From positions 1,984,001 through 2,048,000 of the forward strand of contig NC_079245.1 of NCBI RefSeq assembly GCF_028009165.1: DNA of 64,000 nt, given 5' to 3'. The position numbers were made by a program, and so were the translations under genes. Of this stretch, positions 1 to 64,000 are shown piece after piece (within the stretch, counting starts at the first letter, position 1; each line of letters begins with the position of its first letter). The stretch is from Akanthomyces muscarius. Taxonomy: Eukaryota > Ascomycota > Sordariomycetes > Hypocreales > Cordycipitaceae. The notes below the pieces were generated by a model. It was not told the DNA's origin. It saw only the letters and a program-made list of their open reading frames with translations, and searched no databases.

Positions 1-40
1 CCAATTTCACACAAGCCCTATTGCTGACTGAGTCCTCCAG

Positions 41-926
41 ATACGGAGCCAAGGCAGAAGACTTTGCTGAAATCGCCCGCATCAGCCACAAGCACTCGCA
101 GCGCAACCCCTACGCACAGTTCCGCCAGGAGTACTCCCTCCAGGAGGTCCTCGACTCGACCATGATCTACCCGCCGCTTACCAAGCTCCAGTGCAGCCCG
201 ACGAGCGACGGCGCGGGCGCCGCCGTCGTCGTCTCGCAGCGCTTCCTCGACGCGCGGCCGGCGCACCTCCGCGCGCAGGCCGTGCTCATGGCCGGCCAAC
301 AGCTCACGACCGACTCGGCGAGCCTCTACTCGCGCAGCTCCATCCAGCTCGTCGGCTACGACATGACGCAGCGGGCCGTCGCGGCCGCCCTGCGCGAGGC
401 CCAGACGTCACTCGACGACATCAAGGTGTGCGAGCTGCACGACTGCTTCTCGGCCAACGAGCTCATCCTGCTCGAGAGCATCGGCTTTAGCGGCGTCGGC
501 AAGGCCCACGAGATGGTGCGCCGCGGCGACATCACCTACGGCGGCCGCGTCGTTGTCAACCCCTCGGGCGGACTCATCTCAAAGGGCCACCCGCTGGGCG
601 CTACGGGCCTGGCGCAGTGCGCCGAGCTGGTCTGGCAGCTGCGCGGCTGGGCCAACAACCGCCTCGTCAAGGACATTGACGTCGCGCTGCAGCACAACTT
701 GGGCCTTGGTGGCGCTACCGTCGTGACGGTGTATAAGCGCGCCGACGGCAGGAAGAATGCTGAGGTGAGCAATGAAGAAATTGCCAAGAGCAGCTGGCTG
801 GGATACAACCCGGCCGTGGAGGCGCGGGGCTTCAGAGAGGCAGATGCGGCCAAGGTGAGGAGTCGCACTGCGCGGAGCGAGTTTGCGCTGTCGGACACAC
901 AAAAGAAGATTGAGGCGCGGCTGTAG
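41..926 (+). CDS. SCP2-type thiolase (3-ketoacyl-CoA thiolase-like), last exon, 5' part outside window
   Basis: Peroxisomal thiolase of the sterol-carrier-protein-2 class, which cleaves 3-ketoacyl-CoA in beta-oxidation of fatty or branched side chains. The window opens in an intron: GCTGACTGA looks like a branch site and the acceptor CAG ends at 40, so this exon starts at 41 in mid-codon. About 295 residues of the C-terminal part are present. Visible family marks are HDCFSANE, then GGLISKGHPLGATG with the catalytic His, and HNLGLGGATVV near the end, where degradative thiolases carry CxG but SCP2 thiolases carry HN. The nucleophilic Cys lies upstream of the window. The protein ends in ARL, which fits the PTS1 consensus [SAC][KRH][LM] and suggests peroxisomal import. 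There is no fused SCP2 lipid domain after the thiolase. The stop is only 86 bp from the stop of the convergent thioesterase gene. Confidence 0.9.
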
Positions 927-1012
927 ACGATATGTGTTTGCTAGCTTATGGTGTGTGAGACAGATTTTTATATAAGCGTATGTAAATGAAGCTTGCAGTG
1001 TATGTACGTCCA

Positions 1013-2050
1013 TCACAAGTGTGACGCCGGATCCTGGGATATCCGAAACAGGCCCTCTTGAATGCATGTCGCGACGAGAACCCCATCAGCTGTCCAGATT
1101 CTCTCCAGAACCAGCCCTCTGTCCTGCCCTGCCCACGGCGTCTCCATTTCCATCACCATCCAGTCGTTTGCTCGCACCGCATCCTGGTTGTGGAAAAAGA
1201 TGGTATGGTCCAGACTCACCATCATCTCAATGTGGGACGGAATTCTTTTCGTGTCCGTCTCTTCACCCTTGGCCGTGCGGCTTGCCGCGTCCGCCAACTC
1301 TTCCTTGGCCAGGATCTTGAAGCGCTCCGTCGCTGCTTTTTGCTGGCCTTCACCCAGCTTCTCCACCACGTTTTTAACGAGCTTTTCATTGCTGAAACGG
1401 TGCGCCTTGTGCACGCGCGGCACGGTTCCCAGGAAGTAGTTGTCCGTCATGTACGCCAGCGCGGCCTGGTGCTGCGCCACGTCTCCCGTGTACTGCACCG
1501 GCGACGACGAAAACTTGGCCTTTGTCATTTGCACGATGCGCTGCAGCTCGTGGCGCTTGTGGCCGTCCTCGTGCTTCCCGCGCACCCGAATCGACTCAAA
1601 GGGGTAGTCGGCGTCGACCTGGCTCGTCGAGGACAGCTCGCCGTTGCGGATCGAAGCCACCGTGGCCGGGGACACGGGCGACTCGGGCTGGTGCTGCAGC
1701 GTGCGCGGGCCGCGGCCCGCTGTGCGTCCAAAGTTGAGAATGGCGGAAAAGGCGCACTTGCCAAACTGCGTGCAGCGCACCGAGCGGGTTGCGATGTTTT
1801 TGCCGTCCCGGAGCCGCTCGACGTGCGAGTAAAGGGGCTCATCGGCCTTGACGGCTATGAAGAAGTGGCAATGCATAGTGTCGGCGATGAAACCCGCTGG
1901 AATGGTGGCCTGCGCAGCAGACAAAGCCTGGGCCAAAACGGCACCACCAAAGGCGCCGCGGCCCCAAAGCGGCTTGTACAGAGGCGCCTTGTTGGCGAAG
2001 ACATCTTTGCCTTGGTCTGGAGCGGCACGACAGGCTACGGCGTTCTCCAT
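1013..2050 (-). CDS. Peroxisomal acyl-CoA thioesterase, TesB/ACOT8 (type II) family
   Basis: Hydrolyses acyl-CoA to free fatty acid and CoA; family members in this class work in peroxisomes. The 345-residue protein is a single exon with a double hot-dog layout. The N-terminal hot-dog has GAFGGAVLAQAL and HCHFFIA; the C-terminal one has SLDHTIFFH, METPWAG and VATCIQEGLFR, which supply the Asp-Thr-Gln catalytic triad known from E. coli TesB. The C-terminus SHL fits PTS1. I chose the ATG at 2050, since the frame extends upstream only through a TTG. The N-terminus before the first conserved block is short, about 20 residues, so an unseen upstream exon is possible. Its 3' end converges on the thiolase gene, putting two likely peroxisomal enzymes tail to tail. 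Two CCTCGG boxes lie upstream. Confidence 0.9.
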   Translation of the reverse strand: MENAVACRAAPDQGKDVFANKAPLYKPLWGRGAFGGAVLAQALSAAQATIPAGFIADTMHCHFFIAVKADEPLYSHVERLRDGKNIATRSVRCTQFGKCAFSAILNFGRTAGRGPRTLQHQPESPVSPATVASIRNGELSSTSQVDADYPFESIRVRGKHEDGHKRHELQRIVQMTKAKFSSSPVQYTGDVAQHQAALAYMTDNYFLGTVPRVHKAHRFSNEKLVKNVVEKLGEGQQKAATERFKILAKEELADAASRTAKGEETDTKRIPSHIEMMVSLDHTIFFHNQDAVRANDWMVMEMETPWAGQDRGLVLERIWTADGVLVATCIQEGLFRISQDPASHL

Positions 2051-2819
2051 TGTGTGCCAATGCGGGGATGTGCGATGCAAGAATGAAGAAACGAAGGACT
2101 TATGGGTTGTCGTACGGAGATTGAAGCGACTCGGCTATGTGCAACGTTCTAAGCGAGATTGTATTCAGACTGTGCCATGTACAGATCCGGAATATCTCTT
2201 GATCAGCTGATTGATGACCTATCGTTGATGATAAGTTAGGTCAAAAACAAATACACTCAAGGTGACAGACGTAGTCAATAGTACATTGCACCAGCCAGCC
2301 GAGGTTAGCGTACGGGGTGGGCACTACGGCGCCGTTCCCCGACACCCGGTCCGCGCAGCTAGATGGCTGCCGAGGAGAAGACTTGAGTTCATCAAAGCAC
2401 GTAGAAGAGATGTCTAGAAACCATTGATCCAATAATTCCCTGGCGAACCATCAAATGTACGCATATATCGCTTGAGGCAACAGCCATATCATCGCCCTGG
2501 TCAGTTTAATCTTCGGGGAACAAGAGAATGCAGCCAGGATACGTACAATGGCAGAGAAACATGCAAACGGCAATTCGAACCTCAAATTAAACCTAAGAAT
2601 ACGTGTGGCCGTAGGAAGTAAAAAAAATACAGTTCTGGCTTCGCTCTGAGTGCTGGTACTTTGGACCAGCAAGCCGATGCATGAGAAGCACCTGTGCAGC
2701 GAACTGCGTATCATGAATAAAAATAAAAAGAACAAGTGAGAACGGGTCTAAGTGCCGGAAATTTACCAAAGACAAGAAGTGAGTGTAGACCTGGGTCGAG
2801 ACGATGTATCAGAGTCCCC
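2051..2819. other. Intergenic: thioesterase promoter and receptor 3' flank
   Basis: No coding signal. It holds the 5' flank of the thioesterase, including two CCTCGG boxes annotated separately, and the 3' flank of the GPCR gene. Short ORFs here are AT-rich and resemble nothing. Confidence 0.7.
2299..2375 (-). promoter_or_regulatory. Two CCTCGG boxes (FarA/FarB-like fatty-acid response) upstream of thioesterase
   Basis: CCGAGG occurs at 2299-2304 and 2370-2375 on the + strand. Both read CCTCGG in the direction of the thioesterase gene, about 250 and 320 bp before its ATG. CCTCGG is the core bound by the fungal fatty-acid regulators FarA/FarB, which control peroxisomal and beta-oxidation genes. 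The link is inferred from motif, orientation and the function of the downstream gene. Confidence 0.45.
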
Positions 2820-4261
2820 TCAGATACCCTTCTTTCGTGTGAAAATCTCCTTCCAGCCGCGCCAAGTTTTCTCGTTGAATCCGTAGACGAGGGCATCGCA
2901 AAGGCCCTGAACAACAATACAAGACTAAAAAGCTCATGTTAGAAAGATTCTCATTAATATCATGATAGAGCCATGGCATTTCTCACCTTGTCAACAGTGG
3001 CAATTGGGAACGAGGCCGAGTGTCCACTGACGGCCTGATAGATTCGGATCGCCGTCGGCAGCGCCCAGATGAGCATATACACCAAGGGATACAGCATCAT
3101 TTGATAAGAGAGCTGAAGAGTCAAAATTTAGTAGCTTGTTCGTGTCGGGAGCTTTTTTCAAAACTCACTCTGCGCAAATCAGCAGCTCCTCTGCTCTTTC
3201 GTACTTTTGGTCTCGGTACGGGAGCCGGTGGCGAAGATGGCGCCACGATGCGCTCCTGGCTGGAGCCCTCGGACAGCTTTGACAGATGCACAGGCTGTTG
3301 AGACCATGTTCCGCCACTCTTGGAGGCAGAATACGACCCCGAACCCGCACCGTATTCCTCCTCGTCGTTGAAAGAAACGAAATTGTCGTGGGCGCGGTGG
3401 ATGATAAAGTGTAGACGAAGATACAGAAGAAGCATCAGTCCAATGATGATCCAGCGAGGGAGAAAATTGACCAAGAGTCTGGTCTTGTCACTCGTAAACC
3501 AGCACCCTGGAGTATAAGAATCAGTAACAGTTTTGTGAGACAGTGAGGCAAGAATTTTCTTTGAATTCCGACTTACACGCTCCAATGTCTCCGTATCCAG
3601 CCAAGCATAGTCCGAGCGTCGCCCAAAGAAGGGACAACACCCAGGGAATTGTCCAAACTACGGCTCTATTGTTTTGAATCCACTGTGAAATTGCTTTCTT
3701 GTCGTCGACCATGATGAATGTGCAGGCCGCAATAGAAAGCACCCAATAATCGGCTGCAGGACATTAGCAAAAGCCCATATGCCATATTACGCGGTTAACG
3801 TACTCTGATCAACAAACGTTTGAATCATGAATCCGTTGAAGCTGCAAAAGGTTTTGCAGGCCTTCGACCCAATATCTTGGCCAGACAGGTTGACGGCAGC
3901 AGAAGACAGGAAGTTGATGGCCATGAAAAAGTCACTAACAGCCAGACCACTGAAGGAAGGAAAAATCTAGGTTAGTGGCAAGCAACTAAATGTGACGTAA
4001 AGTGTTACTTACAGGATAAGTTGGTGTCTGAATGTTCGCAACGATTTGTTCATCTGTCCAGTGGTTAGAATGATTTGCGGAATACTCGCGCGCATAGGGC
4101 AGCCCGCATACCACAAAGCCCAAAATCATCCACATTGCGCCGAGGGCAGAAAACATGGCAACAATTAGAATCACCACACTGAGCGTATGGGTCTGGTCGT
4201 GGGACTTAGGCGCCGACAAGGGCGCCGACTCGACCGAAGTGCCATTCGGAACGACAGCCAT
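2820..4261 (-). CDS. Seven-transmembrane G-protein-coupled receptor, Git3 / cAMP-receptor-like (CRL) family
   Basis: Plasma-membrane receptor of the fungal nutrient-sensing type that usually couples to a Gpa2-like G-alpha and cAMP signalling; its ligand cannot be read from sequence. Seven exons: 4261-4112, 4053-4013, 3949-3804, 3753-3577, 3506-3169, 3112-2987 and 2924-2820. They join in phase to 360 residues, with introns of 50-70 nt. Helices in order: TM1 in exon 1 (LSVVILIVAMFSALG); TM2 across exons 2-3 (RHQLILGLAVSDFFMAIN); TM3 with DYWVLSIAACTFIMV; TM4 with VVWTIPWVLSLLW; TM5 RWIIIGLMLLLYLRL; a Ser/Lys-rich third inner loop of about 80 residues; TM6 MMLYPLVYMLIWALP; TM7 GLCDALVYGFNEKTW. 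The QTDYW and CDALVYG blocks are typical of the CRL/Git3 group. The tail after TM7 is short. The first intron removes a stretch that would otherwise extend exon 1 out of register. Confidence 0.93.
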
Positions 4262-7200
4262 GATTGAAGTTCAACCAAACAAGCCCAAAGAACAAAGAAC
4301 GAAGATATAAAAAAGGACGATAATGACAAGGGACTGAAAGGAGGCTTCGAAGAGTCTTGCTTGGCTCAGCTGAAACAGGCTCGTCGCAAAAATCTCTTGG
4401 GGAAGACAGAAAGTACAGGAGATATGAATCTGAGACCAGGAGCGATGCCGATCAAATATATCATGCGACAGGTGCATGAACGACGGGTCACAGCAAGCCG
4501 ATGGCCTCCAAACGAAAACAAAAGGGATCGGAAAGAAAGAAGGAAAAGTGAGGGAGGAGTGTGTTCCGCTGCGCCCCCGCGCTGCAGAGACTATCAGGAA
4601 CAATCGCGGGACCAGATAAACGGACCGGGGATGTAGTGGACAAACGGTACAATTTTCCCGTTTCGATTCTAGTCTCACTGGTCTCCTTTTTCGACCTCGC
4701 GCTATTGACGGGGTATCAGTTGGAGGAGAACGTCTCGGCGTACTGGTAGACTACTTGTAAACAAGTGCCAGGGGTAGCAAAAGTAGACGAAGCCGAGCAA
4801 GGATGAGATCCCGTCAGACTGGCAGCGCGTCCGTTTACTCAGTAGCAGCGTGCTTGGCACGGAAAGACGAGAAAAAAATTGCAGCGAGAGCAAGTAGAAG
4901 AAAACAATAGTCTTGTTCTACAGCAACTTCTACGAGCAGTCGCTAGTACCGGGGGGATTCTTTACGACGGAGGGTGTAGTCGTTGCTGGGTCATGGTCCC
5001 TGGTAGGATGAGATACGGATCCGCCCCCCTGCGTCCTTTCTTCTCTGACGCGATACTTCTTCAGAGACAAGAGAAGAAAATCTTCAGCATGGCAAGGGTT
5101 CGGTGTCATTGCATCTACTGAAGCAAGGCAAAAACTGGCTAGACTGCCCTACCGTAGTTGCGCTCAAGTCACCGTCGGCTGCCGGGCCCTCTGCACCCGC
5201 TCTGGCGGGGAGGGGGGCGCCGTAGCGATGGTCTTTCTTGCCGAGTTCTTGTACGTAAGTATCGATACATGTATGTATACATGCTGATATCTCACGACTT
5301 ATCTGCTGACCATTCGGCCGAGGATAAGGGCACTGGGACAGGGGAGGGGGCGTGCATGAAGCAAGTCTGGCACACATGGGGGTCCTTGCGCCAGTTTTTA
5401 ATGCAACAGATGTGGGCTTTTGCAAGGAAGAGAGAAAATAAACGGGCTCAGGTGGTAAACGAGCGACGAGCAAAAAGAAGAAAAAGAAAAGAGAGAAAGA
5501 GATCTTGGTTTCTACTGGGGTTCTATGCAGGATTCTTTCCAGATGACACAGCTGCACACTGTCTCTAACAAGCCTCCCCCAAATGTATGCTGCTGGTTGG
5601 TTGCCACTTGATCTGTGGCGTTTGTCCCAAACCAACTTGCTGATAAGCTGCTGCCCTGTGGGAAAAAGCAAGGACAAAAAACGTGGCAGCCTATGAGGAG
5701 ACAGCCTCACACACTGTTTATTGTCCATCCTAATTTCGAAACCGCGCGAGACTGAGATTGGCTCTAGCGCTATCAGCAAAACCACGCCGAGGCCTGCTGG
5801 GCACTATTGGCTCCTCTCTCGCCGAACTAACCGAAGTAGCTAGTTGCTGGTAGTCAGTTACGTATCTTGAACTGGTTTTTTTTTTTTGTCAGATAACGTT
5901 CGCCCACCGTAAAATGTAACCGTTGCGTGCCAGAGGGGGAAGGAGCTCGCCAGAGCAACTAAGGGGAAAAAAGAGGAGAAGAGACCAGAAGAGAAAGGGG
6001 ACTACTCGGCAGCTAGTTACTGATGGTACTGGGCCAACACTAATAACTGACTGGTTGCGAAATAGTCTATTCCTTCTCCAGTCCGGAACTTGCCATTTAC
6101 ATCCGTCGCGTAACCTACGTCGCATGCGCCACCACACGAAAGTGGATGAAAGAAAAAACAGAAGACGAAGAAGAAGAAGAAGAAGAAGAGAGACAGAGAT
6201 CCTTGCCACTCTACTGGCTGGTCTGTGCCGCGCAGGAGGGCGGGCCACTCGCAGGGGTTCTCGTCATTCCCTTTCCTCTCTGGAAGAGAATCGAGGCCCA
6301 TCCTTCTCCACCAGCCGGGGCCATTCCCCGGCCTGAACCAACGACATTCGGTTTAGCAAGATAAAGGACCGGCGCCGTCGCGCCGCTTCTCGCTCAAGAA
6401 AAAAAAAAAGAAAAAAAAAAGCTATGACGATTAGCGACTAGTCCAGTGCAACTCTACAGGGCCCCAGATGCAGAGAAAAGGGTCCCTCGGTGCTCACTCT
6501 GCCGTGTTTACAAGTACTTAACCAGCCACTTCTTTTTTTTCTGCGACATGGGGGCCAGAGCACGTCTAGAAGGGCAACGAACCGGGGGGGGAAAGACAAG
6601 ACGAGACAGCGACAGGGGATAACTCTGCCAAGAGCTCCTCCACCCAGCTGATCTTCGCCAACATCGACGCCGAGCTGGGGTAGGAGGAGGACATGAACCA
6701 CTCGTGCCACTATGCCACTGTAGACAAACACCATACACTGTTCCTCGCCACTGCGTCCTGCGATGAAAACGCTAACCAAAGTACCACTTGGTCCGTTCTC
6801 AACTCGGCCCGTTATTTGCCTGCTGCCTGGCCCATCCTCAAAGTAGCAAAGCTTGCCCTATTTTCTCCGTGTGGTTGCAGCGCCGCTGAGTTGCGCCAGA
6901 GATGCTCGCCGGTCATCTGCGGATAGAGTAGCAGCGCAGGCTACCCAGTAGTTTCGGCTCGGGGAGCAGTTCCGCTCAGCAAAAGACGGCCGATGTCTCT
7001 GTCCTACAACGTGTTGGTACAGCAAGACTTTCCGTGCCGGGCTAGTCATGCAGGTCGCAGCGCGGTCTCATATATATTCTTGTCTCTGCCCGTGACTTGC
7101 TTGGCTAGCTTCTCGTAGCCCTTCAGTGCCATTGTGCTAAATACGACGCACCAAGGGACGGGACGTACCCGATGGCTGCTAATATAGCCTCCAGCTCACT

Positions 7201-7460
7201 TGTGCAAATACGTACCGCGCTGTACTAAACTCGTTCGATGGCAATGCAATCGTGTGCCTCCTCACATGACGAATAGGCAATGCAGGTTCTGCCAACCCGT
7301 GTTGCTGCTAGCCTGGGGACAATTTTTGAGGCATCTAGACTATGTTAAATGTTCTTTGGCCTACTGCGTATTTGTTTGGGCTTTTATAGCTTGCACTGTT
7401 AAAACCAGTATTTACAATAAAAAAATCATGCTGTCCTCGGAAGCATGTCCTTAGCCCCGC
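4262..7460. other. 3.2-kb gene-free region upstream of the receptor
   Basis: I see no credible gene. ORFs reach 233 codons but have low-complexity Phe, Arg or Ser runs and no family motif. The stretch contains long purine or pyrimidine tracts (about 5450-5510), a GAA repeat near 6168-6189 and A-rich runs near 6400. It is likely the promoter and 5' leader of the receptor plus the 3' flank of nitrate reductase. A non-coding transcript cannot be excluded. Confidence 0.6.
6168..6189 (+). repeat. GAA trinucleotide microsatellite
   Basis: About seven uninterrupted GAA units in non-coding DNA upstream of the receptor gene. No function can be inferred. Confidence 0.85.
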
Positions 7461-10127
7461 TTAGAAGAAGAGAACATCTTCCTCATCCCATCGCATGTCT
7501 GTAAAAATGTCACGGACCGCATCTTCCAAGGCCTTAGGTCCACAGACCAGCACCATGGCGGATTCGCCATTCGTACCCGGCCCGCCTGCATACTTCTGGA
7601 AGAACGTCCGATCCATTCGGCCCCGGCCACCTTTCCAGGAATGGCTGGGCCGCGAAAGTGTGTGCATCAGCCGGGCCCTGCCGTTGCTGCCCTTCACTAG
7701 CGTCTCTAATTCCTGGCGACACAGAATGTCTTCTTCTGTGCGGTTGCCGTTCAGGACCGTGCACTCGGTTGTGTCGTCCTCCTTGTCGATCACGGCGCGG
7801 AGAACAGTCAGGATAGGAGTGACACCAGAGCCAGCGCAAATCATGATGAAGCGATCCACGTAGCGAGTCTTGCCCGAAATTCTGCACAAACCATCGCCGG
7901 CATATTCGAATTTGCCAACAGGACCCTTGAAATCCACAAAATGGCCCACAGGAATACTGTCAAGGGCCACTGTCATTTTACCACCCGACTGTGTTGATGT
8001 AGGTCGATAGATTTTGACCACAAAATCGAGTGTCCCCTTGGCGTCGCTTTGGGAGATCGGTGTATAAGCGCGAATAATGGCCTCACGAGTCGCGGGATCG
8101 CGGAGGCGCATTAACACATGCTGCCCCACAGGTAAACCAAGCACTTGTTCCTTGTGATCCAGAGTAAAAGTAAAAATCTTGCTGTCGGAGGAAACGTCCA
8201 CCTTGGAGGAAAGCAGTGCCTTGCTCCACAGCTTTGGTTGCAGGAATATGGATCGAGTAACGTCCTTTTCGGCGTCGACCGATTTCGCAGCCAGTGCAGA
8301 TCGAGCAAGTTTGTCAAGAGTGCCAATGTGATAATCTGGCATCATGGCTTTAGCATTTTCGCTGTGAATAGCTAGGAACTCTTCGGTGCAGTCTGTTGCA
8401 GCAGCCGCAAAGATGGAAGTGGCGCCGCCAGGATGATCATCCAGGTACGGCGTTCCATCATATACTTCGCCCTCAACGACGAACCATGGTTCTTCCTCAC
8501 CGCCATGCTGCTCTAATTCAGCCAAAGTGATAGTGCGCCTGACTTTCGAATTCGTCATGGAAATTTGTTCTTCAGGTGTCTTGATCTCCATTGCCTCTTC
8601 AGCTTGACCAGTGCTTTCGCCCCAGAAGCCGTTGGCAATGTTGCCACCCGCGTTCTTGACTCGCTCCATCCAGCCACCAGGCATAAGGGCTGGTTGGGTA
8701 GGGTGCTCAAATCGAAGGAAACGGTCTTCCTTGTGAATGACCAGCCGATACCACGGATTATTCATCATGCCTAGGACAGACCAGTACATGTCTCGGGGCT
8801 GCGCCATCAGACCCTCGTCCATGGCCCGGATCATGATGTCAGATGCATCAGCCAACTGTGTAATGGGAACATCCAACTCCCAGAAGCACCAACAGAAGCA
8901 TGTTTCCCGCCACCACATGTCCATCTTGCCACCATACAGCTCATCGCCGTCCGGAGCATTGCGATATTGGTCTTCTGGGTAATTGATCGAGGCAAGTCTC
9001 CAACTTCTACCCTTGTCCAGAGTAACTTCAAGACGAGTGATGCGCTTTCCACCTCCGCTATAGGCATATCCGCAGACCTTGTAAGTCTTTTGATTGCCAT
9101 CAAGGGCAACCATCTCGTCATGCTGGGGGTAGCAGATGGCACTGTTTGTATTGAGGTCGTAAATAGCATAGTTCTCGTCCTTCCATGTATTGGGGAGATC
9201 GGCACTCGCTTCCGGTGTAATCATGGTAGGCAGAACCCGATTGTCGTAAATGTGGTACCAGTTATCACTCGGCTCTTTAGTAACAATGATTCTCCTGAGC
9301 CACTTGACACTTCGGCCACCAATTTGGCCAGGAATAATGATGCGAACGGGCTTGCCATGATCAGGGTGAAGAGCATGGCCATTCATCCTGTGAGCAACCA
9401 TGATTCCCTTGTCTGCATTCAGACACCAGTTGAGCTTGACTGAAGTCCCATAGTGGCCATTGGGCAGCTTATCGGCCCCCTCAAAACACACATAACGAGC
9501 ACCTCGGATGGGCTTGGCCTGAGCCAGCAGGTCAGCAATCGGAACGCCTGTCCACAAAGCCGTTGATAGTCCAGCGGGACCCCAGGAAAAGCCCTTGGAC
9601 TTTCGGACAATGTTTTGCTCTTTGCGTCTATTGCCTGCACAGACTAGTGTAACAGGATAGGTCGCCTGCTCGTAACGCTCAATGAGATCTCGGACAGACA
9701 ATGTAAACGGACGCTGGACCATTCCTTCAACGGAAAAGGTCCAGTCCAAAACTTCCTCATCCTCGCATACAGGTACATGTCCGTGGTTGCGAACAAAGTG
9801 GAGATCCTCGGACGTGAGGAATCCCTCATTGTAGAGATCTGTCAAGGGAGCCTCACAGTTCAGCGGATGAACACCCGTAAGACGTATAAGTCTTGGGTCC
9901 CGCTCCACGTGGCTATCGGGAGTCTTGAAATCCTGTGGCTGAACAGACTTGATGCCGTTCTGCGGGGGCAGGGGATAGCTCTTGAGAAGGTTCTTCTTCG
10001 AGTGAAGAGCAAGAGGGGCGCTCTGCCGCTCCCCAGTAAGGCTTGTGGCCTGGGAGTGCTTTGCAGTCTCTGGCGGGCTGGGGGGCGCGGTAGGAATGTA
10101 GCGCGGCGCGACATTTTCTACAGCCAT
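7461..10127 (-). CDS. niaD: Nitrate reductase (NADPH), assimilatory
   Basis: Cytosolic flavo-haem-molybdenum enzyme that reduces nitrate to nitrite with NADPH, the first reduction step of nitrate assimilation (niaD in Aspergillus, nit-3 in Neurospora). It is 888 residues, the usual size. Domains in order: a short variable N-terminus; the molybdenum cofactor domain with CAGNRRKEQ near residue 160; a dimerisation region; a cytochrome b5 domain with DDHPGGATS near 560 and AIHSENAKAMM as the second haem-ligand region; the FAD domain with RAYTPIS near 685; and the pyridine nucleotide domain with GSGVTPILTVLRA near 770 and CGPKALEDAV near the end. I start at the ATG at 10127 (MAVENVAPR); the frame runs 44 codons further upstream without resemblance to the family. 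The gene has no intron here. It is divergent from a nitrate transporter and probably shares nitrate and nitrogen regulation with it. Confidence 0.98.
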   Translation of the reverse strand: MAVENVAPRYIPTAPPSPPETAKHSQATSLTGERQSAPLALHSKKNLLKSYPLPPQNGIKSVQPQDFKTPDSHVERDPRLIRLTGVHPLNCEAPLTDLYNEGFLTSEDLHFVRNHGHVPVCEDEEVLDWTFSVEGMVQRPFTLSVRDLIERYEQATYPVTLVCAGNRRKEQNIVRKSKGFSWGPAGLSTALWTGVPIADLLAQAKPIRGARYVCFEGADKLPNGHYGTSVKLNWCLNADKGIMVAHRMNGHALHPDHGKPVRIIIPGQIGGRSVKWLRRIIVTKEPSDNWYHIYDNRVLPTMITPEASADLPNTWKDENYAIYDLNTNSAICYPQHDEMVALDGNQKTYKVCGYAYSGGGKRITRLEVTLDKGRSWRLASINYPEDQYRNAPDGDELYGGKMDMWWRETCFCWCFWELDVPITQLADASDIMIRAMDEGLMAQPRDMYWSVLGMMNNPWYRLVIHKEDRFLRFEHPTQPALMPGGWMERVKNAGGNIANGFWGESTGQAEEAMEIKTPEEQISMTNSKVRRTITLAELEQHGGEEEPWFVVEGEVYDGTPYLDDHPGGATSIFAAAATDCTEEFLAIHSENAKAMMPDYHIGTLDKLARSALAAKSVDAEKDVTRSIFLQPKLWSKALLSSKVDVSSDSKIFTFTLDHKEQVLGLPVGQHVLMRLRDPATREAIIRAYTPISQSDAKGTLDFVVKIYRPTSTQSGGKMTVALDSIPVGHFVDFKGPVGKFEYAGDGLCRISGKTRYVDRFIMICAGSGVTPILTVLRAVIDKEDDTTECTVLNGNRTEEDILCRQELETLVKGSNGRARLMHTLSRPSHSWKGGRGRMDRTFFQKYAGGPGTNGESAMVLVCGPKALEDAVRDIFTDMRWDEEDVLFF

Positions 10128-11311
10128 GATGCAGAGCGCATAAACGTGGCCGGATATAACGAGATAACGAGGGTCGGCAAGGGTCGCAGGGAGTACAAGA
10201 GGCTGCGCGCGTAGTGACAGCCTCAGAGGTCGCTTGTGTGTAAGAATGTGATGGCACAATTCAGCCCTCTGTGTGACAGTGGCACACCTGAATCAAACTT
10301 GCAGAGTCTGTGCATCCAGATCGGCCATATACTGGGTAGTTTTGCTTGCTCTCCCTTGGGAGCGAGAGTTCGTTGGCCGATAAGACAGAAGAGTGGATGC
10401 GTGGCGTGCAGGAACAATCACTCGGCAATGACGATTTCAGTTTATGCTTCCTTGCTGGACAATGTGCCGACCATGGTGAAAATGCTCGCTCAATGCAGGG
10501 TTTGGTGGGTTTCATTGACCAACTAGCGCGTTGCTCGAGAGGGTCTGGACGGAGCCTGGATGCTGCAGGAGAATATAGTCAGATACTGGTAGTTACCAAG
10601 ACGAACCGGGGTCTATAATGATGAGTGGATTGGTCAACAAAAGGCAGTCCAAGTAAAACCTGGTTCTTGGGAGCAGCAATAAGCACAGGCGGTCCAGATG
10701 GCATACCCAGTACGGAGACCACCCCGTCACGGCCTACAGAACCTGTCGTTGGCTGGATTTGATTTGAGAGCTTGAGCGCGCGCTGGTGAGGGAAAATGAA
10801 GGCTTCGTAGTTGATGAGGAATAACGAATACTACCTCAGTCGTGTGGGCCGTCCACGGGCTAGTTGAGGGCTGGCCATTTGAGGGCTAGCTCTCTTGCAC
10901 GTCGGCCTTGTAGACGAGCACGGACAAGGTAGTTGTTGTGGACAGAAAATCAGGCTGGCAAGCTTGGGTGCCAGCAAGGGCTACGGCTGAGACCTACATT
11001 AGCTCTGCAGCAGGGGTTGATGAGCGCAGAGAGCCGTCGCAATCTACTGGTATTAAGACGACCAGAGAACCCACGCAGGACAGGGAGGTGAAACGCACAG
11101 TTTGCCGAAGGCAGCACAGAAAGTCGGGGGTTCAGCGCCGTGCTTGAAGTTTTTTTTATGCACAACGCATTTCATAGTTCGAGCCATGTTTCCTCTCCAG
11201 GTAGCGTCGTTGATTGGCGAGAGCCGCTGCTTGGAGCACACATACTGCCGGAGGTTTGATCGAGGAGGAGACCCGACTTAGCAGGTCCACAGCACGTGTG
11301 GTAGCATCCAT

Positions 11312-11360
11312 GTACTCCGTACTCCGTACTCTGTAATCCGTACATCGTACTCGGTACGTG
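11312..11360. repeat. Imperfect TACTCCG tandem repeat
   Basis: TACTCCG appears twice in a row, then degenerates through TACTCTG, ATCCGTAC and TCGTACTCGG. It is a short intergenic array in the nitrate gene interval; no function is evident. Confidence 0.6.
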
Positions 11361-12215
11361 TAACCTGATCTGTTGAAAATTTTCCAGCAGATGATGGAAT
11401 GGAGCGACCGAAAGATGGAGGATGCGGTGGATCATCTGCCGCGGTTGATTTGCAGGCCGTGATGTATAAACTAGCCGTTTGTCGTGTAGTTGCAGAGTCG
11501 AGAGCTGGCAGCTGGCAGGGGAGGGGGTGTGGGAAAAAGGCCAGTGCCGAGCACGTTATGTAAGTACCCAAGTACCTGTACTTGTACCGACACCTACCAG
11601 TACAGAGATCAGGGACAACGGCCACTTGGATACCGCCCACGTTTAGGGCATTAATTAGCTAGTTACAGCGACAAGCGTCTCCTGCCATCCACTGGGAGCC
11701 AGTATACTGGTAATCATTTTGCTTACAGCGCCACAAAAAAAACATCCACCAGTCTGATCGGACAGTCCCGTTGTCCCGCTACCCGAGTCCCTGAAAAGAA
11801 CCTCCACCAAACTGGTAACCTTACCTGACACGCCCCCAACGCCCCTCCCCTCCAGGGCACTGCAGACGCCAGATGCACGCTAATTGCAGCGGCCAGGCTC
11901 CTCCGCCACAGCGGCTCCTCCACTGTAACCAGTGGTAAGGTAACTAATCGGGGCCTTTTCCAGCGCCATCCCATCTCCCCACCCCCATTGCCATCTTGCT
12001 CCATCTGCTCCATTGACACAGACAAGGCACCTCAGACTATTTCCTTTAACCATGCCCATTGGAAAAGAGTCAGCGTCGTAGTGGATGCGCGCTACCTAGT
12101 CTCCTCTTTCTGCATGGCTAGATTTGTCTCTCCCTTCCCGGTCTTCCCCTCCCCCTCCTGATCCTCAATCCACCGTCGTCCTAGGTGCTTCCGGCGAGTC
12201 CCCAAGAAACATCCC

Positions 12216-12225
12216 CTCCGCGGAG
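12216..12225. promoter_or_regulatory. NIT4/NirA-type binding palindrome CTCCGCGGAG
   Basis: A perfect 10-bp palindrome. It contains TCCGCGGA, the symmetric NIT4 site of Neurospora, and matches the NirA consensus CTCCGHGG on both strands. It lies about 290 bp before the nitrate transporter ATG and 2.1 kb from the reductase ATG. Its presence between two nitrate genes makes a pathway-specific activator site likely. Confidence 0.7.
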
Positions 12226-12515
12226 ATGCAACTTTTCGGCCAACGACCAGCATCAATAGTGCAATCAGACGCTCGTTGAACAACTTCTTTTATATATATC
12301 GACGGCAGCAAAGACACATTATTCCAATGCGGTTCAAAAAAGTTGCTGTTGGATAGTGTTTGGCATACTTGCTTGTCTGCACTCGCCATTTTCCTTCTCC
12401 CGCCCCTTTTGCGCTCGCAAAAATCAAACAGGGCATATTTGGGCCGCTGCCTCTTGTTACCTTCACTTATATCCGTTCTTTACTCCGAGACTTTCTTCCA
12501 AACTCCCTTTCAGCC

Positions 12516-14291
12516 ATGGCTTTCAAGGTCGCTACCCTCTGGCAGGCGCCCGAGCTCAATCCTGTCAATGGCAAGGCCCGTTCAATTCCCGTCCTCAACC
12601 CGTTTGACAGACATGGCCGTGTCTTTTTCTTCTCTTGGATTGGCTTCATGGTTGCGTTCCTCTCGTGGTAAGTCAGCTTTGCTAAACTCTTTTCTGCCAG
12701 AAGATATACATAAAAGCGCTGCCAATTCAATACGACCAAGACTGACATGGAGAATCTAGGTACGCGTTTCCGCCTCTGGTACGGCAGCCCGATCCTACAA
12801 TACTCGAAGATACCGGTCCTTTACGATACAATTATACTGACAGCGAATAGTTGACCTTGACCATCAAGAAGGATCTCAAGCTCACGCCGACTGAGATTGC
12901 CAACTCCAACATTGTTGCTCTTGCATCCACGTACGAAGCTCTGCCCTCTGCAAATCAGCACAATCCTGAAGCATAAATGCACTTTCAAGAGGAGAAGCTA
13001 ACAAGTCTCCAGGCTCTTTGTTCGCGTCCTTTCCGGTCCTTCATGTGACTACTTCGGCCCAAAGGTCACTTTTGCCGCCCTTCTGCTTCTGGGCGCCGTC
13101 CCCTCTGCCCTCGCCGGCACCGTCACCACGGCCAATGGCCTGATTGCTCTGCGCTTCTTCGTTGGCATCCTCGGCGGCACCTTTGTGCCCTGCCAGGTGT
13201 GGACTACCAGCTTCTTTGATAAGAACGTCGTTGGCACGGCCAACGCCCTCACGGCCGGATGGGGCAACGCCGGCGGTGGCATCACCTACTTTGTCATGCC
13301 CGCCATCTTTGACTCTCTCGTGGAGCACCAGCACCTCGCCCCCCACGTTGCGTGGCGCGTGTCCTTTGTCGTGCCGTTCATCCTCATCACCTCTATTGCT
13401 CTCGGTATGATGCTGTTCTGCGACGACTGTGCGACGGGCAAGTGGTCGGAGCGCCACCATGCCGTCCAGGGTAACCTGCACCGCCGCGGCCTCAGCACGT
13501 CCAACTCGAGCGTCCAGGAGAAGCGCACTGGTGATGCTACGGCTCCCTTTGAGGCAACTCCCGAGGCTGCTTTCACTGAGCAGATGAAGAACGAGGCTGT
13601 CTGCAACGATGCTGAGCTCAGCGACCAGGAACTCCTCGACGCTGCCAACCACGAGGTGGTTAAGGCACCGACTCTCAAGGACACCATCATGGTCACCATC
13701 AGCCCCCAGACTATCGTCGTTGCCGCTGTGTACATGTGCTCCTTTGGTGCCGAGCTTGCCATCAACTCCGTCCTCGGCGCCTACTACTTCAAGAACTTCA
13801 AGGCGCTTGGACAGACTGGCACCGGCCGCTGGGCTGCCATGTTTGGCCTGCTCAACGTCGCCTTCCGTCCCCTTGGCGGCGTCATCTCGGATGCGCTCTA
13901 CCGCGCCACCGGCAGCGTCTGGTCCAAGAAGATTTGGCTCTGCTCCCTCGGTGTCGCCTGCGGCGCCTTTCAGATCGCCATTGGCTTGACCGACTCCCAC
14001 TCCCACTCCACCATGTTCGGCCTCATGGCCGGCATGGCCTTTTTCCTCGAGGCCGGCAACGGTGCTTGCTTCTCCCTCGTGCCGCATGTCCATCCCGCCG
14101 CCAACGGCATCATATCCGGCATGGCGGGCGCCGCGGGCAATCTCGGCGGCATCATCTTTGCCGTCATCTTCCGCTACCAGGGTACCGACTACGGCAAGAC
14201 CTTTTGGGTCATTGGTGTCATTACCATTGCCATCAACGTGCTCGTATCCTGGGTCAAGCCTGTCCCTGCTGGTCAGGTTGGTGGTCGCTAA
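12516..14291 (+). CDS. crnA: High-affinity nitrate transporter, NNP family (MFS)
   Basis: Plasma-membrane nitrate/nitrite importer of the CrnA/NrtA type with 12 expected helices. Four exons: 12516-12667, 12760-12778, 12851-12930 and 13013-14291, giving 509 residues, the usual family length. The two nitrate-signature motifs are present: AGWGNAGGG near residue 165 and AGAAGNLGG near 455. A hydrophilic loop of about 90 residues, including [10 protein letters not shown], separates the two halves as in fungal members. The second exon is only 19 nt; it supplies the end of the first helix block (WYAFPPL) and is needed to keep phase. It is divergent from nitrate reductase, consistent with co-regulation, and a NIT4-like palindrome lies in its promoter. 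No nitrite reductase gene is in the window. Confidence 0.96.
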
Positions 14292-14714
14292 ATTGGCGCG
14301 CGCGGAACCTCTCTTTTTTTTTCTTAAATACTTGTGTGATACCATGCATTTAGGAGGCAAACGCCAAGAATGGTGGTGATATTTGTGGCATGTTGGATTT
14401 TAGCATACACATTGGACCGAGAAATGAGCGTCCTTGTACATTTCGACCAAAAAAGCAATCGTTTTGGATAATAACCTTTTGATATATAATTCTTCATCTT
14501 CTACATAAGCTGTCTACAAGTTCAACTAGAAGGTTTTTTTTTCTCAAAGCAAAATGCCTTGACCCAACAATGACAACCTCGATAAGAATGGCATGGTAAA
14601 AAACATAAATCGACACGCCACGCGATTATTCTTGTCCAAGATATTGTAGTGACTTGGCTCTTGTTTTTAACGGCCAGTAGACAAGTTGTGGAGGCTAGAG
14701 ATGTCTGGTCAGCT
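14292..14714. other. Short convergent intergenic region
   Basis: 423 bp between the 3' ends of the nitrate transporter and ADE4. AT-rich with several poly-T and poly-A runs suited to termination of both transcripts; no gene seen. Confidence 0.7.
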
Positions 14715-17220
14715 TTACTTCTCCCGCACGGTTACCCCTTTTTGTTCTGCATACCTAATGTCCTCCTGGCTCGTCATGGCCTCGTTGACGGGGCCTCCGT
14801 TGCCGACGAGGGTTAGCTTCTTGGAGTCGGCCCCGTCGACGCCATCCTCGGGCGTCTTCCTCTTCTGGCCCTTGGCGGCGCGCAGCTCGCTCAGGTGCTG
14901 GAAGTAGCTCTCGGGCACGTCCGTTTGGTACTTGCCCGAGAAGACGCCGACCTCGAAGTCGGTAATCTGCGTCTCGCCTTCGATGGCCTCAAAGCAGGCC
15001 GCCTTGAGGTCGTCGAGGGATTGGTATATCAGCTAAAGGGGGGGGGGTTAGTTTCTGACTCTTTTCGGCAAATTTTAAATCTTGCGTACCTCGTCAGCGC
15101 CAATCTCCTTGGCAATCTGTTGTCTCGTCTTCCCGTGCGCAACAAGTTCTGTGGGAACTCCTGTGTTAGCGTTCATGTCTTGACATTAGAAAGCGGGCAT
15201 GCTCGTTAGCTTACGATTAGGATCCGCGAGGTCAATGCCGTATACGTGCGGGTGTGTGATTTCCGGCGAGCAAGAGGCCAAGATGACCTTTTTGGCGCCT
15301 GCTTCTCTGCTCATCAGGACCTGAAGCAGTGTTAATACGTGAAAATGGCAGTTCAAGGACAAAAGTAGCCACATACAATTTCTCTTGACGTATTACCGCG
15401 AACAATGGAGTCGTCGACAAGCAGGACAATCTTGTCACGGAACTCTGAATGGATGGGCGAGAGCTTTCTGCGAATACCCTGCTGGCGTGCTTTTTGGCCG
15501 GGCTGCGGTTTTTTAGTATGGGCTCTCAAGGGTAGCACCGACTTGACGACTTACCATGATGAATGTTCTGAAGGTGTACCTATTTTTGACAAAAGCATTT
15601 GACAGCGGCTTGTTCAAGCAACTAGCAAGGACGGAAGCGGATGTGTTGCTTGTCTGTTTACAATTAGTATCCTCATCGCGTGCCGTTAAAAAAAAAAAAA
15701 AATTGAAACGCGTACCTCAGGGATAGGAATAACTGGCACAAGTCAGCACGAAACTCATTAACTGTCTTAGTAGGACGCAACATACCGACGTCAATCTCTT
15801 CGATGCCCTTTTCGCCTAAAATTTCCCGCATTTTGTCCGCCAGCTTGCGGCCCATGTTCTGACGACTGCGATGGATAGAGATACCGTCGCTCAGAGAGTC
15901 AGGACGTGAAAAATAAACCATTTCGAAAACTTTGGGGGGTTAGTTAGGAGCCCTTGAGGCTGATCAAAAAGAGAGACTTACTATCGGGGGTATAAGACTT
16001 CATAGGGACAACCTGTCGGAACTGAGGCTTGCCGCCCTTTTGGATAAAGACGGCCTGTCCGGGCAGGATGTCGACGACGTTGCTGAAGCCGAGCTGGGTA
16101 AGGGCGACGGACTCGGAGGCCATTAAGTAATCCAGCGCGCCGTCGAGGGTGGCAGAGGGGCGCGATCCAAGACACAGAGGGCGAATACCATTCTCGTCTC
16201 TGCAATTGCGGTTAGTTGTACTGATGCAGCGAAATACGACAATAATGCATACCTGAAGCCGAGGATGCCGAAGCCAGTGATCATGGCGACACAGGCGTAA
16301 CCACCTTTGCATCGGGCATAGACCTCGCGCAGGCCAGCAAAGATGTCGTCGGCATTGGCACGAGCCTTGCCGAGCTCGTGGAGAGCGTGGGCGTACACGT
16401 TGAGGCTGTCAAGGTCCATTAGAAAATACCGAGCAAAGTCCGGCGGGGTAGAATAGCGTACAGAAGCTCAGAGTCAGAGTCGGTATTAACATGGCGGCGG
16501 GCCTCGAGGTCGAGGAAGACACGAAGCTCCTCGCTGTTGACCAGGTTGCCGTTGACGGCCAAGCTCAGGCCGAAAGGACTGTCTGTGATATGCGCTTAGA
16601 ATCGGGTATGAGTTGGGCGATTCCTGGAGTAATACATACTGACTAGAATAAGAGTTTAGCTTCTCTTGGCTACCTAAATTGAGATGATGCGTATGGACTC
16701 ACCATAGAAAGGCTGGGCCTCGGAGCTGTGTGAGACAAAGTCAGTATATCACTTCTCATCGTCACTTCAATTTACTCACGCAGACGAGGTTCCGGCGGTC
16801 GGGTAGCGGACATGCGAGATGCCCGCGAAGCCTGGTAGGTTATCGACGAGACGGGCAGGCTCCTGGAAAACCTTGGAAGCCATACCATTGCCCTTCATCT
16901 GGTACAGCCGTCCGCCCTGGCATACCGTGATACCCGCAGCGTCCTGTCCGCGCTAGTCCGGGGGCGCCATTAGCATCCGAATCCGAGACACTCCAAAAAT
17001 CCATCCAAATCCCCAGAAAACAATACATACGTGCTGAAGGTAGTAGATGCTCTCATGCAGCTCCACGGCAGCCGTGGTGGCCTTGACGTCGCCGAGCTAG
17101 GAAGCAATTCCAGGTCAGTATACGAAATTCCGGGGATATGCAGGGCCCGGTATCGGGTGCACGCGGGGCACAGGGCGAGAAAAAAAAGAGGCTCACCAGG
17201 ATGGCGCTGATGCCACACAT
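14715..17220 (-). CDS. ADE4: Amidophosphoribosyltransferase (glutamine PRPP amidotransferase), 15 exons
   Basis: Catalyses the first committed step of de novo purine synthesis, PRPP plus glutamine to phosphoribosylamine, in the cytosol. Exons: 17220-17197, 17096-17031, 16952-16780, 16725-16703, 16642-16640, 16582-16462, 16405-16253, 16199-15982, 15929-15786, 15732-15716, 15653-15555, 15502-15377, 15320-15215, 15148-15090 and 15032-14715. They join in phase to 549 residues. The class II glutaminase domain starts with MCGISAIL, so Cys2 is the nucleophile after Met removal, and there is no propeptide. [10 protein letters not shown] and [12 protein letters not shown] follow. The PRPP-binding motif [13 protein letters not shown] is near residues 374-386. 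The C-terminus ends in a Lys-rich tail of about 60 residues. The 3-nt fifth exon restores the conserved FYVNSPFG block; see findings. The gene is far more intron-dense than its intronless ABC neighbour. Confidence 0.96.
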
Positions 17221-17834
17221 GATTGCAGGCGGAGACGTAGGCGGTAGATGCTAAATCGGGGAAGGAGGGCCGGAACAGCAGCAGTGGACGCCGTAAAGCG
17301 ATGGCAGAAGCAAATGAATGCCTTTGGTTTTTGATGCTCAATCTTTTGGAAAAAGGTCGGCCCTCCGCGAGATTTCCCAGGCGCCGCCTCTATGCGAAAA
17401 ATGTTGGTGGGGGGCGGCCGCAGAAAATTTCCTGCAGCACCGGGTGGGGCAGTATTTTTTACTGGCTGGCGGCCGGTCTGGCTGCTGCAGCTTTCTCCGT
17501 CTCACCTTTTTTTGTTGCTATTACTCTATACGATCCACGATTATCAATGCGTAATGCGAGTTGCCTTTCCGGCGGGGATGGCGATAAGGACCCTGGTTTA
17601 TCACGCTCTCGACGTCTCTCGCAATGTCGCGGTCACGACTCGCGCTGCTTGAGATGGACAAACGCAGAATTCGGCTGCTTCGGTTCATACGCAGCGTCAG
17701 CCTTGCATGCAGCTAACCTTAGTCTATGCGGCTTTGGGGAATAAAGAAAAATCGAATTCTATGGATCTGTCTATGAAGCATCTATTTTACAAAATTAAGA
17801 AATATATATCGAATGACTCTACATAACGGCATCA
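17221..17834. other. Intergenic: ADE4 promoter and ABC transporter 3' flank
   Basis: 614 bp, no gene seen. Adjacent genes run the same way, so this holds the ADE4 5' flank and the terminator region of the ABC gene. Confidence 0.7.
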
Positions 17835-20800
17835 TCAAAACAGCGACTTCTTCCACCACGGCGTCTTTTTAGGTGTCGCCTCGCCCTCCTCCTGCACGTC
17901 ATATTTACCGACAATCGTCAGAAAGACTTCATTTAGCGTCGTAGGGCTGACGCTATGATGCGCAACGCCCAGTCTCTCCCTGTTTTCCTCTAGTATGAGC
18001 AGCAGCTGTCCGATGACGCTGCCGTTGCCGCTGCCTCCGTCACTGCCGCCCGGCACCTGGATGGACGACGCAGGGACCGAGAAGCGCATCTGTCCATGGA
18101 AGGTCTCCTGCTCAGTTCGCGCGCCGGGAAAGGTCTCCATGACCCAAGCCTGGATCTGCTGCATTTCCTCGTCACTCGAGTGCGGCGCCGTTTTGCTCAC
18201 CATGTGCACATGCAAAGTGTCGCCAAACTTTTGGCACAGCTGCTCGGTGCCGCCGAGCGCCAGCATGCGTCGCGCCATTATGCCCGCCCGTGTCGCTAGA
18301 GTGTCGGCTTCCTCCATGCTGTGTGTCGTGAGCAGAATCGATCGGCCAGGGACCACAGCCTCGAGCGTGCGCCACATGATGCGCTTGGCAGCAGCATCAA
18401 GACCAGACGAGGGTTCATCGAGAAGAATTACTGAAGGGTTGCCCGTAAGCGCAATAGCCAAGGACAGCTTGCGCTTATTACCGCCGGAAAGCGTGTGCGC
18501 CATGACGCCAGTGTACGCTTCCAAGCCAACTGCGCGGATGACAGCTGTGACTTGATGCTCCACATCGGCGATGCCTCTGATGCGGGCATAGTGCTGCAAG
18601 TGCTCGGCTACAGTCATGGAGTCGATAGCGTCGAACTGCGGGCAGACTCCAAGATTGGCGCGCGCCGCAGGTCGATTCTTTGTGATGGATGCATTCTCCA
18701 CAAAGACATCGCCACCCATCCGGCTCGGGGCGATATCGCCACGAATGATGGATATTGTTGTTGACTTTCCTGCTCCGTTAGGACCAAGCAGTGCAAACAC
18801 TTCGCCGTGACCGACACCAAATGTGACATTATCAACAGCAGTCGTCTTTCCAAACGCCTTGGTCAGGTGTACCACGCGAAGGCCATCGGTTTCCTCACCC
18901 GGTCCATCCACACGGACCTCCTCTGCGGCCACCTCCGGATCCTCGGTATCCTCACTGTACTGTGGCTTGCCAGTCTTGTATTTGCCATCGGAGCTCTCAA
19001 AGTAAACGACCATACTGAACCAAAAGATGCACTGCACGATAAGATATACAAGCGGGCCTCCGTAAGCCTTCATAGCGCCAGGGTTGCTCTGCAGCGCAAA
19101 ACCGTCACACGTGGTGGAAAAGACGTTGAGAGCGACCATGAGTGCGCGCACCAGCGAGCCCGTGGGGAAAATAATGGCAATAACCCAATGACCGATCAAG
19201 ACGCTCTTCTCCGTCTCCGCCGGGTCCGAATAGAGCAAGATGAAGAAATAAGCAATCAGATAGATTGCAAAACCCAAGCCTTGAATCACCGAGGCGATTG
19301 CATAAGTGGCCAAAGCACTCTTCATGATGAGCGACACAAAGTACGAAATCAAGATGGCTGCCAGCACGTAAAAGACGAAAATCGGAAACAAGAAACCGAC
19401 GTTGTACCAAATGCTAGACGTGCCCGCAAGGATGCCCGCCGCAATCAACATGGAAACGACCATGATGGACCAGTCAAAGATAGCGTGGGCTGCCCAGACG
19501 GGGAATGCGCGAGCACCGCTCGAGTACTGGAGCGCACGCACACCGTTGCGCTTCTCGGAATTTGGGTAAAGACCAAACAGACCCGGAATAACAGAGCATG
19601 CGAGTGCAAAGTAGACGATGACTTGCAGGCCGCTACCGGTAGACGGCGCAGCAGCAACGTCAAAGGGCTTATATTGGGTCGCGATTGTCTTGTTCAAGAG
19701 CAGACTATCAAGAAGGCTCTGGCCCAGTGTTGATGTGAACATGGACGCTGCCTCGTCCATCTTGTAGGCTAGTGTAGCTGCAGAGCCTGACTGTCCAAGC
19801 CAGATACCTGCAGGGGTGACATTTTTTCTGTTGTCCTCGATGTATGTCTTGAAAGAGTCAAACGAGTCGACCACTTTGATGTGGCTGCTGGCGCTGTCGG
19901 CAAGACTTGGAACGAGCGGCTTGAAGAGTTCTGCAACGGCGGAAGCACTAAATGTCGAGGATGGGCCGCCCACGATAAATGGAGAGCCAAGAAGGTCAGT
20001 GAACTGCGTGTTCTTGTTGTCGCTACTGCGATCTCTGGGAGAACAGCCAGGAGCTGATAGGTTCTTAATGAGTAGCTGGATGATCGCCGCTGCTATAATG
20101 GGAATCAGAAAAGCTGCCAGATAGGGCACCCAGTTCGTCTTGAAGATGACAAATCGTTTTTGCAAAAGAACAATGATTTGGCGAAAGAGACCTAGCTGGC
20201 GACCGTGCAAGAGGGGAAGCGCTTCACCAGCCGATGGCTTTTCTATCGCGGGACTCTCACTGGGACTGATCTTGTTCTCCAGAGCACCCTCACGCGAGAT
20301 AGCTTGGTCTCTCATGCCATGGTCATTGATCTCTTCGGCCAAGTTTAAAAACACGTCTTCAATTGTCGGGCCGGAGAACTTGTACGGCACATTGCGGGAT
20401 TCGAGCAGGCGGATGACGGAGGCGGCATGGGTTGCGGAGCTCGCGACATAGGTTATTGTGTTGGAGGAAATGTAGCGGTCTACGCCTTCGACTTCCGGAG
20501 CGCGGCTCATCATGTGCCGGGCATTGAGAACATGCACGCGGTATCCAGAGCCAAAGGTATCCTTGAGCTGGACCGAGGAGCCTTCGGCGCGGAGCCTGCC
20601 CTTAGACAGAATCGCAATGTTGTCAGCAAGAAGGTCGGCCTCGTCGAGAAAGTGCGTCGTCATGATGATTGTGCGGCTACCACGCTCGCGAAGGAGGATA
20701 TCCCAAATCTTGCGGCGCGACAGCGGATCAATACCAGACGAGACTTCATCGACGCAGCAAACGGCGCTGTCGCCAATCAGCATCAGACCAAGCTGCAATT

Positions 20801-22610
20801 TGCGCTTCTGTCCGCCAGAGAGCGTCTTGGCCATCTCCTTGGTCTTTTTCTTGAGACCAATAGCATGGATGAGGTTGTCAATCTGTTCTTGTGTCGCTGG
20901 GTTGGATGGCGTCTTGAGACTGGCAAAGACATGGAGATGCTCCTCGACAGTAAGCTCCCCCCAAAGAACATTCTTTTGCGGCGCAATGCCCAGACCACCG
21001 GTCGTATCAATCGCAATATCGCCGCTCGTAAAGTTGCTGATGCCGGCGATAGCGTCGAGGGTCGTGCTCTTACCACTGCCATTTGCACCGAGCAGCGCCA
21101 GGATCTGGCCCTTTTTCGCGGTGAGCGTTAATGAATCCACGGCGACCACCTCCGGTCTCGGCGGCGACACAAAGGAAAATAATCGGCGCAGAAAAGTCGG
21201 CTTGTAGATCTTGGTCATGTTCTTGATATGGACGGCATCGGGCAGCGCGGAGCCGTTGGCGGCCGGCGCCGCGTTTTGGCGCGTGCCGGTGGTGACACCG
21301 TGCAGTGAGCGCTCGAGGAGCGCGGCGAGCAGAGGGTAGGCCAGGATCTGAATGGCGAAAAACACCCACATGACAATACCGGGCAGCTTCCAGGGGCTGT
21401 TTGGGTGGGCGTGCAGCAGGTTGGTGGGGAGGGCCTCCTGCTCGTAGCGCGCAATGTAGGTGATGAAGTAGACAAAGTTGCAGGGCGTAAATAGGAGGCT
21501 GAGGACGGCCACGGTGCCGGTGCCGGGATGAGGAATGGCCTGGGCGACAATGCCAAGGACGAGCCAAACGAGCGCGGTGATGATGCCAGACAGCTGCGCC
21601 TTTTTGAAGAAGCATGCGCCGAGCAGCGACATGGACGTCATGGCCACGCCCGCGAGGATGAAGAAGGGGATGACGATGCCGTAGCTGACATTGGTCCAGA
21701 TGAGAATGCGGTTCACCACGGCGGCAATGATCCAGCCGGGCAGATACGTGATGATGAAGGCATTGTGGTGAGATAGGAGGCGGGCAAGCTGGCAGTGCCA
21801 CTTGGCCTGGACGGGCATCATGGCGTCAATCAGCTGCGACATACCAATCTCACGCTCCGTCGCAATGAAGCCCGGCATGTGGTAGCAGACGCCAATCAGT
21901 GCCATGATGAAGGCGACGCTGAGAAAGTTGATAAATGTCTTTTGATACTCGCGGCGCACCTTGGCCTGGCGCTCGTCCTCGGTGAGGGCTGAGTATGCAT
22001 ACTGCTGCGTCTCGGTCGGGAACGAGCCTGTCGACTCGTGCTTGGCAATCGCGGCATCGACCGCCCGCTGCAGCGGCAGTGCATAGACTTCCGCCGCATT
22101 GTTGCTCTTGTCCACGCGAAACGAGCGGCCGAGCGCGCCGTCGCCGCGCAGCGTGTAGTTCCAGTAGCCGCCATCGCCCTCGTCGGGCGAGGAGTGAATC
22201 ACGACGGCGCCAAAGCACCGCGTCGTCGCCTGGATCGAGCCCTTGCAGACGTAGCCAATGTCAGACTCCTGGCTCAGGCGGGTGGCATTTTTGCCGGCAG
22301 ACGTTACAGCGTCGGCGACGGCGTCAAGGACCGTGTCAATGGCACCGCCGGTGTGGCCCGAATTGACGAGGACGACGGTGCTGCGGCCGCCGGTGGCGTG
22401 GCCCAGGGCATCGGCGAGCGAATCGATGTCCTGCGGCGTGCCGATGCCGTACTTGTCGTCGGCGTTGTTGAACTTTTGGCCGAGGCCGAGGTAGAGCGAG
22501 GCGATGACGGGCAGGATGAGCGCCGAGTAGAGCGTCGAGACAAAGTGCCGCTGGATGATGATTTTGAGCGTCTTGTTGCGCAGCGCCGAAATTTGGCGGT
22601 AAAGATCCAT
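17835..22610 (-). CDS. ABC transporter, full-length ABCA-type (TMD-NBD-TMD-NBD)
   Basis: Integral membrane ATP-driven transporter with the arrangement of the ABCA subfamily, whose animal members move lipids; substrate unknown here. 1591 residues in a single uninterrupted exon. Half 1: a TM segment near residue 30, a large extracytoplasmic loop (about 50-220), then a helix cluster. NBD1 has Walker A LLGANGSGKSTT near 507, signature LSGGQKRKLQ and Walker B CCVDEVSSGID. Half 2 repeats the plan: a TM near 850, a loop, a helix cluster, then NBD2 with LLGPNGAGKSTT near 1275, LSGGNKRKLSLA and VILLDEPSSGLD. Both NBDs keep the catalytic Glu after the Walker B Asp, so both look able to hydrolyse ATP. 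The start MDLYRQISALRNKT is the first ATG of the frame. It is next to ADE4 and a PLP decarboxylase on the same strand, with no evident common pathway. Confidence 0.95.
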   Translation of the reverse strand: MDLYRQISALRNKTLKIIIQRHFVSTLYSALILPVIASLYLGLGQKFNNADDKYGIGTPQDIDSLADALGHATGGRSTVVLVNSGHTGGAIDTVLDAVADAVTSAGKNATRLSQESDIGYVCKGSIQATTRCFGAVVIHSSPDEGDGGYWNYTLRGDGALGRSFRVDKSNNAAEVYALPLQRAVDAAIAKHESTGSFPTETQQYAYSALTEDERQAKVRREYQKTFINFLSVAFIMALIGVCYHMPGFIATEREIGMSQLIDAMMPVQAKWHCQLARLLSHHNAFIITYLPGWIIAAVVNRILIWTNVSYGIVIPFFILAGVAMTSMSLLGACFFKKAQLSGIITALVWLVLGIVAQAIPHPGTGTVAVLSLLFTPCNFVYFITYIARYEQEALPTNLLHAHPNSPWKLPGIVMWVFFAIQILAYPLLAALLERSLHGVTTGTRQNAAPAANGSALPDAVHIKNMTKIYKPTFLRRLFSFVSPPRPEVVAVDSLTLTAKKGQILALLGANGSGKSTTLDAIAGISNFTSGDIAIDTTGGLGIAPQKNVLWGELTVEEHLHVFASLKTPSNPATQEQIDNLIHAIGLKKKTKEMAKTLSGGQKRKLQLGLMLIGDSAVCCVDEVSSGIDPLSRRKIWDILLRERGSRTIIMTTHFLDEADLLADNIAILSKGRLRAEGSSVQLKDTFGSGYRVHVLNARHMMSRAPEVEGVDRYISSNTITYVASSATHAASVIRLLESRNVPYKFSGPTIEDVFLNLAEEINDHGMRDQAISREGALENKISPSESPAIEKPSAGEALPLLHGRQLGLFRQIIVLLQKRFVIFKTNWVPYLAAFLIPIIAAAIIQLLIKNLSAPGCSPRDRSSDNKNTQFTDLLGSPFIVGGPSSTFSASAVAELFKPLVPSLADSASSHIKVVDSFDSFKTYIEDNRKNVTPAGIWLGQSGSAATLAYKMDEAASMFTSTLGQSLLDSLLLNKTIATQYKPFDVAAAPSTGSGLQVIVYFALACSVIPGLFGLYPNSEKRNGVRALQYSSGARAFPVWAAHAIFDWSIMVVSMLIAAGILAGTSSIWYNVGFLFPIFVFYVLAAILISYFVSLIMKSALATYAIASVIQGLGFAIYLIAYFFILLYSDPAETEKSVLIGHWVIAIIFPTGSLVRALMVALNVFSTTCDGFALQSNPGAMKAYGGPLVYLIVQCIFWFSMVVYFESSDGKYKTGKPQYSEDTEDPEVAAEEVRVDGPGEETDGLRVVHLTKAFGKTTAVDNVTFGVGHGEVFALLGPNGAGKSTTISIIRGDIAPSRMGGDVFVENASITKNRPAARANLGVCPQFDAIDSMTVAEHLQHYARIRGIADVEHQVTAVIRAVGLEAYTGVMAHTLSGGNKRKLSLAIALTGNPSVILLDEPSSGLDAAAKRIMWRTLEAVVPGRSILLTTHSMEEADTLATRAGIMARRMLALGGTEQLCQKFGDTLHVHMVSKTAPHSSDEEMQQIQAWVMETFPGARTEQETFHGQMRFSVPASSIQVPGGSDGGSGNGSVIGQLLLILEENRERLGVAHHSVSPTTLNEVFLTIVGKYDVQEEGEATPKKTPWWKKSLF

Positions 22611-24227
22611 GGCCGGCGGTGGGATGGCAAGCCCCGAGGGCTATTCTATGGCGTAAGTCAAAATGGAATAGGGCGAACGTAGGGGGAGAGGTTGCTGGAG
22701 CAGACGTCGTGAGGTTGGGCAATCTCGACACCAAAGTCAAGTAAACCCAGAATCCGTGTTGTATATTAATTACAAGTGTAGGGCTTGTGCTTAGAGGTCT
22801 AGGAACAATTTACAAAAAAAAGATGGACCTCGAGGTCAATATAAGCTACGGCCTACAGCTCTTGGCTTGTCGCGACCACGAGGCTGAGCCTTGCAGCTGG
22901 ACTCCCTTGATCCACAAACAAACCAAAGACGCCCAGCCAAAGCTGGGGCTCGCAAGCTCGTACTAGCCGTATTCAGTGATACGCAGCGCTACCACCTAAA
23001 AGCCGATGACGTTTTTCTGGGCCGGGCTGAGATCTGTCGCACACGAAACGATGAATACGCTGTGGATCTCGTCGTTCCCTCGACCAATGCCGTCGCCGCT
23101 TCCTGCTTGGCGCGTGCTGACGACTCCATCCTGTGGCTCTGATTCATTCTTATTCCTCGCTTTGGGCTTCTCAAGGTGAGGCTTGGCCTGTGTGTGTTCG
23201 GGCGGTGCCTAATCTCGTCAATGATCGCCCTTGCGCGCCTGGGCGTACGTGCCCACGTACTTGTAGGGCAGACATTGGCAGCTGTCAGTGGCTGATTGGG
23301 TGCGGTGGCTCATTTCGCACTTGTCGTAATTATAGAAAGAAGAGCTCAAAATGCTATCCAGTGCCCATCACCACGCTTGATCGGTCGATTGATTTGCGCC
23401 GTCTGACCTGAGCAGCCTGGGAGGCGCACACAGTCCTTCGGTAGCCAAATACAACCCCGGCATTGACTACTTAGAGTTAGACTGCCTCGCGGGCGGGCAG
23501 AAAACAGCCAAGACATGGGACTCAACCGAGGTCAAGTTTTTCCATATTGCTCGGGCTAAACTGATTGTCAAGGAAAATAGACTATAATTTTGAATTTAGG
23601 TGCGTGGTCGAGAGCGTGCATTCTTTTCGCGTGGATGCGGGAGGGGGCTCATGTCGTCTGGCGTCTTGGCAGTCTTGGGACTCGAAAAGGACAAGGCCGG
23701 CAGCTGAGCGGCTCTGCGTCATGATTTAGTCGTTTCGCTTCCAAAGAAGGTTTGCCAACGTAGTACGCGGCCTGATCGGCACGTGGATCTACTGAGTAGC
23801 TCCTGGTGGCTGTTTACTCCTGCGCATTTACCCGCGGCTGGCTATCAAGTGTACGATCGGTCGGCCCTCGACCGATGCGTACAGAAATCAAAACCTCACA
23901 TGCTGTTTACAGTGTCTTGGGGGGGGGTTGGCATCAAGATTGAGAGGGCCGCTTGTAGAATGCACACGCGGAAAACGCTTCGGGTTCTTAGTCAGAGCCA
24001 ATTTATTGAAAAGAAAACATCGCATGTATGTAACATGTCTAAGTCCATTTTATATAAAGCGACAATGTACAATAGCTAATAAATATAGAAAAGAGCCAAC
24101 ATTATAAACAAGAAGATGCCAAAGAATACTGCCAGCGTCCGAAATCTAAAAAGAAATGCAAATGCCATCGAAAACGTTGCAATGTTCAACAAAGGAGAAG
24201 GCCACATCATCATCATCATACCTCCCT
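22611..24227. other. 1.6-kb intergenic region
   Basis: Upstream flank of the ABC gene and 3' flank of the decarboxylase gene. The ORFs (for example about 80 codons at 22891-23142) show no family motif. No gene is called. Confidence 0.65.
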
Positions 24228-25799
24228 TTACTGAGGAACGACCTCCTTGCCCACCTCCGACAGGCCCTTGAAGATGCCGTCCATCGTGCCGACCTGCGTC
24301 TGGCAGTTGGACACGACTCTGAAAAAGTGCCCCTGCGGCCCAGGCGCATAGTCAAACATGAAGCCGCGCGCCACCATCTTATCCGCCATGGCGCGCGTCC
24401 TTCTCGTGTTCTCGGCCTTGTCCTCGGCCAGCCTGCCCCCCGGCGCGTAGTAGAAGCAGATCTGCAGGCACGGGGTCGGGTTGGGCGAGACGAGGACAAA
24501 GTCGGGGCTCTTGTCGACCAGCGTCGCCAGGTGCGCCGCCATGGCGAACGCGTGGTCGATGCCGCGCTCGAAGCCCGCGGCGCCGTAGTAGATCCACGCG
24601 AGCGCCAGCTTGAGGCTGTCGGCGCGGCGGCCGCACTGCATCGTCATGTCGGCCAGGTCCCAGACCTCGCTGCCCTCGGGGTCGTGGAAGAGGTAGCCCG
24701 CGCGCAGGCTGTTGGCCTCGTGGAAGCGGCGCAGGTCGCCCGTCAGCAGGAACGAGCACGTCATGGGCACGTTGAGCATCTTTTGCGGGTTGATCGTCAG
24801 CGAGTCGGCCAGCTCGGTGCCGTCGAGCTTGTGGCGGTGCGCGCGCGAAAAGGCAATGGAGCCGCCCCAGGCGCCGTCGACGTGCAGCCACATGCCGTGC
24901 TCGTCGCAGACCTCCTTGATGGCGCGGATCGGGTCGTACACGCCCATGACGGTGGTGCCGGCCGTGGCGTTGACGTAGAGCGGCGTGCAGCCCCGGGCCT
25001 TGGCGTCGGCGACGCGCTGCCGCAGCGCGGCGACGCACATGCGGCCCGAGGCGTCGGTCGGCACGCCGACGCAGCTCGCGGCGCCCATGCCGCACGCGAC
25101 GGCCGCCTTTTCGATCGAGTAGTGGCTCGCCTCGCTGGTGAAGATGACGAACCGGTAGCCCTCGCTGCCGTTGTCGCGCGTGTCCGGGTACAGCGCGTTG
25201 CGGGCAATGACGAGCGAGGTGAGGTTGGACGAGCTGCCGCCCTGGCAGGTGACGCCCCCGGCGTACGGGCCCGTGAGGCCAAAGTAGCTCGCGAGCGCCT
25301 TGCCCGTCGCCTTTTCAATGACGGTGAGCGCGGGCGAGACGTGGTAGACGTGGACATTCGTGTTGAGGATGCCGAGAATCATCTCGGAGATGACGCCGAC
25401 GGGGTTGGTGCTGGCCGTCAGCTTGTCCATCCAGCCCTGGTCCCAGGTGTTGACGCTGTAGCGCAGAATGTCCTGGATGCTGTCGAGCAGGCCGTCCTTG
25501 CCGGCGCCCTCGCCGGCGGGCAGCGAAAAGTTCATGCGCTCGACCAGCGCCTTGGGCGGCAGCGGCTCGACGAGCACGTTGTAGGGCCGGTCGGCGGCGT
25601 CGCGCGGCAGCCGGCCCGTGTGCTTCTTGGAGGCGTTGTCGTCGGCGGCCTTGACGTACGGGATGATGAGGTCCTTGACGGCGTCGATGAGGTCGTCGAG
25701 CTCCTCGGCGCGGCCCTGCGTTGTCTTGCTCGGGATGCTGCCGTTGGGCGCTGTGTAGGGGAGACCTTCGGTCTCGCTGCCGTGGTCCGAGGCAGGCAT
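24228..25799 (-). CDS. Group II pyridoxal-phosphate decarboxylase (glutamate / cysteine-sulfinate decarboxylase-like)
   Basis: Cytosolic PLP enzyme removing the alpha-carboxyl of an amino acid; the exact substrate (glutamate, cysteine sulfinate, aspartate or aromatic) is not settled by sequence. 523 residues, no intron. Visible marks: TASTNPVGVISEMILGILN near the substrate region; CQGGSSSNLTSL; SHYSIEKAA with the PLP-stacking His; HVDGAWGGS with the Asp that contacts the pyridine nitrogen; and NPQKMLNVP with the Schiff-base Lys. The wording around HVDGAWGGS and NPQKM resembles the GAD/CSAD branch more than the aromatic decarboxylase branch. Third codon positions are almost all G or C, more than in neighbouring genes. 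The ATG at 25799 sits one base from a long CA repeat in the leader. Confidence 0.93.
   Translation of the reverse strand: MPASDHGSETEGLPYTAPNGSIPSKTTQGRAEELDDLIDAVKDLIIPYVKAADDNASKKHTGRLPRDAADRPYNVLVEPLPPKALVERMNFSLPAGEGAGKDGLLDSIQDILRYSVNTWDQGWMDKLTASTNPVGVISEMILGILNTNVHVYHVSPALTVIEKATGKALASYFGLTGPYAGGVTCQGGSSSNLTSLVIARNALYPDTRDNGSEGYRFVIFTSEASHYSIEKAAVACGMGAASCVGVPTDASGRMCVAALRQRVADAKARGCTPLYVNATAGTTVMGVYDPIRAIKEVCDEHGMWLHVDGAWGGSIAFSRAHRHKLDGTELADSLTINPQKMLNVPMTCSFLLTGDLRRFHEANSLRAGYLFHDPEGSEVWDLADMTMQCGRRADSLKLALAWIYYGAAGFERGIDHAFAMAAHLATLVDKSPDFVLVSPNPTPCLQICFYYAPGGRLAEDKAENTRRTRAMADKMVARGFMFDYAPGPQGHFFRVVSNCQTQVGTMDGIFKGLSEVGKEVVPQ

Positions 25800-25800
<1 letters not shown>

Positions 25801-25840
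<40 letters not shown>
25801..25840 (+). repeat. (GT)20 microsatellite touching the decarboxylase start codon
   Basis: Forty bases of perfect GT on the + strand, followed by a degenerate ATGTGTGTATGT tail. In the decarboxylase mRNA it reads (AC)20, one C, then ATG. It therefore forms the end of the 5' leader. Confidence 0.95.
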
Positions 25841-25847
<7 letters not shown>

Positions 25848-28699
25848 TATGTAAGTGGTTGCGGGGAAAAGGTAAAGCCGGGTCTGCTTTGTATGTATGC
25901 AACGCTGTTCCAATGCAAATGATAAACAAGTGTTGAGCAATGTCCAATAGTTGTTTTTAACTCGCTATGTTGTAGAAGAAAGAAAGACTCCTTGTTGTGT
26001 GTTGGTGAGACTGGTGAGCATGAGTCTGACAGATGAGAGAGAGGGGAGCAGAAGGTCGACTATTTGAAAGCACTGTAAGCTGGCCGATTATCGCGCAGGG
26101 CTGCGGAATCGAAAATGGGACTTGATCAACGCCTAGCCGTTCAATTCCGTAGACAATGGGCCGGCCAATGATGAGCAGTAGTTCCTCCTTCTTCGCTCCG
26201 TGTGCTTGTGCTGCCAGTCTCGCCTCACAAACCCATTACCATATTGCTTTTAAGCGGGCTTGGTGCTACTTTGGGGCATGGTCGTGCAGGTAGGTAGGTA
26301 ATTGGCAGGCAGGCGAAAAAAAAGGTGAGATCTTAGTCTGGCCGACTTTCCCGGGCCGAAAATTGTCTGGCCCTACGGCGGGCGAACGAAAACTCCAACG
26401 TAACGCTTTCCCGTTCGGGGCTCCATGGCTGTGTGGAGACGAACGGGCCAGAGACCCGCGTTATCATTAGGGCGTTGCTTTTTTATTTCGCCGTCTCTTT
26501 GGGGCTTACAGTAGACCGTTCGACTGCTTGCTGGCGTGCTTTGTGCTGGGCTGGGCTGCTATTGCTGATGCTGACAGTCAGAGGCGAAGTCGAAACCGGG
26601 GAAGCAGAATGTCCAGCACCAGCCAATCAGATTTGGACAAACACCCTCCCTTGACCTGCCAGCAGGCAGCCTGTCCATGCGCAACATTTTGGCCGTCTTC
26701 TGGACACACACCCAACCCCTACGGAAATGGACTCCCAATTCCGCACGGTTTGGTGTGTTTCTACCACGGGATTGAACAAGAAAGTCGATAGAGTTGAAGG
26801 GGCCTTCCAGCTTTGTCAACTTGTCGATAATTCAGCTTAATTGCTTCTAGAAGGCCATGTGTTCGCTGCCAGCAGTCGACAGAAGGGATGGCGGCGGAAA
26901 AAGAAACGAAAAGGGCCCCTCTCTACTTCTAGCCTGCACATCCTTCCATGCAACTGCTTTTCAAGGGAAAATGTAAAACCACGTCCGCTTCTAGGCATGA
27001 CTTTTGCCATGTCCAATGCGACGCTGCCCATGGCCGATCGTTGCGTTGCGCACGGAGGCGGAACTCGTGTCAGACTCGGGGGAGCATATATACACGTTCC
27101 AGGTCCCCACGGTCACCGGCGGCCTAAAACTGACAAATACCACTTATTTTATTTCCTGCCCTTTTGTTTTCTGCATTGTCTTTACAGACTACCAGTACAT
27201 AAGGGCCAGTCTCCCCCGGCGACGGCCGATCCGTCAGGGTTCCGTGTCCATGACCACGAGACTTTTGTCTCGGCCAGCAGATCCCCTGCCTTTCCCTCGA
27301 GGTCGACGAGGCCGAGAAGCGCTTTGGTCAAAGTCCCCTGATCATCCCAAAAGCCAAGTCCCGGCCCCCGGCAGTGCGGCACTTGAAGCTGCCAGGTGGA
27401 GCAGTGTCCCATCATCTCAGCGTCGCCGCACTAATGCAATGAAGGCACCGGCTGCAACCTCATACATGCTGCACCGGTGGTTTTCCGCAGTGGGAAGTCG
27501 AGCAACAAAAAAAAACTGATTGAAATCGCGAAGAATGCACAATTCATTTCTCAGAGAAAGATTGAGATTCCAACATGCAAAACAGAATCCATTAGCATTG
27601 TCGAGAGCACTTGAGCCTGGACAGCCTTTGGCAGCTGTCCAATGTAAGACGAAATCTTACTCATCATCATAGTCCAGACAACTCTCAGTCAGAAAGTACA
27701 AGAGTCCATTTATTCTGCGAGCAGCACTGCTGGCCTTTCGCCGTCGGCGGCTTTTCCTTTTTCAAGGAAAAACAAACTTACTGCTAGTCCAGGTAGGCTC
27801 CTGCTCCTCCGTCTTGATTTTAGCGCCCTTCTTTGTTGTGCCGATTTCTGCATCTGTTTCTGCTTCCACGTAGATCGCAGGGTCTTCTTCACCGCTCCAA
27901 TCGACCAAAGCAGCCGTCGCCGAGGATGCACGCCTTGCTCCAGTCAATACCTAGAAGCAACAAGGAAATATGGGTTGGCTCTGCAGCAGAGGACTGATAG
28001 GATTCGCGTCTCCTCAGCCAGGACGATTCCATGACTGTGCCAGCGTACGACTTGATGCACGTCCAAAATGTACTGTAAACAATTACCTTACCATTTTACG
28101 TGTTGCAACGCCATGTACGAGTGGATGCACATGCCAAAGTAGTTTCAAAAATCCCATTGCCTTCTATTTGCTTTCGAAATACATTAGTATAAAGAAAAAG
28201 GGTTGGAATCTGGTTTCATCTCTCCATTCTCTCTCTGTCTCTTCCAAAGAACATCCAAAAATACTTTGCAGTAGTCAAAAAAAGTAAATATCAGAGAAAA
28301 TGTCACGCTCTTCCAGGCACACGGCCTGGGCAGAGAGCTATAAAAAAGAATAATCCTTTCCAGTCTCGGGATTGTTGCCCTGCGACTAGGTGAAAAAGGT
28401 GAAAAAGAATTTGCATCCAAAACTTTGAGCCACTGATACATGAATGACGTCGAAAAAACATCAAAATCGCTTTCAACATTGACAGACATCATAGCAAGCA
28501 TATACAGGGGCTCGGATGTAAATCCTCACCACGGAAAGAGCCAAGACGGCGACATGCATGGCTCTCTCCAGGGGTATCGAAGTGTCAAAGTAAAAAAAAA
28601 ATGAACGTCATGGAGATGGGGGGCGCCGGGGACGGTGGTCTTTGTACGGGGGTATCCCTCAGCGCGCAGTGTTTTGTACGCGCCAATATCGTCAGCGCC
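25841..28699. other. 2.9-kb intergenic region
   Basis: Promoter of the decarboxylase gene and 3' flank of MSB2. Short ORFs at 26.4-27.5 kb and 27.7-28.3 kb lack family motifs and consistent splice signals. No gene is called. Confidence 0.6.
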
Positions 28700-31054
28700 T
28701 TAGTTCCAGCCGAGAGAGTTCTCAGTGGCAACGGGCGCCGAGATGTTGGCAGTGCGAGCAGAGCCCATGCTGTTTTGGCTCTGGCCGCCGTACGTACCGC
28801 GGTTGTTGGGGCTGAGGAGAGCACCGCCCATAAGAGCAGGGCTACCGTTGCCAGCGTACTGCATCTCATCGGAGCGACCGACCGACGAGATGGAGCTAGA
28901 GCGGCGGTGGTTCTGACGCTTGCGCTTGTAGCGACGGGCGACGATAAACATGGCCGCGCCGTACATGGCACCGAGACCGACGGCACCCATGACAATACCA
29001 GCCGTGGTAGCGCGCTGCTTGCCAGACTGGCTGGACGAATCGCTGCCGGAGCCGAAGGCGTCGTTGCTGTTGTTGGAGCCAGAGCCGCCCGTCTTGGCGC
29101 CCTCGTCGTCATTGTCGCCGAGGATGTCAATCGTGGGGTTGATGAGCGCCGTCAGGTTGTTGACCAGCTCCGACGGGTTGTTGTACAGCTTCGAGTTGGG
29201 AGCCCAGATGCTGGCCTTGAGGTTGTCAACCAAGTTCTGGGGGTAGTGGAGCTTGGCGAGCGTGGTAATGTAGCCAGCAGTGTTGCGCGTGTCAAAAGGA
29301 ACGAGCTTGGCAATCTGGACCTTTTCCACGTCAAGGCCGTTCGCATCAGCAAGAGCCTTGGGGAGCAGGTGGAAGATCTGAGCGGCAGCGACGCTGTTGC
29401 CGGAAACAAAGTCGTAGTTGAGGGGGAACTTGAAGCCTATCTGGATGGCAGTGGTATCCTTGGGAGCTGGCTTGTCGCCGTCAGCCGGAACAATGACCTT
29501 GGGGATGTTGGTGGGCAGGGAGGTTGTGGTGGTGGCAGTCTCCGTCGTGGTCGGCGCCGTGAAGCTGAAGCTGGTGGGCTCGACGATCATGGTAGTTGGC
29601 AGCCAGTCGCTGGTTCCGGTGCCAGTGGCGGTAGGAGCGATGCTCGTGACGCCAGTCTGGGTCGGGGTCGGAGTCGGGCTAGGAGTGGTCTCGGTGGGCG
29701 TGACAACAGTGCTGGTCTCAACGGGTGTGGTCTCGATGGGGCTGCTGGTAGGCTCGAGCGAAGTGGTGGCAGGCTCAGTAGCATTGTTGGACGAAGACGA
29801 GGTGGTGACACCAGCATCCGTCGAGGTGGGCAGGGGAGTCGAGGTGAGGGTGGTCGTGGTCGCAGTCTCGGTACCGTTGACAGAGTCTGTGGGAGACAGT
29901 GTGGGAGTGAGCGTAGGTGTCAGGATGGTCGTATCGCTGCCAGTGGTGGTGGTAGCGTTGCCGCCAGGAACGTCAGTCGGGGTCAGTGTCGGGAAGCTCG
30001 AGGTGTCGGTAGGGCTGCCGGAGGTCGTAGTCGCAATGCTGGTGGTCTCGGTCGTGGAAATGATGGAAGTCGGGCTCGTGGATGTCTGGGTTCCATCGGT
30101 AGAGGTCTGAGTAGCGTCGGTGGATGTGGAGTTGGCAGACTCAGAGGTGGGAGCGGGCAGAATCGAGCTGACGACGGAGGTCAGAATGGGAATAAGGCCG
30201 GTGCCGGTAGGCGTCTCAGTTGACTGGGTGCTGGTCTCAGGCGTGGTGCTGTTGGCAACCTCGGTGGAGGTCTCGGGAGCAGCAGAGGTGACGGGCGCCG
30301 TCGAGTCGGAGGTAACAGGCGATGAGGCGTCAGACGAAGACGTGGTAGGCAGCTCAGTGGTGGAAGAAGAGCTCAGAGGAGTGCTGGTCTCGGACTCAAC
30401 CGTGGTGCTGTTGGCAGAAGACGAAGCCGGAGGGAGCAGGCCGCCAACAAGGGAGGTGAGGGGGTCCAGAATGCCGCCGCCGGTCGTGGTAGGGGCCGTC
30501 TGCTGCGTGGTCTGGGCAGTCTCCTGAGAAGTGGTCGTCGGCTCGGGAGTGGTCGAAGACTCAGTAGTCGAAGGCTCGGACTTGGCGGGGGAGCTGCTGC
30601 TCTCGCTCGACACAGTGGTGGAGGAGGGGAAGATGACGCCGGTAGGACCAACGAGGATGCCGGAGCGGGTGGTCGAAGGCTTGGGGCGAACACGACGGGT
30701 GGACGAGGTGGTAGGCTGAGGCTCCGGGTTGGGGTTGGCAACACCAGTGCCACCAGGAGGCACGACGACGGTCTGGTCAACAACGACGGTGGTGGTCGGG
30801 CTCTTTTGGCGGTTGGCGTCGAAGATATTGGTAATGTCGCCGAAGTCGCCCGTGTTGAGGTCGTTCATAACGGAGCTGAAAAAGTCGCGCTTCATCTCTT
30901 CATTGTCGTCGGCGTCGAGGTCGGCATCCAGCTCAGGGTCGACATCTCTCTCGGCACGCTGGGGGTAATAGATGCGCGGGCGGTCGGCCTCGGCAATGGC
31001 AGAGGTAGCCAGAGCTAGAGTGGCGGCAAATGCGAGGGCAATCTTGGAAGGCAT
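28700..31054 (-). CDS. MSB2: Signalling mucin MSB2, osmosensor/surface sensor upstream of the filamentous-growth MAP kinase
   Basis: Single-pass plasma-membrane mucin that, in yeast and plant-pathogenic fungi, feeds the Cdc42/Ste11 to Kss1/Fmk1/Pmk1 MAP kinase pathway. 784 residues in one exon. The N-terminal signal peptide (MPSKIALAFAATLALATSA) is followed by an acidic stretch with DADLDADDNEE. A Ser/Thr/Pro-rich mucin region runs over roughly residues 95-530. A conserved Msb2 homology domain follows (about 535-645, from IQIGFKFPLNYDFVSG). A membrane helix comes next (GIVMGAVGLGAMYGAAMFIV, near 690) and then a basic cytoplasmic tail starting RRYKRKRQ. The tail ends in ISAPVATENSLGWN, very close to the end of other filamentous-fungus Msb2 proteins. 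The low-complexity region produces a long antisense ORF that is not a gene. The 5' flank is unusually long. Confidence 0.9.
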   Translation of the reverse strand: MPSKIALAFAATLALATSAIAEADRPRIYYPQRAERDVDPELDADLDADDNEEMKRDFFSSVMNDLNTGDFGDITNIFDANRQKSPTTTVVVDQTVVVPPGGTGVANPNPEPQPTTSSTRRVRPKPSTTRSGILVGPTGVIFPSSTTVSSESSSSPAKSEPSTTESSTTPEPTTTSQETAQTTQQTAPTTTGGGILDPLTSLVGGLLPPASSSANSTTVESETSTPLSSSSTTELPTTSSSDASSPVTSDSTAPVTSAAPETSTEVANSTTPETSTQSTETPTGTGLIPILTSVVSSILPAPTSESANSTSTDATQTSTDGTQTSTSPTSIISTTETTSIATTTSGSPTDTSSFPTLTPTDVPGGNATTTTGSDTTILTPTLTPTLSPTDSVNGTETATTTTLTSTPLPTSTDAGVTTSSSSNNATEPATTSLEPTSSPIETTPVETSTVVTPTETTPSPTPTPTQTGVTSIAPTATGTGTSDWLPTTMIVEPTSFSFTAPTTTETATTTTSLPTNIPKVIVPADGDKPAPKDTTAIQIGFKFPLNYDFVSGNSVAAAQIFHLLPKALADANGLDVEKVQIAKLVPFDTRNTAGYITTLAKLHYPQNLVDNLKASIWAPNSKLYNNPSELVNNLTALINPTIDILGDNDDEGAKTGGSGSNNSNDAFGSGSDSSSQSGKQRATTAGIVMGAVGLGAMYGAAMFIVARRYKRKRQNHRRSSSISSVGRSDEMQYAGNGSPALMGGALLSPNNRGTYGGQSQNSMGSARTANISAPVATENSLGWN

Positions 31055-34000
31055 CTTGAAGTTGGTTGGTCGCGAAAAGAGGGTAATGATGGATATCTTT
31101 ACAGTTCAGCGAATCGGTCAAGCAGCAGCGTAGTAGCGCAGCTTACGGTGAGGATATTCTAGTAGCGAATGTACGTGACAATTGTCAAAGAGCGTAAGTC
31201 TGGTAAAGTCAGTTGCAGTTCCGTGATGAGTATTCCCGCTGTCCCAGAGTCGACGAAGCAATCGGATGTGCGCTGCGCTGCGAGTCACAATCCAGATATT
31301 CATATCAATTTTGAAGATTGCGAATTGCCAGCCGTTGTCCTTTTCCTCGCATTGCATTCGTGGTTGGCGACATCAGGAAGGCGTAGGTATGGTGAAAGGC
31401 GACTCACATATAATCGAGCAAAGCGATATGTGCAGATCAGATCAAAAGAGTGACGGAACGAATAAATCGTCGACCAAGAAAATCCCAATCGCAAAACAAG
31501 CCGCTGAAAACAAGTCGGTAAGGAGTGTAAAGTCACGCGCGCGTGGCTAGTCGTCGGTAGGAGAATTAGGCGGCGACAAGCATCAGTCGGGTGAGGCCTC
31601 GTTATTTGCAAGTCTGCGATGGTTACGCAGACATGTAATCAACTTGAAATCGGACGGCGGAGGCGGGTAAGAGGAAAAGGATCGGGTAGCCGCACAAGTC
31701 GAAGAATTGGCGACGTTGAGACCCGAAACTACTCTCTCGTAACGATTGTCGTGGTCGGCGGTGGGGGAGGGAAAGGTGAAAGGAGAGAAAGGAGAGAGGG
31801 AAGTGGCACCGGGAAAAGAGAGGCAAGAGAATGGAGCCGTGGACTGCAAAAGGCAAACGGAGTGGAGGGGGAACGCGGACGGGCTGGAAACACAAGAATA
31901 GCGGCAACAAGGGGAGGGAGGATTGAATTGGATTGGCATGGCATGGGCCTGGGACTGGGGACTGGGGACTGGGGACTGGACGGGTCGATGGGTGGGAGAC
32001 GCTCGGAGTGGGCGGTGGCAGTGGGTGGACTGCGCGTTGATGGGCACCAGCCAACTTGCAGCAGGCTTGCTTTCGCTCAGCCCCGGGCCATGAATACCCT
32101 GTGCTACTGCGACAGAAATAAAAATTACAGGTGAACGGACGTCCCGCAAACACACCAGTATTACAGGGCCCTTGAAGGCACTAGCACCGCAGCGTCGCAG
32201 CGCTCCCAGAACAGGCCAGGGGGTCCGGGGGCGCCTTTGGTGAGGCGACCAGGGGGACCCAGCACCGCCAGAGTGCCAGTGCTGGAATGATGGGACGCGA
32301 GCCACCAGACGGGCTGATGAAAAATAGGTAGCGGTACTGGGAGCTCGAGCCCAAGATACAAACTATTCTCGTGCACCGATGCGGGCTGAAAATGTCGCTC
32401 TCTGTTCTCGTGCTTGTATCTCGTCGCTTGATTAAATTGACCCTCCCCTCCCGTATTGTGTTTATTGGCAGCCAAAGCCAAGCCTTTTTTGCCCACCACT
32501 CACTGCAACCTCAGCGCTGCTGCCATCATCCCACCAGCTGGGCAGCTGCCGTGCTGCTTTCCACTCTTGTTCCCGCCGTTGACCCTTGCGAACCGCCTGC
32601 TTGTCAGCGCCTGCAAGGTACCTGCCGCCGCCACCAACTCGCCACCGGGGACTCAAGTACCTCCCCCTTCCTCATCCAGGTACGGGACCCAGCTAACAGG
32701 GCTTTTGGTGGACCTTCGGGCCCCCTGCTGGGAAATTGCACCACGCTAGCTCAGGTACACGTCGAAGCTTGGCTCCACGGCGATGGAAGAGAAGAACAAA
32801 GAACAGACACCGGTCAGACTGGCAGCTCTTTTTTTTTTTTTTTCTCCGATGCTGTACTCTCCCTCGTGTATTCTGATTCTCACCGGACTGTTGATATCGG
32901 TCTTCACCGGCGAACAGAGCGAGACTCACTTGCATTGACTGTCCTATCGCGATTGTTATGCCCACAATGGGGCCGCCAAGCCACAGGCGCAATTACGGGT
33001 GCAGGTAGAGTGTACCCACACGTGGGCTGCCCGTTTGCCCTGCCGCTGTGCGCATCCGCCGGCCATCCCAACGTACCCTCTACTTTGGCCAACATCAGGG
33101 GCAGTGGCGCCACACACTCCCACCCATTGGTCTATCAAAGCCACGCTGCAGTTGCTGCCCTGTGGTGCGGCAGCTAACGCACCGCTAATGGTGTACCCGC
33201 CCAGGCCGCCACCAGAGACCGAGAGACAGAACCTGAGAAAAGTGTCGCCAGGCTGGTTTCCGCTTCACCTGAAATCACGATTCAGTAACGAATACTATTT
33301 CCTCCCTACCTGCGGAGTACTCCGTGCCAATAGGCGAGATCAGCTTTTATTTCCTACAGGCCTGCAATTACCACCTGATCCAGCGGGCTTCCCTGCCACT
33401 GTTTGCTTCCAATATTGTCCGCCACACCGGCTGTGCGCCCTGCCAGCTGGCAGCGTTCGTTTGCTTCGCCCGCCAGCTGCCAATAGAATAGACCTGCAAC
33501 ACCATACATGATGTGCCGAACAAGATCATCACTCGTCTCTCTACACCATCATCACGCATGCCTCAGCTGCTTCATCACAAGCAATCGTCAAGCTTCTTCT
33601 CCATCACCGCGCGCAGGATTGGCGCCCCAGATGCCTCTTTTTATCCAGCGACAACTTCTGCACCAAGCCTCTGTCTCTCCACTGCCTAGCTAGTAGCTAC
33701 CAACAAGCTCGACGCGCAAACACGGCTCTTTCAGAACCTCTGCCGATGGAATGCTGCATGTCGCAAAGCCAATGTCTCTCTGCGCCTTTGTCTCTCCACC
33801 AAACTAACCTCGCCGCCTAAAATAAGCACTCGCGTTACTATATCCAGTATAGCTCACAACACGCCGCGACGCCGTTCGAAAACTCTGTGATGATTGTGGT
33901 CCCGCCGATTTGCTCATCCACAAATTAGTTGCTCGTCGTTCTTCATTCTCTGCATATCTCTTCCTATTTCTGGTAACGGTCATGCAAATCAGCGCTCAAT

Positions 34001-37000
34001 TTCCTGGTCGCACGAGAAGGATTCGTTCTGGATTCTTCTTTTGCGGCAACTCTTGTCTGTGCCGCGCGTTGGATTGGCAATGATAATTCACGCACTGAAA
34101 ACGCCCTACTTGACAGCTCATCAACCCGTTACACAAAGAATTACTAGTAATATCAGCCAACCAGAATGTCGCGAGCCTCAATCGGCCAGAGTGTCGCCCA
34201 ATGTTTCTCTGCCGACTGAATTCGGCACATCCTGCCCGTGCTTCGGGGCCAATGCTTGGCTTCAGGCTGAACTGCTGGGATGCTTCAGGTTGCCTCAAGC
34301 CGTCTCCCTCCTGCCCGCTGCAAGCTGCCAGGTTCCGAGGCCGCCATGGCCCAGAGCCTGTGCCCAACAAAGAGTCCAGACCTTTCGCATTGACGATCAG
34401 CAGTAGGACCCCTGCCAGCAGTACAAACCATTCCCAGTCTGGCTACAGGCATGTCAGGCTCCCCCCTACTGGGTATCGCCATTGTGGTCTTCCTTGTACC
34501 CGCCCGCGTATGCCAGGCACAGCGCCGCAAACAAACCAAAAAGCAAAAACAGGCTACACCAAGAAGAAAATACAGGGACCGACATCGAGACACTAGATTT
34601 TTCCTGCCGTCGACATTTCAACATTTCAACGCAATTCTCCTAGCTGCCGCAAAGCAACACAGCACTAGCCAGATGGTGATGGTGGACTGATGAACCCCTC
34701 TGCCCCGTGTTTCAGATTCCGCGCCGCGCGCGTTGGAATGTGCAGACTCGAAGTGACCGACTCGTCATCGCCACGAGGGAATGCATCTATGACCAATAAA
34801 CAAGTTTATGCGTGGAAAACGCGCCACGGAAACCCATCATGTGAATAATAATCGCCAAAATATGGAGTTGGCACATCGCACACAAGGCGGGGGGACAGCT
34901 CGTAAACCATGCCTTCAATGACGACTATTGCCATACTACTGGTACGCTGCTGATACACCCACATGTGCCGGTCAGCGAGCAAGGGAAACTCATTCGGCTC
35001 GTAATCTTGTCGGCATATGTACCATCGCATATGTGCCATTCACTATGGCGTTTTCTACCCACTGGGCTCGCTCAATCTCGTGTTCACCGAAATCAAAATA
35101 TGCAGCTGCATAGCGCACGGCCCCGTCTGAACATCTCGCCAGCAGCTCACCGGCACATTTCATTGTTCAAATCAAACTCTATGTCCCACCCAGTCTTTCT
35201 GACTCTCAATTCTAGTCGACTGGCCAGATTGGCAATTAAAATCGTGCCTGCTGCAGGGCAGAGTCCAGATCTGCTCCATCAGACGGTGTCAATGGGCGAG
35301 ATTCGATTACACCACGCCAACAAGGTGACAGCGAATCTAGCATGATAGGAATCGCATCGGAGATTTTACTGCATGGGTCTTGAGAATGTTCAAGTCCATA
35401 TCCTTATGTTTTGTCATTCATGGGTAGCATTCGTCGCCCACTTGTCCCTGAGTCTATCGTGGTGCTCGTACTGTGTTGATAATTGAAATGTGCCCAAAGA
35501 CTGTCCTCAGACGAAACGGTCGCATTGCGGCCTGAAAAAAGAACGAATGGAAATGAAAACTAGATCACAAATGCATGTCGACCAGTCCATACACTCCAAA
35601 TTTATATATGTTTCGTGGATCATGGTCAGTATAGAGAGCTTGTACGTGGACTACTCCTGGCTGGTTCTACGCCTACCCTATACACGAGCGCACCCAAAAA
35701 CTCACTCTCCTGGGACTGTTTCGAAATTCTCCTGTTTACACTAATGAGCTGGGACCCTTTGACAGCTGCGACTTTTACTTAAAGCATACAGTTTTCTTGT
35801 CCGAGGGTAATGCGTTCATGAGTACACAAGTATGTGATAAAGTTTCGGTTGAAACACGTCTTCCGCTTTGGCCCTCCGGTTCGCATATCAGCGAGCTGAT
35901 TACGCGCGCTCTACATAGTATAGCTCTGTAAAACCATTAAGACCAACCCATCTGTAAAGGACACAGAGGTTGAACCCTCACATTTGAAGTAAAGCCAGGC
36001 TGTGACAACTCCCAGCCATATGCAAATGCATAGCAAAGGCGGACCCCCGGCCGGACAACTCGCGCCGAACGATCCGAAGAGCGGCGATTACATGCTCGTA
36101 ACAGTCTGCAGGTGAAATGCAACATGAAACGGCTCGGATGCAGTTTCCACAGATAGAACCAAGTTTTGCCGTAAACTCTCGCGGGTACCGGCTCGGTCAC
36201 CTGCATCGGGGCACGTGCAGCTGAGCAACTGCAAGGGCTTTCTTTTTATATTCGGGGCAGGCCATAAATCTGCAACACGGCCTGCAAAGATGACGCTTCA
36301 TATTCTGTATTTGTTCGCTGTAAACATGGAGCCCGTGTCTACATCTCGCTTCAATTCGAACGTTTCCCGGCTGACGGAGACACAGAGCTGCAGGTGCGAA
36401 AAGCGGCGATGTAGACATACGAATAACCAAGGCAGAAATACAAGCCAAACGGAGTTGCCCCTTTGAAGAGAAACGGTGGAAAATCAGTCTTTGATATCTG
36501 ATGGTTTCTTTACTTCTTCTTTCGCACTGGTAAGCCGGTGTTACAGAGCTGTGACAGTCAACATCATGGCGTATGGCGTTGCACAACGTCGACTGACGGC
36601 CAAAGCGCGGTCCAGTTTCTCACGATAATGTGCAGCACATTTCTCAGATAATCATAGTGTGACCACTACCAGACGCAACTAATGTTGCAGATTTTGTTTC
36701 CATGTCCTTGGTCAAGTTCGAGGCATATCGTTGTGTCCTTGTCGAGTGACCGCAGAGACAATACCAACGACCGGATCTATAAACATGCCGTTGTTTTCCC
36801 AAAGCAGACGCAGAAGATGCAATAGAGGGCTGATTTAATGAAGGAGAGGAGAACTGACCCTAATTGGAACGATCCTCTGTTAGATCACATTGTATGCCTA
36901 GACTTTCCGCTCCGGGTCCAATGACCACACCTCTGTCTAAGTAGTAACTCTGCATCGTGAAGTTGCAACTACCCCAAAACGGCTCCAATGCTCATCTTGT

Positions 37001-37764
37001 ATCTCCAAGATACTCGCAAATTACAATCTGCGTTGGAAAAAGCGAGATGTCCCACACAAGAAGCTTTTATTACCGCGCAGAGGACATCCATGGACGATAC
37101 ATCGCTCTCCAACGAAGACCAGGAGAATTTCCCCATAGAATATGCCCTTTGTCGTTGTCGCTGCTTCAAGAATATTACTGGCAAAACTTGAGTCTTCCAG
37201 TGTTGCACAATTTTGCCACAGTGGTATTGCGCGAGCGTTTTATCGGAGTTGTCATGAGGCGAGTGACGGAGCTACGTCTAGCTCATATTCAGAGTCAGGA
37301 CTGGGTTGTCAATCGAAGATGCTCATCCTGGCATACCACGAGTGTATGTTATCACGTGCCTCGATATCTGCCATCGAGCTAATTGACAGTCATGAGTTAC
37401 AACCACTACGCTACCGGAACAATCCTTTGTAGCGTTCTATTCCGCCGCGGCCGCCCTCGTTGGTCATCCTTGCTGGGCGGCGGGTATATTTCTACATTCC
37501 TCTGCATTTCCTCTTATGATTCCTATCTTCTGTATCACTTTTAGCCATGCACGGTCTCCTTTATTCTAATAGACCTTACTTCTCTCATCTTTTTTTCCCC
37601 CGGATGCACGATCGTCATGTCGCCGGCACGGTGAGAATCAACGTCATCGGGCAAACTCGAGCAACACCCCATCTGCCTACCCCGCACCCTAGTACTTGAG
37701 TAATCTGACCGTCTCCCCTGAGACTTGAAAAACAGACCTGCAGGCCAGATTTTGTTATATTGCC
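31055..37764. other. 6.7-kb gene-free region upstream of MSB2
   Basis: The longest stretch without a supported gene. ORFs up to 268 codons occur but are low-complexity or lack motifs and splice structure. Contents that can be named: a G-rich 7-bp repeat (31951-31979), a poly-T run near 32830 and pyrimidine-rich tracts around 33.5-33.9 kb. ORFs at 36957-37432 in overlapping frames look like chance. It probably contains the MSB2 promoter and leader; non-coding RNAs cannot be judged. Confidence 0.55.
31951..31979 (+). repeat. G-rich GGGGACT repeat, quadruplex-type
   Basis: Four runs of three or four G separated by ACT. This satisfies the four-G-tract rule for an intramolecular G-quadruplex on the + strand, about 900 bp before the MSB2 ATG, where the coding strand is C-rich. 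Confidence 0.8.
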
Positions 37765-38661
37765 ATGGCGATTCAACTACCGAAGAGCGCCGCGGACACT
37801 TTTAGCCGAGGAGAACACTATAACCTTGACAACAGCGCCATCCTTGCTTACGGCTTACAAGGTGTTGCCTCCAAGCAAGTCCAGGAAATCTGCGACCGTG
37901 CAACGGAATCGTACGCAAAACAAGTTTTGAACTGGCCTAATGGACGGCTTGCGAAACCAGACATTTTTACCCCGGCTTCCAAGAGCAGCCCGGAAAACGT
38001 TGCCCAGTGTGCGGAGCGTTTTGTGCAACACCTCAACGGCCTCTATCCATTAGAGAAGGGAAGAGAGCTTCGAACCTATCCGCATGCATTTGTAGTCATC
38101 TGCAAAGGAAAGTTACCTGATACCGTCCTCGTCGTTATTGCGTACCAAGAAGACGAAACCTGGTGTCTGAAGCAGCGGTCGGTTCCAATTGACGTGGAGT
38201 TGGGTCTGTCTCTGGACAGCCTACGATTCGGAGACATTACCGAGGAGGACATTCTTAACAAGTTCAAGAATGACGAGACGGAAGAAGTTCACGAAAGAGA
38301 CCAGCAACCACAAACATAAGATACGGGCGTCTTTGTCGTCTTCAGCACTGATCTCAAGTCTGCACTGCCCGTTCCCGGGCTCATCGACCCGGCGACAGAC
38401 AGGGCGCAGCCCTCTGAGGCGACGCTTGTATTCATATGCTGCGACAATGATGACCTAAAGGAAAAAGGCGCATTGGTTGTGCGGATGGACTGGGATGGAA
38501 ACATTGCTCAGGATCATAAGGCATTGCAGGAGGCTGGGAGTGAGGCGATGCTGCAGGAAACAAGGGTTCCAGTCAAGGAAGCGTTGGCAAAAGCTCGTAT
38601 GATTGCAGGCGAAGTTGACCATGTGGAAACACAAACAGAACAGCCTAATGTACCCAAATAA
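37765..38661 (+). pseudogene. Unknown protein ORF interrupted by one in-frame TAA (possible nonsense allele, readthrough or hidden intron)
   Basis: I do not recognise the family. From ATG 37765 the frame codes 184 residues, beginning MAIQLPKSAADTFSRGEHY, and stops at TAA 38317-38319. The same frame is then open for 113 further codons to TAA 38659-38661, with protein-like composition: GVFVVFSTDLKSALPVPG, then LVFICCDNDDLKEKG and ALVVRMDWDGN. Both halves look like soluble mixed alpha/beta protein, with no signal peptide or TM helix. Three readings are possible: a single gene of about 298 residues broken by one nonsense codon; programmed readthrough; or an intron that removes the stop. For the last, a weak donor GTTCAA after AACAA paired with the acceptor TCTTCAG gives an in-phase 84-nt intron, but no good branch site is visible. 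A separate second gene is unlikely because it lacks an early ATG. Confidence 0.5.
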
Positions 38662-39977
38662 ATAATCTGTACCCATATCAAATACCTAATTTTGATGTTC
38701 AGAGCCAGACCAGCGCGGGTTACCGTCCCGCGGCTGAGGGCAGTGCCGCCACCGGCAACGACACGCCCGCCCGTATCTGAGCGGCCTGGCAACTGTCAAC
38801 CGCATACAAAATCAGTTCCACCGCGACTTTAAAACTCATCAAATTACCCTAGGCTTATCAATGCAAGCATGATGCCGATGCACGCCCCAGGCTTGTCGGG
38901 GTAGCACTCGGTGAGGTGGCCCTAAGGGACGCAGATGGGATATTGGGGGCGTCGATAGTGATGATGAAGTTGAAGCTGGCAAATGTAAGTTGAAATTTCT
39001 GTTCAAGTACAAGAGATTGAAATTAAAAGTCAATAAGCGGCATTCGAACGGCTCCGTAGATGCACCCCGTTTGACAAGAGGCCCGAATTCTCAAGGTGAA
39101 AGACGAGTTTGAAGAGGACTATAGTGATATTGATCATGGGTCACACCGCAGACAACATCCCTTATATAAAGGATCCGAAGTATAGCAACTCATGAGCGAA
39201 GACATGGTGTGATGCCGTCGGTTTTGGAGGATCAGGCTGGGTGGCAGCCGTGTAGTTGACGCGGTCCATGGCTAACGATGCACGGGGCTGAAGGCGAATC
39301 GCGGGGCACTGCGACAAATTTGAATAGAATCAACAAAGAATTGATCTATATGCAGACGAGGGTTGTAAGAACACAAAACCCTCCCGTTGGCATGGCCGTG
39401 CCCGGAGCTGTCAGGATGTGGCGGATATAAGGGAATGGTGCCACGCTAGGGAAGCCATCTACAAGGCGGCGATGGCAGAGATCTCGACATTAGTTCGCTC
39501 GCTGAAACGGAATGAAGAGACCTGGATATAAGAAATAAATCTCGTCCATCATCCTGTGATGAGTTGGGCCGAATTTGAATCCAATGTTAATACAATAATG
39601 TTCAAGTCTAAAAATAGCATCCTGTATGCAGGGTCTAGAGTCCGCCTCCGTTTCACAACGAGAAGGGCCTCTTGGATGAGAAGATGACGAAATATATGAT
39701 TGAAATTTGCATAAAATCGACCTGCCTTTTCTTAAGCCCATTTCCTTTGGTGTCTCTTTTGATAGGCGTCGACGTGCTGTGCTCTATACATATGTACTCA
39801 GCATGTCGCCGTTGCCAGCGCGGCGGCCCACCAGTTCTCCCTGCGCTCCGCTGTGGCGGCGCGGCGGCGCTGAAGGTGGCCCGGAATGGTGCCATTTGTT
39901 CTCGCAACTCTAAACCACCTGTCCCCTCAATCACTTCGTTCTTGCCACAAACCCGCCTTCCCATCACGCTGGTCGAG
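38662..39977. other. 1.3-kb intergenic region with possible gene relic
   Basis: No intact gene. Around 39.1-39.5 kb one + frame is open in pieces separated by stops (for example DIREWCHAREAIYKAAM), which could be a decayed exon, but no family is recognisable. Confidence 0.45.
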
Positions 39978-40718
39978 ATGGCGCGCCGTCAGCACTTGAC
40001 GCTGTCGCTTCTCCTCATCGTCTTTTTATTCCTCAGTATATCCTACTTTTTCACCTCGGCGCCGGCTGCGGCGCGCGACCGCGCGGCCTCTCTAGTAGGC
40101 GCCGCCGTCCCGAACAAACAACAGCCGGCGCAGGCGTCGACCGACGATCAGCAGCACAATCTCAACCACAACGATGCGACGCAACCTGCCAACGTCGCCG
40201 CGCCGTCTGCGACACCGGGATTCAGCATCGACCTCGGCTCGCTGCCGTCGCTAGAGGGCGACTCGATAGCGCCGAAGCTGGAGAATGCGACACTCAAGTA
40301 GGCCGATACTCCGAGACGCAGAATGCGACGCGATGCTAACATGACTTGCAGAGCCGAACTCGGACGAGCGACGTGGCGCTTCCTACATACTATGGCCGCC
40401 CGATTCCCCGACAAGCCGACCAAGGACGAGCGCACCACCTTTGAGACCTTTATACACCTTTTCGCGCGACTCTACCCATGCGGCGACTGCGCACAACACT
40501 TTCGCGACATCCTCGCCAAGTACCCGCCACAGTCAGGCTCGCGTAGCGCTGCGGCCGGCTGGCTCTGCTACGCGCACAACCTCGTCAACGAGCGCCTCAA
40601 GAAGCCAGCCTTTGATTGCAACACCATCGGGGACTTTTACGACTGCGGCTGTGCCGACGACGACAAGAAGAAGGAGGCTGCTGCTGGGGACGAAAAGAAG
40701 GAGGATAAGAAAGAGTAG
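39978..40718 (+). CDS. ERV2: FAD-linked sulfhydryl oxidase of the ER, Erv2-like
   Basis: Makes disulfides with oxygen as acceptor in the secretory pathway, passing them to protein disulfide isomerase. Two exons, 39978-40297 and 40352-40718, give 228 residues. The N-terminus is a signal anchor (LTLSLLLIVFLFLSISYFF) followed by a linker of about 70 residues. The Erv/ALR domain starts at LGRATWRFLHTMAARFPD. The active-site pair is YPCGDC; the FAD-side HNLVNERL helix follows. Near the end DFYDCGCADDD carries Cys-Gly-Cys, matching the shuttle disulfide of yeast Erv2 and distinguishing it from mitochondrial Erv1, whose shuttle CxxC is N-terminal. The last 20 residues are charged Lys/Glu. The intron (54 nt) has a clear CTAAC branch site. 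Transcribed with the proteasome gene 0.5 kb downstream, but independently. Confidence 0.93.
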
Positions 40719-41210
40719 CGCATCGTTGTCACAGTGTATGAGACAATTGTATTTTTTAAGCGGCATCTTTGTGTTTTTCTGGATTACAACCGAGCGATGT
40801 TATGGATCATCAAATAGACATATCTGGAGTACTCAATCATCAACATATTTTGAATTGGCAAGGGACCCCGCCCACCGTTGCGCGAGATGATCGTCGGGGA
40901 CTGAGAAAAGCGAGGGAAATGCAGCTAATGGAATTAATACAAAACATAATTGCTTTTCAAATCTGACTTGATGCTGCTTCTGACTGCGGCGAGACATGCA
41001 CACGTGACTATTCACGTGACACTGCCAGGTAGCTCTGACGACGTCGCGGCTGCGCGTCCGAAGCTGCCTGAGCTAGGCTGGAGAGCTCCGACCCGTTCGA
41101 CCTGGCCGCATCGCACGCATCACAATTAAGCCAACAACGAATCCAAGTACCCTCTCTTACATTAAAACCGAAAACCATAGACTCACAGAGCCGTTACACA
41201 TACCGACATT
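40719..41210. other. Promoter region of the proteasome beta-1 gene
   Basis: 492 bp between ERV2 and the beta-1 gene. No gene; holds two CACGTGAC motifs annotated separately. Confidence 0.6.
41001..41020. promoter_or_regulatory. Tandem CACGTGAC pair (bHLH-type sites)
   Basis: CACGTGAC occurs at 41001-41008 and again at 41013-41020, 12 bp apart in the same orientation and about 190-210 bp before the proteasome beta-1 ATG. CACGTG is the core of bHLH factors such as Cbf1/Pho4/SREBP types. Which factor acts here is unknown. Confidence 0.5.
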
Positions 41211-42193
41211 ATGGAGTTTGGCCACAAGGGAGTGCTGTCTGAGGGTTCGTTTGCCGTGATCGGCCGCCGTACGCTGGCCACATAGCTAACGACGGGAATA
41301 GATGGCATCCACGTCGATATGGAGCACCTGAAGAAGGGCGAGGTCAAGTGAGTTTGCGTATGCGACAATGATACTGGTGGATGATGCTAACCTGCCGTAG
41401 CCTGGGTACCTCGATGTACGTATCGGTCACCAAGTCGGAAAGTCAATGGCGGGATGCTAACAGGAGGCAGCATGGCAGTTACATTCAAGGACGGAGTTAT
41501 TCTCGGTATGCGCGGCGCTGAATACTGGCCCCGACACTAGAGGACGTTAGCTGACAAGCATAGGCGCCGATTCACGAACCACGACGGGCGCCTACATCGC
41601 CAACCGAGTGACGGATAAGCTGACCAGAGTACACGACACCATCTGGTGCTGCCGATCCGGCTCGGCGGCTGACACACAGGCTGTCGCGGACATTGTGCAA
41701 TACCAGCTGGGCATGTTTGCGATGCAGAGCGGCAAGCCCCCGATGACGCAGACCGCGGCATCCATTTTCCAAGAACTTTGCTACGCCAACAAGGACCGCC
41801 TATCGTAAGTCGAGAGGACTCATGCGCAGCATTGAAGAAGGAGAGGTTGGGCGTGCTGACTTTGTGGTTTACAGAGCTGGTCTGATTATCGCGGGCTGGG
41901 ACGAGCGGTTCGGCGGCCAAGTCTACTCGATCCCGCTGGGCGGATCGCTGCACAAGCAAGCATATGCCATTGGCGGATCTGGATCAACATATATCTACGG
42001 TTACTGCGACGCCAACTGGAAGGAGGGCATGGAGGAGGCCGTGGCCGTCGACTTTGTCAAGGGGGCGCTGCGCGAGGCCATCAAGTGGGACGGCAGCTCG
42101 GGCGGCGTGATCCGCATGGTGGTGCTGACGGCCAAGGGCGCGGACCGCCACCTGTACCTGCCGGACACGGACTATACTGTGCGCCACGACTAG
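41211..42193 (+). CDS. PRE3: 20S proteasome catalytic subunit beta-1 (caspase-like, Pre3)
   Basis: N-terminal nucleophile hydrolase of the 20S core, responsible for cleavage after acidic residues. Six exons: 41211-41244, 41302-41347, 41401-41415, 41471-41505, 41564-41804 and 41875-42193. They code 229 residues. The propeptide is 29 residues (ends GEVNLG) and cleavage exposes Thr30. Asp46 in GADSRT and Lys62 in TDKLTRV complete the catalytic set (Thr1, Asp17, Lys33 in mature numbering). The blocks [15 protein letters not shown] and [12 protein letters not shown] are typical of beta-1. The first intron has an unusual donor, GTTCGT, and the third exon is only 15 nt, but the phase and the conserved protein leave little doubt. 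Confidence 0.96.
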
Positions 42194-45100
42194 ATGATAC
42201 GACAAGAGATGGGGGAGATGCGAGGATGGAGACATTTGTACACTATAGTACCGACCTGGTCTTGACAGCAAACAAAAGAAAGAATCTTTGGTTCACGGCC
42301 AAGAAGCGAAGAGGGTTTGAATGTGCATGTGTGATGCGAGTGAAAAGATGGACAGAGCAGTGAGGAATGGGCTGATGGAAGCACTGTGCTGAGCCAAAGA
42401 ACTGGTATATGCACGTGCCTAGTCGTTGATCGAAAGATGCCGCTTGAGCATTGGCCACTGACACTAAATAAGCAGCACAGTGCATGGCTGGCCATTCATC
42501 AACGTGGTACCATGCAGAAGGGGAACAAGAGGCGCGGGCCGGGCTGAGCATCAATTTTTGCATGTCTGGAGAGGGATCGGAGAGGGATCATGTTGACGGT
42601 GTGCTTGCGTAGGAGGAAGCGGTTAGAAATGATAGCTAGGACTTACTTGCACAAGAGTGTCACGGTGAGAATGGACTCAATTTTGGCAACTGCGCGTGCT
42701 TGATAAGGCTAGGGAAGGATGCGCGGGTCGCCAGAAGGGGACAGTTACATTCTAAGAAGCAAAGACGGATACAAAATGCCATCATAGCGCCGGTGACTTG
42801 GACTTTAGAATGTTCCGCACGGTGGCTGCCGTCTCGTGCAAGACGCTTGTACATTGGACTGGTTGTTGAGACACGGTCGGTCTACCAGAGTAGACATGCG
42901 GCTGGCACGGGGATATAAATGACGTGCGCAGAAGCAGCAGCCAGACTGGAGGGTGCGTTGGCGGCGGCAAAGCACGCACAAGATCTCGACAGGGATAATG
43001 ACTATGTTGAATATGGTCTATGTAAATTCTGACCAATTATAGCCGTCGTGGAGAGGGCATGGGGGCTGCGATGACGAGAATCGGCCTTGGTAGTAGCATC
43101 AGTGGTTTCATCCAGTGTGAGCCGACACCTGTTCTATTGCAAGACACCATCGGGGAGAGAAAAGGATCCGAGACAGAGGTTTTTAGATGCCTTGCTCGAT
43201 CCAAGCACATGGGACACGTTCAGTTCAGGGGCAGAGAAATAAAACCATTGTTCGCTGGCCTGCTGGGCAGAGACAAGACGTTGCCGTCGAGGCAGGCCTC
43301 TCTCCCTAGACAATAAGCATTTTTTGTCTCGCACCCCACAGCGGATGGCAGCTGGGCCCACGTGCGGCAAGACGGCGACGTGGTTTGGCGCGCACTGAGG
43401 CTTGATAACTGCCTCAACCACGGACCTGGGACTTGCAGGCTTGCAGCCCACGGGTAATAAGCACTGTAAAATTAGGGATCAGTACTGGGTAGTCAAGCAG
43501 TAGACGGTGAAGTAGAATACACTAATGTTGTATCCGTAAAACCACTGCGCTAATAAAAAAAAAGGCCACCAGTTCTCGGGTACCTTGCTTTGTATCACCA
43601 GGGGATATGCCTTTCCGTTCCTCACGCAGCCCCCTCCCTCGAGAGGAACTTGTCTCCTTTTTCTTCTTGTTCCCTTTTCTTACGAGATCCCTGTGTGTGT
43701 TTGTGCGCCCAACGCATTGTGTTCTTTTTCCATCTCAGGGGAAGGTGGCCTAGTACTTGTGCCTGCAGAGCCAACGACAGCGCCGGGCGACACCCACGTT
43801 GGGGAGACGACCATTTCATAGCGCCGAGGTGTGCTTTTGTTAGCACACAGCACGTTCCTCTGAGCTGACGACGCTGCTGCTGTGCTGGTTCGCCATACAA
43901 ACGGACATTGCCAGACACATTCTCTCCTCTATACGATTTCCTACAATTCCTCTTCTTCAACATTTGCCTCTCAAAAGAGCTCCTGGGAAGAAAAAGGGAA
44001 CACGGCCTCAACAAAAATTACCCAGAACTAGGCCTCCAAACGGGTAGATTCGACAACTATCCGCGCCCCGCGGCCGCAACCCCACATACGCACCCGATTC
44101 GCAGACCGCTACATAAAATAGACCAGCATCGACAGCCGACTCAAGCCAGCGAGAATATCAGACAACGAAGGATCACTGCCACAAGAACAAACCAGAAAGC
44201 AAAAGAGCGGATTCTCGAGCAATTTTTACTGTTACGAGAGGTGTCCAACAACCGTCGCCCGAAACAGAGCTAGCTGGCCCTTTATCCGCAGATTGCGCAA
44301 GCCGCTGCCGATCAGCTCTTTTACAGCCACGCTGGAGGCCAACGAACCCAGAAAGAAGAAAGATAGACTGCCGATTTCCTTGATTCGCGGCGACCCATTT
44401 CAGGGTCTTTGTGGATTTTCCATCTTTTTGTGGTGGAAGCCAAAAAGACACCAAAGCATTACACGCATTCTTGCCCGTTTGTCACCACTACACCATTATA
44501 AAGCACTGCGATACTTGTGGCCGATTCAGCCATCCACGACATCGAAAACGGCCGTTCCGAAAATACGTCTCTGACGGACGACGGCTCGTGACGCTTTGCC
44601 GTCTCAACGCATCGCGCTGTTCCAAAAGACGACCAGTACTGCGACGCTGCCATAGCACCCTGCAGGACAAACTATAGTTACCTGGTGAGTTTGGTTACAA
44701 CGTTTCCTTATCCACCCTTTGCTTGCAAAATCCCATTTCCCACTGCATTTATTTCATGAGACCCCCAATCCTGCCCACCGCATATGCAGGCTGCCGTGAT
44801 GCTGCTCTCCACGTGCGTGCGGCAACAGATGGGAGGGGTGACGTGACAGTTGGGTCGAGGCGATTCCGCCCGGCGTTGGTGGCTTGTTCACGATGCACAC
44901 CCATCCAGGCACACACACCACCCATCCATTCCTCTGACAGAGAGTCTCAGCTCCCTTGGTGCTGCACCAGGAGCCGTCGCGTCCGCTGCCGTGTCACGTC
45001 GTGTGTCTGGCGCTACTCGAGGGTTTACATATCATGCATGCACCCCATCAAGAAAGGGAAAAGAAAAAAAGGCCGATCGGCCAGCGAGTTCTCACACCGC

Positions 45101-45989
45101 TGGCTATGCTGGCTTGTGTAATACGACGCTGGCACGGGATCGCGGCCGCAGCGTGCGTTCATGTGCGTCTAGCGACTGGCCTCCGGTGGTGATGCAACCT
45201 GGTATTGGGCAGCAAGAGGGACAGAACCGGCGTGAGATATATATGCGGAAATATATCCTGCGTTGCCAGTTCGTCCACCCATGGCATCGAGTCATGGAAT
45301 CGCCAATACACTCGTATTTATTCGCCCTGGCCCGAGAGCCGGCTCCTCTTTTGCTGTCGCCAACAAGATAGAGATTGGCTCGGGCTGGCCGTTCCGGTTC
45401 ATTGTCGCCAGCCGCAAGCAGCGTTAGCGCAACGCTACAGTGGTTCTGTTGGTGCCTCCAGGCGACTTGGGGGATCCCGCAGCCCGCTGTGATGCGCTGA
45501 AACCACCCCAAGGAAGCAAGGAACCACTGCTACAACCACTGCAATCCCCGCTGTCACCAGCCCCAAAGGCACCTGGGAAACAGGCGGCTGAGAACCCCCC
45601 CGGCGTCGCCTCGTCGCCTGCTCTTCCTCTCTCTCCGTTTCCCTCCCGCCACAACTCCCACTCTGTTGCTGCATCCAACTCTCGTCCTTTTTTCTTTTTC
45701 ATCGTCTTCTTGTTCCTCGGCGTCGCATTTGTCCTTGTTTTCGTCATCTGTTTCTTCTACCAGGAGCATTCGCTAATCTCGTATACCTTGTTTTTTTGCG
45801 CCCTCTTTTTCAGATACAATCAGTTTTCTTGTCCCGCTTCTACCTGCTGCCTTGGTCGCAATCGCCCACCCCCGCCGCCCTCGCACACAACGCAGGGGAG
45901 CAAATACACACAGGTTGGGCCCCTCTCGTACACCGAGAGAAGAAGAAAAAAAAGATTCCACACACACACCGCGCTCGCACGACGATGAA
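42194..45989. other. 3.8-kb upstream region of the PHO80-like cyclin, probably including a long 5' leader
   Basis: No credible gene. From about 43.9 kb to the cyclin ATG the + strand is A/C/T-rich, as in fungal leaders. A strong donor CTG|GTGAGT is at 44685, with candidate acceptors at 44789 (ATGCAG) and 45813 (CTTTTTCAG), so a leader intron of 105 nt or 1.1 kb is possible. CACGTG E-boxes are at 42413-42418, 43359-43364 and 44810-44815. Confidence 0.45.
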
Positions 45990-47634
45990 ATGGCAGCAGT
46001 AATTGGCGACTTCGTAACCGACCTCTCACGATTCCATACCATGATTACCAGCTCGTCGTCGCTACAACGCAAGTCGCCCCGCTCCCACGAACCTCCTCAC
46101 TACCAACAGTCCCCCGGCCGCGCGCGACAACGGTCGACCTCGTCCTCCGCCACCACCAACGCCGCTGCCCCGCCACACCACTCGCCCTCGTCGCGGCTCG
46201 CCTCGTCACCATCGTCGACGTCCCGTCGAGACTCGGCCGCCTCGCACCGCGCCCCCAAGGCTTCCGCCTCCCTCGCCTCTCCCGCCTCTTCGGCTCGCAA
46301 CACCCAGTTTTCTCCTTCCTCTCGCGCCGGGCCCGCCAGGTTTCCCTCGCCCCCGCCCTCGTCGTCCCCCGCCGCTGTTGTCCCGCCGCAACCCCCGGCA
46401 GATGATGCCAACTTTGCGTCTATGGATGCCATCAATAGAGATGACGTCTCCGCGACACACTTTAACCCTGCTGCTCTAGCCGCCGACCGCCGACAGCAGC
46501 AACCCTCACCGCCTTCCGACGACTACCGCCTCCAGGCCACACATGCCGGCCCAGCTTCTGCCCCGCGCTCGGCCGGCCCTCTGGCGCCTCCCGTCGACGG
46601 TCCTACAGCGCAGACCATCATCCACGTCCGCGATCTCGCTCACATCACCACTCTTGTCCAGGAGGGCAGCCTTGGCGCCGCGGCCACAGGCCCCTCGACC
46701 GGCCAGACCCAGTACGAGATCAGCGCCATGCCTATTAACGACGTCATTGACATGGTCGCCGCCCTCCTCACCAAAATCACAACGACCAACGACTTGCAGC
46801 ACGATGCCATGCAGCGCAACGTTGCCCACCAGCAGCAGGCCAACCAGAACCACGAATCCCCGGGCTCCCACATGAGCCCCCTGAGCCACTCGGTCCTCGC
46901 CTTTCACGGTAAAAACGTGCCTGCCATATCTATCCTCAGCTATCTCGGCAGAATACACAAGTACTGCCCAACCACCTATGAAGTGTTTTTGAGCTTGCTC
47001 GTGTACTTTGACCGGATGACGGAACGCGTCAACGATAGAGTCGTCAAGACGGAGCGTGCCCGTCAAAGGGCCGCCTCCCAGTCGCAGCCATATCCTGCCC
47101 ACTCGCGCTCTGCCTCGCGGCAGGTTGACACGACGATGCGTGACAGCACCACGCCGGCCGCTGACAACTCGGACGAGACGGACTCTGATCTGGCCGACGA
47201 CGAGGACGACGAGGACGATACCATGGTGGACTCACCGACGGCGCGGGAGGAGCACGCCAAGCCGTTTGCGCCAGAGGAGCGCCCCGTTGCCAGCCCGGCC
47301 ACCTATTTTGTCGTTGACAGCTTCAACATCCACCGTCTCATCATCTCTGGTGTCACTTGCGCCAGTAAATTCTTTTCGGACGTCTTTTACACCAACTCAA
47401 GATATGCCAAGGTATGTCCCACCAGTCTGGGTGCCCATCTGCTTTTCCCAAATCACTAACATTTTCTAGGTTGGTGGTCTGCCGCTTGCCGAACTTAATC
47501 ACCTGGAGCTCCAATTCCTCGTTCTCAACGACTTTCGACTGGCCATTCCCGTCGAGGAGCTCGAGGGCTATGCCACGATGCTGGTAGAATTCTATGCCCG
47601 CGAGGTAGTGGCCAAAGGCGTCGGCATCAAATAG
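45990..47634 (+). CDS. PHO80-type cyclin (PREG-like), phosphate-response CDK partner
   Basis: Regulatory cyclin of the Pho80/PREG family. Such cyclins bind a Pho85-type kinase and, in yeast and Neurospora, hold the bHLH activator Pho4/NUC-1 inactive when phosphate is plentiful. Two exons, 45990-47411 and 47470-47634; 528 residues. The first 245 residues are Ser/Pro/Ala-rich and likely disordered. The cyclin fold begins at MPINDVIDMVAALLTKI (near 246) and continues with ILSYLGRIHKYCPTTYEVF and LSLLVYFDRM. It is then interrupted by an insertion of about 85 residues that includes an Asp/Glu run (LADDEDDEDD), and resumes at VVDSFNIHRLIISGVTCAS and FFSDVFYTNSRYAKVGGLP to the end. The start is the ATG at 45990 (MAAVIGDF); the frame extends upstream to another Met without conserved sequence. 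Assignment to PHO80 rather than another Pcl subtype is inferred. Confidence 0.87.
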
Positions 47635-48000
47635 CCGGCCCCAAAGGGGGAAAAAGAGGTCACGATGCAGATACCACACTCACCCACGTTTATAATTATT
47701 TTGGAATCCGGGGAAATCGGAAAGGGAAAGCTCATTTTAGAAAGTCGCGGCTGGAGACAAGACACGTCATGGGCAACGGACACACGGCCTGCGCAAACAA
47801 ACCCAAATATACTTTACAGGAGGTTCGAATCACGCAGATTCATTGCATCGGCGTTGGGGTCTTTTTATTATTATTTCTCTTTTGGAGGATTTTGGTTGTT
47901 GCGATATCTGATTCAGTGTGCGTTTTTTGGGGTGATGAACGTATATAGAGCTGATGCATTACGATTATTTACCTTGTGCTCTGTTGATACTGTGATGCCT

Positions 48001-48073
48001 TGTCAATGAGTCATGTCTTGTATGTCTTGTCAATCAGCGATGTATCGTCAATGAGTGATACCTTGTCAATCAA
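48001..48073 (+). repeat. Imperfect 18-bp tandem repeat (TGTCAATSAG core)
   Basis: The core starts at 48001, 48028, 48046 and 48064, so spacing is 27, 18 and 18. Variation is mainly G/C at the eighth base. Short array downstream of the cyclin gene. Confidence 0.75.
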
Positions 48074-48229
48074 GTGGTGACGTAATGTCGGCCTTGCTTA
48101 TGGTGAAAAGGCCTGCGTCGCACGTAGGTTGATACCCAGAGGAAGCTCTGTCCTGCAAATACAATTAAACACGTACACCGGGATAGATGTGGCCTGACAG
48201 CTTGGGCATCCTGGGGATTTATATAGTCC

Positions 48230-48381
48230 TTGAAGGAGGGGGGCGTGAGGCGTACGGCGTTGAGTTGGTGAGCAAGTTTTTTCTGTCCCGGGGGGGTGCA
48301 ACTGAGCAAGTTTTTTTTTTTTTTCCATGACAGACTGGGAGGGGGGCGTGTGCACCCCCAATGAGCAAGTTTTTTTTTTTG
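48230..48381. repeat. Repeated TGAGCAAG+poly-T and GGAGGGGGGCGTG modules
   Basis: TGAGCAAG followed by 6 to 16 T occurs near 48269, 48303 and 48362. GGAGGGGGGCGTG occurs near 48235 and 48340. The alternation suggests a duplicated element of roughly 100 bp rather than chance. Confidence 0.65.
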
Positions 48382-48838
48382 TCTTTAGGCAAGCCGTTGA
48401 AACGATGTATACTAATAGAAGGAACAAGCGAGCTGAATCTGGAAAGCGGTTCAAGTTTAGGGGTCCGATCGGAAAAGGGAGCCGAAAATCTGGGGTTGAA
48501 ATTTGACGACATGTCGTGAGGCATCACGACCACGCACGACATGCACTACAGCCGGTGCACTGACAAAAAGCACTCGATAACCCCCCACAGCAGGCATTAA
48601 ATCACAGATGGCTTGATTATCATCTACAGCTCATTAATGCTTTGAAGGTAACAACATGCGTCTATTTTTCTTCTTCTTTTGAATTCACAGCATCGAAGCG
48701 GGATGGTATCCTTGCGTAACCACTCATTACTATTATTTCCTTTTCAACTTCTATGAGTCTGCACTACTAGGCCCGTTTATACATTGACATTTTCCTTTTC
48801 TTTATTACAATGTCGCGCTTTCGCTGTCGCTGCTTCCT

Positions 48839-49713
48839 CTACAGCATCATGGCGGCGACACCACCCGCGGCAGCGAGGACGCCTGCCACCGAGGCCTTGA
48901 AGCCGGCCGGCGCGGCAGCGGGCTTGTCGGTGCTGCTGGGCGTCGACGAGGCCGCGCCGCTTCCGCTGGTGGAGCTCGCGGCGCCGCTGGTGGGGGTGCC
49001 GCTGCTCATCATGGAGCCAGAGGACATCATGCTGCTCATGGACGAGTCAGTCATCATCATGCTGCTGCTCATCGACGAGCCAGACGGCATGCTGCTCATG
49101 CTGCCGGAGGTGGTCATGCTCATGCTGCTGCCGCCGCTGCCGCCGGCGCTCATGATCATGCCGCCGGTGACAGAGTCCGGGGAGACATTGTCCGACGCCT
49201 TGGCCGCGGCGTCCTTGTACTTGGACAGGTCGTCCTCGCTGCCGTTGATGACGGCGACCATGCCGTCCTGGCAGTGCTGGGCCTCGGAGCAGTAAATGTA
49301 CATGGCGTCTGTCGAGTTGACCATGACCTCGAACGTCTCTTTCTACAAACACAGCTCGCACATTAGCTCATCAATTTCCTTCTCTAAAGATTGTTTTGCT
49401 AGGGCCACGTCGAGCGAAGCGAGGAAAAAAAAAGAAAAAAAGAAAAAAGACTTACGGCTTCGCCGCTGGAGGTGGGCACAAAGCCAGAGTAAAACATGCC
49501 CGACGTGGCCGGCGAGCAGGCCTTGTCCATGGTGCCGAGGACGACGCTGTGCTTGCGCGGGTAGAAGTGGAAGGAGAGCATGTCGCCCTTGCTGGCGGTG
49601 ATCATGTCCGGGCTAAAGGTGAGGCCGTCCTTGCCGACGTCGACCATGATGGTCTTGGCCGAGGCCGTGCTGGCGACCATGGCGGCGGCGGGGAGGATGG
49701 TGTTGACGCGCAT
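48839..49713 (-). CDS. Secreted, probably GPI-anchored cupredoxin with a methionine-rich tail
   Basis: Extracellular serine-rich cupredoxin-like protein of fungi; its role is not established. Two exons, 49713-49456 and 49342-48839 (intron 113 nt with a T-rich tract); 253 residues. A signal peptide (MRVNTILPAAAMVASTASA) is followed by a single cupredoxin domain to about residue 125. Type-1 copper ligands are all visible: His55 in PRKHSVVLG, Cys104 and His109 in YCSEAQHCQDGM, and Met114. After the domain, residues 148-198 contain 15 Met among Ser and Gly, in MxM and MM patterns like those that bind Cu(I) in copper transporters. The C-terminus (KASVAGVLAAAGGVAAMML) after small residues fits a GPI-attachment signal. 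The neighbour on the same strand upstream is a secreted tyrosinase, another copper protein. Confidence 0.87.
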
Positions 49714-51412
49714 TTTCAAGGTTGTGATTCGGGGTGTTGAAATGTGAGAGATGTGGCGGATAAGTATCAATTGATGTGTTGTATATAGATGGAAAGTCGT
49801 GCATCGGGGCAGAGAGTCAGGGAGGAAAGAGAACCGGGCTTGTCTCTTTATATACTTGACAAACACTGTCGGGGGGAGAGGGGGGCCAGCATACCCTTCC
49901 AATCCTAGACCACATCCGTCTCAATCAAGCGTGTCAAGTAGTTACATGCCTGCAGCCAGTCACACATAAATACTGGCCAGCGCTAAAAGCAAGAGAGGTA
50001 CGGCCGGCTCGACCCCAGAGCCGACAATCCGTCACACAACGGGACAACCTTGGGGTTGCTGCGCTCCCACCCCCTGCCTGTCTGGTCTGGGCTGGTACCT
50101 ACCTGCCGAGACCGAAACACAAATAACTTTGACATGTCTTTCTGTTTATAGCTAAAGCCGATTGGGATGGAGCCAGCCTTGGATGAATGATGACGGGAGT
50201 GGGATGAGCGGCTCGTCAGTGAGTGGCTTGCTTCATCAACTCCCCACGGGGCAGCAAACACCCATGATTGCTTTATTATTTACAGCCTGCCCTCCCATTG
50301 GTGGCTTTCCAATCGACTTTCCCAACGCCGACGCCCATGTACTCTTACGCTGCGGAGTTACCTTTCAACTTTTCTTCCAGGATTGCCCTTTGGAATCGAT
50401 GAGGTCAGCGCCAGGGCCTAAACATGGGCTAACACTGGCTCGTCTTCTTTTTTGTTTATTGCCAGGCAAGATGCTACGCCTTTTTTGCATTTTAGCCCTG
50501 GGCAGCTGGGGTACTTGGCTCGGGAGTGTGTCGATCCGTTTAGTGGCGAAAAGGTTTGGGATGCCAAGCTAGGCCATCTGTGGCGTGGGCGGAAGCATGT
50601 ATGCTTTGGGCTCAAAGACAGAGAGGAGAGAGGCTGTCGTTGTTTCAGCGCTTTTGAAAGCCTCGACACTCACGCCATCTCGCAAGCAGACCTACAAGAA
50701 AATGACCTGCCAACACCAAGCCCTGCACCGCCAGAAAGCCCTCAATCCCCTTTTCTTTCCCTGTCCCGCGCTGTAACAGAAATGAGCACGGCTCATCCAT
50801 CGCACAGGACGGCAAGCACGGCAAGAGGCAGTAGCAAGGGCGCTAAACCGCCTGAGACAGGCTCGGCGCGGAACCTCTGTCTGCCGGCTGCTCTACTGCG
50901 GCACATCGTCTCCGGGGACATGAGACTGGCCGACTCGTACTTTTCTGTCCAGGGCGTTGCTGGTAACTAAGCATCCAGGCCTGGAATCCCAACAATGGTC
51001 TCAATTCCGTCGGCATGGGAATGAGCAAGGCTGTGCTGAAAAGCCAATTCCTCCCCATCATAGCTTCCCTCGTGGCTTTCGGACCTGATGCGACAAGGTA
51101 AGCAAGCTCCCGACAGTCCGATCGCCCAAACTCGCCGGACTGTCGCCTCGTTTCACACCGTCCACCTCAAACGATCACCACAAGTTGCTGCTGCTGCCAG
51201 CCTCAAACAAATAAACATCCATTGGCAGACTCTAACAGGTACTCAAACATAACTACCATATGGCTAGTAATAATACGACAATGCCTCCAAGAAAATACAG
51301 GCCCTGGCTGTCGCCAATAACTGCCACCATATCAAAATTCCGATAATACATCTAACCTAAAGTATGCACCCAAAATCATCTGTTTTAACGCGCATACTGC
51401 GATGACTGGCAT
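49714..51412. other. 1.7-kb intergenic region between cupredoxin and tyrosinase genes
   Basis: 5' flank of the cupredoxin gene and 3' flank of tyrosinase. One + ORF of 172 codons (50452-50970) exists but has no ATG-linked family resemblance; I do not call it. Confidence 0.55.
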
Positions 51413-53441
51413 CTATGATGCTTCGTCGCGCCACATCGTCCACTCCGACCTGGCCTCACCCCACGTAGGGAGCTTGACCTCGCTTTCAGGCACCTTTACG
51501 CTAGCGCTGGTAATTTCAATATGCAGGCCCTCGACACGGGCCAACTCAATCACACTGTCGTTGTGGCTGCGTACCCTGACCTCCAATGTACGCCGAAGAA
51601 AAGGTGTGACTGAAGCTGGCTCCAAGTTGGGCAACGCTCCAGTCGCGACGAGTTTCATGAGCGCCGACGTCAGTGGTAAAGTGCCAGATATTTTCGACTG
51701 CGATCCTGTTGACCGATTCATGGCAAAAATGGCCACGGTGCCGATTTGATTCGGCGACAATGCCCAATCCGCCGAATTGTCCGCCGGTGCACCCGCAAAG
51801 AAATGCACGTCAAAAACCCCTTCCAAGGCCTCGACATTGACTTGGACATTGGCAATCCATTCCGTGTACTCGCCGGCCTTGACAATCTTGTCCACAGGAG
51901 GGTCCATGGCTGTCAGCCTAATGTTGGGCATACCTTTCGAAGCCTTTGTGCTCCAAGGTCTGCCCGTGTTTTCCAATGCAGCGACTCTGAGCTGAGAATC
52001 TTTTGCGGCAATCCCCGCGGGGCTGGATGTGCCGTACCAGCTATTGATTTTCCGCACAAGCGACTGCTGTTGGGCAACTCTATCGCCGACGTGCAGATGT
52101 GTATCAATGTAGGTGTATCCAAATATCTCAGTCGTTCGAGACGTATCTGAAGTCCAAAAAGTATCTGGTGTAGCATAAAACGGAACCAAGGGACTGGTGG
52201 AATCCTGCACAGTTCCTTTTGGCGCCGTGTAGCTTGTCTCACCGGTTGCCATTGGCTGAATCCACGCATTCGGGTTTAGCACTTGCCACATTGACACAAG
52301 ACGATCTACCATTGTGTGGTGCAAAAAGAAAAGGGGATCAAATGACGATAACGGAACATAGGTCATGTGTCCTTTCAAGCCCCCATACAAGTGAATCACG
52401 TCGTGGATTGACTCGAGGGAATCGAGATTTGACGCCTTTTGAGATGCTGCCCATGCTTTGTTGCTAAAGGCATTAAACTCGTGATAATTCGAGAAGATGA
52501 TATAGAGCCGCTGCTGTAATTCGGGCAATTTCGATAAGAGTGCGGCGCTGACCTGAAAATTTTCCGAAATCGGTGCAGACTCGCTGACGCTCATGTTCGG
52601 GGCTCGCTTGGTCTCGTTCCATTTTTTGAGCTAAACAGTCAGGTTGTGTTCGAAGCGAGGGGCAGAGAGACTTACTGGATTCCAAATAAAGGCATCTTCA
52701 TCCAGAGGATGGAACGCGTACGAGAAGAGCGGGTTGCGAATGTGCTGTGCCCCGTTTGGCCCATACTGCATAATCACTGGGCTCCAGAAGCAGTCCGGAA
52801 GATGCGTTTCGCCAGCAGGGGCCAGCAAGCTCCAATCCCAGTATGGAATACGGAACCGAGAGGCAGCTTGCTGGTATAAATTTCTTTCCGTCGCGTTGGT
52901 AAACAAGCTGGCAATAGCATTTGCCAGTTTGAACATTTGTTGCTACAACATTAGCCACGTACAAACTACCTCACAGGGGACATACTTCATAGAGTGCTAG
53001 ATATGGCCGGTGCCACGTCGGAAATAAAACTGAGCTGTGAGTGCAGTAGCCTGACTGGCTTGACCCCGGTGCCGGTTGAACGCCGTTCCACGGCTGAAAT
53101 GGAACACCATGTATACCTACGAGTGTCAGTAGGAGAGGCAGACTGCGGTGAGCCTTCTTACCTGCAACTTGGTACCACGACAGCGACTGGTCCTGGCTGA
53201 CAGACTGGAACATGCTCAGCGCCAGAATATACAGATCCCACATGTATCCGTCCTTTCTCATGTCGCGAATCTCGGGCCTGGTGGGCGTGCTTCCATTAGA
53301 AGCCAGGGGTAGCTTGCCGACGATAATCTTGGCCGCGGGATCCTGTCTGCGAACGAGCTGGTCTATATCGATGCCATAGTCATATGACTGCGCTGTGGAG
53401 GCCACCACGCCAGCAAGCGCAAGCAGCAAGGCCAAAAGCAT
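51413..53441 (-). CDS. Secreted tyrosinase (polyphenol oxidase)
   Basis: Binuclear type-3 copper enzyme that hydroxylates monophenols and oxidises diphenols to quinones, used in melanin and phenol metabolism. Four exons, 53441-53162, 53116-52986, 52942-52676 and 52630-51413, code 631 residues. A signal peptide (MLLALLLALAGVVASTAQS) suggests secretion, unlike the intracellular classical fungal tyrosinases. CuA site: His96 in IHGVPFQPWN, His120 in YCTHSSVLFP and His129 in TWHRPYL. Cys118 two residues before His120 fits the Cys-His thioether of fungal tyrosinases. CuB site: HDVIHLYGG near 302-306 and DPLFFLHHTMVDR near 331. The remaining 300 residues include a beta-rich C-terminal domain (FDVHFFAGAPADN) that may shield the active site before processing. 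It is tandem with a Met-rich cupredoxin gene. Confidence 0.94.
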
Positions 53442-54369
53442 GTTGATGGTTCTAAACCGGTATTGACAATCGAGAATTAAAATCTTTGGAAAAGTTTATG
53501 GGCGTGCGTGTCTTCTATCCGGCCGTTTGTGTCGTGTAAGTTGAATAGAGAGTCTCCAGTATGGGAATATCGACTAGGTTGGCTCGGTGATGGTATATCA
53601 TAGACAAAGGTATACGTCTCTGTTGCTTTTCCTCTCTCAATCGAGAACCGCCGCCAGTCTTTTAAGTTCGTCGTGAGGGAAGGGCCAGGGTTCCGTGGGG
53701 AGGAGACGGTGGCGTTTGTATCTCGTGATAACCAGAAAATGACGGAATTGTGTATCCCAAACAAGGGCAGTATTTGGAATGCGAATCCACGAAAACAGAA
53801 TGATGAGAGCAGCGGAGGAAGTAAATGAACGAGAGAAGGGCAATTCCTGTTTGCTCTGCAGGAGATGTGGTCGCGCCGTTCGGCACCCGATAAACGCGTC
53901 GCGAGCAAGAAGTGCCGTGTTTGGTGCCTGCCAGCTGTCGGCGGACCTCGGACACTTCTGCATGCCCTTGCGCCCCCTTACGGTTACGCAGTAGGGCTAG
54001 GCGGATAACCGCATTCAAGGTAGAGATGCGAATTTTGATAATGGCTGATTATCCTTCACGTTTGTGGCGTGTCCGGGGCCGCGATGCCCAGCCCCTCGCA
54101 TGACCTCGCTTGTGTACATGCCGTTTGTACGACGTCAGCAAGCAGAACACAAGCCGTCATTTCCCTCGTCTCAGTCACATGCTTAAATACAAAAGAAAGA
54201 GATATACGTTAACTATCATAATTTGACCGCTCGATTTATGCTAGTAAATGCGCCCCCAAAGGTATACATACAAACGTCTCCTTGACTTGTGCCTCCTCTG
54301 CTCTAGAACGACAAGACAAAACAAAACCATCCACAAAATAACCAAACATGATATTTACTTTTCATTTCC
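53442..54369. other. Intergenic: tyrosinase promoter and RPA135 3' flank
   Basis: 0.9 kb. No gene seen; ORFs are short and without motifs. Confidence 0.65.
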
Positions 54370-57300
54370 TTACGCCTTGATCGCCGTCAGGGGTAGCGGT
54401 TTAAGTGCTCCTTTGCGTGGCTCGTCGTCCTGGTTGATTCTGTACTTGAGCTTGACACCCATCGCGGCCAGCTCGACGTCGAGATACTTGAGGGCACCCG
54501 GCACAACAACCTGCGTAGTTTGGTCGCCGCCGACCCACGAGTGGCCCTGGCCGTCTTCCCAGATCTCGCCCTGAATCTCCGTCAGGTCAATACCGTCCTC
54601 GTCGTTTAGCCTGATGGCGCAGTGGCGGCAGCGCACCACACTCGGGGCCTTCTTCCTCGACGGCGCGAATTGTGACACTGTCGGCTGTACCGACAAGAAC
54701 GAGCCGCACCGACGGCAGATCCATGACTTCGTGTAATCGGAGCAGTTGAGTAGACGATCTTGCAGCAAAAATGCTGTACCGTGCGCCAGCAGCGCATCAC
54801 GCTCCATTTCACCAACACGGATACCGCCACCACGCTTACGACCCTTGATCGGCTGCCCAGTTGTTGGCACAATGGGACCGGTCGTACGCACTTGGAACTT
54901 GTCGTTGACCATGTGACGCAAACGCTGGTAGTAAACGACACCAATGTAAATATCCGCGCCAAGCTCCTCGCCCGTGATGCCCGAGTACATTGGCTCATTG
55001 CCGTGATAGCTGTAGCCTGCCTTCATCAGCTGATGGCCAAAGTAGTCGCCTGCCGTATGCTCCTCGTTGAACTTGAATGGCGTCGAGTCTTGCGCGAGGC
55101 CGTGCAGGGCACCAGCTTTGCCAGCCAACGACTCGACAAACATGCCGATGGTCATTCGAGATGGGAAAGCGTGGGGATTAATAATAACATCAGGCTGCAT
55201 GCCGGATTCGGTGAAAGGCAAATCAATGGCCGGCCACTTTTGCGAGCAAACACCCTTTTGACCGTGACGAGAAGAAAATTTGTCGCCGATGATGGGCGCT
55301 CGGGGAATGCGGAACTTGATGGAGATGGTTTGAAGAGGCTCAGAGCCGGTTTCGGCACCAATTAACCGGACTTCCTCGATAAAGCCAGTCTCACCATCCT
55401 TGTATTTCTCGTAATGCGTAATGCCGTCAAGGTTAACGAGGTCGCCGCGGTAGTCAGGCGTCACTGTGTGCCAAGCGCAGATGACATCGCCCTCCTGAAC
55501 AAGACGTCCGACGTGTGGCAAACCATCATCGTCCAGCATACCCTGGTACGACGCGCTGACGTAGCTGTGAGGGGCGAAGCCAAATGCCTTGGTAACACTC
55601 TTGCTCGCCTTTGTTCTCGAGTCGTCCTTGAGCGACACCTTTTTTGTCTTGTAGACGGTACCGTGTCCAAATCCTCTCTCGTGAGCGGATTTGTTGATAA
55701 TCATGGCGTCGTCCATGTCGTAACCAGTATACGAAATAACAGCGACGACAACGTTGGTTCCATTAGGGAAGTTGTCAAAGCCATATGCATTATGCAAAGG
55801 AGCACGAACAATAGGCGTCTGGCCAGTCTGCAGGCGGTACGACTTGTTGTCTGTACGATGTACCAAGGCTGTACCAGGGGTACCCATGGTTTGCTTACCC
55901 ATCTGACACTGATACATGTTACGCGGCGACTGGTTGAAGTCGGAGAATGGAGTCATGTTTGCCAAGATGGAGAGAATGTTTGTGGGATCAAACTCAACGT
56001 GGGTCGACAGGCCAGATTCAACCTCCTCAGGCACAACAGCAATAGACATGTACGGCTGCTCGTACGGACCGACCATGTCCTCCTTTTGTAGAGGAAGATA
56101 CTTGACCGGGCGAATCATGCGAGAGGGTGTCGATGTCATGTAGATACCAGGGTACGAACCACCGGTGGATGGGGGAACGTAACCGATTTCGAGGTGCAGA
56201 GGGACACCGCGGCTGCCTTCGACCTTCCAGTAGCGCAGGCAGTCTGCAATACGCAGCGACTCCTTGGGCTTGCACCAGCCGAGGATCTTGCCGTCAAGCA
56301 TAATGACGACGCTCTCAGCAGTGGAAGCAGTAGAAGTGTCAACAGCACCAAGCTCGGCGACGAGAGCAGGCACTTTGGAAACATCAATGTAATCAGTCAT
56401 AATCTTGCACTTGTGCGCCAAATGGTTGAGAAGTCCACAAGGGGAACCATCAGGGGTGTGGACGGGGCACATGAAACCCCACGACTCGGGAAGAAGCTTT
56501 CGGACCGCTGTGGTCTTGAGCTGCGCAAAAAAGGCACCACGATGCACCATGCGGAAGTGGGCAATGAAACGGAGGAAGTTGAGCTTTTCAGCTACGACGG
56601 TGAAACCAGCAACCTGTTGAAGGTCCAGACCAGACGGACTCACTAGGTTACCGGTGGAAAGGAAGTACTCGAGCGAATTGCCCAGGTTTTCGTTGGCCTT
56701 GCGGAAGATGGCCGTGGGGAACTCTTTGCGGAATTCTTCAGAGTGAAACGTGACACCAGGGTGTCGGCGGAAATATTCTCGTAGCGACAGACGAACACCA
56801 ACCCCGAGGAACTCATCTAGTCTCTCCTTGAGAATCTGGCCGTATAAAAAACCGCCAAGGAGAATTTCTTGGTTCTGGATCGCATCGGGGTTGTCGACGG
56901 CGCACTCGCCAGCGACGAGGGCGTAGAGCTTGCGAATCATGAACAGGAGCATTTTGAACTTTTCATCATCCTGCTTTTCAGTGACGTTGACGTTGCCAAG
57001 GTGCACCAGGGTAATTCTGCGGAGGAACTCAGTACCAACATCGTAATCCGACATGGTCTCTGGGACACCGAGGACAACTCGGAACTTTTGGCCAAGATAT
57101 GCTCGAGTCTCCGACTTGCTGTATAGACCGTAAGACTTGTAGGTGCGCAAAAGTAGCTCGACACGATCAGTCAAGAACGTGTTCTCAGTCGCCTTGCTAC
57201 CCATGGGACCAATCAAGCCTTCGAAAATTTCGCGATCGTTGGTCTCGACGAGAGCCTTCATAATCATGATGACGGGCACGAGGTATTCGTTCTTTCGCCA

Positions 57301-58115
57301 TGAGAAACGAAACGTTACATTGCCGTCGTTAAGGTAGTGCAGAACGTTGGTTTGTGAAGTTTCGTCGGGACGGACGGAGCGCAGGATGATACCGTACGGG
57401 GAGTAACCGGGTCCACGATTTTGGAAACTGGGTCGATTGATGGCCATGGGAAAGTTTCGCTTATTGAGCTGAAGCATACGGATGATCTTTTCGATGCCGT
57501 TCACAACAAAGTATCCTCCAAGCTCTTCGGCCTCTTCCTTGCGCTGGACTAGTAGAGCAGGCGAGTTATTTTCGAGGTGGCATCGATTCGACTATTGTGT
57601 GTTAGCGACTTGCACCACACCAAGCTGGCTGCCGCAAATCATACCTTGAGCATGATGGGAATCTGGCCCAGATCACGAACAAACTCGTGAGAGTCACCAC
57701 CATTGATACTATACTCAAAAGTGGCCGAGAGACGGCCTCGGTATGTGACATGTCGCTCTCTGCATTCGGCAGGAAAGATTTCGCGGTTCTTGGCCATCTT
57801 GTTGGAGGGCGGAACTTGAGCTCGGTGCAGCATAACATTGCGGACGCGAATGTTGAGCTTATTTTTGCCCTCGGGGCCCTTTCTCTCGTCGCCGTCGAAA
57901 TATGTCTTGGTGCCAATATCGGCCATGGCGTGGTCGAGCAAGCCGGGCTTGCCATCATCTCGAAACAAGCCATTGAAGGACTCGATGTGAGGGTTAACCG
58001 CCAATTGGAGGGCAGGGTATGCGGTGTGATCCTTGGGAGGGTTTCTGAAGAGATTCTCTCTTCTTAGGACATTATATTCGTGGTCCCAATCGGTCCGTGT
58101 CGCCGAGCGAGCCAT
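54370..58115 (-). CDS. RPA135: DNA-directed RNA polymerase I second-largest subunit (RPA2/Rpa135)
   Basis: Catalytic-core beta-like subunit of RNA polymerase I, which transcribes rDNA in the nucleolus. Two exons, 58115-57645 and 57591-54370, give 1230 residues, near the yeast length. Pol I specific features: ESFNGLFRDDGKPGLLDHA at the N-terminus and GTKTYFDGDER. Core blocks include KLLPESWGFMCPVHTPDG, GYDMDDAMIINKSAHERG, KFSSRHGQKGVCSQ and INPHAFPSRMTIGMFVE. The hybrid-binding region has KGRKRGGGIRVGEMERDALL. A C-terminal zinc ribbon follows with CRRCGS and CRHC. The single 54-nt intron has a GCTAAC branch site. Essential housekeeping gene with no functional link to its neighbours. Confidence 0.97.
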
Positions 58116-59452
58116 GGTGAAGATCGAAGCGGGTGACCGCTGGGAGCCGAGTGCGTTGCGCCGGTTGCCGGAAGGCGCTATACCACTCGAACAGCAAAGT
58201 CAAAAAGTGCGCTCATTCAGTCGCAGCGTATTGAAGTGCCTGAAAAAAGTGCGCCTCCAGATGTTGACGCCGAGCAATCGTGAATCGGAAAAAGCTGCGT
58301 TTGCTGCACTTTATTAGACCAGCCTCCGGTGAGCTTTGCTGGAACGACCAGCGAAAAAAAAAAAAGTTGCGATAAGAGCAAGTCACATGAGATAGTGGCT
58401 ATCGATACGTTCATATCCACCGGCTCCGAAGTGGGGTGTAGTTGGAGAAGGCAGCGGCAAAGAGGGGCAGCCGAGCTGCAGAACTAGAGAGCTGCAGCAA
58501 GAGTTCCCTCCAAGACTGACCGGTACAAGGGACAAGGGGCCGGTCCATGAGCAGCCAGCTGCAACGGAGAGCCTCTTCGGGTTACACACGGCAGTCGTTC
58601 GTTTTGCTCATTTCGGTGAAAGTCCAGTCTCTCATAGGCGAGAAGAGCCGACACTTTGCAGGAGCGGCCCCTCCCGCCTAGTCTTTGGCTACAGGCCGGC
58701 ATCGGTATAACGGAAACAAGCCATCAAAGCAAGCAAGCAAGACACGCAGTTTGAGCTCCCGGTAGTAACTGCGACTACTGCGGTGAAGACGTGCTCTTAA
58801 ACAGCCCAGTCCCTCTCACCTTGGGTTGTGATGCCTACTGGTGTTACGTCGCGGGACACAAAGTTTCACGACCGCCGGCGCCGGGCTGCCGTGTCCTGAT
58901 TTACATTGCTCGTGCAGACGAGCCCTGCGGCTGGTCAAAAAGCGACAGGCCTCCAGCCTCCAGCCTTCACTGCACAGCGATTTGCGAGGCCCGTTCTGAG
59001 GCCATGGCTGTGATGGTGCGAACCGTTACGTAGTATGTGCTTGAGGTGTAGGGTGGTAGCGCAAGCAAGGATCTCTAGCCACACTGGGCTTGGGCGAGGC
59101 AGGAGGGCAAGAGGGGTAGCGGCCTGCATCTGTGGCCTGCAGCATGAGACCTGCTTTGTGTTTATCCATTTTTTATTACACATGAGCCCGCCGAGAAGCA
59201 GATGACCATGGTAAATGAAGAGAGTGGACAGAGGTGACCCGGAGAGGGGAGGCTCGTATCTCGGCCAAGTGCCACGTCGTCCCCAGCATTCATCATATAT
59301 CACTGGATGGTGTATGGATATAACCGAAGTGACTGATCGTGATGCAGCTTATGAGGCAGACACGGCGACTGCACGAAGGCAGACTTTTGCTTGGTCGCCT
59401 TTTCTAGCCATGGATGGCTTTCTGCACGGTGCGCAAGGGTCTGCACAAGGGC

Positions 59453-59481
59453 CTGCACGCTGCACGCTGCACGCTGCACGA
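59453..59481. repeat. CTGCACG heptamer array
   Basis: Four near-identical copies of CTGCACG in a row in intergenic DNA. No function evident. Confidence 0.7.
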
Positions 59482-60519
59482 TGCAAGCCGTTCTCCGGCG
59501 CGAAGCAGCGGCCTTGCCATCACTGCATTTGCATGGGTACTAGGGTATGGTGGGCGGAGCAGCGGCGTACTGGTAGAGTGCTTGAGTGCTTGGGTGTTTT
59601 TGAGAGCTTGGCGGAATAGTGTCTTGGATCAAAAGACTGGCCTGACAACCTCTACAGCGCTGTGGAGCAGGGCTACTGTTGCTCAAGGAATCATCATTCA
59701 TGCCAACTCTTGACGGTTCGCACGATGAATATCCGCCCAAGATATATGCATACAACTGACAATCACATTCAGTCAGCGAGTCGGTAGTCGGGGTATTCAC
59801 CGCGCGCAGACCTGCGGGCAGCCGGCGCTTCGGCTTCAATAGCTACCGAGCATAATAAGGGCACTCGGAATAAAAGCAAGTCGGTCAATGTGTCCCATGC
59901 TGCACTGCACATATAACGTTACGCACTGGAAACGGCGCAGGACGAGGGATGACATGCTGCGCAACACAGGGATCAGTCCATTTACCCGCTCAAATACCAG
60001 CCTGAGCTAGCAATAGCGAAATTGGCACCCTTTGCAGCTTCTCGCTTCTCCAGCACCACCGTCTAACCAGCGATCGGGGAAAACTTTGGAGACGGGAGCT
60101 AGATTTGAAAAAAGAAAAAAACAAGGCCGAAAGAAGGGGAAACGGGACTCTGCTCAACGGTAGGACACGACTAGCTGCCCAAAGCCGTCCAGGCTATGAG
60201 GATCGGCCGGATAGCGTAGACCAAAAGAAGAAACGAATGAGACGGTGGATGAGGACAAGGTTGAAGGTCTGGTGACACTGGCTTGTGGTATGACGTCTCC
60301 TCGACGCGGGCCGGCGACCTTGCTGCCTGCCTACTTTGGCGGTGGTGTAGTTGGTGTACTGGTAAGTGGCAGCGTACCTAAACATGTAGGACTGACAAAC
60401 ATCGAAGAGACATGATTGAATAATGAACAAGAGTATCAACTAATTATCAGCGGGACGTGCTCAGCGGCCCGGGCCTCGTTCCTGCTAGCGCCAGCGGTTG
60501 ACGATGTGCTAATACTGGC

Positions 60520-60570
60520 AAGGTAGGTACCTGGGTGCGTACCTACCTACCTAGGTACCTACCTAGGTAA
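60520..60570. repeat. TACC/GGTA tetranucleotide repeat with inverted copies
   Basis: Runs of TACC and GGTA alternate so that ACCTAGGT palindromes form. Such short arrays occur in many filamentous ascomycete spacers. Confidence 0.65.
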
Positions 60571-61875
60571 ACAGCGGCCGGTGCAGCGGACCGGGATTGT
60601 TTCTCGGGGAGTGCCAGCCCGCTGGGGGGATCCCTGCCTCAGTGCCTGCACCGTGCACGGCCCAGCGGTTACCGGCCTGCAGCAGAGAACAGGCAGATCT
60701 GACTTTCAGCCAACTGAAGCAGGGTTTGGGGTTTCCGGCTGGCAACACAAGATAAAAATAAAATCAACAATTTTTGCCAAAAGGCTGAGCTTACGGAAAT
60801 TGCACTCTACGACATTGGGCGCCTAGCTTGCCCGTCAGGTAGCCGGAACTCGTCATTGGATGATCCGGCTTGGCCTTGTCGAGTTTAGTGATGGCGGGCT
60901 ACCTGCACTGGAAGTCTGCAGCGGATTGGCACCCGGCCAGCCGTCCCATTCGCTGCGAAACAGGCAGCTACAGCCACTGGCAGAGGCACTGAGGTTGCAG
61001 TTTACCAGTACAGGTGCTAAGACAGCACTAAAGCACCGCTAGCAATTCCACTAAACAGAGTCGCAGCCAGTGCCTTTGTGGTGATTTCTCTGCTCGCGCT
61101 GGTCCGTCTCTGGCCTCTAGCAGCATTGTGGCGCCGCAACGCCGCAGAGCACCACAGGGCCGCCGACTTATCGGGTACCTTGGCCCAGGGTACCGTGGCG
61201 GGCGCAGGTAACCGCTGGAGGGGTTGCTCCAGCGCCAAAGGAGCTGCCCGCTGCGGCAGGTGGGGTTGTAGAGATACAGCGGCCACAGGTACCTTTCCAG
61301 TGTCTTGCCTTCTCTACTAGGCAAGTACCCTTTGCTGCCTCTCGCTTCTGGCTTTCCTACCACGGCCGCAACACCTCTCTCTCTTCTACCTCATCAAGCT
61401 CCAACTCGACATCGGGCGTCTTCCTTTCTGCCTTCTCCCGGCACCTGCCTGCGGCTCTCTGCCCAACTGGTTTCCTTGGTTGCAGACCTGACGCTGAGGA
61501 TCCTTTTCCTTCGTGCTCACTTAGCTGAATCTCTGGGCCAACATAACCGCACCCGCAGCAAACTGGCCCAGCCCACAAACGACCATCCGCAAACGACGCA
61601 CCGAGGACACAACTTTGCTACCCTCGAACGAACCAAGCTGCGCAGCTTGCTACAAAGCTTTCCTTCTGCCGTACGCCTTGGTCCCGGGAAACGCACATCC
61701 CAGAGCTCGCGCCCCGCTGCGAGGCATCTCGAATACCTTGCCGCCGCGTGTAGAGTTGTGTTTTCCGTCGAGTAGAGCTAGACCTGAACCTGATCGAACC
61801 AAGCCGAACACCACACTCACACACTCTATCGACCACGCGCAAGGGGACTCTGCCAGTCTAGGCCAAACTGCCAAT

Positions 61876-62805
61876 ATGGCCGGGTTGTTCAGAAAGCTGT
61901 ACGAATTGCTGATGCGCATGTTTTGGTAAGCTTCGTCTGGTGCATGTGCCCGTGGGCTACGAGCCGTCTTCGGCCGACCTCACTCGCGACACACGCCGCC
62001 TTCCCCGATAGCTGCCCATCGGTTGGGCGCAAGCCGACTCAGCAGCAAGTCCTGTCGACTGACGCACAACTTTTTAGGGCTCAGGAAATGGAAGTTACCG
62101 TGGTGGGCTTGCAAAATGCTGGCAAAACTTCGCTCCTGCGTGTCCTCTCGGTATGTTTCAAACATGGGCTGTCTTGTTGACCCAGACTAACCTGTTGTGC
62201 CATGCAGGGAGGAGAGTTCACAGTCGAGTAAGTATACTCCCCTAGCCGACTGTAATTATGCCGTGACACTTGTGCACGTCGCCTTTCTTGCGCGCGTTGC
62301 CTTTGATTGCGAATTACCCATGGCCCCATGCCTTCTTGGTCCCTGCTGGGTTTTTGCTTTTGTTGCTGTCTTGGCTCTTGGCTGACTGTTGCGTAGCTCG
62401 ATACCGACCGTAGGGTTCAACCTGAAAAAGGTGCAGCACGGACATGTGTTATTAAAGTGCTGGGATCTGGGTGGTCAGCCGCGATTTCGATCCATGTGGG
62501 AGAGATACTGCCGCGGTGTTAATGTCATTGTCTTCATAGTCGACATTGCCGACCGGCCACAGATTCCTGCTGCCAGGGAAGAGCTGCACGCACTCATGGG
62601 ATACCATTCCCTCGGTGGGATCCCGTTGCTGGTGCTCGGGAACAAGTCGGATCTCCCAGACAAAATGTCAGTCGATGATCTGATTGACGCCCTAGATCTC
62701 AAGACGATACAAGGACGAGAGGTGTGCTGCTATGGAATCAGCGCCAAGGAGGAGACGAATCTCGAGGCAGTGGTTCACTTTCTTGTCAAGGCGGCTGGAA
62801 AGTAG
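61876..62805 (+). CDS. ARL8: ARL8-type small GTPase
   Basis: ARF-like GTPase which in animals recruits motor adaptors to lysosomes; the fungal counterpart is expected on late endosomes or vacuoles. Four exons, 61876-61925, 62078-62150, 62208-62227 and 62397-62805; 183 residues, matching ARL8 (186). The N-terminal amphipathic helix is MAGLFRKLYELLMRMFW, with no Gly2 and hence no myristoylation. The P-loop is GLQNAGKTS (Lys33, Thr34), switch I is SSIPTVGFNLKKV, and switch II is WDLGGQPRFRSMWERYCRG, the last almost identical to animal ARL8. NKSD gives guanine specificity. The third exon is only 20 nt and codes GGEFTV plus two bases of the next codon. The leader upstream of the ATG is rich in short CT and CA tracts. 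Confidence 0.96.
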
Positions 62806-64000
62806 ACCATGGTGAACGATCATTGTATATCGGCGCTTGCCGGCGGAAAACCACTGGTCGGCGTTTTCTTGCCTGCTTTCCTGTTGTTTTGTTGTTTGTT
62901 TTGGGTATTCTCGGCGGAAGGCTGGGGTTTTATGGTTTCTTTTGATGTTTAGAAAGAGGAGCGACACAAAGGCAAAGCAGAACCGAAGGCGACATCGGTG
63001 TGCGCTATTTCATGTTATCTGGGACATCTTTCGGCATTTTGCGAAGGAGCATTTTTTCCGGTTTTTGTTTATTGCAAGTCTCTTATGGCGTAGCAAGCGA
63101 TTGGGCCATATAATGAGAGACGAGACACGAATAATGACAAGCCACAAAGCGACTTGGAAGCGCATGTCTGCACTCGTGTTCAATAGTGAGAAAAGTAAAC
63201 CTGCAGAGGGACTGTTCGACGTTGGCTTCGCGATGTAGTGTCGAGCATGCCTCGCAACACATGGCGGCGTTGCGCTCAACTATAGCGCTGCATAAAAGAC
63301 AAGAATCAGCAACGCGGAAAGAAAGGGACAATCCAGGGTCATATACTCTCGGCACGCCGCCACGCGCATACCCTCCCCGCGGGGCCGTAAGAGACAACTG
63401 GTGGTGCATCATGCCAACTCATCTCTGCAGTTTGGCCTGGTTGCATGCGTGGGGCCGAAAAGCCAGCGCAGCAAGCTTGCACTACCGGCGCACCTTGCTG
63501 CGGCATAGAAGGGCCTGCACAGGGGAGGATGCCCATTCGGCAGTGGCAAAGTGAGAAGTGACCATCTAGGCAATTTTACGATTATTTTGAGTGGCATATT
63601 GCGCTGCTTGCAAGTGGCGCTACAGATGCAGTTGTGGCAGCGCGCCCTGGGGGTTGACTGCGACAGCATTCCAGACCGCGTCGCACGAGGGCATTGCCAA
63701 GGACCTCGTCTGCCAGCGCAACGAAGCAAACGATTTTTGTTGAGATAGATAAATAAATAGATATTGTGGATATAGAACGTACGGGTCATAACTTGGAAAA
63801 TACCGTGCAAGATGGGTGTTTGCTTGCTTCGTGCGTAGCCTCGCTGCCCGATACTGCCGGGGATCCCCTCATTGGCGGCTGAACCATTGGCCTGTGCAGC
63901 GAGAGCATCCGCTGTCTGGATGGGCTACCTGAAAACAAACGCCTATGCGACACGGATGAATGTGGAATCTTTGAATTGGCCTCTTCCAAAAGACTAGATG
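62806..64000. other. Right-end intergenic sequence
   Basis: 1.2 kb after ARL8. No gene recognised; ORFs up to 133 codons lack motifs. A gene beyond the window edge may use part of this as flank. Confidence 0.6.

Follow-up and report, generated by a model that had tools for sequence, protein, structure and literature searches.

The window, i.e. the whole 64-kb stretch of Akanthomyces muscarius DNA that was analysed, carries ADE4, the gene encoding amidophosphoribosyltransferase, on its minus strand (17220..14667). The gene model comprises 16 exons and 15 introns, the latter being 100, 78, 54, 60, 57, 56, 53, 52, 53, 62, 52, 56, 66, 57 and 60 nt long in order, and encodes 545 aa when a 3-nt exon 5 is included. 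With microexons defined as internal exons of 30 nt or less, exon 5 is by its length a microexon and exon 10 is a second, less extreme one (Table 1); further short exons of ADE4 measure 23, 24 and 28 nt. The gene is flanked by a 1601-aa open frame (17835-22640, minus strand), which by eye resembles a fungal ABC transporter, and by a second open frame (13002-14291, plus strand), which by eye looks similar to an MFS transporter of the nitrate/nitrite type. A tblastn search for a retrocopy in the genome gave 11 matches among the best candidates scored, all inside the single ADE4 locus. Since only this locus was listed among these best candidates, the assembly (G000) may have no other Ade4 than the AVNGN form encoded there (AHNGN in Neurospora relatives).

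Table 1. Coordinates of the ADE4 features discussed in the text (positions in the window).
Feature	Position	Strand	Length	Sequence features
exon 4	16703..16725	-	23 nt	3' end TTTCTATG / CCTTTCTATG
intron 4	16643..16702	-	60 nt	GTGAGT ... GCTAAAC ... TTCTAG
exon 5	16640..16642	-	3 nt	TCA; G (exon 4) + TCA + AC (exon 6) = GTC AAC, Val96-Asn97
intron 5	16583..16639	-	57 nt	GTATGT ... TTCTAAGC ... ATCACAG
exon 6	16462..16582	-	121 nt	5' end ACAGTCC, ACAGTCCTTTCGG
exon 10	15716..15732	-	17 nt	second, less extreme microexon (gene model)

Exons 4 and 6 are separated by 120 nt (16702-16583). When they are joined directly (16703 to 16582), the junction reads TTTCTATGACAGTCC / TTTCTATGACAGTCCTTTC and codes FYDSPFG, whereas inclusion of exon 5 gives TTTCTATGTCAACAGTCC / TTTCTATGTCAACAGTCCTTTC, which codes FYVNSPFG. 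Both peptides had been put forward in the initial annotation, together with the ends of the two exons, the distance between them and the position of TCA (16642-16640); all these coordinates proved exact and translation of the two models returned both peptides. The model that lacks exon 5 agrees in every residue with the protein deposited for A. muscarius (LMH87_009948, hereafter P0001), so that the 3-nt exon is the sole difference between the deposited protein and the 545-aa model.

Exon 5 lies in the context TTCTAG/TCA/GTATGT and is bordered by canonical GT-AG introns on both sides. As proposed at the outset, these introns of 60 and 57 nt have their own donors (GTGAGT and GTATGT), their own AG and their own branch-like motif, CTAAA in intron 4 and CTAAG in intron 5, each ending 12 nt before the end of its intron. 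Both donors, as well as the acceptor ends CTAG and ACAG, recur among the other 13 ADE4 introns, and the lengths of introns 4 and 5 fall within the range of these introns (52-100 nt). An undivided intron of 120 nt would exceed them all. It should be counted against the exon that the two branch-like motifs finish in A or G, where C or T is usual; the nearest branch-like motif of intron 11 is also CTAAA.

The arrangement hardly looks fortuitous. The pattern YAG/TNA/GTRNGT occurs a single time across the two strands of the 64-kb window, and this lone occurrence is the exon 5 site, which matches the pattern. With equal base frequencies, the chance of finding it at one of the 28 eligible offsets of the 120-nt interval (those at which each of the two introns keeps at least 45 nt) is about 1e-4. 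In sequences simulated with a Markov model of the other 13 ADE4 introns, it was found in 4 of 60000 cases, and the looser YAG/TNA/GT in 299 of 60000. The region 16725-16540 offers 43 candidate GT-AG introns when their minimum length is set at 25 nt, from which 3 one-intron and 19 two-intron solutions keep the frame open; exactly one of the one- and two-intron solutions codes VNSP, namely the one with the 3-nt exon. The initial annotation had named as a refutation a different junction still coding VNS; no other of these GT-AG solutions gives the motif as VNSP. Non-canonical introns were rejected at this site: when donors may also be GC or AT and acceptors also AC, only one further solution codes VNSP, and it carries inserted residues (GDLILVNSP). 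A zero-length recursive splice site, where AG is followed by GT and nothing is kept, does not fit either, as three bases lie between them and are required for VN. The 120 nt could also be viewed as a stwintron, i.e. a nested intron removed from the inside out as one contiguous piece, and such introns are established in filamentous ascomycetes (PMC6616335). The donors and acceptors of both candidate introns are nevertheless uninterrupted, and cutting out one contiguous piece, irrespective of where it begins and ends, never produces VNSP or the relaxed motif [VITAC]N[SA]P. This disposes of a stwintron that would preserve the motif, and the probability left to any nested arrangement is negligible.

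The residues at stake belong to a very conserved block, as had been claimed from the sequence alone. The VNSP motif of the model aligns with the same VNSP in the solved PurF structures 8w7d and 1ecb. Three homologue searches (best 120 proteins of each) listed 354 distinct proteins, many of them bacterial or fragments, of which 351 cover the site in local alignments to the model and 3 miss it. The site reads VNSP in 295 of these 351 proteins, another form that keeps the N in 42, -DSP in 12, VDSP in one (P0015) and TSSP in one; N is therefore found at the second place of the motif in 337 of the 351 listed homologues that cover it. With the purF profile TIGR01134, the model scores 382.1 bits when exon 5 is included and 375.8 when it is left out (+6.3, for a cut-off of 350, which places the protein in the family), these scores having been obtained with an earlier version of the model (553/552 aa) that differs in exon 14 (4 residues) and at the C-terminus but not at the site. 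More distant profiles, two for GlmS and one for asparagine synthase B, favour the model that lacks the exon by 2.7 to 4.6 bits, which counts against it. Predicted structures were set aside because their pLDDT is too low (mean 59.4 for P0005, which has the VN form, and 57.0 for P0001, which has the D form), especially around the site, where it is below 50 in both. As its omission spoils a nearly universal stretch of the enzyme, the 3-nt exon is almost certainly real and, judging from this conservation, its skipping would damage the enzyme.

Among the homologues listed, the -DSP form is restricted to one clade. In a tree of 71 rows (the window and 70 of the 354 proteins, i.e. P0001-P0059 and 11 others), the window belongs to a clade of 17 rows (support 100/98) that includes Akanthomyces, Beauveria, Aphanocladium, Lecanicillium, Cordyceps, five rows from Fusarium solani and its kin, Dactylonectria (P0015) and P0016; we take the five Fusarium rows to belong together in the F. 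solani complex. All 12 -DSP proteins of the tree and P0015, an annotation with a garbled insert before GDSP, are confined to this clade, whose three remaining rows besides the window read VNSP (P0005, P0008 and P0016). Thirteen annotated rows of the clade bear a protein-level signature that may reflect a 3-nt exon shared by these relatives. An Asp codon needs G followed by AY across the junction, as the direct joining of exons 4 and 6 gives here, and the same would apply to the relatives.

The three VNSP proteins of the clade are not equally informative. P0005 (555 aa, two contigs, the longest of 2302 nt) is identical to the annotated P0007 of Cordyceps militaris except for VN/D and for IFEYVYLSR/M. 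Its source tag is lgn, which we take to designate Logan assemblies of SRA runs. Since even the longest contig carrying this uninterrupted protein falls short of the 2554 nt that the gene spans here with its introns, P0005 points to spliced RNA, provided that the C. militaris gene has a similar length. P0008, a F. solani cluster with 22 member sequences drawn from ncbi, lgn and nr, also reads VNSP, in contrast to the DSP of its near-twin P0010; as this cluster includes contigs of up to 582,230 nt, its VNSP may have been derived by gene modelling instead of from RNA. P0016 (456 aa, contig of 4990 nt) is less informative. P0005 and P0008 point indirectly to the inclusion of a 3-nt exon in relatives, and by extension its inclusion in A. 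muscarius is probable. A DNA pattern combining the codons of EAQPFY with the donor matched nothing in either genome_contigs or viral_contigs. Searches for protein fragments from partial cDNAs retrieved none that is more than 81% identical to the query among the best 120 of 401 and the best 120 of 4118 matches, so that the matches listed include no fragment from a close relative within the clade.

The simplest opposing view is that one 120-nt intron (16702-16583) is removed and that the enzyme of the clade truly reads FYDSPFG. This is the deposited model, in which exon 4 is joined directly to exon 6 despite RNA-seq hints, the A. muscarius annotation having been guided by RNA-seq with BRAKER2 and HISAT2 (PMC10323777); the 12 annotated proteins concur with it, and so do the slightly higher scores of the distant GlmS profiles. 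However, it replaces VN by D and leaves the protein one residue short where nearly all listed homologues keep N, it calls for the longest intron of the gene, and P0005 and P0008 read VNSP although they are nearly identical to annotated DSP proteins. The mapper itself may explain the annotation: the sensitivity of HISAT2 was found in simulations to fall for microexons under 8 nt (PMC7821500), so reads bearing TCA may well have been mapped as a direct junction. Microexons missed by annotation are documented in plants (PMC8831610). These data make it very improbable that the annotated junction is the true one.

Alternatively, both isoforms might be made, regulated in-frame skipping leading to an inactive or altered Ade4. 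The length of the exon, a multiple of three, would keep the frame, and the regulated microexon of Trichoderma Xlr2 provides a precedent (PMC11121469). The 12 DSP proteins nevertheless look like genome annotations, as their source is ncbi throughout and 11 of them are on contigs of at least 18 kb; no DSP transcript was identified among the homologues listed and no sign of regulation was seen here, which makes this explanation very unlikely. A bolder version, in which inclusion would be adjustable and in-frame skipping would switch purine synthesis on or off at its first committed step, a control that would have been kept through the split between Cordycipitaceae and Fusarium solani/Dactylonectria, appears highly doubtful. 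By contrast with these alternatives, it is very probable that TCA (16642-16640) is a genuine constitutive 3-nt exon, spliced by intron definition through two successive removals, and that the annotated FYDSPFG is an artefact.

Other observations were made on the Ade4 proteins of the relatives. Further ADE4 exons look mishandled in their annotations: IFExVYxSR is missing at the start of exon 9 in P0007, P0009 and P0011, the stretch following IPIPE through FIM is missing in P0012 and P0013, and P0006 and P0012 have surplus residues before LIYQ. Besides, Ade4 of F. solani and its kin (P0008, P0010, P0011, P0013 and P0014) is 84-85% identical to that of the window and groups with Cordycipitaceae, and not with the Ade4-like proteins of other Fusarium (P0083, P0097 and P0102; 64-67%). 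This placing might result from an old duplication followed by losses or from a transfer.

The splicing of a 3-nt exon had been presented in the initial annotation as a mechanistic puzzle, for which sequential or recursive splicing was suggested. The sequential reading is retained, while the puzzle itself is largely met by intron definition combined with successive removal. In ascomycetes, intron definition is implied by the small size of most introns, many of which are shorter than 100 nt (PMC6616335), and the following scheme can be proposed for ADE4. The site would consist of two ordinary short U2-type introns located 3 nt apart, the donor at 16702 being paired with the acceptor at 16643 and the donor at 16639 with the acceptor at 16583. 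Introns 4 and 5 would be removed successively, as an exon of 3 nt can hardly hold the factors for both of its sites simultaneously. If intron 4 were removed first, the second donor would still be preceded by TCA and would remain intact; if intron 5 were removed first, the acceptor TTCTAG would remain intact. Either order would give the mature mRNA ...TTC TAT GTC AAC AGT CCT..., translated as FYVNSPFG, whereas direct skipping would require an intron of a size found nowhere else in ADE4. Intron definition with successive removal was likewise proposed for a 1-nt exon of Arabidopsis, and removal of the downstream intron first was reported for a 9-nt potato exon (both in PMC4674806).

The statement of the initial annotation that exons this short are hardly known is outdated. 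Exons of 3 nt are known in mouse Ncam and Drosophila TnT (cited in PMC8042270), and a 3-bp exon 2 is mentioned for a Ganoderma gpd construct (PMC8379801). In Arabidopsis APC11, an exon of 1 nt was described in 2015, the smallest known constitutive exon having been put at 6 nt until then (PMC4674806), and the 1-nt exon of Fusarium CYP621A is backed by 18 SRA reads (PMC12940212). Among the papers retrieved by a literature search on 3-nt exons, none concerns ADE4, judging by titles or the start of abstracts, and the enzyme is not named among the matches listed by a search combining amidophosphoribosyltransferase with microexons. With ADE4, a gene for an enzyme of purine synthesis in filamentous fungi joins these cases through its probable constitutive exon of 3 nt. 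The same error recurs in 12 of the annotated proteins retrieved, or 13 if P0015 is counted, one of these annotations being RNA-seq-guided. The deletion of one residue in a nearly invariant motif, together with an over-long intron adjoining it, would be a cheap signal to search for more such exons, and the in-frame ADE4 case would be a clean substrate to study the order of removal of two introns 3 nt apart.

The closest known case is CYP621A, as described in PMC12940212: this gene is also hypocrealean, and its tiny exon also lies within a conserved motif, between two short introns, and was mistaken for part of an over-long intron (139 nt in F. graminearum), the gene-model transcripts listed by the authors being wrong in all cases but one. 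However, the CYP621A exon is 1 nt long, so that its skipping shifts the frame, whereas the 3-nt exon of ADE4 is in-frame; the former is supported by the SRA reads and the latter indirectly through relatives; and CYP621A is a rarely expressed P450, whereas ADE4 encodes an enzyme of purine synthesis. The other hypocrealean microexon, that of Trichoderma virens Xlr2, is a regulated switch in a transcription factor (PMC11121469). The exons of mouse Ncam and Drosophila TnT have the same length as exon 5 of ADE4 but belong to animal genes, and a larval tissue is reported in which that of TnT is skipped (PMC8042270). As in Pezizomycotina stwintrons, consecutive splicing reactions would take place by intron definition within one interval, but stwintrons are nested and nothing between their introns is kept in the mRNA (PMC6616335). 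Finally, the exon of Arabidopsis APC11 resembles the one proposed for ADE4, being constitutive, mis-annotated and explained by intron definition with successive removal; it differs in being a plant exon of 1 nt that was demonstrated with reporter constructs (PMC4674806).
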